Source: Owenia fusiformis
Taxonomy: Eukaryota; Annelida; Polychaeta; Sabellida; Oweniidae
Direction of reading: 5' to 3'
Length of the DNA stretch: 64,000 nt
Assembly: GCA_903813345.2 (NCBI GenBank)
Contig: CAIIXF020000003.1
Coordinates: forward strand, 6,595,815-6,659,814
In this document: positions 1-64,000 of the stretch, in pieces
Layout: each line of letters begins with the position of its first letter
How positions within the stretch are numbered: position 1 is the stretch's first letter
Translations under genes and position numbers: made by a program
Notes under the pieces: generated by a model
Seen by the model: only the letters and a program-made list of their open reading frames with translations
Databases searched by the model: none
Told to the model about the DNA's origin: nothing

Positions 1-22
1 AAAAAATCATAGGATGTTCTTA

Positions 23-290
23 TTATCCTACATTTACAAGGAGTGTACTAAATGTATAATATCATTGCAAAATGAATTTCATGCCAAATAGAGTCAATTT
101 GGCGGGAAATAAACAACCGGAGTATATCGTCACAATATCCTCCGCATATTGGGTTTTCCGGAGTATATCGTCACAATATCCTCCGCCCGGAGTATATCAT
201 CACGATATCCTCCGGTTATTCCTTTTGCCAATAAATATCAAATTTATTTTTTGATGTTATTATACATTTAGTACACTAAGTGTAGGATAA
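23..290. mobile_element. MITE with about 40-bp terminal inverted repeats
   Basis: TTATCCTACATTTACAAGG...GTACTAAATGTATAATA at the left is mirrored by TATTATACATTTAGTACAC...GTAGGATAA at the right. The core (about 115-227) holds three copies of a self-complementary 28-bp unit beginning CCGGAGTATATC. No coding capacity. Target duplication not clear. Confidence -1.
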
Positions 291-297
291 TGAACCA

Positions 298-905
298 ATA
301 TTTCACTCTATTGAGGTGAATACCTGTACATCTTTCACAAGTGATATTCCACGAACCCCGAAGGGCAAGTGGAATATCACCTTGTGAAAGTGCTACAGGT
401 ATTCACCGAAAATAGAGTGAAATATTTGTTTTATTATATCACTGTCTAGCTAAACATCCCTAATATTATTAAGTCATAGGTTAACATTGAAATACATATA
501 TTTCAAATTTGAAACTCGGTTCGTCTGCCATTTTGACTTACACTGAACTAAATTATTTACACTGAACGAAAACAAATTCTTTGAAAATTCCCGGGAGCGT
601 GGGATATCGCTAGATATCTCACGGTTGTCTTATCTGATTAGCATTGCCATTGAATATCGCCAGATATCCTACGACATGTGACCCGGTTTTGACCAATCAT
701 ACTGTCGCTAGCTAGATAGTGATATAATAATAAGCGATATTCAATGGAAGTCACGTGACCTCCTTTGAATATCAAATGATATTCACCAGTCGTAATTCTA
801 ATTATATTTTTATTTTACCCAGGAATACATTGTTATGATTAATTAGACATCAATAGCTTTTCATTCCATTATAATTAATGAATGAGGAATATAACAGTAC
901 ATTAG
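298..905. mobile_element. Composite fold-back element (hairpin plus larger palindrome)
   Basis: 298-425 forms a near-perfect hairpin (arms TTTCACTCTATT...GGTGAATACCTGTA and complement). 428-456 pairs with 710-738 (TTATTATATCACT...CTAGCTA). 785-905 recurs in opposite orientation next to a related hairpin at 29716-29960. Nested or rearranged copies of one MITE family are the simplest reading. Confidence -1.
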
Positions 906-1160
906 ATATGTGATGTCAGTATATTCACAATTTACATATCTCTGATGTCAGTATCTACTTTACTGTTTAGATTTCACTCATGTCTTATATCTACCTTACT
1001 ATTTAGATTTATATTATGTCAGTATTCCTAAATTTCGGTATCTCTGATGTCAGTATCTGCTTTACTGTTAAGACTTATATAATGTCAATATTCCCTAACT
1101 TTAATGTCTCTGATGTCAGTATCTACTTTGCTGTTTCGATTTATGTGAGGTCATGATGGT
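905..1160. repeat. Short degenerate tandem repeat
   Basis: Four degraded copies of a unit of about 60 bp around CTCTGATGTCAGTATCTACT and TACTGTTTAGATTT. Confidence -1.
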
Positions 1161-1366
1161 CTTAGCTCTAAGCTCCAAGAATTAATTTGTTATATGTGTC
1201 ACTATGTCATTGGGGCTAGGGCTGTATGACAGTGACTACTTCAATGGTTTTTAGGGATTGGTTTATTTTTTACATTTATGTTTACAGTAAACCTCCACAA
1301 ATAAGTAAGAGGCAAAAAAAAAAATTTGTATAAATGTAGTAACAACTAATACTGGCTGGCCTTTAC

Positions 1367-1866
1367 CAATGCAGGCCTGTCACCTGTCCCGCAATTTGCG
1401 TATTTGTCACGCATTTGCTGAAGAATTTGAAGTCACGCCAGTTATTATTGCGTGACAGAAAATGTCACGCAAATACGCATTTTACCTGGTAATTGTCAAG
1501 CAAAAATATTTCTGTATATTTATAAAAAAGATCGTCTACACAGCAAAAATACGAACGCCGGAAAAAAAGTACGCATTTCGTTTGGACTTTTCACGCGAAT
1601 TACGTAAATGTCACGCATTCCGTTCGAAATTTTTCGTACCTACTCCCCCCCCCCCCATTGATGGATGTTTGAAACGCGAGCGTAGCGATCGCGAAAAATT
1701 TAAGGTGTTCAAAATTTGGCAAGATGTAATAAAATTTAAACCAAGCTGTTCAAAATTTGGATCAAGGTGTTCAGATTTGGACCAAGGTGTCCACATTTTG
1801 AGGGGAGGTGTTCAACATTTCCAAGTCACTCATGTTAGGTGTTCCCAAGTTGACAGGCCTGCCAAT
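1367..1866. mobile_element. Probable MITE with GCAGGCCTGTCA ends
   Basis: CAATGCAGGCCTGTCA at the left and TGACAGGCCTGCCAATG at the right are inverted. The inside has scattered TGTCACGCA motifs in both orientations and a run of 13 C. No transposase. Confidence -1.
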
Positions 1867-2235
1867 GTATCATGGGGTGTCATCCAATGAATGATGATGA
1901 CTGGACTTTCTCAATGAGATATGATCTTTCATTGAAATGATGTTATGGCTCACCCCACTGAACCCTTGCCTTGTCAAGCTAGACTGAGATATGATAGGTT
2001 TAACCTACTGGTCTATTGTATATGAACCTTATCTGATCATAAAAGCTTGTGCATCTTAATGAGAAAAATTGTCATACCAGTTAGGAGTGGGTCTTAACTA
2101 TTTTCTAATTAGGCTTTAAGTTTATTTGAGGATAAATATTTGTTAGTACAGGTTTTATTGAGTATAAAGTTTTTTGGCAATCATTTTGAAAGAGACATTC
2201 CTTAGTCATTTTAATTGAATTTGAACATGATTTCT

Positions 2236-2613
2236 TACCCTGCGTGCAGAGTCTAGTTAAACTACACTCTGCCTAGTAGAGACCATATTACAGTTTAGTA
2301 GCCCCGCCCCTACGACGGGTACCGGTGACAGTTTGGGTAATAAATCACTTTTGACCCACGCGCTGACCTTTCTTCGATCAATCAGCGAGCTTGAAGAAAC
2401 ATACGCCAAATGCGTTCTAATTAAATATGAGCATGTCATTGGTCAATTCCGGGCTCAACGATGACGTCAGAAGGAATGACCATATATAGAACGTCGGTCA
2501 AATTTGGCCGACGAACACTGATTGGCGCGGTGAGTTCACAGGTTTATTTTAGTTTGAAAGAGTGAAGACGAAGCTCTCTTTTAAGAAGTGAAGTCAAACG
2601 AATGCAAAGGGTA
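2236..2613. mobile_element. 378-bp MITE, copy 1, with 9-bp target duplication
   Basis: Starts TACCCTGCGTGCAGAG, ends AATGCAAAGGGTA, and is flanked on both sides by ATGATTTCT (2227-2235 and 2614-2622). Ends share a short inverted TACCCT. It contains a TGACGTCA-like site and CATATATAG. A 9-bp duplication points to Mutator-like or Merlin-like DNA transposons; no transposase is present. Nearly identical to 5911-6293. Confidence -1.
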
Positions 2614-3498
2614 ATGATTTCTGCAACTTAAATCTTTTATAGCTTCCATATTTAATCAGATGATGAGTATTATTATCTAATTTTCATTACAATTGCCAAA
2701 TGAAATGGGTAATATTTTTCAAACTTTTATGTTGATATCTACAAATTAATACAGAATACATAGTCCAAAATCAAAAATATATTTTAAATTATGTTATGAT
2801 ATTTACCTCAAAAATTTTTCATTTTTTCTAAAGTGTAGAACTGCCTTAAGGCCCATCATTCATTCATTTTATTTTGTTGGTGCTAAATCAAACCATATGT
2901 AAGGATGCCTAAAGGATATGAGATCTTGCAACAATTAGGTTGGATGAAGGATAAAGAGTTTAGGAGTAATTGATAAAAGGTAAAAGGCTGAATGATTTTA
3001 TATCATTGCAGTATGAGGTCTGCGCCTGTTGGCTACATCTATCTATTTTACAGCTTGTATTTCTTGAAATTAGGAACTGATGGGGCTTGCAAAAAGCCAT
3101 TTCTCATTGAGTCAGATTTGCACTCAAATCTAAACTATATAAAAATATATGGCAATGTATGCCATTAAAATGCAGTTAAATCTGCCATTGAATTTAAAAC
3201 AGATGATTCAATCAATATCAATATTTTCAAAATTAATTACATAACTGTGATTTCAAATTCCCATTGTAGGATCCCCGCCCTTTACTACATGTATGTCTTG
3301 GAGGGCTAGCATTAGATGAGGCACTGTTAAATCAGAACACCCTGCATCCTTCATTCAAAGGACTTCATTTATTACTCAATTTATGGAAAGAAGTGAAATA
3401 CCCTTGGACCAAGGATGCATCAGAATAGAAAATTTGGAGGTTTTGGAAATAAAGTCAAGTTATGTTTTGAGAATCAGCATAAAATAAGCAAAAATGCC

Positions 3499-3712
3499 AT
3501 ATTCCAATGTTTACTATTCTGTCAAGGTTAAATCATATTCCAATGTTTAACCAACAAACTATTTTGTCAAAGTTAAATCATATTCCAATGTTTAACAAAC
3601 AAACTATTTTATCAAAGTTAAATCATTTTCCAATATTTAACAATTATTTTGTCAAAGTTAAATCATATTCCAATGTTTAACAAACAAACTATTTTGTCAA
3701 AGTTAAATCAAT
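3499..3712. repeat. Minisatellite, about 48-bp unit
   Basis: About five copies of a unit containing CATATTCCAATGTTTAACAA and ATTTTGTCAAAGTTAAAT, some shortened. Confidence -1.
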
Positions 3713-4029
3713 CACAAAAAATGTTATTCATCTTTGAACGCATTTATTTTCTGATTGCAAAATAAATACCAGATATTCTGCATGCACATGTGAGATGCTC
3801 TGAATTATGATTGTCTGATGTATACCAACATCCAACCTTAAAGCATGCCATATATGGCAGTACCAATATTGCATGCAAATCAGCTAAGAATGTTGCATTA
3901 TGACTAATGAGTGGTGAGAGATACAATTATGACTCTAGAGGTAAGATAGGTATGACGACCTTAAAAACCACAGTTATTAAGTAGCTGGCTGCCAAACCTG
4001 ACTCTGTGATTCTTGGGAAAAATAGATAC

Positions 4030-4250
4030 ATATAAGTATGAATATAGGAGGAATGTGATGATAATGGGGAGGGATACAGTTATTATAGAGAGGAGCATGA
4101 TGATAGCAAGGAGGAAAACATTGATAATAGAGAGGAATTTGATGATAGTAGGAAGAAAAATAATGATTATCTTAATAAGGGGATGAACATGATGATAATT
4201 GGGAAGAAAACAATGATAGCAGGGGGAAAACATTGATAGTAGGGGAACAT
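4030..4250. repeat. Degenerate GATGATA-type tandem repeat
   Basis: Irregular purine-rich repeats of about 30 bp (GATGATAGTAGGAAGAAAA-like). The long reading frame over it is a repeat artefact. Confidence -1.
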
Positions 4251-5068
4251 GGTGTTAATTATGAAACTAATTATTGTTCAATGTTTTTTTTGTCGGGGTG
4301 AGTATGGGGCATCAGGAAAATTGAAATTCCAACTCATACAAAATGAGACTTATAAAATCTCACCAACAACGAAGCAATATTTCAAAAGCTATGTAGAAAC
4401 TCCTCCATTAAATCACATGCTAGTCATGTATGTTATGGTCATCCCCATCCTTCACCTTGCTGAAAAAACATTTGAATCTCTAGAACAAGATTCTATAGGA
4501 GGATTTTGCTGGCTCTGATCAAGGATACGAATAAATGGATGAGAGCTTTATCAGATAACCTGCTCGTACTAATCCCCTTTATTCAATCAAATTACCACTT
4601 AGTCAGTGCATTGAATCTGTAAACGGACAATCTACTGAATAAGTTATTACATCAATGTGATGTGATATTTGATGGACAGTCTTTTGTAAGAGCATGGTGG
4701 GACTCGGGTCTCATCTAATAGACCTCTGTCCGTGAAAATGAAAAAAATAAAATACAAAAGAAAATGGAACGGAAAGCTTATTGTATTATTTTTTAAGAGG
4801 TTATCTCTGATGAAGAAAAATCACCTCATTGTCCCGAGACCTTAAAAAGGAACCTCATCAGCTCAAGATAAATTGTCCCACTGTCTCCTTGATAAAGATC
4901 CTCTTAGCCCAACATCCTCTTATAGGTACAATTAGTGGTATGTATTAGTTACCAAGTTGTGATTTCTAACAGTGATTCAACCAAGTAATAACTAAGTTTG
5001 TATTCTCTCATTATGTCACCACAAGAATTGGTATGACAAATTGTTATTGTGACAGCATTCGGAGTCCA

Positions 5069-5120
5069 GAGTCTGTAACAAATGGCAGGTTTTGTGACAT
5101 TTTGGATGTTAATGCCTCAA
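5069..5120. repeat. Dispersed 50-bp repeat, copy A
   Basis: CTGTAACAAATGGCAGGT followed by GTGACATTTTGGATGTTAAT. Also at 8624-8672 and, diverged, 14446-14510, all in the same orientation. Nature unknown. Confidence -1.
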
Positions 5121-5647
5121 ATGTTAAAGGATCTAAATCACTTGAACTTGAAACATATGTGACATTCCAATACTTATTGCATCTTTCCATTTTGCAACTA
5201 GTAACATGCTCTAATTTAGTTGGACATATTCGTTGACTTGATGTAATCTGTTAGGAGTATGCTTGTAGTTATATCTGTATATGTATATTCCTGTTCAGTG
5301 CATCAAGTTTATCCATAATTTATAATACCAATGCCTTCTTTCTAGCATTCTGCACTCACTAGGCCCTGACAGAGCAATTTTATGAGACAAATTACCTCAT
5401 AATCCAGTATGTAACTTCCTGTTATAGTACAGCTACTAGAACTAACTCCTCTACTTCATGTGTTATGAGTTGTGTAGTGTTTTTGGTATAACATGCAGTG
5501 GTTATCATAATGCTGGGTGCAGTTAGTTCATTGTGCAGTGGGTTCATAGTTTAATGCAAGATAAATTTTGATTTTAAGTGGTATGTTCGATGAGTTTATG
5601 GCTTTTGGGAGCATTACGATTAGGACTAGATATTGTACCAGAATTGT

Positions 5648-5885
5648 GTGGTAATGTTGCTGAATGGTCTGGTAACATTGCTGAATGGTCTGGTAACATT
5701 GCTGAATGGTCTGGTAACATTGCTGAATAATCTAGTAACATTGCAGAATGGTCGAGTAACATCACATAATGGGTTGTTATATTATTATATTATAGAATGG
5801 TCTGGTAACATTGCTGAATGATCTGGTAACATTGTAGAATGGTTGAGTAACATCACATAATGGGTTGGTTATATAATGTATTGTA
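5648..5885. repeat. Minisatellite, 21-bp unit
   Basis: Copies of GAATGGTCTGGTAACATTGCT with degenerate members, in two blocks that both end in a TAACATCACATAATGGGTTG segment, so a higher-order duplication is visible. The MITE copy 2 begins 26 bp later. Confidence -1.
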
Positions 5886-5910
5886 GAATGCATTCAGTCC
5901 CATTCAAAGT

Positions 5911-6293
5911 TACCCTGCGTGCAGAGTCTAGTTAAACTACACTCTGCCTAGTAGAGACCATATTACAGTTTAGTAGCCCCGCCCCCACGACGGGTACCGG
6001 TGACAGTTTGGGTAATAATATAAATCACTTCTGACCTATGTGCTGACCTTTCTTCCACCATTCAGCGAGCCTGAACAAACATACGCCAAATGCGTTCTAA
6101 TTAAATATGCGCATGTCATTGGTCAATTCCGGGCTCAACGATGACGTCAGAAGGAATGACCATATATAGAAAGTCGGTCAAATTTGGCGGACGAACACTG
6201 ATTGGCGCGGTGAGTTCACAGGTTTATTTTAGTTTGAAAGAGTGAAGACGAAGCTCTCTTTTAAGAAGTGAAGTCAAACGAATGCAAAGGGTA
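5911..6293. mobile_element. 383-bp MITE, copy 2, with 9-bp target duplication
   Basis: Same family and orientation as 2236-2613, very few differences. Flanked by ATTCAAAGT at 5902-5910 and 6294-6302. Two different, perfect 9-bp duplications fix the element's ends exactly and show separate insertions, not a segmental duplication. Confidence -1.
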
Positions 6294-6610
6294 ATTCAAA
6301 GTCTCCTTCATATATGATTTTTGCTACTCTTGCATAAAATCTAAAATAGAATGTTGACTTTATTTAGATTATTGACTGAGGGAATTGTTTATAATGAGAG
6401 ATTCTCATGTTTATGCTTTGTTTCCTTTGCTTGTGTTTGAACAAACCTGTTCCACTCATATATTAATTCAAGCAAGATGTTAGTCTAACATATAATGGTA
6501 TTGATTTGAATCTGTTTTCCATTTCTTGGGTAAGGTTTTTTATTCAGTTGGAATGTGTTGGGTATGTTAATGATACGGATGATGACTGTTGTTGTTCTTA
6601 CTTGTTATGC

Positions 6611-7300
6611 ACAATCTGGTACAGTCTGGTCTTGTATGGCCTGGTTGTGTATAGACTGGTCTCGTCCAGTATGATCAAGTGCAGTATTGTCTGTGCCGCA
6701 GTCTGGCCTCATCCAGTCTCATCTGGTGCAGTCTGGTCTAGTCCAGTCTGATCTGGTGCAGTCTGGTCTAGTCCAGTCTGATCTGGTGCAGTCTGGTCTA
6801 GTCCAGTCTCAAGTGCAATATGGCTTAGTATAGACTGGTCTAGTCCAGTATGATCAAGTGCAGTATATATCTGGTGCAGTCTTGTCTAGTCCAGTCTCAT
6901 CTGGTGCAGTCTGGTCTAATCCAGTCTCAAGTGCAATATGGCTTAGTATAGACTGGTCTAGTTCAGTATGATCAAGTGCAATACGGATTAATATATAGAC
7001 TAGTCTAGTCCAGTGTTATCAATTGCAGTATTGTCTGGTGCAGTCTGGCCCAGTCCAGTCTGAATTGGTGCAGTCTGGTCTAGTCCAGTCTGATCTGGTG
7101 CAGTCTAGTCTTGTCCAGTCTCATCAAGTGCAATATGGCTTACTATAGACTGATCTAGTCCAGTATGATCAAGTGCAGAATTGTCTGGTGCAGTCTGTCC
7201 CAGTCCAGTCTGAACTGGTGCAGTCTGGTCTAATCCAGTCTGATCCTATCTAGTCTGGTCTGGTCCAGTTGAATTTGGTACAATCTAGTCTAATCTGGAA
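6611..7300. repeat. Minisatellite of CAGTCTGGTCTAGTCC type
   Basis: Roughly 690 bp of short related units (10-bp CAGTCTGGTC themes arranged in about 30-bp higher-order units, with longer blocks containing CAAGTGCAATATGGCTTA). Strand-asymmetric (TG-rich). Confidence -1.
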
Positions 7301-9674
7301 TAATAGTCTTGTCATGTAAACCATACAGATACAAAAATAGTCAACACACTCTGCAATCACCAGATCACTTCATCAAAAGCAATTGTATTTTCGAAGAAAA
7401 TTACTGACAAAATAAATCAAATTCAAGACTCTAATTTCTTATGGCCACCCAGTTTTAAATTGGCCCCATGGGTGTATGTATATGGATAGGAATGTCCAAT
7501 TGTCCGTACTCATCATTTCATCGATCCATACATATTACCCTTTTATTAGCCACTATCATAAAATGCATCACCATCAATTTTCATGCAAGTCGATACCTCT
7601 ATCATCATTGCTAGAATTTCAATTTTACCTGTTTTTTTTTTATTTTGTTTGTGAACAATTCTAGAATTATTGTTATTTTACCTTTAGTGTTAGCCATTTT
7701 GCCTGTTGGTAGAAATTCAGATGAAACCCCTGTACATGCAGGATCTCTTTATACATATTCATACAGGGATTCGAGAGTGTCAAGGAATCACTCAATTGCA
7801 TTAGAAATCTACTTGGAAATCAAAATGAATGAATCAATGAATGTTTAAGAGCCTGAACAGACTTTTAACTAGATTATACACCACCAATAGCTCAAGGCAT
7901 TATTTTAATGGGTTAAAATATGGTAATTTAAAAAATTAGAAAACATTATATTAGGGAAGTTTACAGTCATCATGATTATATGAATTATATGTGTGATTGT
8001 TGTTAAGTGCAGTCATTGAAATGAGGAATTAATTCAACCCAGACTTATGATAAAGCTATAATTTTCTTCAAATGAGCAATCGTACCTCAATCAATGCATT
8101 GAACTTTGCATTGTAACTCTATTGATAATAAAAATGAAGAAATGAAAGGAGCTCATGTGTCTCAAACTCAAGACCTCATGGTTACGGTGACAGTACTTAG
8201 CATGTCATGTTCAGTGCTCTAACCCAAAAAAGGTAGCTTCATCATACAGCCAATCTGGCTTGAACAAACCTATTTCGGTGCCTCGATATGGTTCAAAGTG
8301 AGACTTACAGGTATCTTTTGGGTGATTTTGGTTTGTTTGACATGTTGAACTGTTATTGTGTCTGCTCTTGTTGTTTGATTTTGCACCTTTAATTAAAATT
8401 GTTAGCGGGAGGTAGCACCCAAACCCAGGCTTCTTGCATTAGAATCACATATGGCATACTTTATGCATGTAGCATATCTTAAGACCATGATTTAGATTTA
8501 TATCAGCTACATTTAAGGATTGGGTACCATGGTTGAGGAGGATGGTCATTCTTATGTCGCCAAAAAGAATTGTTATATAGCCAGCTTTTTTTGTAGTATT
8601 TGGTTGGGGTTTGGTGGTCAGCAGCTGTAACAAATGGCAGGTGGTGACATTTTGCATGTTAATGCTGTGTTTGTGATTGGCATTTAATTACTGGCATTAT
8701 AGAATGACTGGCATTGCAAGCAGTGGTTGAAAGCTTGTTGCTACATTTATAAATATGTGTAATTTTCCTGGTGGTGACATTATTCATGATAGTGGCTTTA
8801 TCTGTATAGTTCAGGCTATTTGGGTTTTGTTTCTTTTATTTTACTTGCTGTGTTTTGCTATCCTCTGGTATTTTCTCTCTTGGCACATGAACTAGATTTA
8901 CATATTTATACTTTATACTGTACTTGGTGAACTCGTTCGATCAAATACCCTAGATTAAGAGGCATATTATATGAAAAAGCTAGATGGCTAGGCCAAATAT
9001 AATAGTCAATTAAATAATGTTTTGGGATTTTATATAAAAGAGAAAGTCATTCCATTTCAATCTTTTGAAGTCATAAAAGCTATTATTGTTATATAATGAG
9101 ACCAGGGATCGATAAATCCCATTGGAACCCAACTGCTGTATCATTAAAAGAAGATTTCAATACGAGGAGTTATTAATTTCATAAATATTTTATAGTATGA
9201 TGTTTAATACTATTCCAAGCATGTGGTCGGAGTCCTCTCCTTGTACTCATCTTTCTGTTGCACTATCATTATGGTATGAGTCTAGGGAAATCAATAAGAG
9301 GAAAGGCAGAAGTTGTGTCAAAAAATCAGGGTAAATATTGCCCCCCCCCCATGCATATCTAACATTGGAACCTCTGTTCATCCCGACTTAGATTAAACTA
9401 TCTGGACAAGTGTATCTTTAATATTTCCCATTGTGCAGTGTTGTATAGCATCATATTTTTCCAAACATATTAATTTTGGCTAATATGTCTATTTGTGAAT
9501 TTAACATGATTCAAATAATATTTTATGTGATTGTGCTATTGAAATCAATGGGTATTACAATACTTTTAGATGAATCAATTTAATGCGAGTGAATTGAAAA
9601 AAATGCAAAGTCGCATGCAGTGATTTATACACGTTAATATAGTAACCTTTCGAACCCATGTCTTTAAAGAATTA
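7301..9674. other. No gene recognised
   Basis: AT-rich sequence. Apart from the 50-bp repeat at 8624 and a C run near 9345 nothing supported is seen. Confidence -1.
8624..8672. repeat. Dispersed 50-bp repeat, copy B
   Basis: Same core as copy A, CTGTAACAAATGGCAGGT and GTGACATTTTGCATGTTAAT. Confidence -1.
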
Positions 9675-9943
9675 CAGTACAATCTGTCTCATTCAAACAC
9701 CTCTCATCTTGCTTCATCAAGCTTCGGACCTATCCTCGATAGAACGTAGTGATTGAGCGTGGGAACCGACGAGGAACACCTCTTGGACCAGCCAAATATG
9801 TTTTGATTAGCAGATGATCACATTTCAAGGTGTATATAACATGTAAGACAATGGGAGATAACAAAGGGACCAAGAAACTTTGTCACATTGGGCTTTACTC
9901 AGATTAGAGACGTACTGGAGTGTTCGATATATAAGTTTCACTG
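9675..9943. mobile_element. Pogo-like MITE, copy 1
   Basis: Begins after TA with CAGTACAATCTGTCTCATTC and ends TTCGATATATAAGTTTCACTG; inverted, these match the CAGTAAAACCTGTATATCTGAA type of end used by pogo/Tigger elements. No transposase. Confidence -1.
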
Positions 9944-10127
9944 TGTTGAAAATGGTGTAGAAGCGTTCGATATATAAGTTTCACTGTGTTGAAAAGGGTG
10001 TAGAAGCGTTTGATATATAAGTTTCACTGTGTTGAAAAGGGTGTAGAAGCGTTCGATATATAAGTTTCACTGTGTTGAAAAGGGTGTAGAAGCGTTTGAT
10101 ATATAAGTTTCACTGTGTTGAAAAGGG
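9922..10127. repeat. 43-bp tandem array grown from a pogo-like MITE end
   Basis: Five copies of a unit including GTTCGATATATAAGTTTCAC and TGTTGAAAAGGGTGTAGAAG. The first copy is the right end of the MITE at 9675-9943, so the array includes the transposon terminus in every unit. Confidence -1.
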
Positions 10128-13100
10128 CACAATTACACCAAAGTGATATCTTAACATGATCACAGTGGAAATGATAGGCAGACATAATAGTATTAAAAGT
10201 GAAGTTAACCAAGGGAGAATTGAATGATAAAATAACTCTAGTTTCTATTGATAACACATTACGCTGATAGATTCTCATAGAAAACTTAATGTTCTATTTT
10301 ATTTGCTTAATACATCTTGGAAGAAATCACTTAAGATTTCATTTGGAACTCATGATAAGTCATTTAGACAGCCTATTCAGCTTGATAAACAAATCAGATT
10401 CAGTTTTAAAAACTATTATCTACTCTACGGGACAAATGGATGGTATAAAGGGGCACATATTGTCATTAAATTTGATATATACCACTTAAGTATGTTCGAG
10501 ATGATGATGAAATCATCCATTTATTCATTTAGCAATCACAATTTTAGATTTTTTGCTTGTCTGAACAACGGAAGAAGCCATCTGCAGGATTTATCAAATC
10601 ATTAAGTCAGAAAATATCACAACGAACATCTTCTCCTTTCCAAATAAGGACCTAAAATGGAGGTTATTTTGGAACTACTTTAATGTCACTTTTGGGACTC
10701 AGATAGACTCATCCTAAGTCACCCAGTCAATATTATGCAATGAAATATTAAAAGCTTTGAGACTTGGCATAAACATATAAATAAGAGGCTGATGCCAAAA
10801 TCATTGATTTGTAGCTGGTTTAAACTTGTGTTTGTAGTACGATTCACAGATACTGTAGTCAGATATTTCATTATGGTGTTAACAACTTTACAAAATGATG
10901 CACATTCGTGTCAGTGTGGCCCAGACAAATGGAGACTCCTCGAGACTACTGAGAAGGTGGTAGTTCGTAAATCATAGAAAGATTAGTCAATTGGGTAAAA
11001 TGATTTCTCAATTTTGGCTTTAGATAGTCTAAAAATATGTATATTTTATTCATGTAGTGGCTTACAAAATGTTCTCCTTTTCTTAAATTTTGCGAACTGG
11101 TTTCCTTATTCTAGTTAGGATTCTTATAGAGAATATACTCCAATATTGAATCAGTTAAATTGTCAATAAAAGATATAATAATATAGTATTGTAACATGTA
11201 TTTATAACATGTTTGCATCTTTTGGGAAATATTGTTTTAACAAGGTACTGTACATGATATAGTATGATAAGATAACAAGATTTATCTGATGGATACTAAA
11301 TATATATGGGGATAACAACACAAGATAAATTTGGTATATCTAAAATCGCATCCGACTCATATGACAATTTTTATTTCATTAGTTTTGAATTTGGTGCCAA
11401 ATAACCACATGTCTGTTTGATCCGCAACAATAAAGTTCCAAGATTATTTGCTCAGTAAAAATGAGTTCAATTTTTTCATGCAATCATTTTGCATTGAGTA
11501 AAAATAAGTTCACAGAAAATAGAATGAAAAAATTAGATAAGAATTAGAAAACAGCAACTATTAGGTGAAATTATTTTAAGTCCATACAAAAATAGCGACC
11601 ATAGGATAAATATGATATCCTATGATTTTCTCAGGCTAACATTTTTATCCACTCTTGGATGGGCAATATCCACTCATGGTTAAAAATGGTATCCCTAAAA
11701 AAATCATAGGATATCCTCTGTGTATCTCATTCAAATATGAACTTTTGCATTTATAAGTGAAAATTAAACAAATCACAATTAGTCATGACAATACTAAAGA
11801 TTCTACAGATGCAGTGTGATTTTTGCAGAGGGGCACATATTAGAGTCCAGATATTATTAATAACTCTGATTTGGTCTAAACTTATGCTGCATTATTGAAT
11901 GTGCAAAACTTTATCCCATTGCGAATGTAGTATGATAAGTAGAATGAGAATAGTGCTAACTGGTGTGAATACGGTTACAGTCATGTCATCGTGTCCTTTC
12001 TGCATTTCGCATCATACTGGGAGAAATGAACCATTAAAATCAAATCAATGGCAAATGAATAAAAATCTATAGCTGCATTTGTCATTGTTTCTTTCTGAAA
12101 GTGAATGTTAAGATAAAATGAATAGAAATTCAAACAAACTGGCGGATTTCATTTTAGGCCTTAGATTTATTTTGAAAAAGAGGCCTTTTTATACGAATTA
12201 GAATCTATTTTTGAAAAATAGGCCCAAATTTTCAAAAGGGCCCTAAGAATTTTTGAAAAAATATAATTTGCCTTCCCTTTACAATTTTGTACAATTTCTA
12301 AATTATACATGTACATCCTGTTGGAGGCTAAAAAGTCTTCAAAGAATTGTAGTCTGAAAATATTTAGCATATAAATCAAGTGAGTTTATTGAAGCGTCTT
12401 AACTGTCTGCGAAAGCTGTGTTTTTCAATCGCTACTTTTGCGGAGGATATGTTAAATGAAGTAAAGTGTGGATGTATTCGAAGCAGAAGCGTATGAGAGA
12501 ACTCCAGTATACTTGCATGTCTAATTATGTTGTATCTACAAGTAGTGACTGGATGCTTTAACAGGTATAATGAGAATGTAAGACCTCGCAAAATATAGCA
12601 ATTTATCTGATGTCACCCAAGGGAAATAAGAAACTGTATCCAAAGCAAGGCCAGGATTAATGACCTCGGAGTTTGATAAAGTTGTATATTTGCAACTCAT
12701 GGCGATCATAAGTGGAAACTTTGTATTTTTAAAATTCCCTTTTCGGAGGTTTTATCAGGAATTCAGCATCAAGAAGGTTAGAGTTCTCATCGTGCTAATT
12801 GGGGATTTATTCTAACTATTCTATGATCTGAAACAGCTGTTCCTCTCCGATCCTGGCCCTCGGAGAAAACATCAAAATCCTCATGTTTTGTTTAACGAAA
12901 TACAACTAAAATTAGAGTGTAAACTAAACGATAATAAAAATACAGTTGAAGATGATACTTTTAATTATATAAAAATGCCCAAAATATCACCCCTGATTCA
13001 AATTTTAAGAGAATGGTGAGTCGAATTGTTGGATTATTTATAGATTTTTTGTAAGGGTTAAGACACAGGTATCTTCACACATTACCTGTAGGTGTTGTTA

Positions 13101-13663
13101 CAGAGCAAGTGTTCCAACTTCTCTGTCTTTAATCTGATACACTCTGCAACCTGTGCATTCCAATCTGTCCATCCTTAGTGTGGCGTGATAGAACGATTTC
13201 AAAATGTCAAAAACAATCGAACACCACAGACTTTCTTTAAGAATTATTAGAGGAAATGATATTTATTTGAGAACTGTGCTAGATAAATACGGATGTTAAT
13301 TCGATAATAAAATCAAATCAATTAAATAAATCAGTGTGTTCAGACTCTGAGTGAATGCACTTGGAATACCACATTCAGCCAACAAACAGTTCATAGAGCA
13401 TGGTAGAATGGGAAATATGGTATTTAAGGACTATAAGAAGGAAAAAACAGAATAAGGTAAATAGTTGAAAAGAGAATTGGGTAAACCGAAAATAAGGTAA
13501 AAAAACATGATGTTAATTTTTATGAATGTTAAAAATAGAAATACAACTTTATTAATTAGTACCAATTTCCTCAGTTTAACTTTGTTTCTTTTAGTTTATC
13601 AATTATTAGTTAATTTATTAGTTAATTAATTACAACTATAACATGACTTATCAGCTTAGTGTT
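10128..13663. other. No gene recognised
   Basis: AT-rich. A 100-residue open frame near 10303-10605 resembles nothing known to me. A small inverted repeat lies at 11612-11716, and a sequence at 13170-13250 recurs at 14001-14060 (CATCCTTAG...GTGTGGCG). Confidence -1.
11612..11716. repeat. Small inverted-repeat element
   Basis: GATATCCTATGATTTT and AAAATCATAGGATATC arms about 70 bp apart. The same AAAAATCATAGGAT motif opens the window at base 2. Confidence -1.
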
Positions 13664-13964
13664 CAGTAAAACCTGTGTAATCTGAACACTACAGGGACCA
13701 GTCAAAAGTGTTCAGATTAGCAGGTGTTCATATTTCAAATTTTACATGGTAATCAATGGGAGAGGACAAAATTGGGACAGAGATTAATTGTTCATATTGA
13801 GAGGTGTTCGAATTAGAGAGGCGTTCAAATAAGATAGGTGTTCGAATTAGAGAGGTGTTCAAATAAGAGATTTGTTCGAATTAGAGAGGTGTTCAAATAA
13901 GAGAGGTGTTTGAATTATAGAGGTGTTCGAATTAGAGAGGTGTTTGGATATATGAATTTTACTG
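13664..13964. mobile_element. Pogo-like MITE, copy 2, with a 17-bp internal array
   Basis: Left end CAGTAAAACCTGTGTAATC, right end ATGAATTTTACTG followed by TA. Between about 13800 and 13945 the subterminal sequence is expanded into some ten units of 17 bp (GAGGTGTTCGAATTAGA and GAGGTGTTCAAATAAGA). Confidence -1.
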
Positions 13965-14445
13965 TACATGTATAAAAGGGCAAGACTTTCATTATTATAC
14001 CATCCTTAGAGAGTGTGGCGGGATTGTTTTAAAATGTCAAATATATTAGAAATTAGAAGAGAAAGAAGATTAAGGTTTAGAAACATGCTGTTCATCTTAA
14101 AGTTGGTGATTGTCAAGTGCGACCATATTTGTTCAATTCATGATATAATTTCAACAGATTAGATTTATAATTTGATTTGACACAATTTAATTTGTACAAT
14201 CATCCTTCAATAGATTCTACTGGGCATTTAGGGAGGTGTCTAAAACAATTTACAATGATTTAGGTTTAATAGAGAACATGATTTGTCATTTTGTTATGCT
14301 ACATCTTATTAGGTGTTAGTTCATACCAGGCACTCAGTCTGGGCTTTTATACTCTCTCTGCCACAAATGGTGACATATTGTTATTGTCTCTGAATTTCTT
14401 GTGGACCTTGGTGGTGTTTGGCATTTGGTGTTCAGAGTTTGGTGG

Positions 14446-14510
14446 CTGTAACAAATGACATGAGGTTTGTAACAAATAGCAGGTAGTGATACATTATGCG
14501 TGTTAATGCC
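14446..14510. repeat. Dispersed 50-bp repeat, copy C
   Basis: Diverged copy in which the TGTAACAAAT segment is itself doubled; ends with TGCGTGTTAATGCC. Confidence -1.
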
Positions 14511-14741
14511 TTGTTTGATCTAATGTTTCTTTTTTGAATTGTTTCATGCTAACTTTAGTGCTAATTCAGGAGGGGAGGGGTTTGTTTGCAGGTAAGCTCT
14601 CCCTTTGTATAACCACGCATATATGTAGTAAATACTAATCTAAAACGCATTTGGAACTTTGCAAAAAGTGTTCGAAATTTTCATTGTGAGATATAATATG
14701 TGAGCCTGGAGTGAGCGATCAAAAATGGGTTCCATCAAAAA

Positions 14742-15012
14742 GTATTCACCTTACAGGGGTGTTCATCTTACAGGGGTGTTAACCTTACAGGGGTGTTCAT
14801 CTTACAGGGGTGTTCATCTTACAGGGGTGTTCACCTTACAGGGGTGTTCATCTTACAGGGGTGTTCATCTTACAGGGGTGTTCATCTTACAGGGGTGTTC
14901 ATCTTACAGGGGTGTTCACCTTACAGGGGTGTTCATCTTACAGGGGTGTTCATTTTAGAAGGGTGTTCATCATATAGGGATCTTTGTCTTACAGGGGTGT
15001 TCATCATCTAGG
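14742..15012. repeat. 17-bp minisatellite (ACAGGGGTGTTCATCTT)
   Basis: About 15 nearly identical units. Because 17 is not a multiple of 3, all frames are open and give false reading frames. The GGTGTTC core and the period equal those of the pogo-like MITE array 0.8 kb upstream. Confidence -1.
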
Positions 15013-15652
15013 AAGGCGTTTCAGTTAAGATTCTCTTAGACATCAGCTATGATATTTTATTCATTAGATGTTCACGGGTTTAATTATTAAAGCACTGTTA
15101 TTTCCATCCCATGTCTGGGCTTTTGGAATTACAGTCTCTAATCGTATTCTAAATCGATTTTCATTCTTTACAGCCATTGAATTTAAGGTTGATATTGTTT
15201 CAAATGTTTATATTAGTGGCATAAGACACTAAGCTCATAGGTAAACATGATAACCAGGGGAAAATATGCATACGCAGTGGTGTTAAGCCAGAAAACATTT
15301 ACCAGAAAATTAAATTAATTCACCTGACAGGGATTTCACTAGAATTTCTCAAAAAAGGCTAAATAAATAGGCAAAATTAATGGAAATCATAAATTTAACA
15401 TGAAAAGGGTAATAAGTCCTTAAAAGCAACAGGTGATTTTGTGAAAACAACCGGTGAAAATCGCCTGTTGCCTGCTGCTAATGAAATCCCTAACAGACTT
15501 GGATATAAAGCACATATGGACAAATGTTTTAGAACAATCAAACAGCATCTTCTTCATACAAAGGTATTTGTATATATTATATAAAAGAGATTTTCAAAGA
15601 GGAAGTGGATTAACTTATTGGATTGTACTTGAGAGTCAAAATATTGTGCATA

Positions 15653-15755
15653 TACTGTAAAACCTGTGTACGAGTATATTGAACATTTGACTGTGTATCA
15701 ATGTTCCTTTTAACACTTGCGGTAGAATACATTTTTTATGTTCAGTATATTTGAA
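15653..15755. repeat. Pogo-like MITE fragment
   Basis: TACTGTAAAACCTGTGTACG resembles the pogo-like end; the rest is degraded. Confidence -1.
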
Positions 15756-15841
15756 GTCAATAAAAAGTGAAGTCCTTGACGCAAATCTAATCTAATAGGA
15801 TATGTTTGTCTTAACTGGTTACCTTAGATATCTGATGTCAA

Positions 15842-16277
15842 TTACCCAAATGCGAGTAGGTAGTTACCAGTTTCACCACCAGGTGGCTGATTCGGGTCAG
15901 TTAACATGGCAGGTATATAAGAAAGTTCCCTTAAACTTGAATATTATCAATTTAAGTGGCTCAATTTTCATATAACCCTTATGTGTCTAATACTTATACT
16001 AATGAAAATATGTCCAGTAAAGCAAAATATTATCTGTCCACTAAAAGGAAAGATATTTCATTTTTTGTGATTTTATAGCATGGGGTCTATGGGGAATCTC
16101 CCCGAGCTAGAAGTCACATTTTCAAAGAAAAGTAATTTTTCAAAGTTGATAAACACTTTTTAAAACCACATTTCTAGATGTAATTTTACATGTAGATTTC
16201 AAATATGATATTACTTTGACTGAATTTTGAATTTTTAATGACGTAAATCAAGATTATTTCTACTCGCATCTGGGTTA
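15842..16277. mobile_element. MITE with TTACCCAAATGCGAGTAG ends
   Basis: TTACCCAAATGCGAGTAG at the left is inverted at the right as CTACTCGCATCTGGGTTA. About 436 bp, no coding capacity, target duplication not clear. Confidence -1.
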
Positions 16278-16439
16278 TTAAACTGATTGGTCTTATTCCT
16301 AGCTATCAGGGATGACTACAAAATATATTTCCATCTCCCTAGAGCACTCCGTGCATCCAGAGAACTCTGTCCATCAAATAATGGCTGAAGAGTTTTTAGT
16401 TAAGAATGTAATTATGCATCGATCTCTACAGGATTTCTT

Positions 16440-16625
16440 TTCAAGTGGGTGCAAAATTTTACAATTTAGATAAAAATTGGTCAAAATATGCCCATTTTCA
16501 ATATTTTTCTCATTTTCAAGTGGGTGCAAATGGATTTTGGATTTTCAGTTGGGTGCAAGTCTATTATCAATCTCAGCTGGGTGCTGCGCCCAGTTGCTTT
16601 AATGCTGGGGAGATCACTGTTATGA
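16440..16625. repeat. Dispersed repeat with TCAAGTGGGTGC motifs, copy 1
   Basis: Repeated TTTCA(A/G)(G/T)TGGGTGC motifs ending in GCTGGGGAGATCACTGTTA. A shortened copy lies at 60632-60690 beside a CYC1 exon. Confidence -1.
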
Positions 16626-16708
16626 ATGAAGTTGACTATCGTGAGACAGTAATTGCCCCTAAAGAGGAACATAATTTCCACCCTCTGAATAGCAATTAAT
16701 GAATGCAG

Positions 16709-16753
16709 TAGATGAATCTCTTTTTTAAGAGGTGAAATCAAATTATGAAAAAG
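16709..16753. repeat. Possible 3'-end fragment of the 378-bp MITE family
   Basis: AGATGAATCTCTTTTTTAAG and the following AAAAAGGGTA resemble the last 45 bp of the family. It lies just upstream of Neto exon 1. No 5' end or duplication found. Confidence -1.
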
Positions 16754-16865
16754 GGTAGAATTCTACCAGTAGAGTGAAATTATATCCAAGAGATGAACAT
16801 GGTGATTGAAAAGTTTTGAGTGAGAAATTTGATTTGTGATGTATCAATTTGATGTATATTTGCAG

Positions 16866-16943
16866 AGATGGGAAGGATGAAATTGTGGTTACCATGGTTA
16901 CTGTTGCTGCAACTGCTGACAACTGCTGAGTCAAAAGGATCAG
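16866..16943 (+). CDS. Neto: Neto coding exon 1 (signal peptide)
   Basis: The acceptor TATATTTGCAG ends at 16865, the ATG is at 16868 and the donor GTAAGC starts at 16944. It encodes MGRMKLWLPWLLLLQLLTTA followed by ESKGS, a classic signal peptide with a basic start and Leu-rich core. It ends in phase 1, matching exon 2. A second in-frame ATG lies three codons later; the first is preferred because it is the first ATG in the exon. The acceptor means that the transcript begins further upstream, perhaps outside the window. Confidence -1.
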
Positions 16944-19900
16944 GTAAGCCAAAGTTTACTCTAAAAATAAATCAGTTATTTTTGTGGATTTATCGATCTT
17001 GATCCATCAAGGATATATCATATACAGGAAAACTAGCTGTAAAGTGGAACACCTCATACCCTTTACATTTGTTTGAGTTAGCTTATTAAAAGAAAGCTTC
17101 ACCTTCACTTGAATGGAATTTAAAACTAGACTCTAGACAGAGTAAACACCTCACAGAAAGTAGGACTTTTTAATACGTTGAACACTTTCAAAGTCATCAT
17201 TACCTATCTCTTAATATAAATGAACTTCTGCAACAGGAAAATCTTCTATGTACATGACTATTTTGAGACATTAATGGTATTCTAGTTATACAGGTTTCAC
17301 TGTACATGTACCAAGGTAGAATAGTATTGGGTTTTGTCTGAACCACCATAGGTTAACCCTGAGCCCCAGCCAGTAGAGTGGTAAATACTACTCTCTGATT
17401 AGGATAGATATACAGTTTCATTGTTGTCGAGATTTTAATGACCTCAAGAGGAATATTTGTGGTCTTTCATGGGATTTTGAATATGGAAAAAATATTGCTT
17501 TATGTAGGCATAATATTGTAACTGAAAATTGTAACTGAAATTTAACTGGGGAGTCTTCTGATAAACCCAATCTTATGAGATGTCTCTTCTCTCTTCCTGA
17601 TATAGTAAGTAGGATTTGACTGGGGAGTTTCCTTCTGATAAACCCAATCTCATGAGGGGTGTCTTCTCTCTTCCTTAGATAGTAGTAGGCTTTGCAACCA
17701 TCAATGATGCCAATTACTTTGGCTAATGTCGATATCAGTGTATGCTAGTGGGGGCGTAATTACATTTTGTTAGAGTATATCAATTTTTAAAATAATATTG
17801 AAAAATCAATAAATAAAAGCACTTTTATATTCGGGGAAGCCATCAGATTCTGTCCTTGTCCCTGACCAAATTCTTAGGGAAAATGGTGTAACATTGATGT
17901 TAACACCAAAATGTTCGTATTTAATAAGGATCTAAATTAATACCCTTATATTTTTTAAATATAATGTATCAATAAAGTTCAATAAATTGAATGTTAATAA
18001 ATATTATACAAATTACTCCTGAGCGTGTCAATAGAAAAAACTCAGTGAATCAAATTGTTTTTCTACTGAATGTTGTTTGTTGGTTTAATTACAATGGATG
18101 GACTTCAATGCATGCGTTAGGGTTACAGTGCATGTATGTATTAGGGGTACAGTGCATGTTTGTATTAGGGGTATAGTGCATGTATGTATTAGGGGTACAG
18201 TGGATGTATGTATTAGGGGTACAGTCTATTAAGGGTACAGTGCATGTTTGTATTAGGGGTATAGTGCATGTATGTATTAGGGGTACAGTGGATGTATGTA
18301 TTAGGGGAACAGTCTATTAAGGGTACAATGCATGTTTGTATTAGGGGTATAATGCATGTATGTATTAGGGGTACAGTGGATGTATGTATTAGGGGTACAG
18401 TCTATTAGTTGTACAGTGCATGTATGTATTGGGGGTACAGTGCATGTATGTATTAGGGGTATACTCTATTAGGGGTACAGTGCATTTGTGTATTAGGGGC
18501 ACAGTGCATGTAGGTATTAGGAGTACAGTCTATTAGGGGTACAGTACATTTATGTATTAGGAGAACAGTGCATGTATGTATTAGGGGTACAGTGCATGTA
18601 TGTATTAGGGGTACAGTCTATTAGGGGTACAGTGCATGTAGGTATTAGGAGTACAGTCTATTAGGGGTACAGTACATATATGTATTAGGAGTACAGTGCA
18701 TGTATGTATTAGGGGTACAGTACATGTATGTATTAGGGGTACAGTCTATTAGGGGTACAGTGCATGTAGGTATTAGGAGTACAGTCTATTAGGGGTACAG
18801 TACATGTATGTATTAGGAGTACAGTGCATGTATATATTAGAGGTACAGTGCATGTATGTATTAGGGGTACAGTCTGTTAGGGTTACAGTGCATGTATGTA
18901 TTAGGGGTACAGTCTGTTAGGGGTACAGTGCATGTAGGTATTAGGGGTACAGTCTATTAGGGATACAGTACATGTATGTATTCGGGAAACAGTGTATGCA
19001 TACCTTTGGGGTACAATGTTATCATAAGGTACATACTGTTAGATCTTTTGGGAATCCCAATCTTCCAATGCAGAATGACAGAATGCTGATTGAGACTTAA
19101 TTTTTATAGCAGCCAGTGGCTAAAAGGCGTCAAAGCTGAGCTACTGTTCTTCCTGTCGTACGCATTCACATCTTTTTCTCATTGTCCATCTTTCCATCAA
19201 TTATTATGTCCTATCAGTAGAAGCTATTACAGTAATTGGAGATAAAACACTCGGAAAATTGTTTGATTTCTCTGCAATATTTTCCAATAAATTGATTCTC
19301 TCATAGCCATTGTAGAGCATGCTCCCAAGAGGAAATTCCTGTTCAAAAATATCTCAATCTCCTTGGAGATATTTCTGTTTTTCTCTCTGAATTGTTAAAA
19401 AGTGAGAGATTTTGAGGCATTTTTGTGAATATATTAGTCTCCACTATGCTCACTTTTGCTTTATTCATTAATTTTTACTGTTTTTCACATTGGATTGTTT
19501 GATTTAGAACTGGAGGGAGTTTGTGTTTTTGTATGGTAAAGTCACAACTCAGGGGGAAGTCAACACTTAGCCTCTAATTCCTGGATATCGATTTTATAAT
19601 AGAATTAATTTATTTCACTATGAACATCCTATAACATCATGTACTTCCTTCAAAAACATCTTTTGACAGTTGATCATTTTGGTAAATTCCTCCCAAAATT
19701 GCTGGCTAGAAGTGTCACTTATTTTAAATGGTAGAATTTAGGATCGTGGCAAATGGTACCCTCTCAAAAACATGTCTTTTGTGAGTTTATATGAAGATTT
19801 GGATTGGTTGTTTTGGCTTCAAGATTTTTGTCAGGGTTGACTTTGCAAAATCATCACATTGCATCTTATAATAGGATATAGATGTGATCGACTTTGTGAG

Positions 19901-22900
19901 AAATAATCTTCAATTTGGGTTATGAATTTCTCAGCTGAATTGATAAGATGGTGATGGAGTTATTTTTTGATCCCTCGTGATTTTCGATGTTTTTTAAAAA
20001 GTCGACCATCATATTGTTTTTCTGCAATGGTGTGTCCTAAAAATAAGACTACATAGTCATAAATCACCTATATACCATATCATACTGAACTTTTCTTTTC
20101 TTGGAAATACCTTAGATGAGTCAAGATGGCCAGATAATATACTATATCAGGCCCGTAGCCTGCGAGGGAGCGGCCGGTCCCCCCCTGGACAGAAATTCTT
20201 TCAAAATCATGCAGTTTTTCACCATTCTGAGCACTTTTGGCATGATTTTTTTGCCAAAACTGTCAAAAAGCTCCCCCCCCCTGGTAAATCCTGGTAAATT
20301 ATTCTTATAGTTATCAGGGTTTGTTTTCACATTTACAATCTCGTGTCAGCTTATTATTCAGTGTAAACTAATGTGCCAAATGTGGGTGTTTAATTGTCCC
20401 CTAGATCCACATTCAGACTTGAAAATCACTGTTTTAAAAAATGATTATTAACTAAATCAATATAATGATACATACATATAGACTCTTGACAAGTTTTTGA
20501 TAATGATATTTCAATCCCTAATGGCTGAATGGTTTTTTCTTTGGTATGTCCTGGCCTTGGATTACTATTGTTGATAATTCATATGGTTTGTAGGTTGTTT
20601 TCTATTATTCTGTTGCTTTCTTGATTCATTGAGATCAATTGGTATTGGTATCCATCATATTGGTATATTTAATTTTGATTTAAAAAAAATAAATAGGTCA
20701 GTTTCCCTACCAAATCAGGCGCTAACAGTAGATATGTCTATATATTGTAATATAATGTTTCTATGTAATTATGCCCAATTAGTACTGCATGGTAAGACGT
20801 ATCCCTAGGGTGCCATCTATCAATTTATCTCTCAGAGGTTCTTGCATTCACTGTATGATTGGAAATATTCAATTTGGCAATTTTTGCTGAATATTGAATT
20901 TTCAGTAAAAAGTTTCAAAGAAGATAATAAACATTATGTTAAATGATAACTAATGAAAGTAGATCTATTTTCAGTGATAGACCGAATAAAGCTAAATTTT
21001 GTAAATTTTCAATTAGAGTAGCATTTGTGAAATGTAAGGTGTATGCAGTATACCTACACTAGATAAATCTTAAGTTGATTTTACTACCAGGCCATGACTT
21101 TTAAAGATGCACTTTCCACGGAAGTAAGACAACATAACTAATTGTCTTGTTATCTTACTAACAAAAAGTGCCGACATACATTATGATCAGCAATCATTTT
21201 TGTAACTTTCTGGAGTCTATATTTGTAACAGATTGTCACACTTTCATAATCATTTGTGATCTGAACTCCTACCAGATGGTAACATTATGTTCGATATTGA
21301 TTTTGAATTGCCAAGATTAGAGACTGAAAATGAATGAATTGGTTCCATATTTTGTATTTTGGCCAAGACCCATTCTGGATTCTGCATATAATTAATCACC
21401 CACTTGCTATGGAAAATGTCAGTTATGCTCTGGAAGATGACCTTCTTTACTGGATGTAAGCACAAGGGGTTAATATTTTGTTTCTAAAAGAACCAGTGTT
21501 TTCCATTTACTTAAATAAATTGACTTGTTTTATAGTACATAGATATGTTATAACATGAATTTTGATTTTAACTTTTTTTGTCAAAGAGAATCAGATCTAG
21601 CAAGGAACCTCTCCGATTTCCTTTTCATTTTAGAATAATTTTGGCTCAAATGATCCTTTCAAATGTAGGTAGCCACATAAACGATTTGGGAGAATCTACA
21701 AAATTTTTATTTTGAATCTGAAATAATTTCACCATTTATTTGATATCATGGCGACTTTTAGGAGTTAATATATTTGAGATTGTAAAGAATACAAGTTGTA
21801 GGTCAGTTGAACACGTTGCTTGCAATATGTGTCTCTGTCACCTTAATTCCAATCTTGATTCATGCAGGTATTTCATATACACTGTTCCTCAGCTGGATGA
21901 CTCTAACTGCAGTTAGCTTCATTCAAGATGGTTGCCGGCTTCACTTAGAATGACTCTAACTGAAGTTGATGATCTACGCAATCATGACGTCATCATCAAC
22001 TTCAGTTAGAGTCATTCTAAGTCAATTTCTTTAAAATATCGCGGTTGTTTTGCATGGCAAAGCATTTGAAATCCAGATTCACCTTAGTTTAGTTGAAATT
22101 GGAGGTTCATCGAAAACGAAAGAATTTCAGCAACCATCTTGAATGAAGCTAACTGCCATCCGGCTGTGGAACAGTGATATGACTGAAGGAATACACTGGT
22201 TTGGTAAGCATGTCACCTTACCCCAAATATGTCAATCCTTTATACCCATAAATGTATCTACATTCTAATTTGCACTCAACCTCTTCAAGTGTTGTCACAT
22301 TCTTAAGTAAACCAATTCTTCACTAATCTGTAATTATAAACATTTTACTGTAGATTTGCAGTAGTTATATAGAAAGGAGACTTTATTTGAATTTAAAGGG
22401 GCAACAAGGACTGTAGAGAGAAAATTCGAAAATGTTTATTTTTTCTGAGCTATCAGGTCAATATTTGGCTAACACCTTCTTTGACACACCTATTTTCTTA
22501 AAATGTATGTATAAGGTTCAAAGCTTCTATAAAGGGAGTCCTACTTATAGATTTTTAAGATCCACCACTTTTCAAGAGGAATATCAGCTGAAATAATGTT
22601 CATCTTGGTGGTTTCTTTGTAGATAATGAAAATATATGTTAGTCTTGATAAAATATCCAAACTTAAATATATTTTGACACTGGTCGATGATCGTTGAATG
22701 GCCCCTCTGCACTAATTGTTGCACCTTTAAGCCTCTTGTATATATTATATAAATGCCTTAACTTTAGAGTTTACCAGTTGGCTTATAACATGATCTTTCT
22801 ATTTAGGGTTTAGAACTGAAGATTGTGAGTGGCTCAATGATACTGTTCTTCCACAGGTTTTTATCATTTGTGCAATGAACATAGTATTTGATTACTACAC

Positions 22901-25900
22901 CCCCCCCCTCAATAAGTTTGCCCGGCAAGAAGTTCCCTTTTAGGTCACTGATCAAAGCCTGTTCATTGACTTAAAAAAAAAATTGTCGCAAATTTCCTAA
23001 CTCTAAGAAATAAAATTAAGACTCAAACATTAACAAGTTTTGATATGCTATCTAATCAAGATTTCCAGTTGCCAAACTTATGAATGGGAGTGTATGTCAA
23101 AATAGTAGATTTGAAGTGATATTTAACACGTTCATTTCGTTTTCGGGAGCTGTTGAATTTAGATGATTTTCTTGGCTCTGGTGGGATTCTGTGACAGGGA
23201 TGATGTTAAATGAAAAACTACCTGAAGCCTCAAGGCTATGTTAACATAGACATCATATCTGTTATGGCATCATAAATTGAACGATCTTAGAGCTTAAAGT
23301 GTGTGCTTACTAGATATAAGCCACTTTTCAAGATATATGTTGTGAGGGACAAACAGAGATTTTTAGAAAATATCCCCCAAGCTAATTTTTTGTTCAGTAT
23401 ATAAGCACATTATCTAAATATTTGATTTTGAATTTTAGACACAAAATTTCTTAGAATCCTTGGGTGTTTAGTGAGGCATGGTAATGCTAAGGCCTTGTAA
23501 TATAAGACATTTTTATGGTGAATTATTGCAATGTTGAAGTCTTATATGGTGAAGTTTAACTTGTGAGGCATTCATATGTAGCTGTGGGGGGGGGGTGGGG
23601 GGAGGGGGTGCAAGGGGAAAATAGCTTTAAAATGCTTTTTATTTGAAGCTACTAGCTCAATTTTGAAGGAAGTTGCATCACTTTTTGTGAAATTCAACAT
23701 TTCTTTGGCTTGCTTATGCCACGATCGCACCCCCCTGACTGAAAACCAAAATTTTTTGGCAATCGTATCCCCCTAATAAAAGCTGACTACGCCCCTGCAT
23801 TTAGTGCATGTGCTATACCTATGCAATTCAGCTATGTCAAGCCTATCATTATACATGCATTAATCAGTGCATCAATTTTGTATCATTATGTTACAAAACA
23901 AACTAAATGAAGATCTGTTACAAATAGGTGCTATAACTATTACTCCTCATATTCAATAAAAGGGAAATAATGAATGTGGAGATTAAAGGAAGTTCAAGGT
24001 CAAATGAGGAGTCATTACGACCTCTAACTAGATCTAGTTTTTCTGTGTACCCTCTTTAAGTATAATAAGATAAGGCTTGCTATCTCCTTTAAGTATAATA
24101 AAATGATGATCTGCTACAAATGGGAAAAAGCATTACTCCACATATATAATAAAAGGGAAATAATACAAAGAGAGATTAAGGGGTTGGGAATTTTGAAGGT
24201 CATTTTGACCTGGGAACATTCCTTACAGTGTTTTTTTTCTTTGTATATCTCCTTTAGTATGTTGTTGCAATTGATCTGCTATCTTATCTTTTTCAAAGGA
24301 GGCTGGATGCTCTGAAATCCATGAATGAAACTTATGAATTCCTGTGGTTAAAAATAGTATTTTAGCTACTTCTCACAACATTTTTTCATGATATTAAATC
24401 AGACAGATTGAGTATTTTTTTCAGAGTATCCACATACCTAAGACAGTATCCTTTTCAGCAATTTGATTGTGCATTAATAAATGCTAGTTTCTTCTTATTC
24501 ATAATTAGTGCACCAGAAGATAATCCAAGTGGGGGCTTACATAGAGTCAGACTTTATACCCTTTGCCCCTGGGACAGGTCACTTCAGTAGGTCCCAGCGG
24601 ATGAGTTGAATGTTCTCTATCAAGATTAATAAGATTATAGATGTATTGTGCTTTTGCATGAAGATCCCAAAGTAGATATACTACATTTATAAAATGGATC
24701 ATGTCCAAATCCAATATGCCCTCATCCTAGAAGTAAGGGATCATCTCAAAAGTCAAGGGTCCTGTAAAAGGAGAGGAGTTATTTCCTGAGGGTCATTTGA
24801 AGTATTTTTAAACATTGCCAATTCTTACAATAATTGTGCAAATTTTTCGGCAGAGTTGAATATTCTATCATCAGGTACTAAAATAAAAATTTTAGAGATA
24901 AGTTTAAGAAGTAGTAATTAAAAAGTTAAGTCTTTTGAATATAAAAATATTTTTTTGATATAATTTTAGTGATTGCTTATTTTGACATAAACAAATATAT
25001 ACAATTCTATCAGATAATGTATATTTAATGAGTATTTATGTTTTTATGAGGTTTGATTCAGAAACTGATTTTTCTCACATTCTCTACTTGAAAGTGATTA
25101 TATGAAAAATACATCAAATGATGACATTTTTACAAGGGCACCGAGCACTGTGTTGTTAATTTTAAACTTATTGGAGCAGAACCACCTAAGGGACCAGGGG
25201 ATTTATTTAAGGGTTTATAAGCTAAGTAGAATACAGTATTATTTGTACTATTAAGTTCAGTTTAACCGAAATATAAGTCAAATATTGTTATTGGTCCCAG
25301 GCTATTCCCTTGGTAATGTTGTTTCACTTTCGCCCCCTAACTAGCACTGGAAATTATTTCTGAATATTCTACTTAAAGGTTGTATCTAAAAAATGTTGAA
25401 ATCCATTATTTAGTTGGATGATTCTGTTGTTTAAGTTCTCACCAGTTATCATACTTGTGAAAACTGAAATCATTAAATAAGGCTATTTTGTTATGTTTCC
25501 AATATAATTAGGCCCTCAATTTGACCTACTTTCAAATATTGGCCCACTGGGCATGAATTTGAAGATTGTATTCAAATAATTTTATATAATAATTTTGGAT
25601 ATGAATTATCAGTTTTTTGATGTAAAACATATCTGAATACTTTTTGACAGGAAAATCAATAATTTACCTTGAGAAAATAGCGCCCAAGTGAATTTTTGAC
25701 AGTTATTTGAATAAATAAATAAATGACCCATGAATTCATTGACCACATCCATTGCTGTCCCATTGTTACTTTGACATTTGATTGAAATATACTTTATATA
25801 TGTGATGCCAGGGGATTCTGAAATTGCTGGCAATTTCCCTGTGAATAGCTCCACTCTTAAATTATGAGGAAAATGTAATTACTCCCTTTCTACTTCATAA

Positions 25901-28900
25901 AAAATTTGTATTCATAAGTAGTAGATACTTTCACTTTCATCCATATATACAACCTTTAATTAGCACAACAACACAACAGAGACATTTATATTGAATCTTT
26001 AGATAGAACATCTACAGAGTGATTAATTAGATTAATTCATATGCTATATATTGAAAGAAATCATATATACAACCTTTAAAGTCCCCGTCTAAAGTTTGAA
26101 AATATTTTTTTATCATTCATTTACTATTTGTCATGACTTAAAAAGTAATTCTAGAGATTTTTGAAAGAAAAATTTTTTTGAAAAAAAAGTTGTGAGCATT
26201 TCATTTCTCAAATATTCAAATTTCCCGCCATTTTTCAAAAAAAGATGAAATTTTTTAATCATCAAATATTTCTTAATGTATTTCGAAAAATATTATCTTT
26301 TTAACATCAATGCAAAGATTGATCAAAGGACACACTATTTCAATAATAAAATGCCATATTTAATGGACCACTTCAATGTTTTAGCATATCAAAAATATTT
26401 TGCACCATTAGTGATGTCACTTAGGTAACCAAACTTTTTTGAAAAAAATTGAAATTTTTTTTTCGATGTCAATCTTTTCTAATTATGCTAGACTTCAATA
26501 ATATACCAATGTTGATTGTCTAACCAGGTTAAAAGGAAGAATATATTATGTTTTAGATATCATTGTACCATTGGTTTATATGAGAACTAGAATTTTTAAA
26601 TGCATTTTTCTTGGAACCATTTTCATGCACTGATAAGTTCATTTCTTGCTTATTTATGAACCGATTTTCTTAATTTTTTCGGCAAAAAACTTGCGAGGAT
26701 GAATGTTCTGCATTGGTATGAGTTGTTGCTAATTAAAAGATATGAATGACCTCTAAAAGTTAGTTTTAAATAAATTCACAAATTTTGGAACAAAAAGTTT
26801 ATCAAAAACCACTTTTTGAAATAAAAAAAAAAAGTTTCACATATCACACTTTGATAACATTGGGTAAGACTACAATATAAGCCAAAGTGGTTTAAACTTT
26901 AGATGGGGACTTTAAATAGAACAACTACAGAGTGATTATAAGAAAAGATGATTTACTATAGATTCAGAGAAATTACATATACAACCTTTAAATACAACTA
27001 CAGAGAGTGATTAATTAGATTAGTTCATATTATGCTATACATTTAAAAAAAACGATATGTACAACCTTTAAATAGAACAACTGAAGAGTGATTATTAGAT
27101 TAGTTCATTTGCTGTACATTTAGAATATTTTCGAAGGAAAAGCTAGTCGTAGTGTCAAGATAAACCAGGCTATCAGAGAACTAGAAATATGGTTGTGAAC
27201 ATATGGACCTATCAAATAAATATCGTGTAATATCTAAAACGTACTTATGGACTCTGTTCGGGGAATTGTAGAGGTATGAGTTATATGTTAAGATGAAGCT
27301 GTAAAATGGAACCAATTTTCTATGATGTGATGAGTTTTGTTATTTAGATGAAGATTGTAAAATAAGCTTGAATCGTCACATATGTGTGGATTATGAACAG
27401 TCAGGATAAGCTTTATACTTCTGGATTTTGGATTGATTCGGATCATAAAGGAATAGTAATGTAAAATTTTTAACTTTAAATCACGAAGGATTATTCAACA
27501 TTAAAAAGCTCCTGGAATTTAGACCATAGGGCATTCTTAAACATAAGCAAATCATTGCACTTTTGATTATAAAGGATTAAAAAGCTTCAGGAATTTAGAC
27601 CACATGGCATTCTTAACCCTATCAATGCTACAAAAAAAGGCAAATATTTCATTTTGCTGCTAATTCAAGAATGAAGAGCTTTTGCCTCAGTGCTAGACTT
27701 TTCATGGTAAAATAGAGAAAATTATGCCTCGGTATATCTGACTTCATAACTTAGTCATTATTACCGATGGAACCATGTATGATACATCGTTGGAAAGCTA
27801 AAATGATTATCTTGATGAATAAATTATTCAAATATGCAAATTAGATATGACGTCATCAATATGGCCGCCATTTTACTTATTAGAAAAATAACGCTGTAAA
27901 ATACAATTCATAGGTAATCATGAATTAATCCATTTGCCCCTACATCACATCCAATCAAATATAAATTATAAAATAGGACAAAAAACTAGACAAAAATATA
28001 ATTGCCCATGAATTTGTCATTTGCAGATGATATCTGGAACAATACATAGCACCGTCGGCCGACCATAACGTTTATAATCTCATCAAAGCTCATTTTCTAC
28101 TAAAATCCTTGATCTTTTACCAAAATATTGATGGTATTACAAAAACAATTAATTATTACATTTGTATCTTATTTTGTCTACTGATATCAATACATAATAT
28201 AAATATGAAGTTAATTAAATCATTCTGGATCAATACATGTATAGAAGATAAGAGAAATTCACACATACATATATCAATATCTGTTACCATGACAACGGGT
28301 AAGTGGATGTAACATTTTGTAAGAATTTGCAATTTACAGTACAATTAATTCACTAGCGTCCAGATTGATTTCAATTCTATCCTCAAAAAAAATCTGCTCA
28401 AAGTTTTAACTTATTGTTGGCATTATGGCAATGAATATATGTTACCATGGCAACAGATTATGGTTTAACTTGACAAGTCATGCTTAGTTTGTTTGTTTGT
28501 TTGTTTTATTCATTATTTATATTGAAAAGTTACAGTTGTATAAATTGGACATTTAGATTGATTGATTTATGCCCCTTGTATTTTCCTTTAATTTTTTCCC
28601 ATCGTTTTTGCATTTCAACCTACAGATTGTTGGTTGAAGAAGGTATTGAATGAGATATATTCTGTGCTATAGTATAACTATATATTCATGTTCAATGTGT
28701 CTGCCAGCAGGAGTTGCCCAAATTCATATCCTCTCCTCTTGCTGTTGAGAAGAAACATTTCAAATGAAACCCTTTCCACATTCTGTCCTGGAATGGTGAC
28801 AGGTCCCTAGCTGGCTACACAGAACATACTGCTTTTCTTGTTGTCAGGTAATATTCCTGGCCAATGGCTTAGTGCATTAACTAAAGTGCAGGACAGGAGG

Positions 28901-31900
28901 CAGTTGCAAGGCCCTCAATCAGGTCAATCATAAATGAGTATCTGAAAACAAACATCAGTAATATTATTTATAAATGTTCACTTACATTGAAATCGATATA
29001 TATATTGTGATGTATATTCAAAATTGTAATTGATATTAAAAGAAAATTAAAGAAAATATCACTTTATATCAGTTTCTTTAAAAAAGATACAATACATTTG
29101 TTACATGATTACACTGCCATAGGGTTATTGAAATTCATAATCAGACTTGACAGTCAAGGGGCTAGCTAATGATATGAGCAGCTGTTGAGAACAGTCGCAA
29201 ACTCGACACCTACTGTAGTGAAAAGATTAGCTAGTATATGTACATGTATGTACCAAAAGTACCTCTCAATGATCAGTTTCGACCATACCTGTAGCTCATG
29301 CTGACATGAGTTTTCTTAAACTACATACCTTTGCATTGTCTTTTCTGTATCTGTGTGCTCCATATACAATGTAAGAGTTAAGCAGCATTCAACTGAGTAT
29401 TGCAACGCCCACTTTATGCCAGTATTGGAGTTCATCCATCACTGTGTGATCATTTGATCTGTGCTATCCACTGTCCCCATCGGTTGCTATCCTGCAATAT
29501 GTAAATGATTATGCTATCTGATTATCATTTGTATAACAAATATTAGTTTTACTTATCATATGAACGAATTTCAGAAAATGCGCTATATGTTCAATAAATA
29601 TTTTGTACAAATCTATGTACCACGATTCCTTTCTTGAGACATGTATTTCACTGAGTCTGTTCAATGTGTTCTTTCTACTGTTTAGTAGTTACAATATACA
29701 CCAGTCAGAAATAACATACAAATATTTATTTCTATTGAGGTTGAATACCTGTGCATCTTTCACTAGTGATATTTCACGAAGCCCGAAGTGCAAGTGGAAT
29801 ATCTTGTGAAAGCGTCAAGTGTCAAGCATTCACCAAAAATAGAATTAAATATTTATTTTATTATTCACTGTTATATTCCTCACTCACATATATGGAATGA
29901 CAAACTATTGATGTCTAATTAATCATAACAATGTACCCCCGAATATATACAATCAAAATTACACTGGACTAAGTTGTTACAGATGAATATTGCTTGTTAT
30001 TTCTGTTGATTTAATTTCAGTAGTACCATTCTTCTGTTTTCAGGGTAAACTAAATCAAATGTCTGAGAGGAACAAAGAAAAAAAAATAAAATAAAGTTAT
30101 TTCATGTAACTTGTCTAAAGATATATGGCATTAACCAGGAAAGTCATGCACTGTTCCTGTGGTGTGAATATGTTTTAAATGTGAAAGCAAAATATAAAAG
30201 TGTAAAAATAGGGTCTTGTATTACATATTTGCACAGAAAGTTATCAAGGTAAAAATTTTACCTCTTGCTCATAGAGACCAGTCCCGCAATCAGAGCAATG
30301 TTTTCATGGAGAGTATTATGGCAGAATTCCCGTTGAACGTAGAAATCAAGCACCTGACCTTGATATAGGGGTTGCAGCCAGGCTTGTCTTCAACTAATGC
30401 AACCTCATTATTGTTCATGTGCCAGAACCGCAAAAGTAGCTGAAATCGGTCTCTCGTAAAGTTTTTTCCTAACTGGGGGTTGCCTGATTCCATCTATAAT
30501 GAGAAAATGCATAGAGGTTATTTACTTGGAGGGATTGAACGTGGGGTTTATTTCCCTAGGATCATGATTTTTCATTTTTCGAACTTTCTTTTCTAAAATT
30601 TAATTATTTTTCCTTCAAAAATCTTCATTTTGGGCCAAATTTTCCATTTTAGGCCGAATTTTCATTTTTTCATACACAGTACTTTATATCATTTTACTTC
30701 ATGATTTGAATTCATACATTACAAAATGATATTATTTTTTTATTTAGTGACCTGTTTCTGTACATGACCTATAAAATACTCTATAATCAGTCTTCTGATT
30801 AGTCTAATTAATCTTATGAAAAGGTTATAGTGTCACAATAATGGCAATACACATATGTTCAGGGTTGGCTCTGGAAATTGACTTGCGGGACTTGAATTTA
30901 AATAAATGAGCTTTGGGTCCACTTTTTTCAAAAATGCCAAAGAAAAGTACAAAGAAACGGCCTCTCAGCCTTTAGCCCGAGAATGACACCTGTCTTTCCC
31001 CTTGGCCATCAGTGATAAAACAAACATTACCTTGTTTTTGTCCAATATGACTCCAGTGTTGCTTTCTGAATCAAACACATATTTAGCAGCATCTCAATGA
31101 AGGCTTTCATTCAGAGATGGATGTACTGTATTTTCCCACTGTATAGCCTACTGCAATCTTTTAGAAACTCCTCTTCTCTTTGTGCTGTAAAGGAAAGATC
31201 ATTGTATATAAATATTTATTCCATAATTATAATAGCATGTTTTCCCTGGGAAATAAATAAGATTTCGCATCAGGCAAAATCCTGTATCAGATCCAATATT
31301 GGATCCGATATCAGAAGAATTCAATTGTATCATTTTATATCACACCATCATTGGGTGATGACATTCAAAACTTATAAATAAGTTTTAGTTGTGTTGGAGT
31401 ATTAATATTTTCCCTGAGAAAATATGATATTGATCTCAAAGAATATCACTTTGACACTTCGGCTATTGCCCTCGGTCAATATGATATTTTCCTTGGCCAA
31501 TTTTATATTTTCCCACAGAATAAAATTCATATACCATCTCTCCCATTAAATAATCTCTATATAACATAACATTTACTATATACAAGGAAGTAGCCATAAT
31601 GGAAATGAGGGAAATTTCAAAAAAAATATTTATACTGAAGCTGAAGTAGAGTGTTTACCTAAATTTAAATCTGCCTTTTCCAGAGATCAAATTGATTTTA
31701 TTGGGGCAATACTAGAATAATGTGCTTTCCTTTATCTTCACAGACTTAATATACACATATTGTCCAAATAAATGTTTTCCTGAAAAATGGTGGTGAGGCA
31801 AAAGCCTCACCTGTCTCAAGTTTGGCTTCACCCATGTCACGGGTACAGGTACTGTATAACTACCTGTATGAATACAGTAGATAAAAAATTATTGGTACAT

Positions 31901-34900
31901 CCCTTTTGATATACAAATATGACCTTCATGCTGAACACATACTGTTAAACACTTTTGTACATGTTGTAATGTATTGTAAAACAGTACATTGTATTGTACT
32001 ATACTACATTAATTATAATCAATATCATAAACCTTGTACATGTACATAAATTGCAATTAGGTACTATACTCTAGTAATATTGGTAAACACTGAAACACTG
32101 TTTAATTGCCTACCTGTACATTGCAGTTGTTCAGCATAACATTACACTGTACTTTCAGCAGTCATATGATCCCAAACTCCATCCATGTATTAATCAAAGT
32201 AAATATCATTGATGCGGCATTTGGTATTGTTTGCTTTGTCTGGTTCCTAAAACATATATTGTCAGCTATACATGAAGTTCACAACAGTATAGCTCTTCAC
32301 TTTATTCAGTGACTGACTATGTTGTAGTCAAAGCAGGGATTAAAAAATAAATTGAGGTGGGACAACTAAGGCAAAACTGGACTGAAATACAACATTACTG
32401 TAATTCAATTAAAAAACATCTGACATAGATTGGAACATAAATAAATAAATGACAGGTGGATTTGCTGAAGTGAGGATTTCCAATGTTAAAAATGTTGGAA
32501 AGTATGGGCTTTCAGATGGCCATGGTTGGTGATAGAAAATCCACCTGTCCACTCGAGTCTCAAGCCAATTCTCACGATATAATGTACATGTAGTGGCCTT
32601 AGAAGAAGGTAATTCCCAACTGTATTTGTCTTTGAAAAAGTTTGCTATCAGCTCTAGATGCATGGATATTGTACATAGCCATACACGTCAATGTAAAGGA
32701 GTATTCGGTATACTAGTATATGTATTGCATTGTCCATGGCAATGAAACAGTGCAATAGTACAATGAAATGATAAAGAAACAATAAAAAAATCAAAAATAA
32801 AATTGAAAAAAATTCATGAATTCTGCAGTTCATTAGTGGTTTAGACACTATAGAGCCATAAATATAATAATAAATATTTGTTATCAGATATACATACAGT
32901 ACCTTTCTCTGTGTCATTACATTGCAAAAAGACAATGATCCCTCAAGAATATGCGATATATTGAAGAGCAAATTTGTTCATTTTTAACCTGGATGGCGCC
33001 ATTTTGAATGTCACATGATCACCATGATCAAGTCATGTGACTTAGTTTTCCAAGTATGTTATTTGCTCTATTTACACTCTAAATAAAATATGTTCGATAA
33101 TAGTATTCATCTAATAGTTAGATGAAAATAATTCAGTTCAAATAATTCAGCTGATAACTTACAATGTCGATTATAATTGACACAACTCAAAAAAAATCTT
33201 GACTAGAATTTTTCTGGTCCTCCCGGGCTATTTACCTTATCAAATTGTAATCTTTCCTTTGATTGCTGAGGTCCAGGGACACATCTTCACTGATTACAAG
33301 GTATGGGAATATTCCCATCATCATCTGACTTGCTTCGGACACCAGAGAGATCAGAATCACTATCAAATAGGCTCTCAATAAAAATCACTGCCATCGTCAT
33401 TTAGATCTAGTGCCGCCATTTTTCCCGCCAAATATTTGTTTGAAAATTTGTTTTTATTTTTCCTGTTTTTAAAAACTCGATCAAGTTGAGAAAAATGAAC
33501 AAACAAGCACAGTGTTTCGAAATATTTATTGTTTTAGACATACAATATCATGTTTATTTGTGAAGATCTGCATGTCTTACATAATTACTGAGGGGAATCC
33601 CCTTTTACATGGGAATGACGTAAAGCCGATCTCATCGGCTTTAGCACTGAAGCAAAGGTTTTTCAGAGCCGATTTAATCGGCTCTCGCAAACACAAATGT
33701 GACGTCAGAGCCGATTTAATCGGCTCTCGCATTGACGGGGTTAAACATAACCAAATCATGCACTTTTAATTATAAAGGATTAAAAAGCTCCTGGATTTTA
33801 GATCATAAAGGATCATTATTAAATGCAATAATCAGGATTTTCAACGTTTTTCATCAAACAATATTGGGATTTATAGTAATTGGGAAGCAATGTATGATTC
33901 TACAATGACAGATAAAGCACAATTAGCTTAATTAAACTGCTCAAATGGCAGATTTATTCAGAACAAGCTAATTAAGCCAGGCACATACATGCTCAGCCAT
34001 GCGCAAATGTTTGCTATTTTACCGATTCAAAAATGATTTTTGTCTGTTTTTCACTGTAATATGATTAATATCTCAAGAATTAAACAGTGGATAATTTTTT
34101 GGATTGGATATAGTTTGTTAACAATTAATATATGACTTTTGAATGTTGGATATAATTTTTAAACATTGGATATAACATTTGAGAAAGGGATATAACTTTG
34201 GATATAATAAATGAAGAGTGGATATAACCCTTGAACAAGAACAATAGACCTCATCTGTAAACAGTGAAAGTGAACATTGGATACAATCTTTGAATATTGG
34301 ATATAACTTTTGAACATATTCTTTGAATATAAGATATACTATTTGGACATCAGATATAATCTGTGAACATTAGATATGGTCTTTGAATATCGGATATAAT
34401 CTTTGAACATTGGATAAAATCTGTGAACATTAGATATAATCTTTAATATTCAAAGATTATATCTAATGTTCACATATTATATCTTATACTAGATATGATA
34501 TTTGAACATTGGATATAATCTGTCAACATTAGATATAATCTTTGAATTGATAAAATCTGTGGACATTGGATATAATCTTTGAATATTAAATATGGTTTTT
34601 GAACATTGGATAAAATCTGTGAACATTGGATATAATCTTTGAACATTCTAAAGTTTTTTATATAATCTTTGAATGAGAACAACAGGCATAATCTGTGAAC
34701 ATTGGATATAGCCTTTCAGTGGAAGATATAATTTTGAACATTGGATATATATTTTGCCTAAAAACAATAATTTTAAAAGTAATTAGTAGGTTTATAAGTA
34801 GATATATTATATGAAAAGTGGAAATTATCCAAGGATGTTGATTTAATTCATGTTATGTAGCCAATATTCATATATACACCCTATGCAGACAGAGCCTGTG

Positions 34901-37900
34901 GGAAATATTGGGTGCGGCGCAAATGAGCGGAGGGTGCGGAGCTAACGGTCATTTTTGAATTTAAAATTGGGATATTTCTGAAACTAAGCCGTTTTGGGAC
35001 TTCAAATATATGTGTATTTGACACCAAATACCAATAAAATTGTGAAAATAGTAGTGCAATTCATTTTATAGCGACGCAGTATGCCTTAAACATTTCCCAG
35101 ACCTATATATTTTGAGACTATCCTTTTAATACTGCGTCCCCAGCATTTATAAAAAATGGTGTTCAAGATACACTACCCATGCAAATTATTTTTGCATCTT
35201 GGGAGCCAGGCAGTATCTGTGTGATTTTATAAAAATTCGGAAATGTTCTTCAGATATGAGCCCCCTCTAAATATTGGGTGCGGAGGTACGTTTATGGAGC
35301 TGCTCCGCACCCAATATTTAGAGGGGGCTCATATCTGAAAAACATTTCCGAATTTTTATAAAATCACACAGATACTGCCTGGCTTCCAAGATGCAAAAAT
35401 AATTTGTATAGATAGTGTACCTTGAACACCATTTTTTATGAATGCTGGGGACTCAGTATTAAAAGGATAATTTCAAAAGATATAGGTCTGAGAAAGGTTT
35501 AAGGCACACTTAACCATGTTGAAATGGACCATGGCCATACCATGGTATACCATGGTATGGCCATGGTATACCATGGTATATGGCCATGAAATGCAATGAA
35601 ATACCATGGTATTACCATGGCCGATCATGATCGTTAAATGGCACCATTACATTTCATGGTTAACAGCGTGTTTTTAACATGGAGTTTTCCATTGAAAAAA
35701 TACTGCCGTTTCGCAGTATTTCATGGTCAGAAACCATCAAATGCAATGGTATCATGGTCAAGTTCTCGACCATGATATCATCGCATTTGATGGTTTCTTG
35801 ACCATGATATCATTGCATTTGATGGTTTCTGACCATGAAATACTGCGAAACGGCAGTATTTTTTCAATGGGAAACTACATGTTAAAAAAGCGCTCCCGAC
35901 CATGAAATGCAATGGTGCCATTTAACGATCATGATATACCATGGTATACCATGGTCAATTAACATGTAATTTTGTATCTAAAAAATACCACCGTTTCACA
36001 GTATTACATGGTCAAATACCATCAAATGCAGTGATATCATGGTCTAGACATTCAACCATGATATGCAGTAGAGCCATTTAATTACCATGATCTACCATGG
36101 TATACCATGGTCACTATACTTAAAATTTTTCATTTAAAAATACTGTTATTTTGCAGTATTTCATGGTTGCAGACCATCAAATGCAATGATGGATGCAAAC
36201 CATCAAATGCAATGATGGTTGCAAACCATTAAATGCAATGAAGTACAGTCAAGATGTTTAATCGAAGACTGGAGGTTGGACTTACAAAATATTAAGTTTA
36301 TCTCCTATTTCACCGACAAAAGTCAAATAAAAGTAAAGCATATTTATTTACCAAAAAAAATTTGTTTCTAGGGTTATTAACTTAATTGTTCATCATAGAA
36401 ATTAATTTATTAAATAAATGAACAAAAGTATATAAGGTTGTGATTTTGATGAATATCAGAATCACTAATGATAATAATTTGGTTATCTAATTAACATTTA
36501 TTAATAAAGATATTTCATGTAAAAATACTTTTTGAACATGGTCTTTCATTGTATTTCACTGCATTGCAAGAAAGACCATTGCATTTCATGGCATATCATG
36601 ATCAGTCATTGTATTTCATTGCATTTCATGGTTAAACGTGGTATTTCAATGCATTTCATGATCCATTTCAACTCTGACCAATTTTAGACTTTACACTCTT
36701 CTTAGAGTTCTTTTTAGCAATGAAATACCATGGTATTTGATGGTCAGGTTTGACAATGAAATGCTATGAAATACAATCAACCACGAAATGCAATGATATG
36801 CCATGATAAATGATAGTTATGATTTTGGCAATGAAATACCATGGTATGACCATAGTATTTGATGGTCAGGTTTGACAATAAAATGCCATGAATACCATCA
36901 ACCATGAAATGCAATGATAAAACCATGATAAATGAGAGTTATGATTTTGGCAATGAAATGACATGGTATGACCATGGTTATTGATTGTCACACACGGTAC
37001 AATGAAATGCCATGAAATGTCATCAACCATGATATACCATGGTAATACCATGGTAAATGATGGTCAGGTACATGGCAATGAAATACCATGGTATGACCAT
37101 GGTATTTGATTGTCACATCTTATAATGAAATGCCATCAACCATGATATACAATGGTAATACCATGGTAAATGATGGTCAGGAACATGGCAATGAAATACC
37201 ATGGTATGACCATGGTATTTGATTGTCACATCTTATAATGAAATGCCATCAACCATGATATACCATGGTAAATTATAGTCAGGAACATGGCATTGGAATA
37301 CCATGGTATTTGATTGTCACACCTTACAATGAAATGCCATGAAATGCAATCAACCATGATATACCATGGTAATACCATGGTAAATGATGGTCAGGAACAT
37401 GGCAATGAAATACCATGATAATACCATGACATTTGATGGTTAACTTTGAACATGAAATACCATGAAACATGGTATAACATGATATACCATGGTATACCAT
37501 GTTCAAAAATTGACCAAAAAAACATCATTGCCACCATGGTCAGAGTTGATGGTAATTTCATGGCCAATCATGATAGACCATGGTAAACCATGGTATACCA
37601 TGGTATCATGGTTTACGTTTAAACATGGTACGTCGCTATAGAATGAATTGCGCTACTATTTTCACAATTGTATTGATATTTGGTGTCAAATACACATATC
37701 TTGGTATATTTGAAGTCCTAAAACGGCTTAGTTTCAGAAATATCCCAAATTTAAATTCAAAAATGACCGTTAGCTCCGCACCCTCCGCTCATTTGCTCCG
37801 CACCCAATATTTCCCACAGGCTCTGTCTGCATAGGGTGATATAGGAGGAAAGTATATTAATGCCATGAATTTCCTGGAAGGGTAAATACCTGGAGCAGCA

Positions 37901-40900
37901 AGGATTGCAAAGCAACCCTTTCAAGAAAATTAATTTGGTTTCTTTTTTGTCTCCTATTAACAGTATTAATATATCACTACACTCAGGCTATATTCGATAT
38001 ATTCGATACATCTGAAAATGCAATAGGAATATTTGTTGCAATCATTGTTATACAGAAAAGGCTAGTAGGAAGATACAGAAACAGAAAATCTGAGATTCCA
38101 AAGATTCAAAATTTATTAGTCGTGAAAGGATTAGGGAAAGTAGCGCTTGATGTAATTATAGAGCAAAAATACCTCCCTTGACCATAGAAACACTTAGTTG
38201 TATTCATGAACTATATATATGTAACATAAAGCCTGCCTGATAAAATGGGATGATCTATGACACAATAAAATGGAATGTGAAAGAAAAAGACAAAATCATC
38301 AGTATAATATGTATAGTATATTTATAGAAATGTGATTATTACCTGCAAATGGAACAAAATATTGTCTTTTAACAAACTTAGAAGATTGGATATAATCTGC
38401 GGACATTATATAACATCTGAGAAGGAAATGTAACTTTTGAACTTAAGATATAATCTTTTGCGCCAGATATGTTGAATATTTGGATATAATGATTATATAT
38501 TGAAGTACAACACGACTGTTAAGTAAATACAAATTGGAATCGGAAGGATAAATACAGCATTGATATCAATTGAAATCATCAGATTGGAACTGAGTTCATC
38601 TTGGAAAGATTAAATAAAATCCTTTGATGATCAAAATCAGTAAAAAAATGACTTTAATCAAATCAGTTTTTGACTTGGGAAAATGTACTCATGTAATTTA
38701 TCAATGGATGTATGACATATATTGGAATTACTTTAAATGAACAGCATGTCTTCTCCGATATAGCTTACATAATAGTGCAGAAGGGATAAGATAGAGCATC
38801 ACCATAAAATTCAGTGTGATTGATTCAGTATAATAGAATTCTACATTAATTCAATTAATAAAAAAAGTCATTCAGTCCAATCTATGAGTGAGTACTCAGT
38901 CTCATGCAATGACAACATAACAATGTGTTCTATTTTTTTAAATTAGAATAATGAAGAAGATTTATAATAGAGATCATCAGAGATAATCCACACTATCACT
39001 AATCCCATTGGGATGTGAACTCTTCTTAAGAGGATCTAATTAGGAAATTATGAAATATGGCTCACTATTATGAGGACTTAAAGAATGTCAACACATTTCA
39101 GAATCTCAGAATTCCTAGCAAAATGACTCCATGTAATGGCCTAGTCACATAGCCCGGCCGATGAGGTTCCGATGAGCCAGCGATGCAATTTTCACCGAAC
39201 TCGGCCGAACACCGGCCGGACACCGGCCGGACATCCGTGGCGTTTGTTGCTTAAAACCGCATCGGTGGCAGCTCGGTGAAATTTTAACTTCGGAGTTAAA
39301 TTTCACCGGGCTCTCACCGAGCTCCCTCATCGCAGCCCCATCGTAACCACATCAGAACACACGTCGGCCGGTGCACGGCAGAGTATCGGTCGGTGTCCCG
39401 TGCATCTGAGACAACCAGAGGACGAGGTTTTTTTAACGGACACCGGCCGAGCTCCGACCGAGCTCCGGCCGATGTGGGACAGAGCCTTGGAAAGTATAGT
39501 ACCTGAAGATGTCCGGACGGAGTCCGTTCACGTCACCGAGCTCTGCTTCCGATGAGGAGAGCTCGGTGGCACCAAAAAAATCCACCGAGCTCTACCGATG
39601 CCGGACATCGGCCGGGCTATGTGACTAGGCCATTAGTCTAAATGTAAATACAGCGTCAGACTGTGTACTGGGTATACAGGTCCAGTAGGAAATTACACAA
39701 GACAGAAGGTTGGTGAACGCAGATTTTAGGCACCAGATAACAAAATCATTAGTATAAGGTAAAGTAACAGAAATCCAACTTGATTGACAATGATAGATGT
39801 CAAAGTGACCTTAGACATTCTAGGCAAATTGTTATAATTTAAAGGGATAGTATAATCAATAGGATTCAATATGTTTAACATGGAATTATCTGTGAATGGA
39901 TACATATATGAGTGCCTCTTTAATTAGGATGGAGAATATGTGCAAAAAGGAAGACAACCCGGATGAACTATCTGGATGAATAATAAATAAACTATGTTTT
40001 AAATCAAATAGACTACATGGATTAATAATTAGTAAATACAATGTGTTTAAAGATTGTAATAAATGCGCATCATTTATAAATTAGGAAATGGATTACCATA
40101 TTAGGAACATACTTCATCTACTAACATTGTGGAAATGGATATCAACTGTGATTGGTAAGGGCATTATTCATATGTTTTATGGGGCTTAATTTTATTTTGC
40201 GAGATTAATTTGAGATTCTTCTTCATGGGCTTGTCTTTCAGTATCCTGTGTGCAGGTTCTAGTTATAAAGATGAAGCTCTCTTTTAAGAAGCAAAGTCGA
40301 ACAAATGCAGAGGTTAGTCTTTAAGAAGATTTGTCTTTTAGTGTTTTGCTTCCATGTATTTACATGTGAATATACTCAAGAAAAACACTTTATTTATACA
40401 AATTTATAACAAAAAATAACATTTCTAAATAATTGCCAATTTCAAAAAAACTTACTGACATAAGTACCAATGTAATCTAATCTAGGTGAAGGGGTTTCGT
40501 TTGAGGAAACAATTGTCTTTGGTACTTGAAGTAATCAATATAAAATAGATGTAATATCAAAGTAATCTAAGTGTGACCCTTCAATCAATGATGCTATTTA
40601 AAGTAATTTGTGAAAGATTGCCTCTTTATAAGTATTTCGAGTATATATTGATTGATGCCTTGAGGTTTCTTCCAATCCCCTGTCCTTGTTATTATGCTAT
40701 TTTAGCTTTATTCAAACCTTCTGCCTTTAATGCAGACTGCATTGAAGCAACCCTCATATTTTTCCATCAATTGAAAATTATTTTTCGTCCACCACTTTGT
40801 GTGTTTCATCTTTATTGCACTTCGAATTGTAGTCTTCAGAACATTTTGTTGAGGGTAATTTAATAGGAGAATATTTTGTTCGGGGTAATTTGATAGTAAC

Positions 40901-43900
40901 CACAATTTTGTCAATCAGTTGAAACATAAAGGTGCTTCACATTGTTTGTGATGTATCTTTGTCTTTGTGTTAAGTACCTAGCTTTTTTGTGGCATGATTA
41001 AATTAGCTAAAATTGCATTTTTAGTATTTTTCCAATGTACAGTTCAAATTTTGGAAAAATTAAGAAAGTCAATCTTTTCAGGCCACTTAGATGGAGAAAA
41101 ATGTCTTACAACCCTGCGCTGGAAAGTTTGCCTCAAGTTTATGCTTATTCCACACTGAAACTCAATCATTGTGCGAATTGTGAAGTAATAAGTGAAATAC
41201 AATAAAATTTGTCTTAGTGAACACCTCTCTCTAGTGAACACCTGTCTCTTGTAGACAACCTTGCTCCACACAATGACTTCTGTATAAGTTACCCTCTGTA
41301 CTTAACACCTTCGAACACTGACATTTTTTGCGGCAAAAAATGTTCAACATACACAGTTTTACTGTACTTGTAAATAAAAAAATGACAAGATAGCAAATAA
41401 AGGTTAATCATTTTCAACTACAAAGAATGATTCCCTTCATGACATGTTTGCATGAGGTTCATTAGTCTTTTTCCTCTGACTTTGTAGTTTCTCTAAGCCT
41501 TTGTGCTACAATTATTGCAATCACCGATGACGCCTATCTCTAGGTTAAAAATAAAATGCCATTATGGCGGTTATATCTTCACACAGTTGAAATCAATTCT
41601 TTTACTCTGCTGCCTCGTAACATGAGGGTCACTTTAACCCAAGCTTTGTACAATTCACTCATGGTCTATTGGTCATTTCATCAATTCACTTGATAATTTG
41701 TTAGAGGTTTCTGAATATAAGCCATTTCTATGTCATTTCGAATGTTGTCGCCATATCTGTGTTCTAACTCCTTGCTAATTTCACTCTTTTTCAGCTAATT
41801 TCAAATTTGAAAAGACTGCCATGATTATATTCTTGTGGGTTAATAATTCACTTAATGATCTTGCTACTTGCCCCGGAATTCTGATTTCCTCTCATTTTCG
41901 CTCATTTCCTTGATTTGACTCTTTTTTTCTTTGATGTTCATCTTTTCATTTTTTCAGTTATCTGTGAGAATTAGAAAATTGGCAATTAACTTGTTGGCCT
42001 AAGTGAAAGAACTGAGTTGAAAATAAGATTTGGTTTGTTCATAAGTTTTCCCATATTATAAGTATTTACAAACAGCCATTCAAGCGGAATGTTGCTTTAG
42101 AAGAAATATTTAGTGTAAATTACCCAATAAACTACAATTTCAACACCATCAAGTACAAGTTAGCCTAGCTACAAGACCCTGTGACCCCCCCCCCTACTTG
42201 ACTAAACACCTCCTCACACAGAGGGGAGGTATGTAGGGGGGGGGGGGGGGGGCAAGGGCTTGGAGCTAGACTAAGTACAAGTATATGAGTATACAGTAAA
42301 ACCTGTATATCTGAACACCCTCTTAAATGAACACCTTTTCTCTGTCTCAAATTTGTAATCTCCCATTGACTTACATGTTAATAAAATCTAGAAATGTGAA
42401 CACCTGCTAATCTGAACACTTTTGGTTGCTCGTAGACTCGTAGAGGTGTTCAAAAAAGACAGGTTTTACTGTAGATGGAATCTCAGATTGCTCCCTCAAT
42501 CATTCAGTTATTTTAAGGTTAATATTTTTACACAAAACAATACATTAACCCCTCTTGGGAAACATAACAGCATAATTTATAGAGTAATAGATTTGATAAT
42601 AATCATATTTAGGGGGCTTATAATGATTCCTTATGTGGGACCTTTGCTCTTGAGTCAGACTCTGAAGTGTAAGACATACAGATGAGGAAGTCCATGTAAC
42701 AAATGTTATTTGAAGTGTTCTGTATGAAAGTTGGTCAACTAAAGTACATTTGAACTATTCTATGTGAATGATGGTCCATTGAAGGCCATATATTTGACAT
42801 ATTGCATGTGAAAAATTAGCAAGGCTTTTTAATTATTTTATGCGAAAATTAGCAAGGCAATAATTGAAGTGTTCTTTGTGAAAAATCAGCTAAGGCAATA
42901 ATTGAAGTGTTCTTTGTGAAAAATCAGCTAAGGCAATAATTGAAGTGTTCTTTGTGAAAAATCAGCTAAGGCTATAATTGAAGTGTTCTTTGTGAAAAAT
43001 CAGCTAAGGCTATAATTGAAGTGTTCTTTGTGAAAAATCAGCTAAGGCTATAATTGAAGTGTTCTTTGTGAAAAATCAGCTAAGGCTATAATTGAAGTGT
43101 TCTTTGTGAAAAATCAGCTAAGGCAATAATTGAAGTGTTCTTTGTGAAAAATCAGCTAAGGCTATAATTGAAGTGTTCTTTGTGAAAAATCAGCTAAGGC
43201 AATAATTGAAGTGTTCTTTGTGAAAAATCAGCTAAGGCTATAATTGAAGTGTTCTTTGTGAAAAATCAGCTAAGGCTATAATTGAAGTGTTCTTTGTGAA
43301 AAATCAGCTAAGGCAATAATTGAAGTGTTCTTTGTGAAAAATCAGCTAAGGCTATAATTGAAGTGTTCTTTGTGAAAAATCAGCTAAGGCTATAATTGAA
43401 GTGTTCTTTGTGAAAAATCAGCTAAGGCTATAATTGAAGTGTCCCATATGTAAGTGATCAATCAAAGGTTACAATTGAAGTGTTCTTTGTGAAAAATCAG
43501 CTAAGGCTATAATTGAAGTGTTCTTTGTGAAAAATCAGCTAAGGCTATAATTGAAGTGTTCTTTGTGAAAAATCAGCTAAGGCTATAATTGAAGTGTCCC
43601 ATATGTAAGTGATCAATCAAAGGTTACAATTGAAGTATTCTATGTGAAATATGACCTGTAGATGCCTATATTTTATAAATTCTCTATAAAAGATGAAAAC
43701 AAAAGTTGCATTTTAAGTGTTCTATGTGTTTCAGGTGATGACCCCCCAAGTCCAGGAGGAGCCATTCTACCCCCTTTGATATACGACAATGTCCCAAAAA
43801 ACTGCTGGAATTTTACATATGGCAATCCTAAAAGTCGTGTCTTCTACAGTCCTGGGTATCCTAAGGATTATCCCAATAACACAGAATGTATGCAGGTTTT

Positions 43901-46900
43901 AATCGGTATGTATTGTTTGTGTATTTCTTTGATGATTGTGTTTTATCCATAATGACTTCATAACCGATTTTGTTCAAAGGACGATTCTCGGTTTGGAGAA
44001 CGAAGTTCATCAATCTAAATGAGCATTATCCCTGCTTCGGACAAATTTGATATTTTTACATAATATAGATTTGAATGTCTTCTTTTGAAAAGTCATAATT
44101 TAATTTGGGTAATATTTCTAGATTTTTTGCAAAAAAATATTAGCGCAGTACACTGATGAACTTCTTTCCCCAAATCGAGACTTGTATTTTATTGAATCGG
44201 TCTAATTGAGCGTTATCCCTGCTTCAGACAAATTTGTTATTTTTACATCTTGTAGATTTAAATGTCCTCTTTTAAATATTCATAGTTTAAGTTGGGTAAT
44301 ATTTCTATATTTTTCATAAAAAAAATTATCAGCCCAGGAGACTGTTCTCCAAACCGAGAATCGTCCTTTACCTAATGTGTTGTGATAGAGAATAGATAGA
44401 GAAAAGGACCTCTGCTTGAGAAGAAATCTCTAATATGACTGCTTATTTCAAAATGGCCAACATTAAAAAAGGCTGATTAAGTTTCAGGTTTCTCAAATGA
44501 TTTAGATTTAGATGTAATTCTTTCAGTACTGCATGATAAGAACTATGTCTAGGTGTAATTTAATTATTCAAAATATATTTAAGTTTTTCACTCATATACA
44601 CCAAAGATATTTGGGGGAGTCTTGCACAGAATTTGCTGCTGCGGTGGCGAGGACTGGCATTCTACGAAATCACCCCAGTGATATATCTAGTTCTCTAATG
44701 CAATGTCTTCTTAATTCTGTGAGTTTTGTCCAAATTCTTAGAATCGTCTCGATGCAAATGTTCGTTGTATGTAAGTGAATATAAAGTTGAGGTGTAGGCT
44801 GGTTGAATTACATAGAAAAACATAGAGGCAAAATTAGATCTACTTTACTTCAATAAAGGCAATTTTATCTGATACTGTAGAATCTTCACAAACATATATT
44901 GACAAGCATTATTACTTTATTATATCCTATAAATAAATCATCAAAGACGCCGTGCTAAAATGCATCAGATAAAATGAAGCTTAATTTGCATAATCAAAAA
45001 TACTACAAAAAGTAATTGTGATTCAGAATCTACTTAATCAAATCCATATGTTTGTTTGAATTGAACTGAGAAATCCAATGGAATAAGCGTGATGAGAGAA
45101 GCGTTATTTGACAGAGCAATAAACTAGCAAAGCTCAGCCTGATCTCTCGTGGCGACACTTTGCTCCGTACAAATTACCCCGGGGAGGGTTAGAAACTATT
45201 TCCTTGCATGATATCCTGTCCTTAAACATTCCACAGAAATTATGCAAATTCAACACTTTTTCTTCCTGGATATCAGATACCTCTTCATTATTTCTACCTA
45301 ATTATTTTAATGAATGAATAATTGCTTAACATATTTTTAATTTCTCACGTTTTGTATCATATTGACACAAGAAACAATTGAGCATGTAGGATGTTTTGTG
45401 AAGGATATTGTATCTTCAACATTGCAATTTGTCTTAATTGGCTGAGTTGCGGTTTATAGGCCTAATATACTTGTTGATGTACTATTTTATGGCTATTAGG
45501 TCTTACAAAGAATTCAATTAATTTTTTAAGACCTCCCACTCAGAATAAAAGAAGCTACTGTCTTTAGGTTCCTATAATTTGCAGCAGAAAATCAAGTTAT
45601 AAAATATTGTACTTAAGAAATATAGACCAATTTTGCAAAATTATCACTTCATTTCCTACTTCTGGCTTGCACTGAAACGTTTAGTACAGACCAGGTATTG
45701 TATTGATGAATAAATACCTGGTGAAATATTGACTTTGTTCACAGTTAACAGAAGACATGAATACACAGTCATGTTCGAATCCAGTTCAAGACTTGATTGA
45801 CAGTTCTAGTTTTGCACCTTCCATATATGGAAGTGAAAGTAATGACAATGTTAAATCTTCAAGGTCAAACTGATCTTATATCTGTTAAGACAGTCAAAAA
45901 ATAGATTTTGTCTGATATTGGTCATTTCTATTATCACATTTCTCAATTCAAACATTTAGAAACTGACCTTTCAAATCATCGATATTTGTCTATCTAATAT
46001 CAGTTACATTACTTTAAGATATTGTACATGTATTCAGATAACTTCAATTTATTTTTATGTATCAATCATTTTATTTTGCATATTCAAGTCAAGTCAAAGA
46101 AATGATGAGATTACAATTTCAATGTCTGTTAAGATCCTGTTATATTTTGAATAATAGAGCAAGATTGATCAATAGAGTGAGCCACAAGAATCTGATTGAC
46201 CCATAATTCATATTTATATGATTTACAGCTCCCAAAGGCTATGTTGTCCAGCTGGACTTTCGTGATAAATTCCATATTGAGTCTCCAGAAAACTCTCAGG
46301 ATTGTGACTACGACTACTTGGAGATCAGGGATGGCCCATATGGTTACTCAAATCTTAAAGGTAATATTTGGGGATACTCAAATCTTAAAGGTAATAATTG
46401 GGATTACTCAAATCTTAAAGGTACAAGAAGTTCTATGGTCACTTTAATAGGAGTACTCAAACTTTAAAGTATATGGTCTTTACAGATTGAAAGTTGTAAT
46501 ATATACTTACTCAAATCTGAATGGTACAAGTTAACATGATTTCTAGTTCCAGAAATTATAATTTTTAATTAGCAATTAGATTTTTCAAATTTTAAATCCA
46601 TCATTTGAATATATTAGGTGTGTACTGTGGTCGGACACATCCTCCACTGTTGACGTCAACATCCCGCTATCTCTGGATACAATTTATGTCAGATGCTACC
46701 ATAGAATATAGTGGCTTTAAAGCGGTATATGACTTTGTGCGAGACCCCAATGTTGAAGGTATGTGTCTTTAGAAAATTTCATGCCTTTTGAGTTTTATTT
46801 TGTAAATATAGAAACTATTAGATGTAAACATGGGTATTGTTTATAGAGGCTGTACCTAGGAAGGGATTGTATATTGGGTTTATTTAGAGGAATGAGATGA

Positions 46901-49900
46901 TATATCATCCCGAAGGATAAACCTAATATACAATTCAGACCGATGGATGATCTTTTTATGCCATGATAGTTATAAAAGAATTAATAAAAAACATTATTTT
47001 TAAATTCCCCAAATTAAAAATTATGTAAATAAAATATCTTTAACAAATACAGAAGTGGAACAGTCCTGCAGTCCATTGACTCCATGTTAATGAACCTATG
47101 TGAGTGGAACATTTTTTGTTGTACCAAGGGTGTTCCACCTACACCTTGTATGTAAATGAATGGTTTCTGTTTAAGGTGCTGTGAAGGACATGTCTTTGAA
47201 CTTTACAAGTAAGTCAAAATACTGAAAGAACTGAAAACTTGATTTATAAAATAGTAATGCCTGCCATTTACTTTGGATTTACAAACTACAGGCCTGCCAG
47301 GCCATTTACTTTGGTGATACTATGTCACTATAGAAGAGCTCTGACCTGGTCAGATTGAACTCAAATTCAACCTAGTAATATATGCATATTCAAGTATATG
47401 CAACAAAGCAGCTCCACTCCAAAATTCCTTAGTAATGTTGGCTCTGTAATGCCTAAATCTAAAGAAAATAATGATCTGGCATTATTTTCACAGTAAATAA
47501 CTTAGAGATGTTGATAAGTCCCTTGCAGTTATCTTACCTGCGTTTAGTATAATGTTTTGTCTGTTCAAATATGTTTATACCAGAATACTATAGAACTGAT
47601 CATGTAAGAATTCCCAAATGCTTTGTATAGATGAATCCTACTACCATAGTTTAACATACCAAAGGAGGATTAGCTCCCAGCATTCCGTCAGGGTCTTCTT
47701 TTGACTGTTCCCTGCTTTGTGTGGAGATGAACATTATGGTATTACATGTATTTACCAAATTGGTTCATGCCAGTCAAAAGATGATTGCAAAAGAATGCTG
47801 GGACCTGTATTCATGGATAGTATCTAAGGGATTAAGTACATTATGGTACTATATGCTACACTTTTATGGTTGCACAGAAAGTGTCTTGACAAAAAGCTTC
47901 CTAACGAAGGATAATTGAAGTGTTACACAGCAGGCACAAAACTCTTCGTTATAATTTAATGCTTTTTGTCAAAATGTTTCATTACAATGCAATTTATCCC
48001 TGCTTTATTAAAGGTACCCATACTGTCAAATTTTTATATTACATGTAGTATGGTGTATATATCAATCTCTTGGATACTACCTGCATTTAATTGAACTAAA
48101 AGACTCCATAGATTTTTAAATTAAGGAAGGCACAGTGAAACAAATTTATGTTGGATATGATGTCAGTTTACAAGCCTTAATGTAAAATTGGTTGAAGTTA
48201 ACAATACCAGATACAGGGTGTTCACAAAAAAACGCAACCCAAAGAAATCGCTATATCTTGGAAAATACTAATTCAATTATGTTCATTTTTTCAGGAAAGA
48301 AAGAAGAGACTGTGTATGGATAGCTCCTGTTGTTAGTTAGTTGTAAAACATGATGCCTTGAACACCTGCTCAAAAGACAGTTGAACTAGAAAAATATGAA
48401 AAACCCTAGTCAGGGGTGACTGCAACCACAAAAAAAACAAATAACTTCATAACCATAGTGTTTTGACTCTCCAAATTTGGCACAAATCATCTTCATTCAA
48501 TGTATGGTAAATCTGTTGAGTGAAATCAAAACCACTCAAGGGACTTTACAGTTATGGTCGAAATGCTTTCAAATCGCAGCCAAACGCCCTGGTTCAGGCA
48601 GACTTAAGAAGGCAATTTGACCACGACTGTAAAGTCCCTGGAGTGATTTTTATGAAACTCCACAAATTCACCACACATTGAATGAGGATAATTTGTGCCA
48701 AATCTGAAGTGCCAAAACACTATGGTTAGAAAGTTATTCTGTTTTATTGCTGTGGCAGTCACCTCTTACTGCGTTTTTCGTATGTTTCCAATACTAATGT
48801 ATTTTGAGCAGGTGTCCAAGGCATCATGTTTTACAACTAACTAACAACAGGGGCTATCCATACAAAGTCTCTTCTTTCTTTCCTGAAAAAATGAACACAA
48901 TTGGATTAGTATTTTCTAAGTTATAGCAATTTCTTTGGGTTGCGTTTTTTTTGAACACCCTGTATGTTCCACTTGTCCTACCTTAAGCTTTGATTTTACA
49001 AATTTATGTGGATATGATGCCAGTTTACAAGCCTTAATGCAAAATTGGTTGAAGTTAACAACACCAGATTTGTTCCACTTGTCCTACCTTAAGCTTTGAT
49101 TTTACATTTCTGTACTGGATTTATTTCCTTAATCAGTACATAGTTTACATAGATGGCATACCATTGATAACTCAATAACATTAGCAGTAATATAATACCT
49201 TAATTCAATACCTTAACACAATAGAGAGGTTAAGCAAGACGATTTTTTATGACGCGAACCGCAAACGTAAACCTTTACGTTCCCGTATACGTACTATGAA
49301 CAAACGTGCTTTAAGCTGAGCACTTTAGACGTAACGCAAACGCAAACCTCAAAATGATTTTTTTCTTTTTCTTAGCGGCGTTTCGTTTTATTTTCTACTT
49401 TAAAAGCATAAAAAGATTACTTTGTCGACAAAGGAGATGTTTCACACCCTGGTAGTGTTCTATGACATCTTGAATCTTACAAAATACAAGTGGACGCAAT
49501 AATATCTTTTAAGCAAGTCTTCAAGGCATTCATAGTTTTATTACTATGGTGTCACAATATGTATAAAGAATTAGGATGAGTTGACATGTGGGTAATTTCA
49601 ATTGCATGTAATCTCATCAGATTTTACATATGGAATGGGTGCCTCAATATTCAAGTTATATTTGATTAGATTGGACACAAATGATCTCGATATATACACA
49701 GATTTGTGTCAAACATATTTATGTATTCGACCTATATCATATTTATCTCAATCGAACTTGATAAAGTATGAAAAATCCTTTACGGAACGACCTACCTAGA
49801 CTTTGATTTTTCACGTTTGGATGTACGTAAACCGGGAAATAAGTAGAACAATATGACGTCATATCTTGAGAAAAACCTGCGCGCGCCTTCCCGCTCGCGG

Positions 49901-52900
49901 TTTACGTTGTAAAAAGTGGTGTTGCTTAACCTCTCTAATACCTTAATTCAATACCTTAACCATAACAGTGAAGTCAGGCTTGTATCTATGCATCATTCAA
50001 AAACAAATTCCATTTTATAAAACATGGCTGACAGATTTTCCTTAAGGAGTCTACAGTTTCTCCTTAAGGATGTCTAGCTGAGATGCTTTTCCTTTGGAAG
50101 ACAAATGTTGATACTGGCAAATGCATTGCAACTCTCTGAAACCAAAAAATACTTTCCCTAATGGTAATGATGATTACCCATGAAAGCACAGATGCAAGAC
50201 TGAATTCCATTTCTATTATAACATTTTTACCATTTGTTTGTATTGTTTTTGCGTTTCACCTACAGTAATAGATGATTCAGGTTTGTAGTTTAGAACTCCT
50301 TCATCAAATCATTTATCAAGTTTTTACATCACCTTTAAACTCCAAATCTCACACTTTGCCAATAATGGGAAGGGGAGAGGGGAAAACTTTTGCATAGGGA
50401 TATATTGTGTATCAGGTTTAGAAAGAATTATTGTTGCCCATTGCTTTCAAAATATAAAATGTCTATTGTTAGATGATAACTGTCTATGCTTATGTATGTT
50501 CAATGTTCCTCCTCCATTGTTGTGTCTTGTACGTTATAAACATGTTTTAAGCTCCTGATTAAGTTCAACGCACTTTGGAGAATATCTCATATCCCATTTG
50601 AAATCCCGTAGAAGATATAATTTATATTGTTATCTACTAAGTATATATTCTGTCAAATCATTGTTTTGTAGAATAGTTAACTTTGTGTTTTGTAGATTTT
50701 GTTGTTTTGTCCCAGGGCTCCCACCAGGAAATATTTAGGGTGTGGTGGAAAGATCTTCACCATAACCGTTCATTCATGATATCATAAATAGTTTTTATGT
50801 TGTTATATTTTATCCCTTTACATGCTATTATTGTGTATTTAATCAATTTTAGATTGTGGAAACAATCATGATTTGCCAATAGGTTGTGGTGGGAGCTTAA
50901 TAGACTGTGGTGCTGCACCACAGTCTAAAAGCATAGCGAGAGCTCTGTGTTGTTTAAACTTGTGTATAAATGGGCAACCAATATATTTTCACATTGAATG
51001 AAAAATATACATTGGTGTATTTTGCATATGTGTCACTATTACACCCTGACTTCTGTAACTGCACAAATGCACATAAATATTTGGGTAGCACATAAATGAA
51101 ATAATTTTGTATCTAGTTTGATGAATTATATTCTAAATACCATACTCAAAACTTTGAATATTTAAAAAAGTTCATTATGATTTAAGAAGTCAAAATTGTG
51201 AAAGAAGGTGTATTAAAATTGCCATCCATCCACTTTCTAAATATTCATAATTTCATATTGTTGTAAATGGTTCATAATTATACCAACAAAATGTACTTGA
51301 TATTATGCATCCACCTTTTTGATTGAACATTTTTTTGTTTCCAGTTTGCCGCATTGAAATCAACACAGCTAGGTTCTCTGATGGCTTTGTATCAAATGAT
51401 GACATTTCTAATGTAATCAGGAAAAAGACTGACAATTTTTACACCCCCCTGGACTGTACATGGGAGTTCCATGTTGCCCCAGGGAATAAAGTGAGTGATG
51501 AAGAGTTACAGAGGTAGTACCCATTCCAGTTTTGAATTAGTAGCACCAGAAGTAGTACCCATTCCTTGTCATGACTATGTACATTGAGGGGCTCTACTTG
51601 TGGCTCTGTTATGGCCTATGTTATTGGCCTTATCTTGTCCACCATTGAATAATTATTCAATCTCCTGTGAAATATTCAGTTATTCGATGACATTGGACTC
51701 TATATGGAGAAAACTGTCATCTCAAAAGAAAAATTACATGAAATAATGGAGATGATTTTGTAGAAATATTTTGCAATGTGTGAAAAGAATTTAAGCCCAA
51801 GACTCAATGCATTGTAGCTGCTTCACATTCCACTCAGGCATTGTTTCCTAAAGTTTGCATTCCCGCTGCGCGATCATGCAAAGATTTGGAAAAAACACCT
51901 CCTTGGTATGATTCAGCAATTTGGGCTTTTACAGTATACAAACATTCTTGTTGCAGGTGCATCTAGACTTTGTCGAGTACAAATCCAGTGCGGGCATTTG
52001 TGGGGACAGTTACTTGGCAGTATATGACAGTTCCACCTCTGAGAGCCACAAAGGGGAGTCCATATGTGGGGGACAGCCTAAGCCTTTTAAATCACGCAGC
52101 AATGTGGTGTATCTCCGCATGTTTGCCAAGAATAAGCTTATTGAGCCAACGTTTAAGGTTCTATATTCAACATTTAGTTATGGTAAATATATTTGTATAT
52201 TTTTTTTGCCTGATCTATTTACTACCCCATCCTTATCCATTCTGAATGTTATTGGGTGAATACTTGATCCAAGTGAACACCATTTCTTGGAAAATAATGG
52301 ATGATTTTCTCAAGTTGTATTTTAGCAACATCACCTTCTGGTTTGATGCATTTTGCAGCTGTTGTATTTCCATGTTCACATTATAATTTCTTAATATTAC
52401 TTCCATTCATTTTGGCAGTTTTAAGAACTTCTGCGAAGGCCTTGTCACTATACACAGATTTTAGACTGTATGAGGAAAATAATTTACATTTATCTGTGAT
52501 TGAATTAGCAAATAAATGATTCCTTTCTTTCTTTCATGTAATTAGCAGATTTTGTCAAAAGTACTCATTTTAGAAAACATTATTGAACCATTATCACCAA
52601 TGTATGTACTTCATGTATATTGCATGATGTTCGTAGCACTATGAGAATAAATGAAAGTGGCAAAGCTCACTTCCTTTCATATTGTAATTTGTATCTTCTC
52701 TTGCATCGAGAAAAGTAATCATGTTAACCTTTATGTTACAGCACCTTGCAAAGAAGACCAGTTCCTCTGCGGAGTGAATGTGTGTTTCAATAATAGCCTC
52801 AAGTGTAATGATCGCCTCAACTGTCCTGATCCTGACACACTGGAGGAGACTGCCTGCATGAGGGCCACAGATGGTATGTCAAATGTTTCAATTTCACAGT

Positions 52901-55542
52901 AATTCACATACATTATACATGTTTTTTTCATTGAAAGGTTCACATTGATAAGTTAATGAGTTTAAGAATTGGTTCAATGTCCACTGATCATGCCCAATAT
53001 GAAGCCATAGTCCCCATCTATAGTGTGAGAGTTACGGATGATTTTAGCACTTTGGAGCTTAAAAGATCTTAATGGTTTCCAATGTAGCTTACATGAGCCT
53101 CTATTGGATTTTCAATGATATTAGTTTTATTTATATGATTCAGGTTTCAGTACAACACCAGGTATGATAAACAATCTAAACATTCCCTAACACTATGATA
53201 CATTTCCTTAAAATACCCTTAAAATGTCTAATGAACTCAGAATTATATTAACCACTACAAACACTGGGTGTTCAATAAGTTTTCATAATAATATTTTAAA
53301 GTTGACATGTTACATACAAGAGTGCAACTTTCAGTGATAATAGATTAATAGCTGCCCATTGGTATTAGTTCAATCCATATTTGGAAAGCATTTTTATATT
53401 AAATTTAATGTTGTATATTTTTTCTAAGACAAGCTTATTATTTTCTCTTAAAAAAGTATTATTATTAGAAAACATTGAACACCCTAGATACATTCTCACC
53501 CAATAATTGTATATTTAAATATGTTATACTTCATACAAACTTTTATACTTTTGTCAACATACCTCCTTATTTTCAATTTAATATACAATTACTTCATTCC
53601 ACCAACTTCCTACTGTACATAGAAATACATAATGTGATACATCTTTTAATAATAGGCACATGGGGTATTCTTTGACTATTATGTAGGTGTTAAAGTGGCA
53701 GCAAAAGATGAAGAGAGTGTAAAATGTTGATCATATATGCTAATTGCTAAGATACCAAAAAATGAAAGCAATTCCAGATTGAAAATCAATTAAATTATAA
53801 GATAGTACAAAGTAATGTCGTCAGAATAAAAAAGTTGTGACATTTTTTCAAAATATATTATTCAAGTTTTCTCGGTCTTTTGTTGCCCCTTTATCTATCT
53901 GTCCCATGTTATAGTTCACCGATTTAACCATAATGTAGGTTTGGATATGGGGAAAATGAAATTGGATACTAATATTATTAAGAATCTAAAAGTGGATAGT
54001 TTATCGATATTATGGATATATAGTTACTCAGTAATATAATACTCACAAATACTTTCCTGTTTTTGAAAAAGGGATATTTTAGTTTTTGAAATTGAATCAT
54101 CTTTCCAGTGGTTTACAAGCAATACTGGAAATATTAATAACAGTCTTTAATACATAATAAATTTGGGGCACCCTGTAAATTACAGTAGATAATATGTCAT
54201 ATTATTTATTTCAGAGCCTAGTACTGCTGGTATAGCAGTAGAATATCATGCTGTAATCCTGGGCTGTGTTGGTGGTGCCCTCTTTACAATAGTTCTTGTG
54301 GCTCTTATCGTGACGTGCCATCAACGAAGCAGAGACCGAGAGCGTAAACGGAGATTACATATCAATGAACTTCGTAACCAATTAGAGATGGATGCCTTGC
54401 TGAATCAGTCACCTCAGTTACCAATGGGGAATAACATCGGAAACCATGTTGGTAATAGGCCAAATGGTCGCCATAGTGTCAAAAGTGATATTGAAGAGAG
54501 GGAGGTTGGTTACCATGGGAACCATAGTAACCATAAAACAAAGACTGATATTGAGGCTACAGTGCTTTATGATTATCCATTGGCTGCTTCCACTCCAGGA
54601 CCATCTGTCTCTGGGGCTGCAGCAGTGCATTACCCTGGTTACGAGGGCTCATTGAAGCGTAACCATGGTAATGAATCATCCCTCAAACGTAACCAGGGTA
54701 CAAAAGGAAAGGGAATCTTAAGAACTTCAAAAACAGAAGGAGATATACATGGTAGTAAATCTAATCCCAGTATTCATAACCCAAGTGCCCCAAACACCCC
54801 AAAGGGTAAGCGTACCAAGAAGGGCACACCTAAACTGGACAGGTCCATGAGTGAAGATGCAGCAAAACGTCTTAGTTACCATGACAACCAGGAAAATGGT
54901 GTTGCTCAAGTTTCCCCAGAGCGTGAAAACCATCGCCATTCACAAAGCTTTACTGTGCATGATTTCAATGATCCTCATGATATTATTAAAGGATATGAGA
55001 CAAAGTGCATAGGACATGACAACGACAGTGATGATATAGGAATTAGTGGAATTGCATCTGCTAGTAAACCCTTAAGCTCAACACTACCCAGGTCTAATTC
55101 TAAGCCAATAACACCCAAAGCAGGCACACCTAAAAGCAACAGGGCGACTCCATCAAGAGAGGAGAGCTATAAGCAGAAAGGGAATAAACCCAAACCTGTT
55201 AATTGCCCAGTTGCCCCCGAACTCATCACTAGACTTCCTCAAGTAAACAATCAGAATAGCAAAGGCAAATATAATGCAGATCCAAGCAACACTATAATTC
55301 CTAACTCGGATTATAAACCAACTAGTAATCTCAGTAATCATACCATAGGTAACTCTGGACGATCAGCTCGAGAGAAAAGTCCCAGTCCTCGGCCTGATAT
55401 CGTCCTCGCAGACCATTTCACACTAGCTTCGCCTAAAATGGGACACAATAAACCTAAGCCCAAACCTGTGGCGCCCCCTAGATCCCCAGAGATTAGAATA
55501 ACAAGAGCGCCACCTACTAGGTATATGGATGAACAGGTTTGA
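16868..55542 (+). CDS. Neto: Neto-like CUB/LDLa transmembrane receptor (whole gene, spliced)
   Basis: Exons: 16868-16943, 43735-43905, 46229-46360, 46618-46758, 47176-47208, 51345-51490, 51957-52182, 52742-52873, 54215-55542. Joined they give 2385 nt, 794 residues plus stop, with matching phases at every junction. Domains: signal peptide 1-21; CUB1 about 49-165 (four Cys, DGPYGYS motif matching DGPFGFS of vertebrate NETO); CUB2 about 186-306; LDLa 311-347 with six Cys; transmembrane helix 365-387; cytoplasmic tail 388-794. This order is diagnostic of the Neto family, auxiliary subunits that bind ionotropic glutamate receptors of the kainate class at synapses in vertebrates and flies. The tail is longer than the roughly 160-170 residues of vertebrate NETO2, is rich in Ser, Pro, Lys and Asn, and carries a PxxPxR SH3-type site (PVAPPR). 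It ends in DEQV, unlike the TRV end of vertebrate NETO. An acceptor directly before exon 1 implies an upstream noncoding exon, not located. Family call firm; function in this animal is inferred. Confidence -1.
17270..17315. repeat. Solo pogo-like end
   Basis: TATACAGGTTTCACTGTACATG matches the right end of the pogo-like MITE family; no left end found. Confidence -1.
17527..17690. repeat. Two-copy tandem duplication, about 90 bp
   Basis: ACTGGGGAGT...CTTCTGATAAACCCAATCT and the following TCTTCTCTCTTCCT occur twice in tandem with small differences. Confidence -1.
18100..18990. repeat. Minisatellite, mixed 24-bp and 16-bp units
   Basis: Units GTACAGTGCATGTATGTATT+AGGG and GTACAGTCTATTAGGG alternate in a higher-order pattern over about 0.9 kb. 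Confidence -1.
20147..20300. mobile_element. Small repeat with GCCCGTAGCC start and C runs
   Basis: AGGCCCGTAGCCTGCGAGGG followed by CCCCCCC runs, of the kind of short dispersed element common in marine invertebrates. Related in style to 23588-23803. Confidence -1.
21880..22176. mobile_element. CACTA-like MITE with 3-bp target duplication
   Basis: Ends CACTGTTCC...GGAACAGTG with about 50-bp inverted repeats (GCAGTTAGCTTCATTCAAGA in both), flanked by ATA at 21877-21879 and 22177-22179. CACTG ends plus 3-bp duplication fit the CMC (EnSpm/CACTA) superfamily. A second, inner palindrome with about 30-bp arms (CTTAGAATGACTCTAACTGA...) spans 21943-22022. Confidence -1.
23588..23803. mobile_element. 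Small repeat with G run and GACTACGCCCC end
   Basis: Opens with a G-rich run and closes CTGACTACGCCCCTGCAT, i.e. GGGGCGTAGTC on the other strand. Probably a non-autonomous element; superfamily unknown. Confidence -1.
23895..24240. repeat. Diverged tandem duplication, about 200 bp
   Basis: GATCTGTTACAAATAGG and AATAAAAGGGAAATAATG at 23910-23970 recur as GATCTGCTACAAATGGG and AATAAAAGGGAAATAATA at 24109-24167. Confidence -1.
25942..26079. repeat. 75-bp tandem repeat, left part
   Basis: Units with CATATATACAACCTTTAA and CTACAGAGTGATTAATTAGA. Continues at 26912-27130 after an element insertion. Confidence -1.
26080..26911. mobile_element. 832-bp non-autonomous element inserted at TTAA
   Basis: Ends AGTCCCCGTCTAAAGTTT and AAACTTTAGATGGGGACT are inverted repeats, flanked by TTAA at 26076-26079 and 26912-26915. 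TTAA targets are used by piggyBac and Kolobok elements. No transposase. The surrounding tandem units keep ACCTTTAAATAGAAC uninterrupted, showing the empty site. Confidence -1.
26912..27130. repeat. 75-bp tandem repeat, right part
   Basis: Resumes exactly at the TTAA with AAATAGAACAACTACAGAGT; two to three further units. Confidence -1.
27500..27616. repeat. 76-bp tandem repeat, left part
   Basis: Units containing ATTAAAAAGCTCCTGGAATT, GGGCATTCTTAAACATAAGC and ATCATTGCACTTTTGATTAT. Interrupted by the piggyBac element and resumed at 33741. Confidence -1.
28283..28296. promoter_or_regulatory. RFX X-box-like motif 1
   Basis: GTTACCATGACAAC, one mismatch from the palindromic RFX X-box. Sits in the left part of the piggyBac relic. 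Confidence -1.
28441..28454. promoter_or_regulatory. RFX X-box-like motif 2
   Basis: GTTACCATGGCAAC, a full match to the RFX X-box consensus GTTRCCATGGYAAC, 158 bp from the first. Function not known. Confidence -1.
29716..29960. mobile_element. Hairpin MITE nested in the piggyBac relic
   Basis: TTCTATTGAGGTTGAATACC...CTTGTGAAAG forms the same hairpin as 298-425, followed by a block that matches 785-905 in inverse orientation (ATTGATGTCTAATTAATCAT). Confidence -1.
30245..30494 (-). pseudogene. piggyBac transposase fragment (DDE_Tnp_1_7-like)
   Basis: Minus strand reads GKNFTRDRFQLLLRFWHMNN, then NPYIKVR; after a one-base shift LDFYVQREFCHNTLHENIAL and IAGLVSMSKR. This follows the family pattern MSRNRFxLLLRFxHFNDN ... 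KVRPLIDxxNxxF ... ENIAxDEGLVPFKGR. The first catalytic Asp position of the family (IDE/LDE) reads IAG here, so it is dead. A CATTATAG acceptor-like sequence precedes it. Confidence -1.
33330..33419 (-). pseudogene. Probable N terminus of the piggyBac transposase relic
   Basis: An ATG at 33419 opens MAALDLNDDGSDF; after a one-base shift it continues ESLFDSDSDLSGVRSKSDDD. Acidic, Ser-rich N termini are usual for piggyBac transposases. Position and strand fit the fragment at 30245-30494. Confidence -1.
33622..33729. repeat. Subterminal palindromes of the piggyBac element
   Basis: AAAGCCGATCTCATCGGCTTT (one copy) and AGAGCCGATTTAATCGGCTC (two copies) lie within 120 bp of the right end; the other end lacks them. 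They may be transposase-binding repeats. Confidence -1.
33741..33835. repeat. 76-bp tandem repeat, right part
   Basis: Resumes at TTAAACATAACCAAATCATG and continues ATTAAAAAGCTCCTGGATTT. Confidence -1.
34090..34760. repeat. Degenerate 22-bp repeat with an internal inversion
   Basis: Units like GAACATTGGATATAATCTTT. At 34450-34490 the units run in the opposite orientation (AAAGATTATATCTAATGTTC), making a hairpin. A leftover stretch of the same repeat lies at 38380-38520. Confidence -1.
35088..35505. repeat. Inner long palindrome of the 2.96-kb element
   Basis: Arms 35088-35285 and 35303-35505, centred on a 17-bp loop. The arm tips CTAAATATTGGGTGCGGAG reuse the AAATATTGGGTGCGG motif of the outer ends, so inner and outer palindromes are related. 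Confidence -1.
35513..37630. repeat. CCATGG palindrome tract
   Basis: Dense repeats of CCATGGTATACCATGG, ATGAAATACCATGGTATG and GCATTTGATGG. From about 36780 to 37480 they form tandem units of roughly 110 bp; at 35666-35885 they form another palindrome around TACTGCCGTTTCGCAGTA-type arms. Open frames here are repeat artefacts. Confidence -1.
38380..38520. repeat. Remnant of the 22-bp repeat of 34090-34760
   Basis: AGAAGATTGGATATAATCTG and similar units, isolated from the main array by the 2.96-kb element and about 0.5 kb. Confidence -1.
39136..39633. mobile_element. 498-bp CpG-rich element with TA target
   Basis: Perfect inverted ends ATGGCCTAGTCACATAGCCC with flanking TA (39134-39135, 39634-39635). 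Strongly GC-rich in an AT-rich region, with many short CCGGCCG, GAGCTCGGTG and CACCGAGCTC repeats. No coding capacity. TA duplication fits a Tc1/mariner-type or similar element, not certain. Confidence -1.
40242..40316. mobile_element. 75-bp internally deleted copy of the 378-bp MITE family
   Basis: Both ends (TATCCTGTGTGCAGG and AAATGCAGAGGTTA) match the family, the middle of about 300 bp is gone. Flanks GTCTTTCAG and GTCTTTAAG agree at 8 of 9 bases, so it is an older insertion. Confidence -1.
41215..41361. mobile_element. Pogo-like MITE, degraded copy
   Basis: Right end ATACACAGTTTTACTGTA; left part has AGTGAACACCTCTCTCT repeated after 17 bp. Left terminus not found. Confidence -1.
42160..42273. 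mobile_element. 114-bp hAT-like MITE with 8-bp target duplication
   Basis: Inverted ends TTAGCCTAGCTACAAG and CTTGGAGCTAGACTA, flanked by AGTACAAG at 42152-42159 and 42274-42281. The middle has C and G runs that pair with each other. An 8-bp duplication fits hAT. Confidence -1.
42294..42471. mobile_element. Pogo-like MITE, well preserved copy
   Basis: Ends CAGTAAAACCTGTATATCTG and AAGACAGGTTTTACTG, flanked by TA on both sides. 178 bp, starts 13 bp after the hAT-like MITE's target duplication. Confidence -1.
42846..43650. repeat. 38-bp minisatellite before Neto exon 2
   Basis: About twenty near-identical 38-bp units built around TTGAAGTGTTCTTTGTGAAA and AATCAGCTAAGGC, alternating two variants (GCAATAA and GCTATAA). 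Near the 3' side a longer variant with CCCATATGTAAGTGATCAAT occurs twice. Very low divergence indicates recent expansion. Confidence -1.
43735..43905 (+). CDS. Neto: Neto exon 2 (linker and CUB1 first half)
   Basis: Encodes a Pro-rich linker (GDDPPSPGGAILPP) and the start of CUB1: KNCWNF, then YSPGYPKDYPNNTECMQVLI, which matches the SPNYPxxYPxNxEC pattern of NETO CUB1. Acceptor TTTCAG and donor GTATGT; phase 1 at both ends, 171 nt. A 38-bp minisatellite ends only about 90 bp before this exon. Confidence -1.
43976..44369. mobile_element. 394-bp MITE in Neto intron 2
   Basis: Inverted ends AAAGGACGATTCTCGGTTTG and CAAACCGAGAATCGTCCTTT. The inside is a direct duplication of about 190 bp (GAGCATTATCCCTGCTTCGG / GAGCGTTATCCCTGCTTCAG). 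No clear target duplication. Confidence -1.
44370..46228 (+). other. Neto: Remainder of Neto intron 2
   Basis: AT-rich intron sequence; no further exon, RNA gene or repeat recognised. Confidence -1.
46229..46360 (+). CDS. Neto: Neto exon 3 (CUB1 middle), with alternative ends at 46390 and 46420
   Basis: Starts after ATTTACAG and encodes APKGYVVQLDFRDKFHIE, then YDYLEIRDGPYGYSNLK. The first donor, GTAATA at 46361, gives the length expected for a NETO CUB1. The last 19 nt plus the donor are repeated twice more, giving further donors at 46391 (GTAATA) and 46421 (GTACAA). Each step is 30 nt, in frame and without a stop, so use of the later donors would add 10 or 20 residues to a CUB1 loop. Confidence -1.
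46342..46420 (+). repeat. 30-bp tandem triplication across the Neto exon 3 donor
   Basis: Three copies of TACTCAAATCTTAAAGGTAA-type sequence; degraded fourth and fifth copies near 46450 and 46507 lack usable donors. Confidence -1.
46618..46758 (+). CDS. Neto: Neto exon 4 (CUB1 end)
   Basis: Encodes VYCGRTHPPLLTSTSRYLWI, then QFMSDATIEYSGFKAVYDF. This is the C-terminal part of CUB1 with its fourth Cys (YCG), and it aligns with [20 protein letters not shown] of human NETO2 as I recall it. Acceptor ATATTAG, donor GTATGT, phase 1 to phase 1, 141 nt. Confidence -1.
46867..46933. repeat. 67-bp hairpin in Neto intron 4
   Basis: Arms TTGTATATTGGGTTTAT and ATAAACCTAATATACAA (one mismatch), with ATGATATATCAT inside. 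Could be a very small fold-back repeat. Confidence -1.
47176..47208 (+). CDS. Neto: Neto exon 5, 33-nt microexon in the inter-CUB linker
   Basis: Flanked by TTTCTGTTTAAG and a strong donor GTAAGT. It is 33 nt long, phase 1 on both sides, and encodes GAVKDMSLNFT. In vertebrate NETO2 the same place, between the DPD after CUB1 and the first Cys of CUB2, reads GALKPLP, so GAVK fits well. It can be included or skipped without changing the frame. Too short to be found by an ORF scan. Confidence rests on consensus splice sites plus the family alignment. Confidence -1.
48140..49115. repeat. Tandem duplication of about 105 bp, one copy split by an element
   Basis: CAGTTTACAAGCCTTAATG, AAAATTGGTTGAAGTTAACA, CCAGAT, TGTTCCACTTGTCCTACC occur twice. 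The first copy is split at CCAGA|TA by 48214-48962; the second (49014-49115) is uninterrupted. Confidence -1.
48214..48962. mobile_element. 749-bp fold-back MITE with TA target, in Neto intron 5
   Basis: Ends CAGGGTGTTC and GAACACCCTG, flanked by TA (48212-48213, 48963-48964). The two halves are imperfect inverted copies about 370 bp long meeting near 48585. Mariner-like ends; no transposase. Confidence -1.
49223..49936. mobile_element. 714-bp MITE with AAT target duplication
   Basis: Inverted ends AGAGAGGTTAAGCAA and TTGCTTAACCTCTCT with GCAAACGTAAACC-like subterminal parts, flanked by AAT at 49220-49222 and 49937-49939. It sits inside a short tandem repeat (AATACCTTAATTC), which makes the flanks look duplicated over a longer distance. 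A 3-bp target is compatible with PIF/Harbinger. Confidence -1.
50713..50947. mobile_element. Possible MITE with CAGGGCTC ends
   Basis: CAGGGCTCCCACC at the left and GCGAGAGCTCTG at the right are partly inverted. GGTGTGGTGG and TTGTGGTGGGAGC occur inside. No clear target duplication; weak call. Confidence -1.
51345..51490 (+). CDS. Neto: Neto exon 6 (CUB2 first half)
   Basis: After TTGTTTCCAG it encodes CRIEINTARFSDGFVSND and later DCTWEFHVAPGNK, the opening of CUB2 with its first two Cys. NETO2 has ACEFEMGGSEG and DCKWYIRAPP at the matching places. 146 nt; enters in phase 1 and leaves in phase 0 at donor GTGAGT. Confidence -1.
51957..52182 (+). CDS. Neto: Neto exon 7 (CUB2 second half)
   Basis: After TTGTTGCAG it encodes VHLDFVEYKSSAGICGDSYL, AVYDSST, ESICGG and the final strands ending in YSTFSYG. 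The order of Cys and the AVYDGSSS-like motif match NETO CUB2. 226 nt, ends in phase 1 at donor GTAAAT. Confidence -1.
52742..52873 (+). CDS. Neto: Neto exon 8 (LDL-receptor class A module)
   Basis: One exon encodes one complete LDLa repeat: six Cys in the pattern CKEDQFLC, VC, LKC, LNC, AC, with acidic residues (DPDTLEE) before the last Cys in place of the usual calcium-binding SDE. Matches the single LDLa of NETO1/2. Phase 1 on both sides, 132 nt, donor GTATGT. Confidence -1.
53144..53161 (+). CDS. Neto: Possible 18-nt juxtamembrane microexon of Neto
   Basis: Between exons 8 and 9 lies ATGATTCAG, then 18 nt, then GTATGA. The 18 nt are phase 1 on both sides and would insert GFSTTP between the LDLa module and the membrane stem (EPSTAG), lengthening the protein to 800 residues. 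It is a splice-site and phase argument only; a chance match is quite possible. Confidence -1.
53268..54177. repeat. Possible decayed mariner-like remnant in the last Neto intron
   Basis: CTGGGTGTTCAATAAG at 53268 and GGGGCACCCTGTA at about 54165 have the look of mariner ends (TACAGGGTGCCCC inverted). No transposase motif seen between. A solo end of the same kind (TACAGGGTGACCCA) lies at 58949-58962. Confidence -1.
54215..55542 (+). CDS. Neto: Neto exon 9 (transmembrane helix and cytoplasmic tail)
   Basis: Acceptor TTATTTCAG ends at 54214. It encodes a short stem, a hydrophobic helix (residues 365-387, AVILGCVGGALFTIVLVALI), a basic stop-transfer segment (RSRDRERKRR) and a 407-residue tail. 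The tail has repeated SLKRNxG motifs, a basic KGKRTKKGTPK stretch, two related NKPKP-VAP segments, the second containing PVAPPR, and ends in DEQV. The stop codon is at 55540-55542. The open frame of more than 400 codons in AT-rich DNA strongly supports coding. Confidence -1.
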
Positions 55543-55709
55543 TGTTGGCCTCTATTATGCAATTTAACTCAAATGCACCAAATGTTATAATACCGTGATA
55601 TTCAGGATAAAATGGGTCCTCAAAGAATAAAGTCAAAAATAATATTTAGTGGGGTACATGTGGATGTCATGCCTATTTAACTGGTAATTTTAGTTTAGAG
55701 GTACATGTA

Positions 55710-55881
55710 CAGTAAAATCTGTCTAATCTGAATGAAAGCTGGGATCTGTCAAAAGTGTATGGATTAACAGGTGTCCAAATTTCAAGGTTTTATACATGAG
55801 TCAATGGGAGGTAATAAAACTGGAACTAAGAAAGTGTTCACATTCAGATAAGAGAGGTGTTCAGATATACAGGTTTTAATG
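55710..55881. mobile_element. Pogo-like MITE in the Neto 3' UTR
   Basis: Ends CAGTAAAATCTGTCTAATCTG and CAGATATACAGGTTTTAATG with TA on both sides. 172 bp. Confidence -1.
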
Positions 55882-57148
55882 TAGAAAATATAAAATGCTT
55901 TCAAGAATATTGCAATTTTGTACATGTAATTTACTTGACTCTGTAAGGCAGAATCAGATCAACCTTTCCAAAAATTAGCAAGGTAATTGGAAAATGTTTC
56001 TTTTTATTATCATATGGACTCAATGGCAGTTTTGGCATTATTGATCAACCATTTATGAAATCTTGTATGTGATCCTTTTTTTAGCGAATCGTTCATTTCA
56101 CAGATTCTTCATGTCTCGCTTGTATTGAGTGTTACTTGATACCTTTTGAAAATGTAGATATTGTTTTGATTTAGACTGTATAGGTTAACTACAATTTATT
56201 CAATAAGTTAGGATCTCGCAACTTGTACCTTGTTCTTTGTTTGTTTCTTTCATGTTACATTTTTGAATTTATTAATTTTCCCAATTGATTAATATCGGTA
56301 AAAATGTTTATGATGTAGATTTATATACAGGCAATATTATGCTTGTAAACAATTTGATTAATTTTATTCCAACATTGTTGTCTCATTAGGAAGCACAATT
56401 TATACTTTATTTGTCTATACACCCAATGTCTTCCTTGCAATTTGATATCTTGCACCCATGTGCTTTTAAAACATTCAAGGTATGTTTCTGCCATTAGATT
56501 GTTAGATTTAATATGACTGGCATCAAATAGATGGCAGAACAGTTGTTTGTTACTTCCTGTTGTGTTGAATAATATTAAATATTTTACTCCTTTAAAACCT
56601 AAAATACATAACATTATTCAAACAATATACATTTTTGGCACTTTTTGTGCTAAATTATCTTTGTTTTGTGCTGATGGTTATGCATGCATCTGTCTGTCTG
56701 TCTTGGCGTATGGACCTGTGCAACTTCAATCAAATCTTTTCCTCAATATTTCTGTTCAAATTGAAATTTTTACAGATGCAAGAGCAGACAAACCTGATTA
56801 GGTTTTGTAAATTACAGCCATTTTGAATTTTTTGATCAAATAAGTGTGATATTTATCACTGTGAGTCTTGTTCTTATTCTGTTTTATATGAAGGAAAATC
56901 ATATAATTGCTTTTACATGATCCATGTATTATAATTTGCGGACTTTAAAACATTTACATGATTTATCCAATCAATGAACCCATTGACTATTATGCCATCT
57001 ATTGACACCATTGAACACAATGCAACATGCAAAATCTAGTTTGTTGACTATAATTGTTATTGTTATGTAAAATGAATGTAGTAATCATTGGCTTACTAGG
57101 AAATTCTATACAATAATGTTATTTGTACCACACGCTTTGTTTTACTGA

Positions 57149-57154
57149 AATAAA
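57149..57154 (+). terminator. Candidate poly(A) signal for Neto
   Basis: AATAAA on the + strand about 1.6 kb after the Neto stop and before the convergent CYC1 3' end. Chosen for position only. Confidence -1.
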
Positions 57155-57170
57155 AAACATATCAACTATT

Positions 57171-58140
57171 AAAACTAAAGCAATTTGTATGATATTTGAA
57201 ATAGTGTTCGGACAATAATTCTGTTCCGTACCAGCCCTAATGCTTAGCAGTTTCTGCACATAGATTTGAAGACTAGGAATAGCACTCCTTAAATGTGGTT
57301 AATGTCTTAAATAGATAGCACTGGTAAGTCACTATTGAGGACTGCTCTAACTTCCTGTCTAATAGGTCGTGTTAATGTTATGCAGACCTATTTGAAAAAC
57401 AAGTATTTTGTTTCCACATAGTTGGGGATATATGAAGGTCATACTTTGAAGGAATCGGATAGGCTCAGAAAACTATGTAGTTTCCAATGTGGTCTTCCAT
57501 AAAAAGATGGCAGCCAGAACTAAAAGTGGATTTTGTTGGACTTTTGCAACATCTTTTCTGAAACCAGATCAGGAAGTTCATTCTTGAAACATAATAAAGT
57601 CTTGAAGATCTGTTATTTTGTCTTTTTAAATGCTCCTCTAATTTAAACACTTGCTTGATACCACACCACATATCAATGTTTGGGAATTCAACATGCAGTA
57701 TTGTTTTCGAGGTTGGAATTCACAGGATACTTTGTCCAGGGAGTAGGGATTTGAAAAATGCATAATTGGAATATCTGTCTCAAATTGGAATATATTAGAC
57801 CATTCTTCCCCCAGAGTGGAAAACTGTTTCACTTGGTTGTTCCCAGGCCACTGAATTTGAAAACCCAATTTTTACTTTGTCAAAACCCCCACCCCATTTC
57901 CACATAGGGGCTTCATAAACCTTAGAATGATGCATAGAATAACTGATTTGTAGATATGTAACTTAACAATGTTTGAAGAACCTGATCCCTTAGCTGGGTA
58001 TCTATGAACACCAATCGACTCTCCAGACATTTAAAGGGTAAGACAAATGACAAAAAAAGTTGACCCCAAAGAATTTACTTGAACATGCTCTAAGTGGAGC
58101 CTATAAAGTCTGTGAGATAATAAACAGTAACAATTGATAT
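57171..58140. other. Intergenic gap between convergent Neto and CYC1
   Basis: About 1 kb of AT-rich sequence between the two proposed 3' ends. I see no coding exon, RNA gene or clear repeat in it. Confidence -1.
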
Positions 58141-58163
58141 TTTATGATTAACAAAGTTGATAT

Positions 58164-58169
58164 TTTATT
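58164..58169 (-). terminator. Candidate poly(A) signal for CYC1
   Basis: AATAAA on the minus strand about 520 nt after the CYC1 stop; gives a 3' UTR of ordinary length. Confidence -1.
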
Positions 58170-58689
58170 CATATGTACAATGTACATACAACATGTACCA
58201 GCTAGATGTCCAGTTTGGTAAAATAACTTATTTTAGGGCATGTAGGGCACTGAGTGTATATATACAATATCAACCAATGACTTGACCAGAATTGAACTTT
58301 ACTAAATTGAAATGATAAAAACATTGGAATTTTACCTGAAATGTTGGGTATCGTAAGAAAGCTTATAAGACATCATTTGGGTTTGTCATTCAATAAGAAC
58401 TGTAAATCAACTACCTTGTAGGAATTTTTCAGTAAGATATACTTATTTAAGTTTGAATCACAGAAGCAGTATCCAAATTTCTAATGCGTTATATAATATA
58501 ATATTAATATAGATTCTAGAGTTACTTGAGTAAGTGCCACTGATCCATTCACCACAAATCCATTCATAAATATAATCTAAAAACTTCAACCACAAAGTAA
58601 AGAGTCTGTGTTTAACGTAAAACAGTCAGTTGACATAAACTTCTCTTTTGTGTGTTCTGATGATGAAAATTCTCCTAATATGCTTAGCG

Positions 58690-58794
58690 TTACTTCCGTG
58701 GTCTGTATTCAATTTTTCTACTTTTGATGACTGTGAACTTGTGACGTTTCATGTAGTAAATAGCAACCGACAGCATACTAAACAGCATGATACA
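58690..58794 (-). CDS. CYC1: CYC1 exon 8 (membrane anchor and C terminus)
   Basis: Encodes [15 protein letters not shown], the transmembrane anchor, then [19 protein letters not shown] and TAA at 58692-58690. The matrix-side basic tail is typical of cytochrome c1. Confidence -1.
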   Translation of the reverse strand, partial: CIMLFSMLSVAIYYMKRHKFTVIKSRKIEYRPRK

Positions 58795-61700
58795 CTGAAA
58801 GCAGAGAAAACACACATTTAATTGCAGATATTCTACCAGACTTTCCAAAATAGAGCTTTCACTATATGGACCATGGGTACTTTATTGATAGAAAAATAGT
58901 ATTTTTTCTAATATCACCTACATCTGTTCTAGAACAGACATCAAATACAGGGTGACCCAAAATAATTTCATTTATCTATTTTCTGCAACTAATGAAAGAT
59001 TAAAATAATTTGCTTTTTATATAAATGTACATGTAATTTTAGTTGGTAGCAATCAGTTCAGAAAGTTTTTGTCTGTAGCCTTGATTTTACAGCCTTTCAA
59101 AAACCTGTTCCATCAATCTGGCTGCTGGCCCTAACACACCTAACCTCAAATCCAAGATATGTACATCTGGAGCTATTTGAAAAGCTGTCTTTGGAAACAA
59201 TTGAATAAAACCAGCTATGATAATGATATACTTGAAAAGTTTAAATAAATGAAATACAAGTGTCCATACAAATCAGTATTTATCAAACATGAGCTAATGG
59301 TTCATTTTGGACAAATTTCAGTTACAAACAGAGACAATGCTTTATCTATATCTAAAACTCCATGTACGCATTTTTCTGTATGCAACAGGGAAATACAGTA
59401 CCTTAATGCCCAATTTCTTCCTCCTATCGTGTTCTGGCTCAGCACACCATTTAAGGAAAGTACACACATCTTTGGCGAGCTGCGGTGTTGTTGCTGGGGT
59501 TCCTAGAATCATACATTGATGAATATTAATTCAACATTCATAGATTGGAAGATTCATAGATTTAGGTTGGTAGCTTGAACAGTTGTAATGTCAATCTGAG
59601 TAAGTAGTAGTAAATAGTAGTGTACAAATGCACACTAGGGAAAGCAAGAAATCCTTTATAAATAAACCACAGGAATTAAAAATTTCAAATTTCTGAAAGG
59701 TAGTCATATGTTCCATTGGTAACTACAACTTCAGTCTGTGTAATATCATATCCTTTTTGGACAACACCCATAACAGTACTCATGTTATCACAAAAAGGAT
59801 ACACATTTTATTCCATTGTTCAAGTAGACAACTTGAATGGCATGCGTCATGAGTCAGTCAACATTTCTTATTTGTTAGACATTTAATAAACACCGAGTAT
59901 ACATATCACACTTTTCATACATACAAGGGAGTATCATTTGAAACTTTACAATGTAGATATTACGCATGCCATCATAAGGTTTCAATATGCTTTTAAATTA
60001 AAAGTATTGGCAAAAATAGAAACTATTTATCGTTATTATTCAGACACCCAAGTTTTATTCGCCCCACTACAGAAACAATAGTTAAAGTGATTCCTGCATC
60101 ATCTGTGAAAATCTTATTGAAATCCATGGATTTACATAAAAGTTAGATCAATAAAAAAAATAGAAATATTTTTTGGCCCAACTTGCGAAATATTTATTTT
60201 TAAGCACAGTAAGTATTTCACAAGATTTATTATTTCCACTTACCATCTTCGTATTCAATGATCTCATTATATAAAGCCTTGGCCATACTGATTGCTCCAC
60301 CAGGGAAATATGGATTGAAGTATTGTCCCTCTCCAAGGTTAACTCCAGCTGGTACATCATCGCAATAGCAGGTTAGAAGATGGTAGACATAGTCCTGCAA
60401 TAGTGAATGATACAGTTAGCTAATGTAAAGTATGAGTGAGCTATAGTGAAATATGGGTTGAAGTATTGTCCCTCTCCAAGGTTAACTCCAGCTGGTACAT
60501 CATCAAAATAACAGGTTAGAAGATGGTAGACATAGTTTTTCCAGGCCCTTGGGTAAACACCTCATTTCAAAAATAATTTAATCAAGTCATCAAGTTAGAA
60601 TATTGCTAATATCTCCTGATTTGCCTTACATTCAAGTGGGTATAAGTGGGTTTTCAAATGGGTGCTAGGCTATCAGTGGGGAAATCTTGATTACAATCAG
60701 AAATTTTAACTCTTACCTCTTTCCCATGTCTTGCTGAGGTAATGAAACTAAGATCAGGGGGGTATGCCCCATTGTTTGCAGCTCGGGCAGCCTCCTCATT
60801 TGGATAAGGGTTGGGCATTGGATCTGACAGTTTGCCTGGTCTTTGGAACATTTCACCTGCTTCATTGGGGCCATCAGTGACTAGTGCCTACAATGAATGA
60901 ACATGGTTTTATATAATTGTTTTACTTCCTATTCTTGCAGCTTGAGGTTTCATTTTTACAGACATTAATAAGCTCTTTGTTTACAATTATAATACACTAC
61001 AAAGAAATTACAACTATCGAATGTACTATACATGAGGTACCTGCCACAATTTTACAGTGTACAAAGTAAATCATTCTACCTCTTGTGCCTCAGCCTTGGC
61101 CTCATCTTCCGTGTGAGAAATGCCAACCAGATTACGGTAGTTGATGTAGTTGAGACTGTGACAAGCTGAGCACACCTGTTTGTAAACCTCATAGCCTCTT
61201 CTTATACTGAAATATAGGGAATAAGACACTGAAATATAATACATAAACAGGGGATAAGACGACTGGATAGGCCCCTGTTTTCCAATACCTTTTTTGGAAA
61301 CATTTGTTAAAGAGGCTGGGACAATTAGTTGTCACTTCTTGGTAGTTACATGAAAAAGCAGAATTAGAAAAATTTCTAACTTTTGCTCTTACCTGCCATG
61401 GTCGAAAGAGTCTAGTGGTCCGCTGTGACTCCAGGGTAACTTAGGGGGATGCAGAACCAATTCTCCAGCTGTCACTGTTGAGTTAAGAGCTATGGCCATT
61501 CCAGTACCACCAGCAGCTAGGGCCCCTATAGCACCCAGGGCCTACAGCGAAAAAGAGAAAGTTTTTAAACATGGTACAGATGGTGCATGGTTAAGGGTAT
61601 ATCTGACAGCATAATTTTCATATTTTTCTAATGAAAGTTATTAAAATTATTTATTGGAGATATTACTAAGTACATGTGAACAAAGTATAATACTATCAAC

Positions 61701-63370
61701 TGCCCTTTCAAATTACAGAAATATAATCACAAGCAGTCATCCGTTATTCTTGAATTTTGACAAAAACAAGCTGATATTTTAACTTGATATATAAAGATAG
61801 TCCTGTATGATATAAATATCTAGTGCATATCATAGAATTTATTCTAGGTATCTCAAGAAATGACAGTATAATATATACTCACAATCTTTTTTGCTTTGGA
61901 TAGATTTCTAAATGTTGACATAGTGTTCGCCTGAAAACAAAACATGAAACATTTTACACAAAAGTCAACAAAACAAATCAAATGAAATAATAGATTCAGC
62001 CAAAATATCATTTTTCTAATGTATCATAAGGTGGCAGGATCTATCGAAATGATCTACTGAAAATATTTGATAAATCAAAAAGAGTGACATTTGTCAGTTT
62101 TATTCAATTTATATAATTTTAATTGCTTATGTGTTATCCCCAATGACACGATGCAAAAAATCTATTGACTTTAATAACTTATTTATGGATCACAATATTC
62201 AAGTTATATCGCATTATCATCATGTTAACAAGATCTTGCATGCTTAACTGAAAATATTTGAAATCAAGATAGGCGACTTTTGTCAGTTTTTTTCATATTA
62301 TATAATGACCATTCTAGCACAAACCAAAACTTCTACTGCATTTTCATAGGGAGTTTGGGACATTAAATTCATAGATCCCGGCCAGATTCTTTTGTAGTAG
62401 GATCAGTAGCTCAATAAATATTCCTCAAGATGAGACAAATCAGACCTCATTCGAAGCGTCTTGTTACTCTTTAACTTTTTTTATCACCAATGACCGGTAT
62501 TCAAGCAATACTGCGTTGATAAGAGGCCAAAACAGTGATATTTTATCGCCGGACTCTTGTCTGTCCAAATCTGAATGGTGCTCCCGTGGTTCCAGAAATG
62601 TGACGTCATCAGTATAATGATATTTGGACACACAAGAGTCCGGATCTCGTGATAAATATTCGCCGTATTAAAAGTCAAATAACTGCATCCATAGGTTATT
62701 TACTCGGACCAAACAAGTAGAAATAGAAAGATGAAGATCTCAGCTATAAAATAAGTGCAAAATCTGTCACAGGGAAGCAGGTACCATTTTGTATAAGGAA
62801 CATTTTTTAAAGGTCACTTTTTTTTAAATTTTCCAATTTAGTGTTGTATCTTGTGAATTATTCTTTGAGCCTTTGAGATCCTACTACAAAACGATCTGGC
62901 CAATATCTGTGATTAAATTCAAGAAAATATGCCAACTATACGACTTATCAATCAATTTGTATCTGCACTGTACATCACAGTTCAAGGTCATGTGAACTCC
63001 TGTATATGCATGTGTAGATCTATGTAAGTAAATCCACTCATTATCTTTTTGACAAAACAGACAGATATGAAACAGCTAAAGAACTAATGTGCGTAAGCTT
63101 TCGAATATTTCATGAAATTATATACACTGGTTGAGATCGTGCTGAATTCAAAAATGAATTTGATTTTATTTTCAGAAAAAAAGTGAAAAAAATCATGACA
63201 AATGTTTTTAGGAAGTTTCGAAGATGATTAGCGATTTTATGAAATGTTTTAATATCACATATAATTATCCTCTGTATAAAAATCTGTATTTATCTCACCT
63301 GGTGTACGCACGGTGTACAATTTGCTCGTAAGAGAGCTTGTTTTGTAGCCCTACCAAACAGACCAGACAT
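58690..63370 (-). CDS. CYC1: Cytochrome c1, heme protein of respiratory complex III (whole gene, spliced)
   Basis: Minus-strand exons in transcript order: 63370-63299, 61930-61883, 61541-61393, 61206-61080, 60887-60717, 60394-60244, 59502-59402, 58794-58690. They join to 924 nt, 307 residues and a stop, all phases compatible. The protein has a basic mitochondrial presequence, a hydrophobic sorting helix ([19 protein letters not shown]), heme-attachment CSACH at 102-106, the conserved RPGKLSD and [20 protein letters not shown] stretch, axial-ligand Met226 in AISMA, and a C-terminal inner-membrane anchor followed by [19 protein letters not shown]. Length fits the family (human CYC1 is 325). Cytochrome c1 passes electrons from the Rieske protein to cytochrome c in the mitochondrial inner membrane. 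The gene converges on Neto; nothing suggests a functional link. Confidence -1.
58949..58975. repeat. Solo mariner-like end in CYC1 intron 7
   Basis: TACAGGGTGACCCAAAATAA matches the usual form of a mariner terminal repeat; no partner end seen. Confidence -1.
59402..59502 (-). CDS. CYC1: CYC1 exon 7
   Basis: Encodes [20 protein letters not shown], then [13 protein letters not shown], aligned with the [20 protein letters not shown] and EPEHDHRKRMGLK region of human CYC1. Acceptor GATTCTAG; the donor GTACTG is weak. 101 nt, ends in phase 0. Confidence -1.
60244..60394 (-). CDS. CYC1: CYC1 exon 6 (axial methionine)
   Basis: Encodes [20 protein letters not shown], then [20 protein letters not shown] and [11 protein letters not shown]. 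Met in AISMA corresponds to the sixth heme ligand. 151 nt, phase 1 at donor GTAAGT. A partial second copy of this exon lies at 60448-60536. Confidence -1.
60448..60536 (-). pseudogene. Broken duplicate of CYC1 exon 6 inside intron 5
   Basis: 89 bp here match 60305-60393 at the same length with about four differences. The copy starts at the exon's 5' side but the CAG acceptor and first base are replaced by GGAAAA, and it lacks the last third of the exon with the axial-methionine region and donor. It therefore cannot act as a normal exon. At the family-variable CYCDD site it would read CYFDD. Likely a recent local tandem duplication. Confidence -1.
60632..60690. repeat. Dispersed repeat with TCAAGTGGGTGC motifs, copy 2
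   Basis: TTCAAGTGGGTATAAGTGGG ... TCAGTGGGGAAATCTTGA, related to 16440-16625, about 25 bp beyond the CYC1 exon 5 donor. Confidence -1.
60717..60887 (-). CDS. CYC1: CYC1 exon 5
   Basis: Encodes [20 protein letters not shown], then [20 protein letters not shown] and [13 protein letters not shown]. This is the most conserved stretch of the family. 57 codons, phase 0 on both sides. Vertebrates have FDYFPKPYPN where this protein has [11 protein letters not shown]. Confidence -1.
61080..61206 (-). CDS. CYC1: CYC1 exon 4 (heme-binding exon)
   Basis: Encodes [20 protein letters not shown] and later [18 protein letters not shown]. The CxxCH motif provides two thioether bonds and the proximal histidine. 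127 nt, donor GTAGAA, a variant of the +3/+4 consensus. Confidence -1.
61393..61541 (-). CDS. CYC1: CYC1 exon 3 (sorting helix and start of mature protein)
   Basis: Encodes a hydrophobic segment then [20 protein letters not shown], matching the SDLELHPPSYPWSHRGLL stretch of vertebrate CYC1. 149 nt, ends in phase 2 at donor GTAAGA. Confidence -1.
61883..61930 (-). CDS. CYC1: CYC1 exon 2 (presequence continued)
   Basis: 48-nt exon encoding [16 protein letters not shown], basic and phase 0 at both ends. Acceptor TTGTTTTCAG, donor GTGAGT. Because it is symmetric and contains an internal Met, skipping or alternative starts would keep the frame. Confidence -1.
62360..62935. repeat. Nested inverted-repeat element in CYC1 intron 1
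   Basis: GGCCAGAT...TTTTGTAGTAGGATC near 62378-62405 is repeated inverted near 62878-62905, and a second inverted pair (CGGACTCTTGTCTGTCC near 62552 against GTCCGG...CACAAGAG near 62630) lies within. Looks like a decayed fold-back MITE. Ends not defined. Confidence -1.
63299..63370 (-). CDS. CYC1: CYC1 exon 1 (mitochondrial presequence)
   Basis: ATG at 63370-63368; encodes [20 protein letters not shown] and CVHQ, basic and Ser/Thr-containing without acidic residues, as expected for a mitochondrial targeting sequence. Donor CAG|GTGAGA, phase 0, 24 codons. A stop is present shortly upstream in the same frame region, and no better ATG is seen. Confidence -1.
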
Positions 63371-63515
63371 TTTGTAATTTACCGTCTACATCAAATGTAC
63401 AGACGTTATGTAAATTTACCATGTATTTCTGACGCCGGACTGTAAAATTAAGGTAGGTGGTAAGGAATTTTATGCGCATTATTCTCTGCGCACAAGTATG
63501 GCGGTACTTCCGATT
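63371..63515 (-). promoter_or_regulatory. Likely CYC1 promoter region (TATA-less, NRF-1/ETS/YY1-like sites)
   Basis: Just upstream of the CYC1 start are two TGCGCA cores at about 63473 and 63488, an ATGGCGG (63498-63504, YY1-like) and ACTTCCG (63506-63512, ETS-like), all typical of nuclear genes for respiratory proteins. The sites are seen directly; their function is inferred. Confidence -1.
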
Positions 63516-63623
63516 TAAAATTTAAAACCAAAATATTACATTTTTGGCTTGTATTTATGTAAGTATATACTGCATCATTGATTGATATAGCATCGATGAC
63601 AGATAAACTATAGATATTACTTA

Positions 63624-63953
63624 TTGCAAAAAATCAGAAAATTTACGAATGTATTGACTGAGATTTTCACACGTATAGAGGATTTACAAATATGTTCAAT
63701 GAATCATTTGAATGTCCCAGTTGATGTCACATTGGTCTTCACGGATGGATCCACACTTGGCAATCCGGGCCCCAATGGATCAGCAGCAATAGTCTACGTG
63801 GAAGGTCTTGCAGCTGACCCAGTTTGTTTAAATAAACCCATCTCAGCAAAAGGCAACAACTTTATAGCTGAAATTTATGCTTTGCTGTTAGGTCTAGACT
63901 TCATACAGGAAATAAACACCAGCCAAAATATATGGCTATTCTGTGATTACTAA
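63624..63953 (+). mobile_element. Retroelement RNase H fragment, cut by the window edge
   Basis: The translation contains FTDGSTLGNPGPNGSAAIVY, then FIAEIYALLLGL and WLFCDY, the order and spacing of the acidic active-site motifs of RNase HI. The NPGPNG context is most like RNase H domains of non-LTR (LINE) retroelements, but an LTR origin is not excluded. No reverse transcriptase is visible upstream in the window. It looks broken, with only this domain present. Confidence -1.
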
Positions 63954-64000
63954 CCTGCAATAACCTCTGCTTTTATCTCTGAACACCCAGAGTTATCCCG

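Follow-up and report, generated by a model that had tools for sequence, protein, structure and literature searches.

A short tandem repeat with three in-frame candidate splice donors at an exon boundary of a predicted Neto gene from Owenia fusiformis

A predicted Neto gene in the analysed window

The window, which is the whole stretch of 64,000 nucleotides analysed here, contains on its plus strand a series of exons that can be joined by their AG/GT bounds and their frame into one open product with two CUB domains, an LDLa domain, a transmembrane helix and a long tail. The product obtained with the first of the three splice donors described below (donor 1) matches Neto2 (7f56_E) over query residues 15-333 with an E value of 1.3e-48 and 169.3 bits, and this match covers CUB1, CUB2, LDLa and the transmembrane segment. 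Cubilin scores above Neto2 (180.4 vs 169.3 bits), but only via four matches to the same CUB. With the order CUB-CUB-LDLa-single transmembrane helix in place, the predicted gene is a Neto (neuropilin and tolloid-like) auxiliary subunit gene. The preliminary description of this DNA had named the gene Neto and had located the site of interest just before the YCG of CUB1, and both statements are upheld by the gene model and the Neto2 match.

The exon with the first part of CUB1 extends from 43735 to 43905 on the plus strand, which holds for all exons of the gene, and its donor TCG/GTATGT at 43906 was assigned using the gene model and the pairing with U1. Exon 3, for which we keep the numbering of the preliminary description, has a short form from 46229 to 46360 with phase 1 at both ends and ends with ...DGPYGYSNLK-G. 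Exon 4 (46618 to 46758, acceptor AG at 46616-46617) begins with (G)V-YCG of CUB1. Two CUB2 exons (51345-51490 and 51957-52182) and the LDLa exon (52742-52873) were placed by the gene model and the Neto2 match, and the transmembrane and cytoplasmic exon (54215-55542, stop codon included) by its open frame and the gene model. A possible micro-exon of 18 nt (53144-53161, coding for GFSTTP), proposed from AG/GT bounds and frame only, sits between the LDLa and the transmembrane exons, and the frame is kept with or without it. Further downstream, open frames on the minus strand at 60654-61331 encode peptides that resemble cytochrome c1 and may be exons of its gene, and the plus strand at 63600-63953 carries a presumably RNase H-like open frame, perhaps the remnant of a transposable element.

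A tandem repeat across the end of exon 3

The boundary between exon 3 and intron 3 is covered by a small array. TRF reports it on the plus strand at 46345-46423 with a period of 30, 2.6 copies, 93% match, a score of 137 and a length of 79 nt. Its 19-nt core TACTCAAATCTTAAAGGTA, which consists of 16 exon nt and GTA, starts at 46345, 46375 and 46405 with 0 mismatches and a spacing of 30 nt. Copy 1 (46345-46374), copy 2 (46375-46404) and copy 3, which is limited to the core (46405-46423), each bear AAAG/GTA, and the corresponding GT donors are located at 46361 (donor 1), 46391 (donor 2) and 46421 (donor 3). The head-to-tail copies cover exon and intron bases over the donor, as expected for a tandem repeat across an exon-intron boundary. 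Direct reading and the repeat finders confirmed the three donors at 30-nt steps given in the preliminary description. Its further claim of an exact 30-nt repetition holds for the spacing and the 19-nt core, but the 11 intron nt recur in copy 2 only. With 46345 taken as the first position, copy 2 departs from copy 1 at 3 of 30 positions, all of them in the spacer, and copy 3 departs from copy 1 at 9 of 30, since the match of copy 3 stops at 46423 with the end of the core.

The exact 19-mer occurs three times in the 498-Mb assembly, in each case within the array. Allowing up to 3 mismatches, 161 forward and 168 reverse matches were obtained, and the backwards-read control gave 235 and 207. Because the near-matches do not exceed this control, the core is not a dispersed element, and a wider repeat family was rejected as well. 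A search of the window with Rfam returned no element at gathering scores, and a query of 251 nt found one place only in the assembly, with neither a second gene copy nor an alternative haplotype contig.

Strength and reading frame of the three donors

Donor strength was calculated as the pairing energy with the 5' end of U1, for which we assumed the sequence. Donors 1 and 2 form duplexes of -6.6 kcal/mol and donor 3 one of -5.6 kcal/mol. These values fall inside the range of the remaining six donors in the gene model (-7.4, -8.7, -6.5, -5.3, -5.3 and -7.2 kcal/mol for exons 2, 4, 5, 6, 7 and 8, respectively). The plus strand of the window contains 3614 GT dinucleotides, of which 129 match or exceed donors 1 and 2 in strength and 259 match or exceed donor 3. 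At the level of RNA structure, the 9-mer of donor 2 is predicted to be the most accessible (0.119, compared with 0.021 and 0.012 for those of donors 1 and 3, respectively), which would weakly favour this donor.

All three donors pair with U1 and leave the frame open, and in this respect they are candidate alternative 5' splice sites. Since the computed pairing is possible for each of them, competition between the donors is likely. Use of donor 2 would add the residues GNIWGYSNLK and use of donor 3 a further GNNWDYSNLK; the gene model thus agrees with the earlier statement that the steps keep the frame, contain no stop and add 10 or 20 residues. When 5' splice sites compete, the intron-proximal donor is often favoured, and such a bias would point to donor 2 or 3 as the main site and speak against a dominance of donor 1.

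Decayed copies in the intron

Using local alignments scored against 2000 dinucleotide shuffles, we detected two further copies within the intron, both of them decayed, which start at 46454 and 46508 and are absent from the preliminary description. Copy 4 (46454-46469, plus strand) was found with the copy-1 query alone, matches at 14 of 16 positions (11 of 2000 shuffles equal) and contains a weak GT at 46469 (-4.2 kcal/mol). Copy 5 (46508-46530, plus strand) matches copy 3 and its flank at 21 of 23 positions (0 of 2000 shuffles equal) and contains a weak GT at 46524 (-4.1 kcal/mol); the flank GGTACAAG is common to copy 3 and copy 5. Both GTs are weaker than the donors of copies 1 to 3. A candidate sixth fragment of 12 nt within 46536-46617 is weak (42 and 17 of 2000 shuffles in two tests). 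Upstream of the array, at 46080-46330, no copies were found (1416 and 1475 of 2000 shuffles equal or better).

If the exon extends beyond donor 3, the first in-frame TAA on the plus strand is reached at 46465-46467, so that the GTs of copies 4 and 5 lie beyond the open frame; these two copies could therefore not yield a normal protein. As copies were found only on the intron side of the exon part of copy 1, the array appears to have expanded from the end of the exon into the intron, with decay at its far end.

The boundary and the length of CUB1

At the junction of exons 3 and 4, DGPYGYSNLKGVYCG of the donor-1 product pairs gap-free with DGPFGFSPLIDRYCG of Neto2. The donor-3 product contains at this position a 20-residue insertion without partner and reaches 144.0 bits vs 169.3 for donor 1. 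The C...CG segment of CUB1 comprises 24 residues with donor 1 and hence 34 with donor 2 and 44 with donor 3, and the added residues sit between both cysteines, which presumably form a disulfide. Among 18 other CUB loci, a small sample in which some loci overlap, the pattern matched in 5 and failed to match in 13, and the 4 distinct segments obtained have 24, 24, 26 and 24 residues. As donor 1 gives the canonical length of CUB1, copy 1 is likely the original exon end and donor 1 (46361) the likely ancestral boundary. The Pfam CUB scores are 93.5 bits for donor 1, 87.1 for donor 2 and 90.3 for donor 3 (the latter in 2 stretches); the scores of donors 2 and 3 do not follow product length, and this counts against the explanation that we prefer below.

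Open frame, intact core and the minisatellite background

Duplications were simulated with intronic spacers and a random unit length of 24-59 nt. The unit was divisible by three in 6592 of 20000 simulations and additionally open in 4181 of 20000 (~21%); with the unit fixed at 30 nt, 16068 of 20000 were open. Because about a fifth of the simulated duplications keep an open frame by chance, the open frame gives no indication of selection. Copies 1 and 2 differ by three nucleotides, which hit two codons and alter both residues (I to N and G to D). These differences are distributed as 0 of 19 positions in the core vs 3 of 11 in the spacer (Fisher p = 0.041). Together with the intact core of copies 1 to 3, this distribution may hint at a retention of donors 2 and 3, but the core was selected post hoc for its identity.

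Arrays with a period of 10-100 and a TRF score of at least 100 occupy 5354 of 160000 bases (3.3%) in a sample drawn from 5 contigs as 16 pieces of 10 kb each (523 N included), and 4838 of 64000 bases (7.6%) in the window, the donor array included. Minisatellites are thus common in this genome, which counts against a selected role for the donor array. Genomes of this kind contain very many introns, and in combination with common arrays some arrays over splice sites are to be expected. Donor-like motifs (AGGTRA or AGGTRNG) were searched on one strand of the arrays; they were present in 0 of 32 TRF rows of the sample and in 1 of 29 of the window, and this single window array corresponds by its unit to the Neto array. 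A minisatellite with a 38-nt unit, about 20 copies and 95% match is located at 42845-43597 and ends about 137 nt upstream of the Neto exon at 43735.

The surroundings of the 18 other CUB loci were searched with margins of 60 nt before and 150 nt after the CUB match, taken on the strand of the locus and not of the gene, and one of them (L024) has an array with a score of at least 100 near the match. In L024 a minisatellite of six 45-nt units (1203-1481) begins about 9 nt into the intron after the CUB exon, which lies on the minus strand of the locus at about 1491-1686 with a donor set by sight. The 45-nt units carry AAGGTGGGT-like motifs on the gene strand. On the opposite side of this CUB exon a 23-nt array is located at 1706-1785.

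Discussion

The explanation that we prefer, and to which we give about an even chance, is a neutral array of donors born by slippage, in which donor 1 would dominate and donors 2 and 3 would see some in-frame use. In the order of events that we infer from the copies, slippage or unequal exchange would have tandemly duplicated the unit at the exon 3/intron 3 boundary, consisting of the exon end and the donor. At least four copies of the unit would have been added in this way, in the direction from the exon to the intron. The two outer copies would then have decayed, and the three inner ones still show complete in-frame donor signals. The main splice site is probably donor 1 (46361). Donors 2 and 3 would act as competitors and probably give rise to minor isoforms in which the CUB1 loop before YCG is longer by 10 or 20 residues. 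We regard the array as most probably neutral or mildly tolerated.

A fixed extension of the exon, in which donor 3 or donor 2 is mainly used, CUB1 of Neto is longer by 10-20 residues and copies 2 and 3 are coding, appears possible but rather unlikely. It would agree with the frame that is open through donor 3, with the identical core of all three copies, with the predicted accessibility of donor 2 and with the intron-proximal bias in the competition of 5' splice sites; in addition, copy 3 may preserve the old intron start, as its flank recurs at copy 5. On the other hand, donor 3 has the poorest U1 pairing of the three, its product scores 25 bits lower against Neto2, none of the 4 CUB segments from 5 of 18 loci, a small sample, is so long, and the 3 nucleotides in which copy 2 departs from copy 1 alter both affected residues. 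A functional length switch, towards which the preliminary description leaned with its suggested changes of receptor length and copy number, would mean that the choice of the donor tunes CUB1 and with it the way Neto pairs with kainate-type receptors, and that the copy number differs between individuals; this is in our view unlikely. The chance expectation of ~21% for an open frame and the lack of an excess of silent changes between the copies speak against it, although three in-frame donors of similar predicted strength are available. CUB1 of Neto2 is reported to contact the receptor (PMC12580572), and a 15-residue splice insert in the amino-terminal domain of GluK1 alters the modulation by Neto (PMC11540303), but the latter parallel concerns the partner protein and not Neto itself. 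An extended form of this idea, in which the minisatellite would work as a length dial with one more donor and 10 more CUB1 residues for each copy, so that the length of Neto would change stepwise across individuals or tissues, seems quite improbable to us.

Two other readings carry far less weight. An assembly error in the copy number is highly unlikely: the array is known from a single assembly, but copies 1 and 2 have distinct spacers, the flank of copy 3 is a different one, two diverged copies follow downstream, and the array is just 79 nt long. Intronisation by AGGT duplication after the model of Rogers, in which the copies would supply AG and GT for short introns between them, has hardly any probability. 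The 30-nt intervals are far below the usual size of animal introns, and the expected CUB junction is obtained with a single intron that uses the acceptor at 46616-46617, so that a new intron is not needed. In favour of this model are the AAAG/GTA in every intact copy and the 24-nt AGGT repeats with introns across them that are reported for fission yeasts (PMC4974935).

Several known systems can be compared with the Neto array. In human genes within recent segmental duplications, tandem repeats at boundaries alter splicing with transcript support (PMC2812944). The Neto array is similar in that a tandem repeat lies over an exon-intron boundary, and it might likewise alter splicing and coding length and vary in copy number; in contrast to the human paralogs, it consists of 30-nt units over a donor and is known from the genome sequence alone. 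The AGGT tandem repeats of fission yeasts are located in coding sequence, and a boundary-crossing duplication is described for the RdRp of potato (PMC4974935). With the repeats of the Rogers model the Neto array shares short tandem copies in coding sequence, each with AG/GT, but the Neto duplication occurred at an existing donor, multiplies donors and implies no new intron. In Drosophila, intron sliding or novel intron positions were inferred across species (PMC2891723). There, the boundary of an existing intron can move via competing sites close by without loss of the frame, as might also happen in Neto; the candidate alternative sites of Neto, unlike those of Drosophila, are repeat copies in one genome. 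In intron 4 of DOK7, factors favour the proximal or the distal donor (PMC5585400). Two close donors compete in this case, as the candidate donors of Neto may do, but the DOK7 donors are 11 nt apart, shift the frame and have a measured use, whereas those of Neto are 30 nt apart, in frame and predicted. The Neto array can be added to these known cases of boundary repeats, AGGT repeats and boundary shifts.

The reported contacts of Neto2 CUB1 with the A and C subunits of GluK2 (PMC12580572) would offer a possible functional setting. If the later donors are unused, the array would be a record of exon ends that were copied into introns and then decayed. If they are used, a minisatellite would supply equally spaced, near-identical in-frame donors as a natural case, and the choice of the donor would become measurable in a near-constant context, in a CUB1 domain that contacts glutamate receptors.
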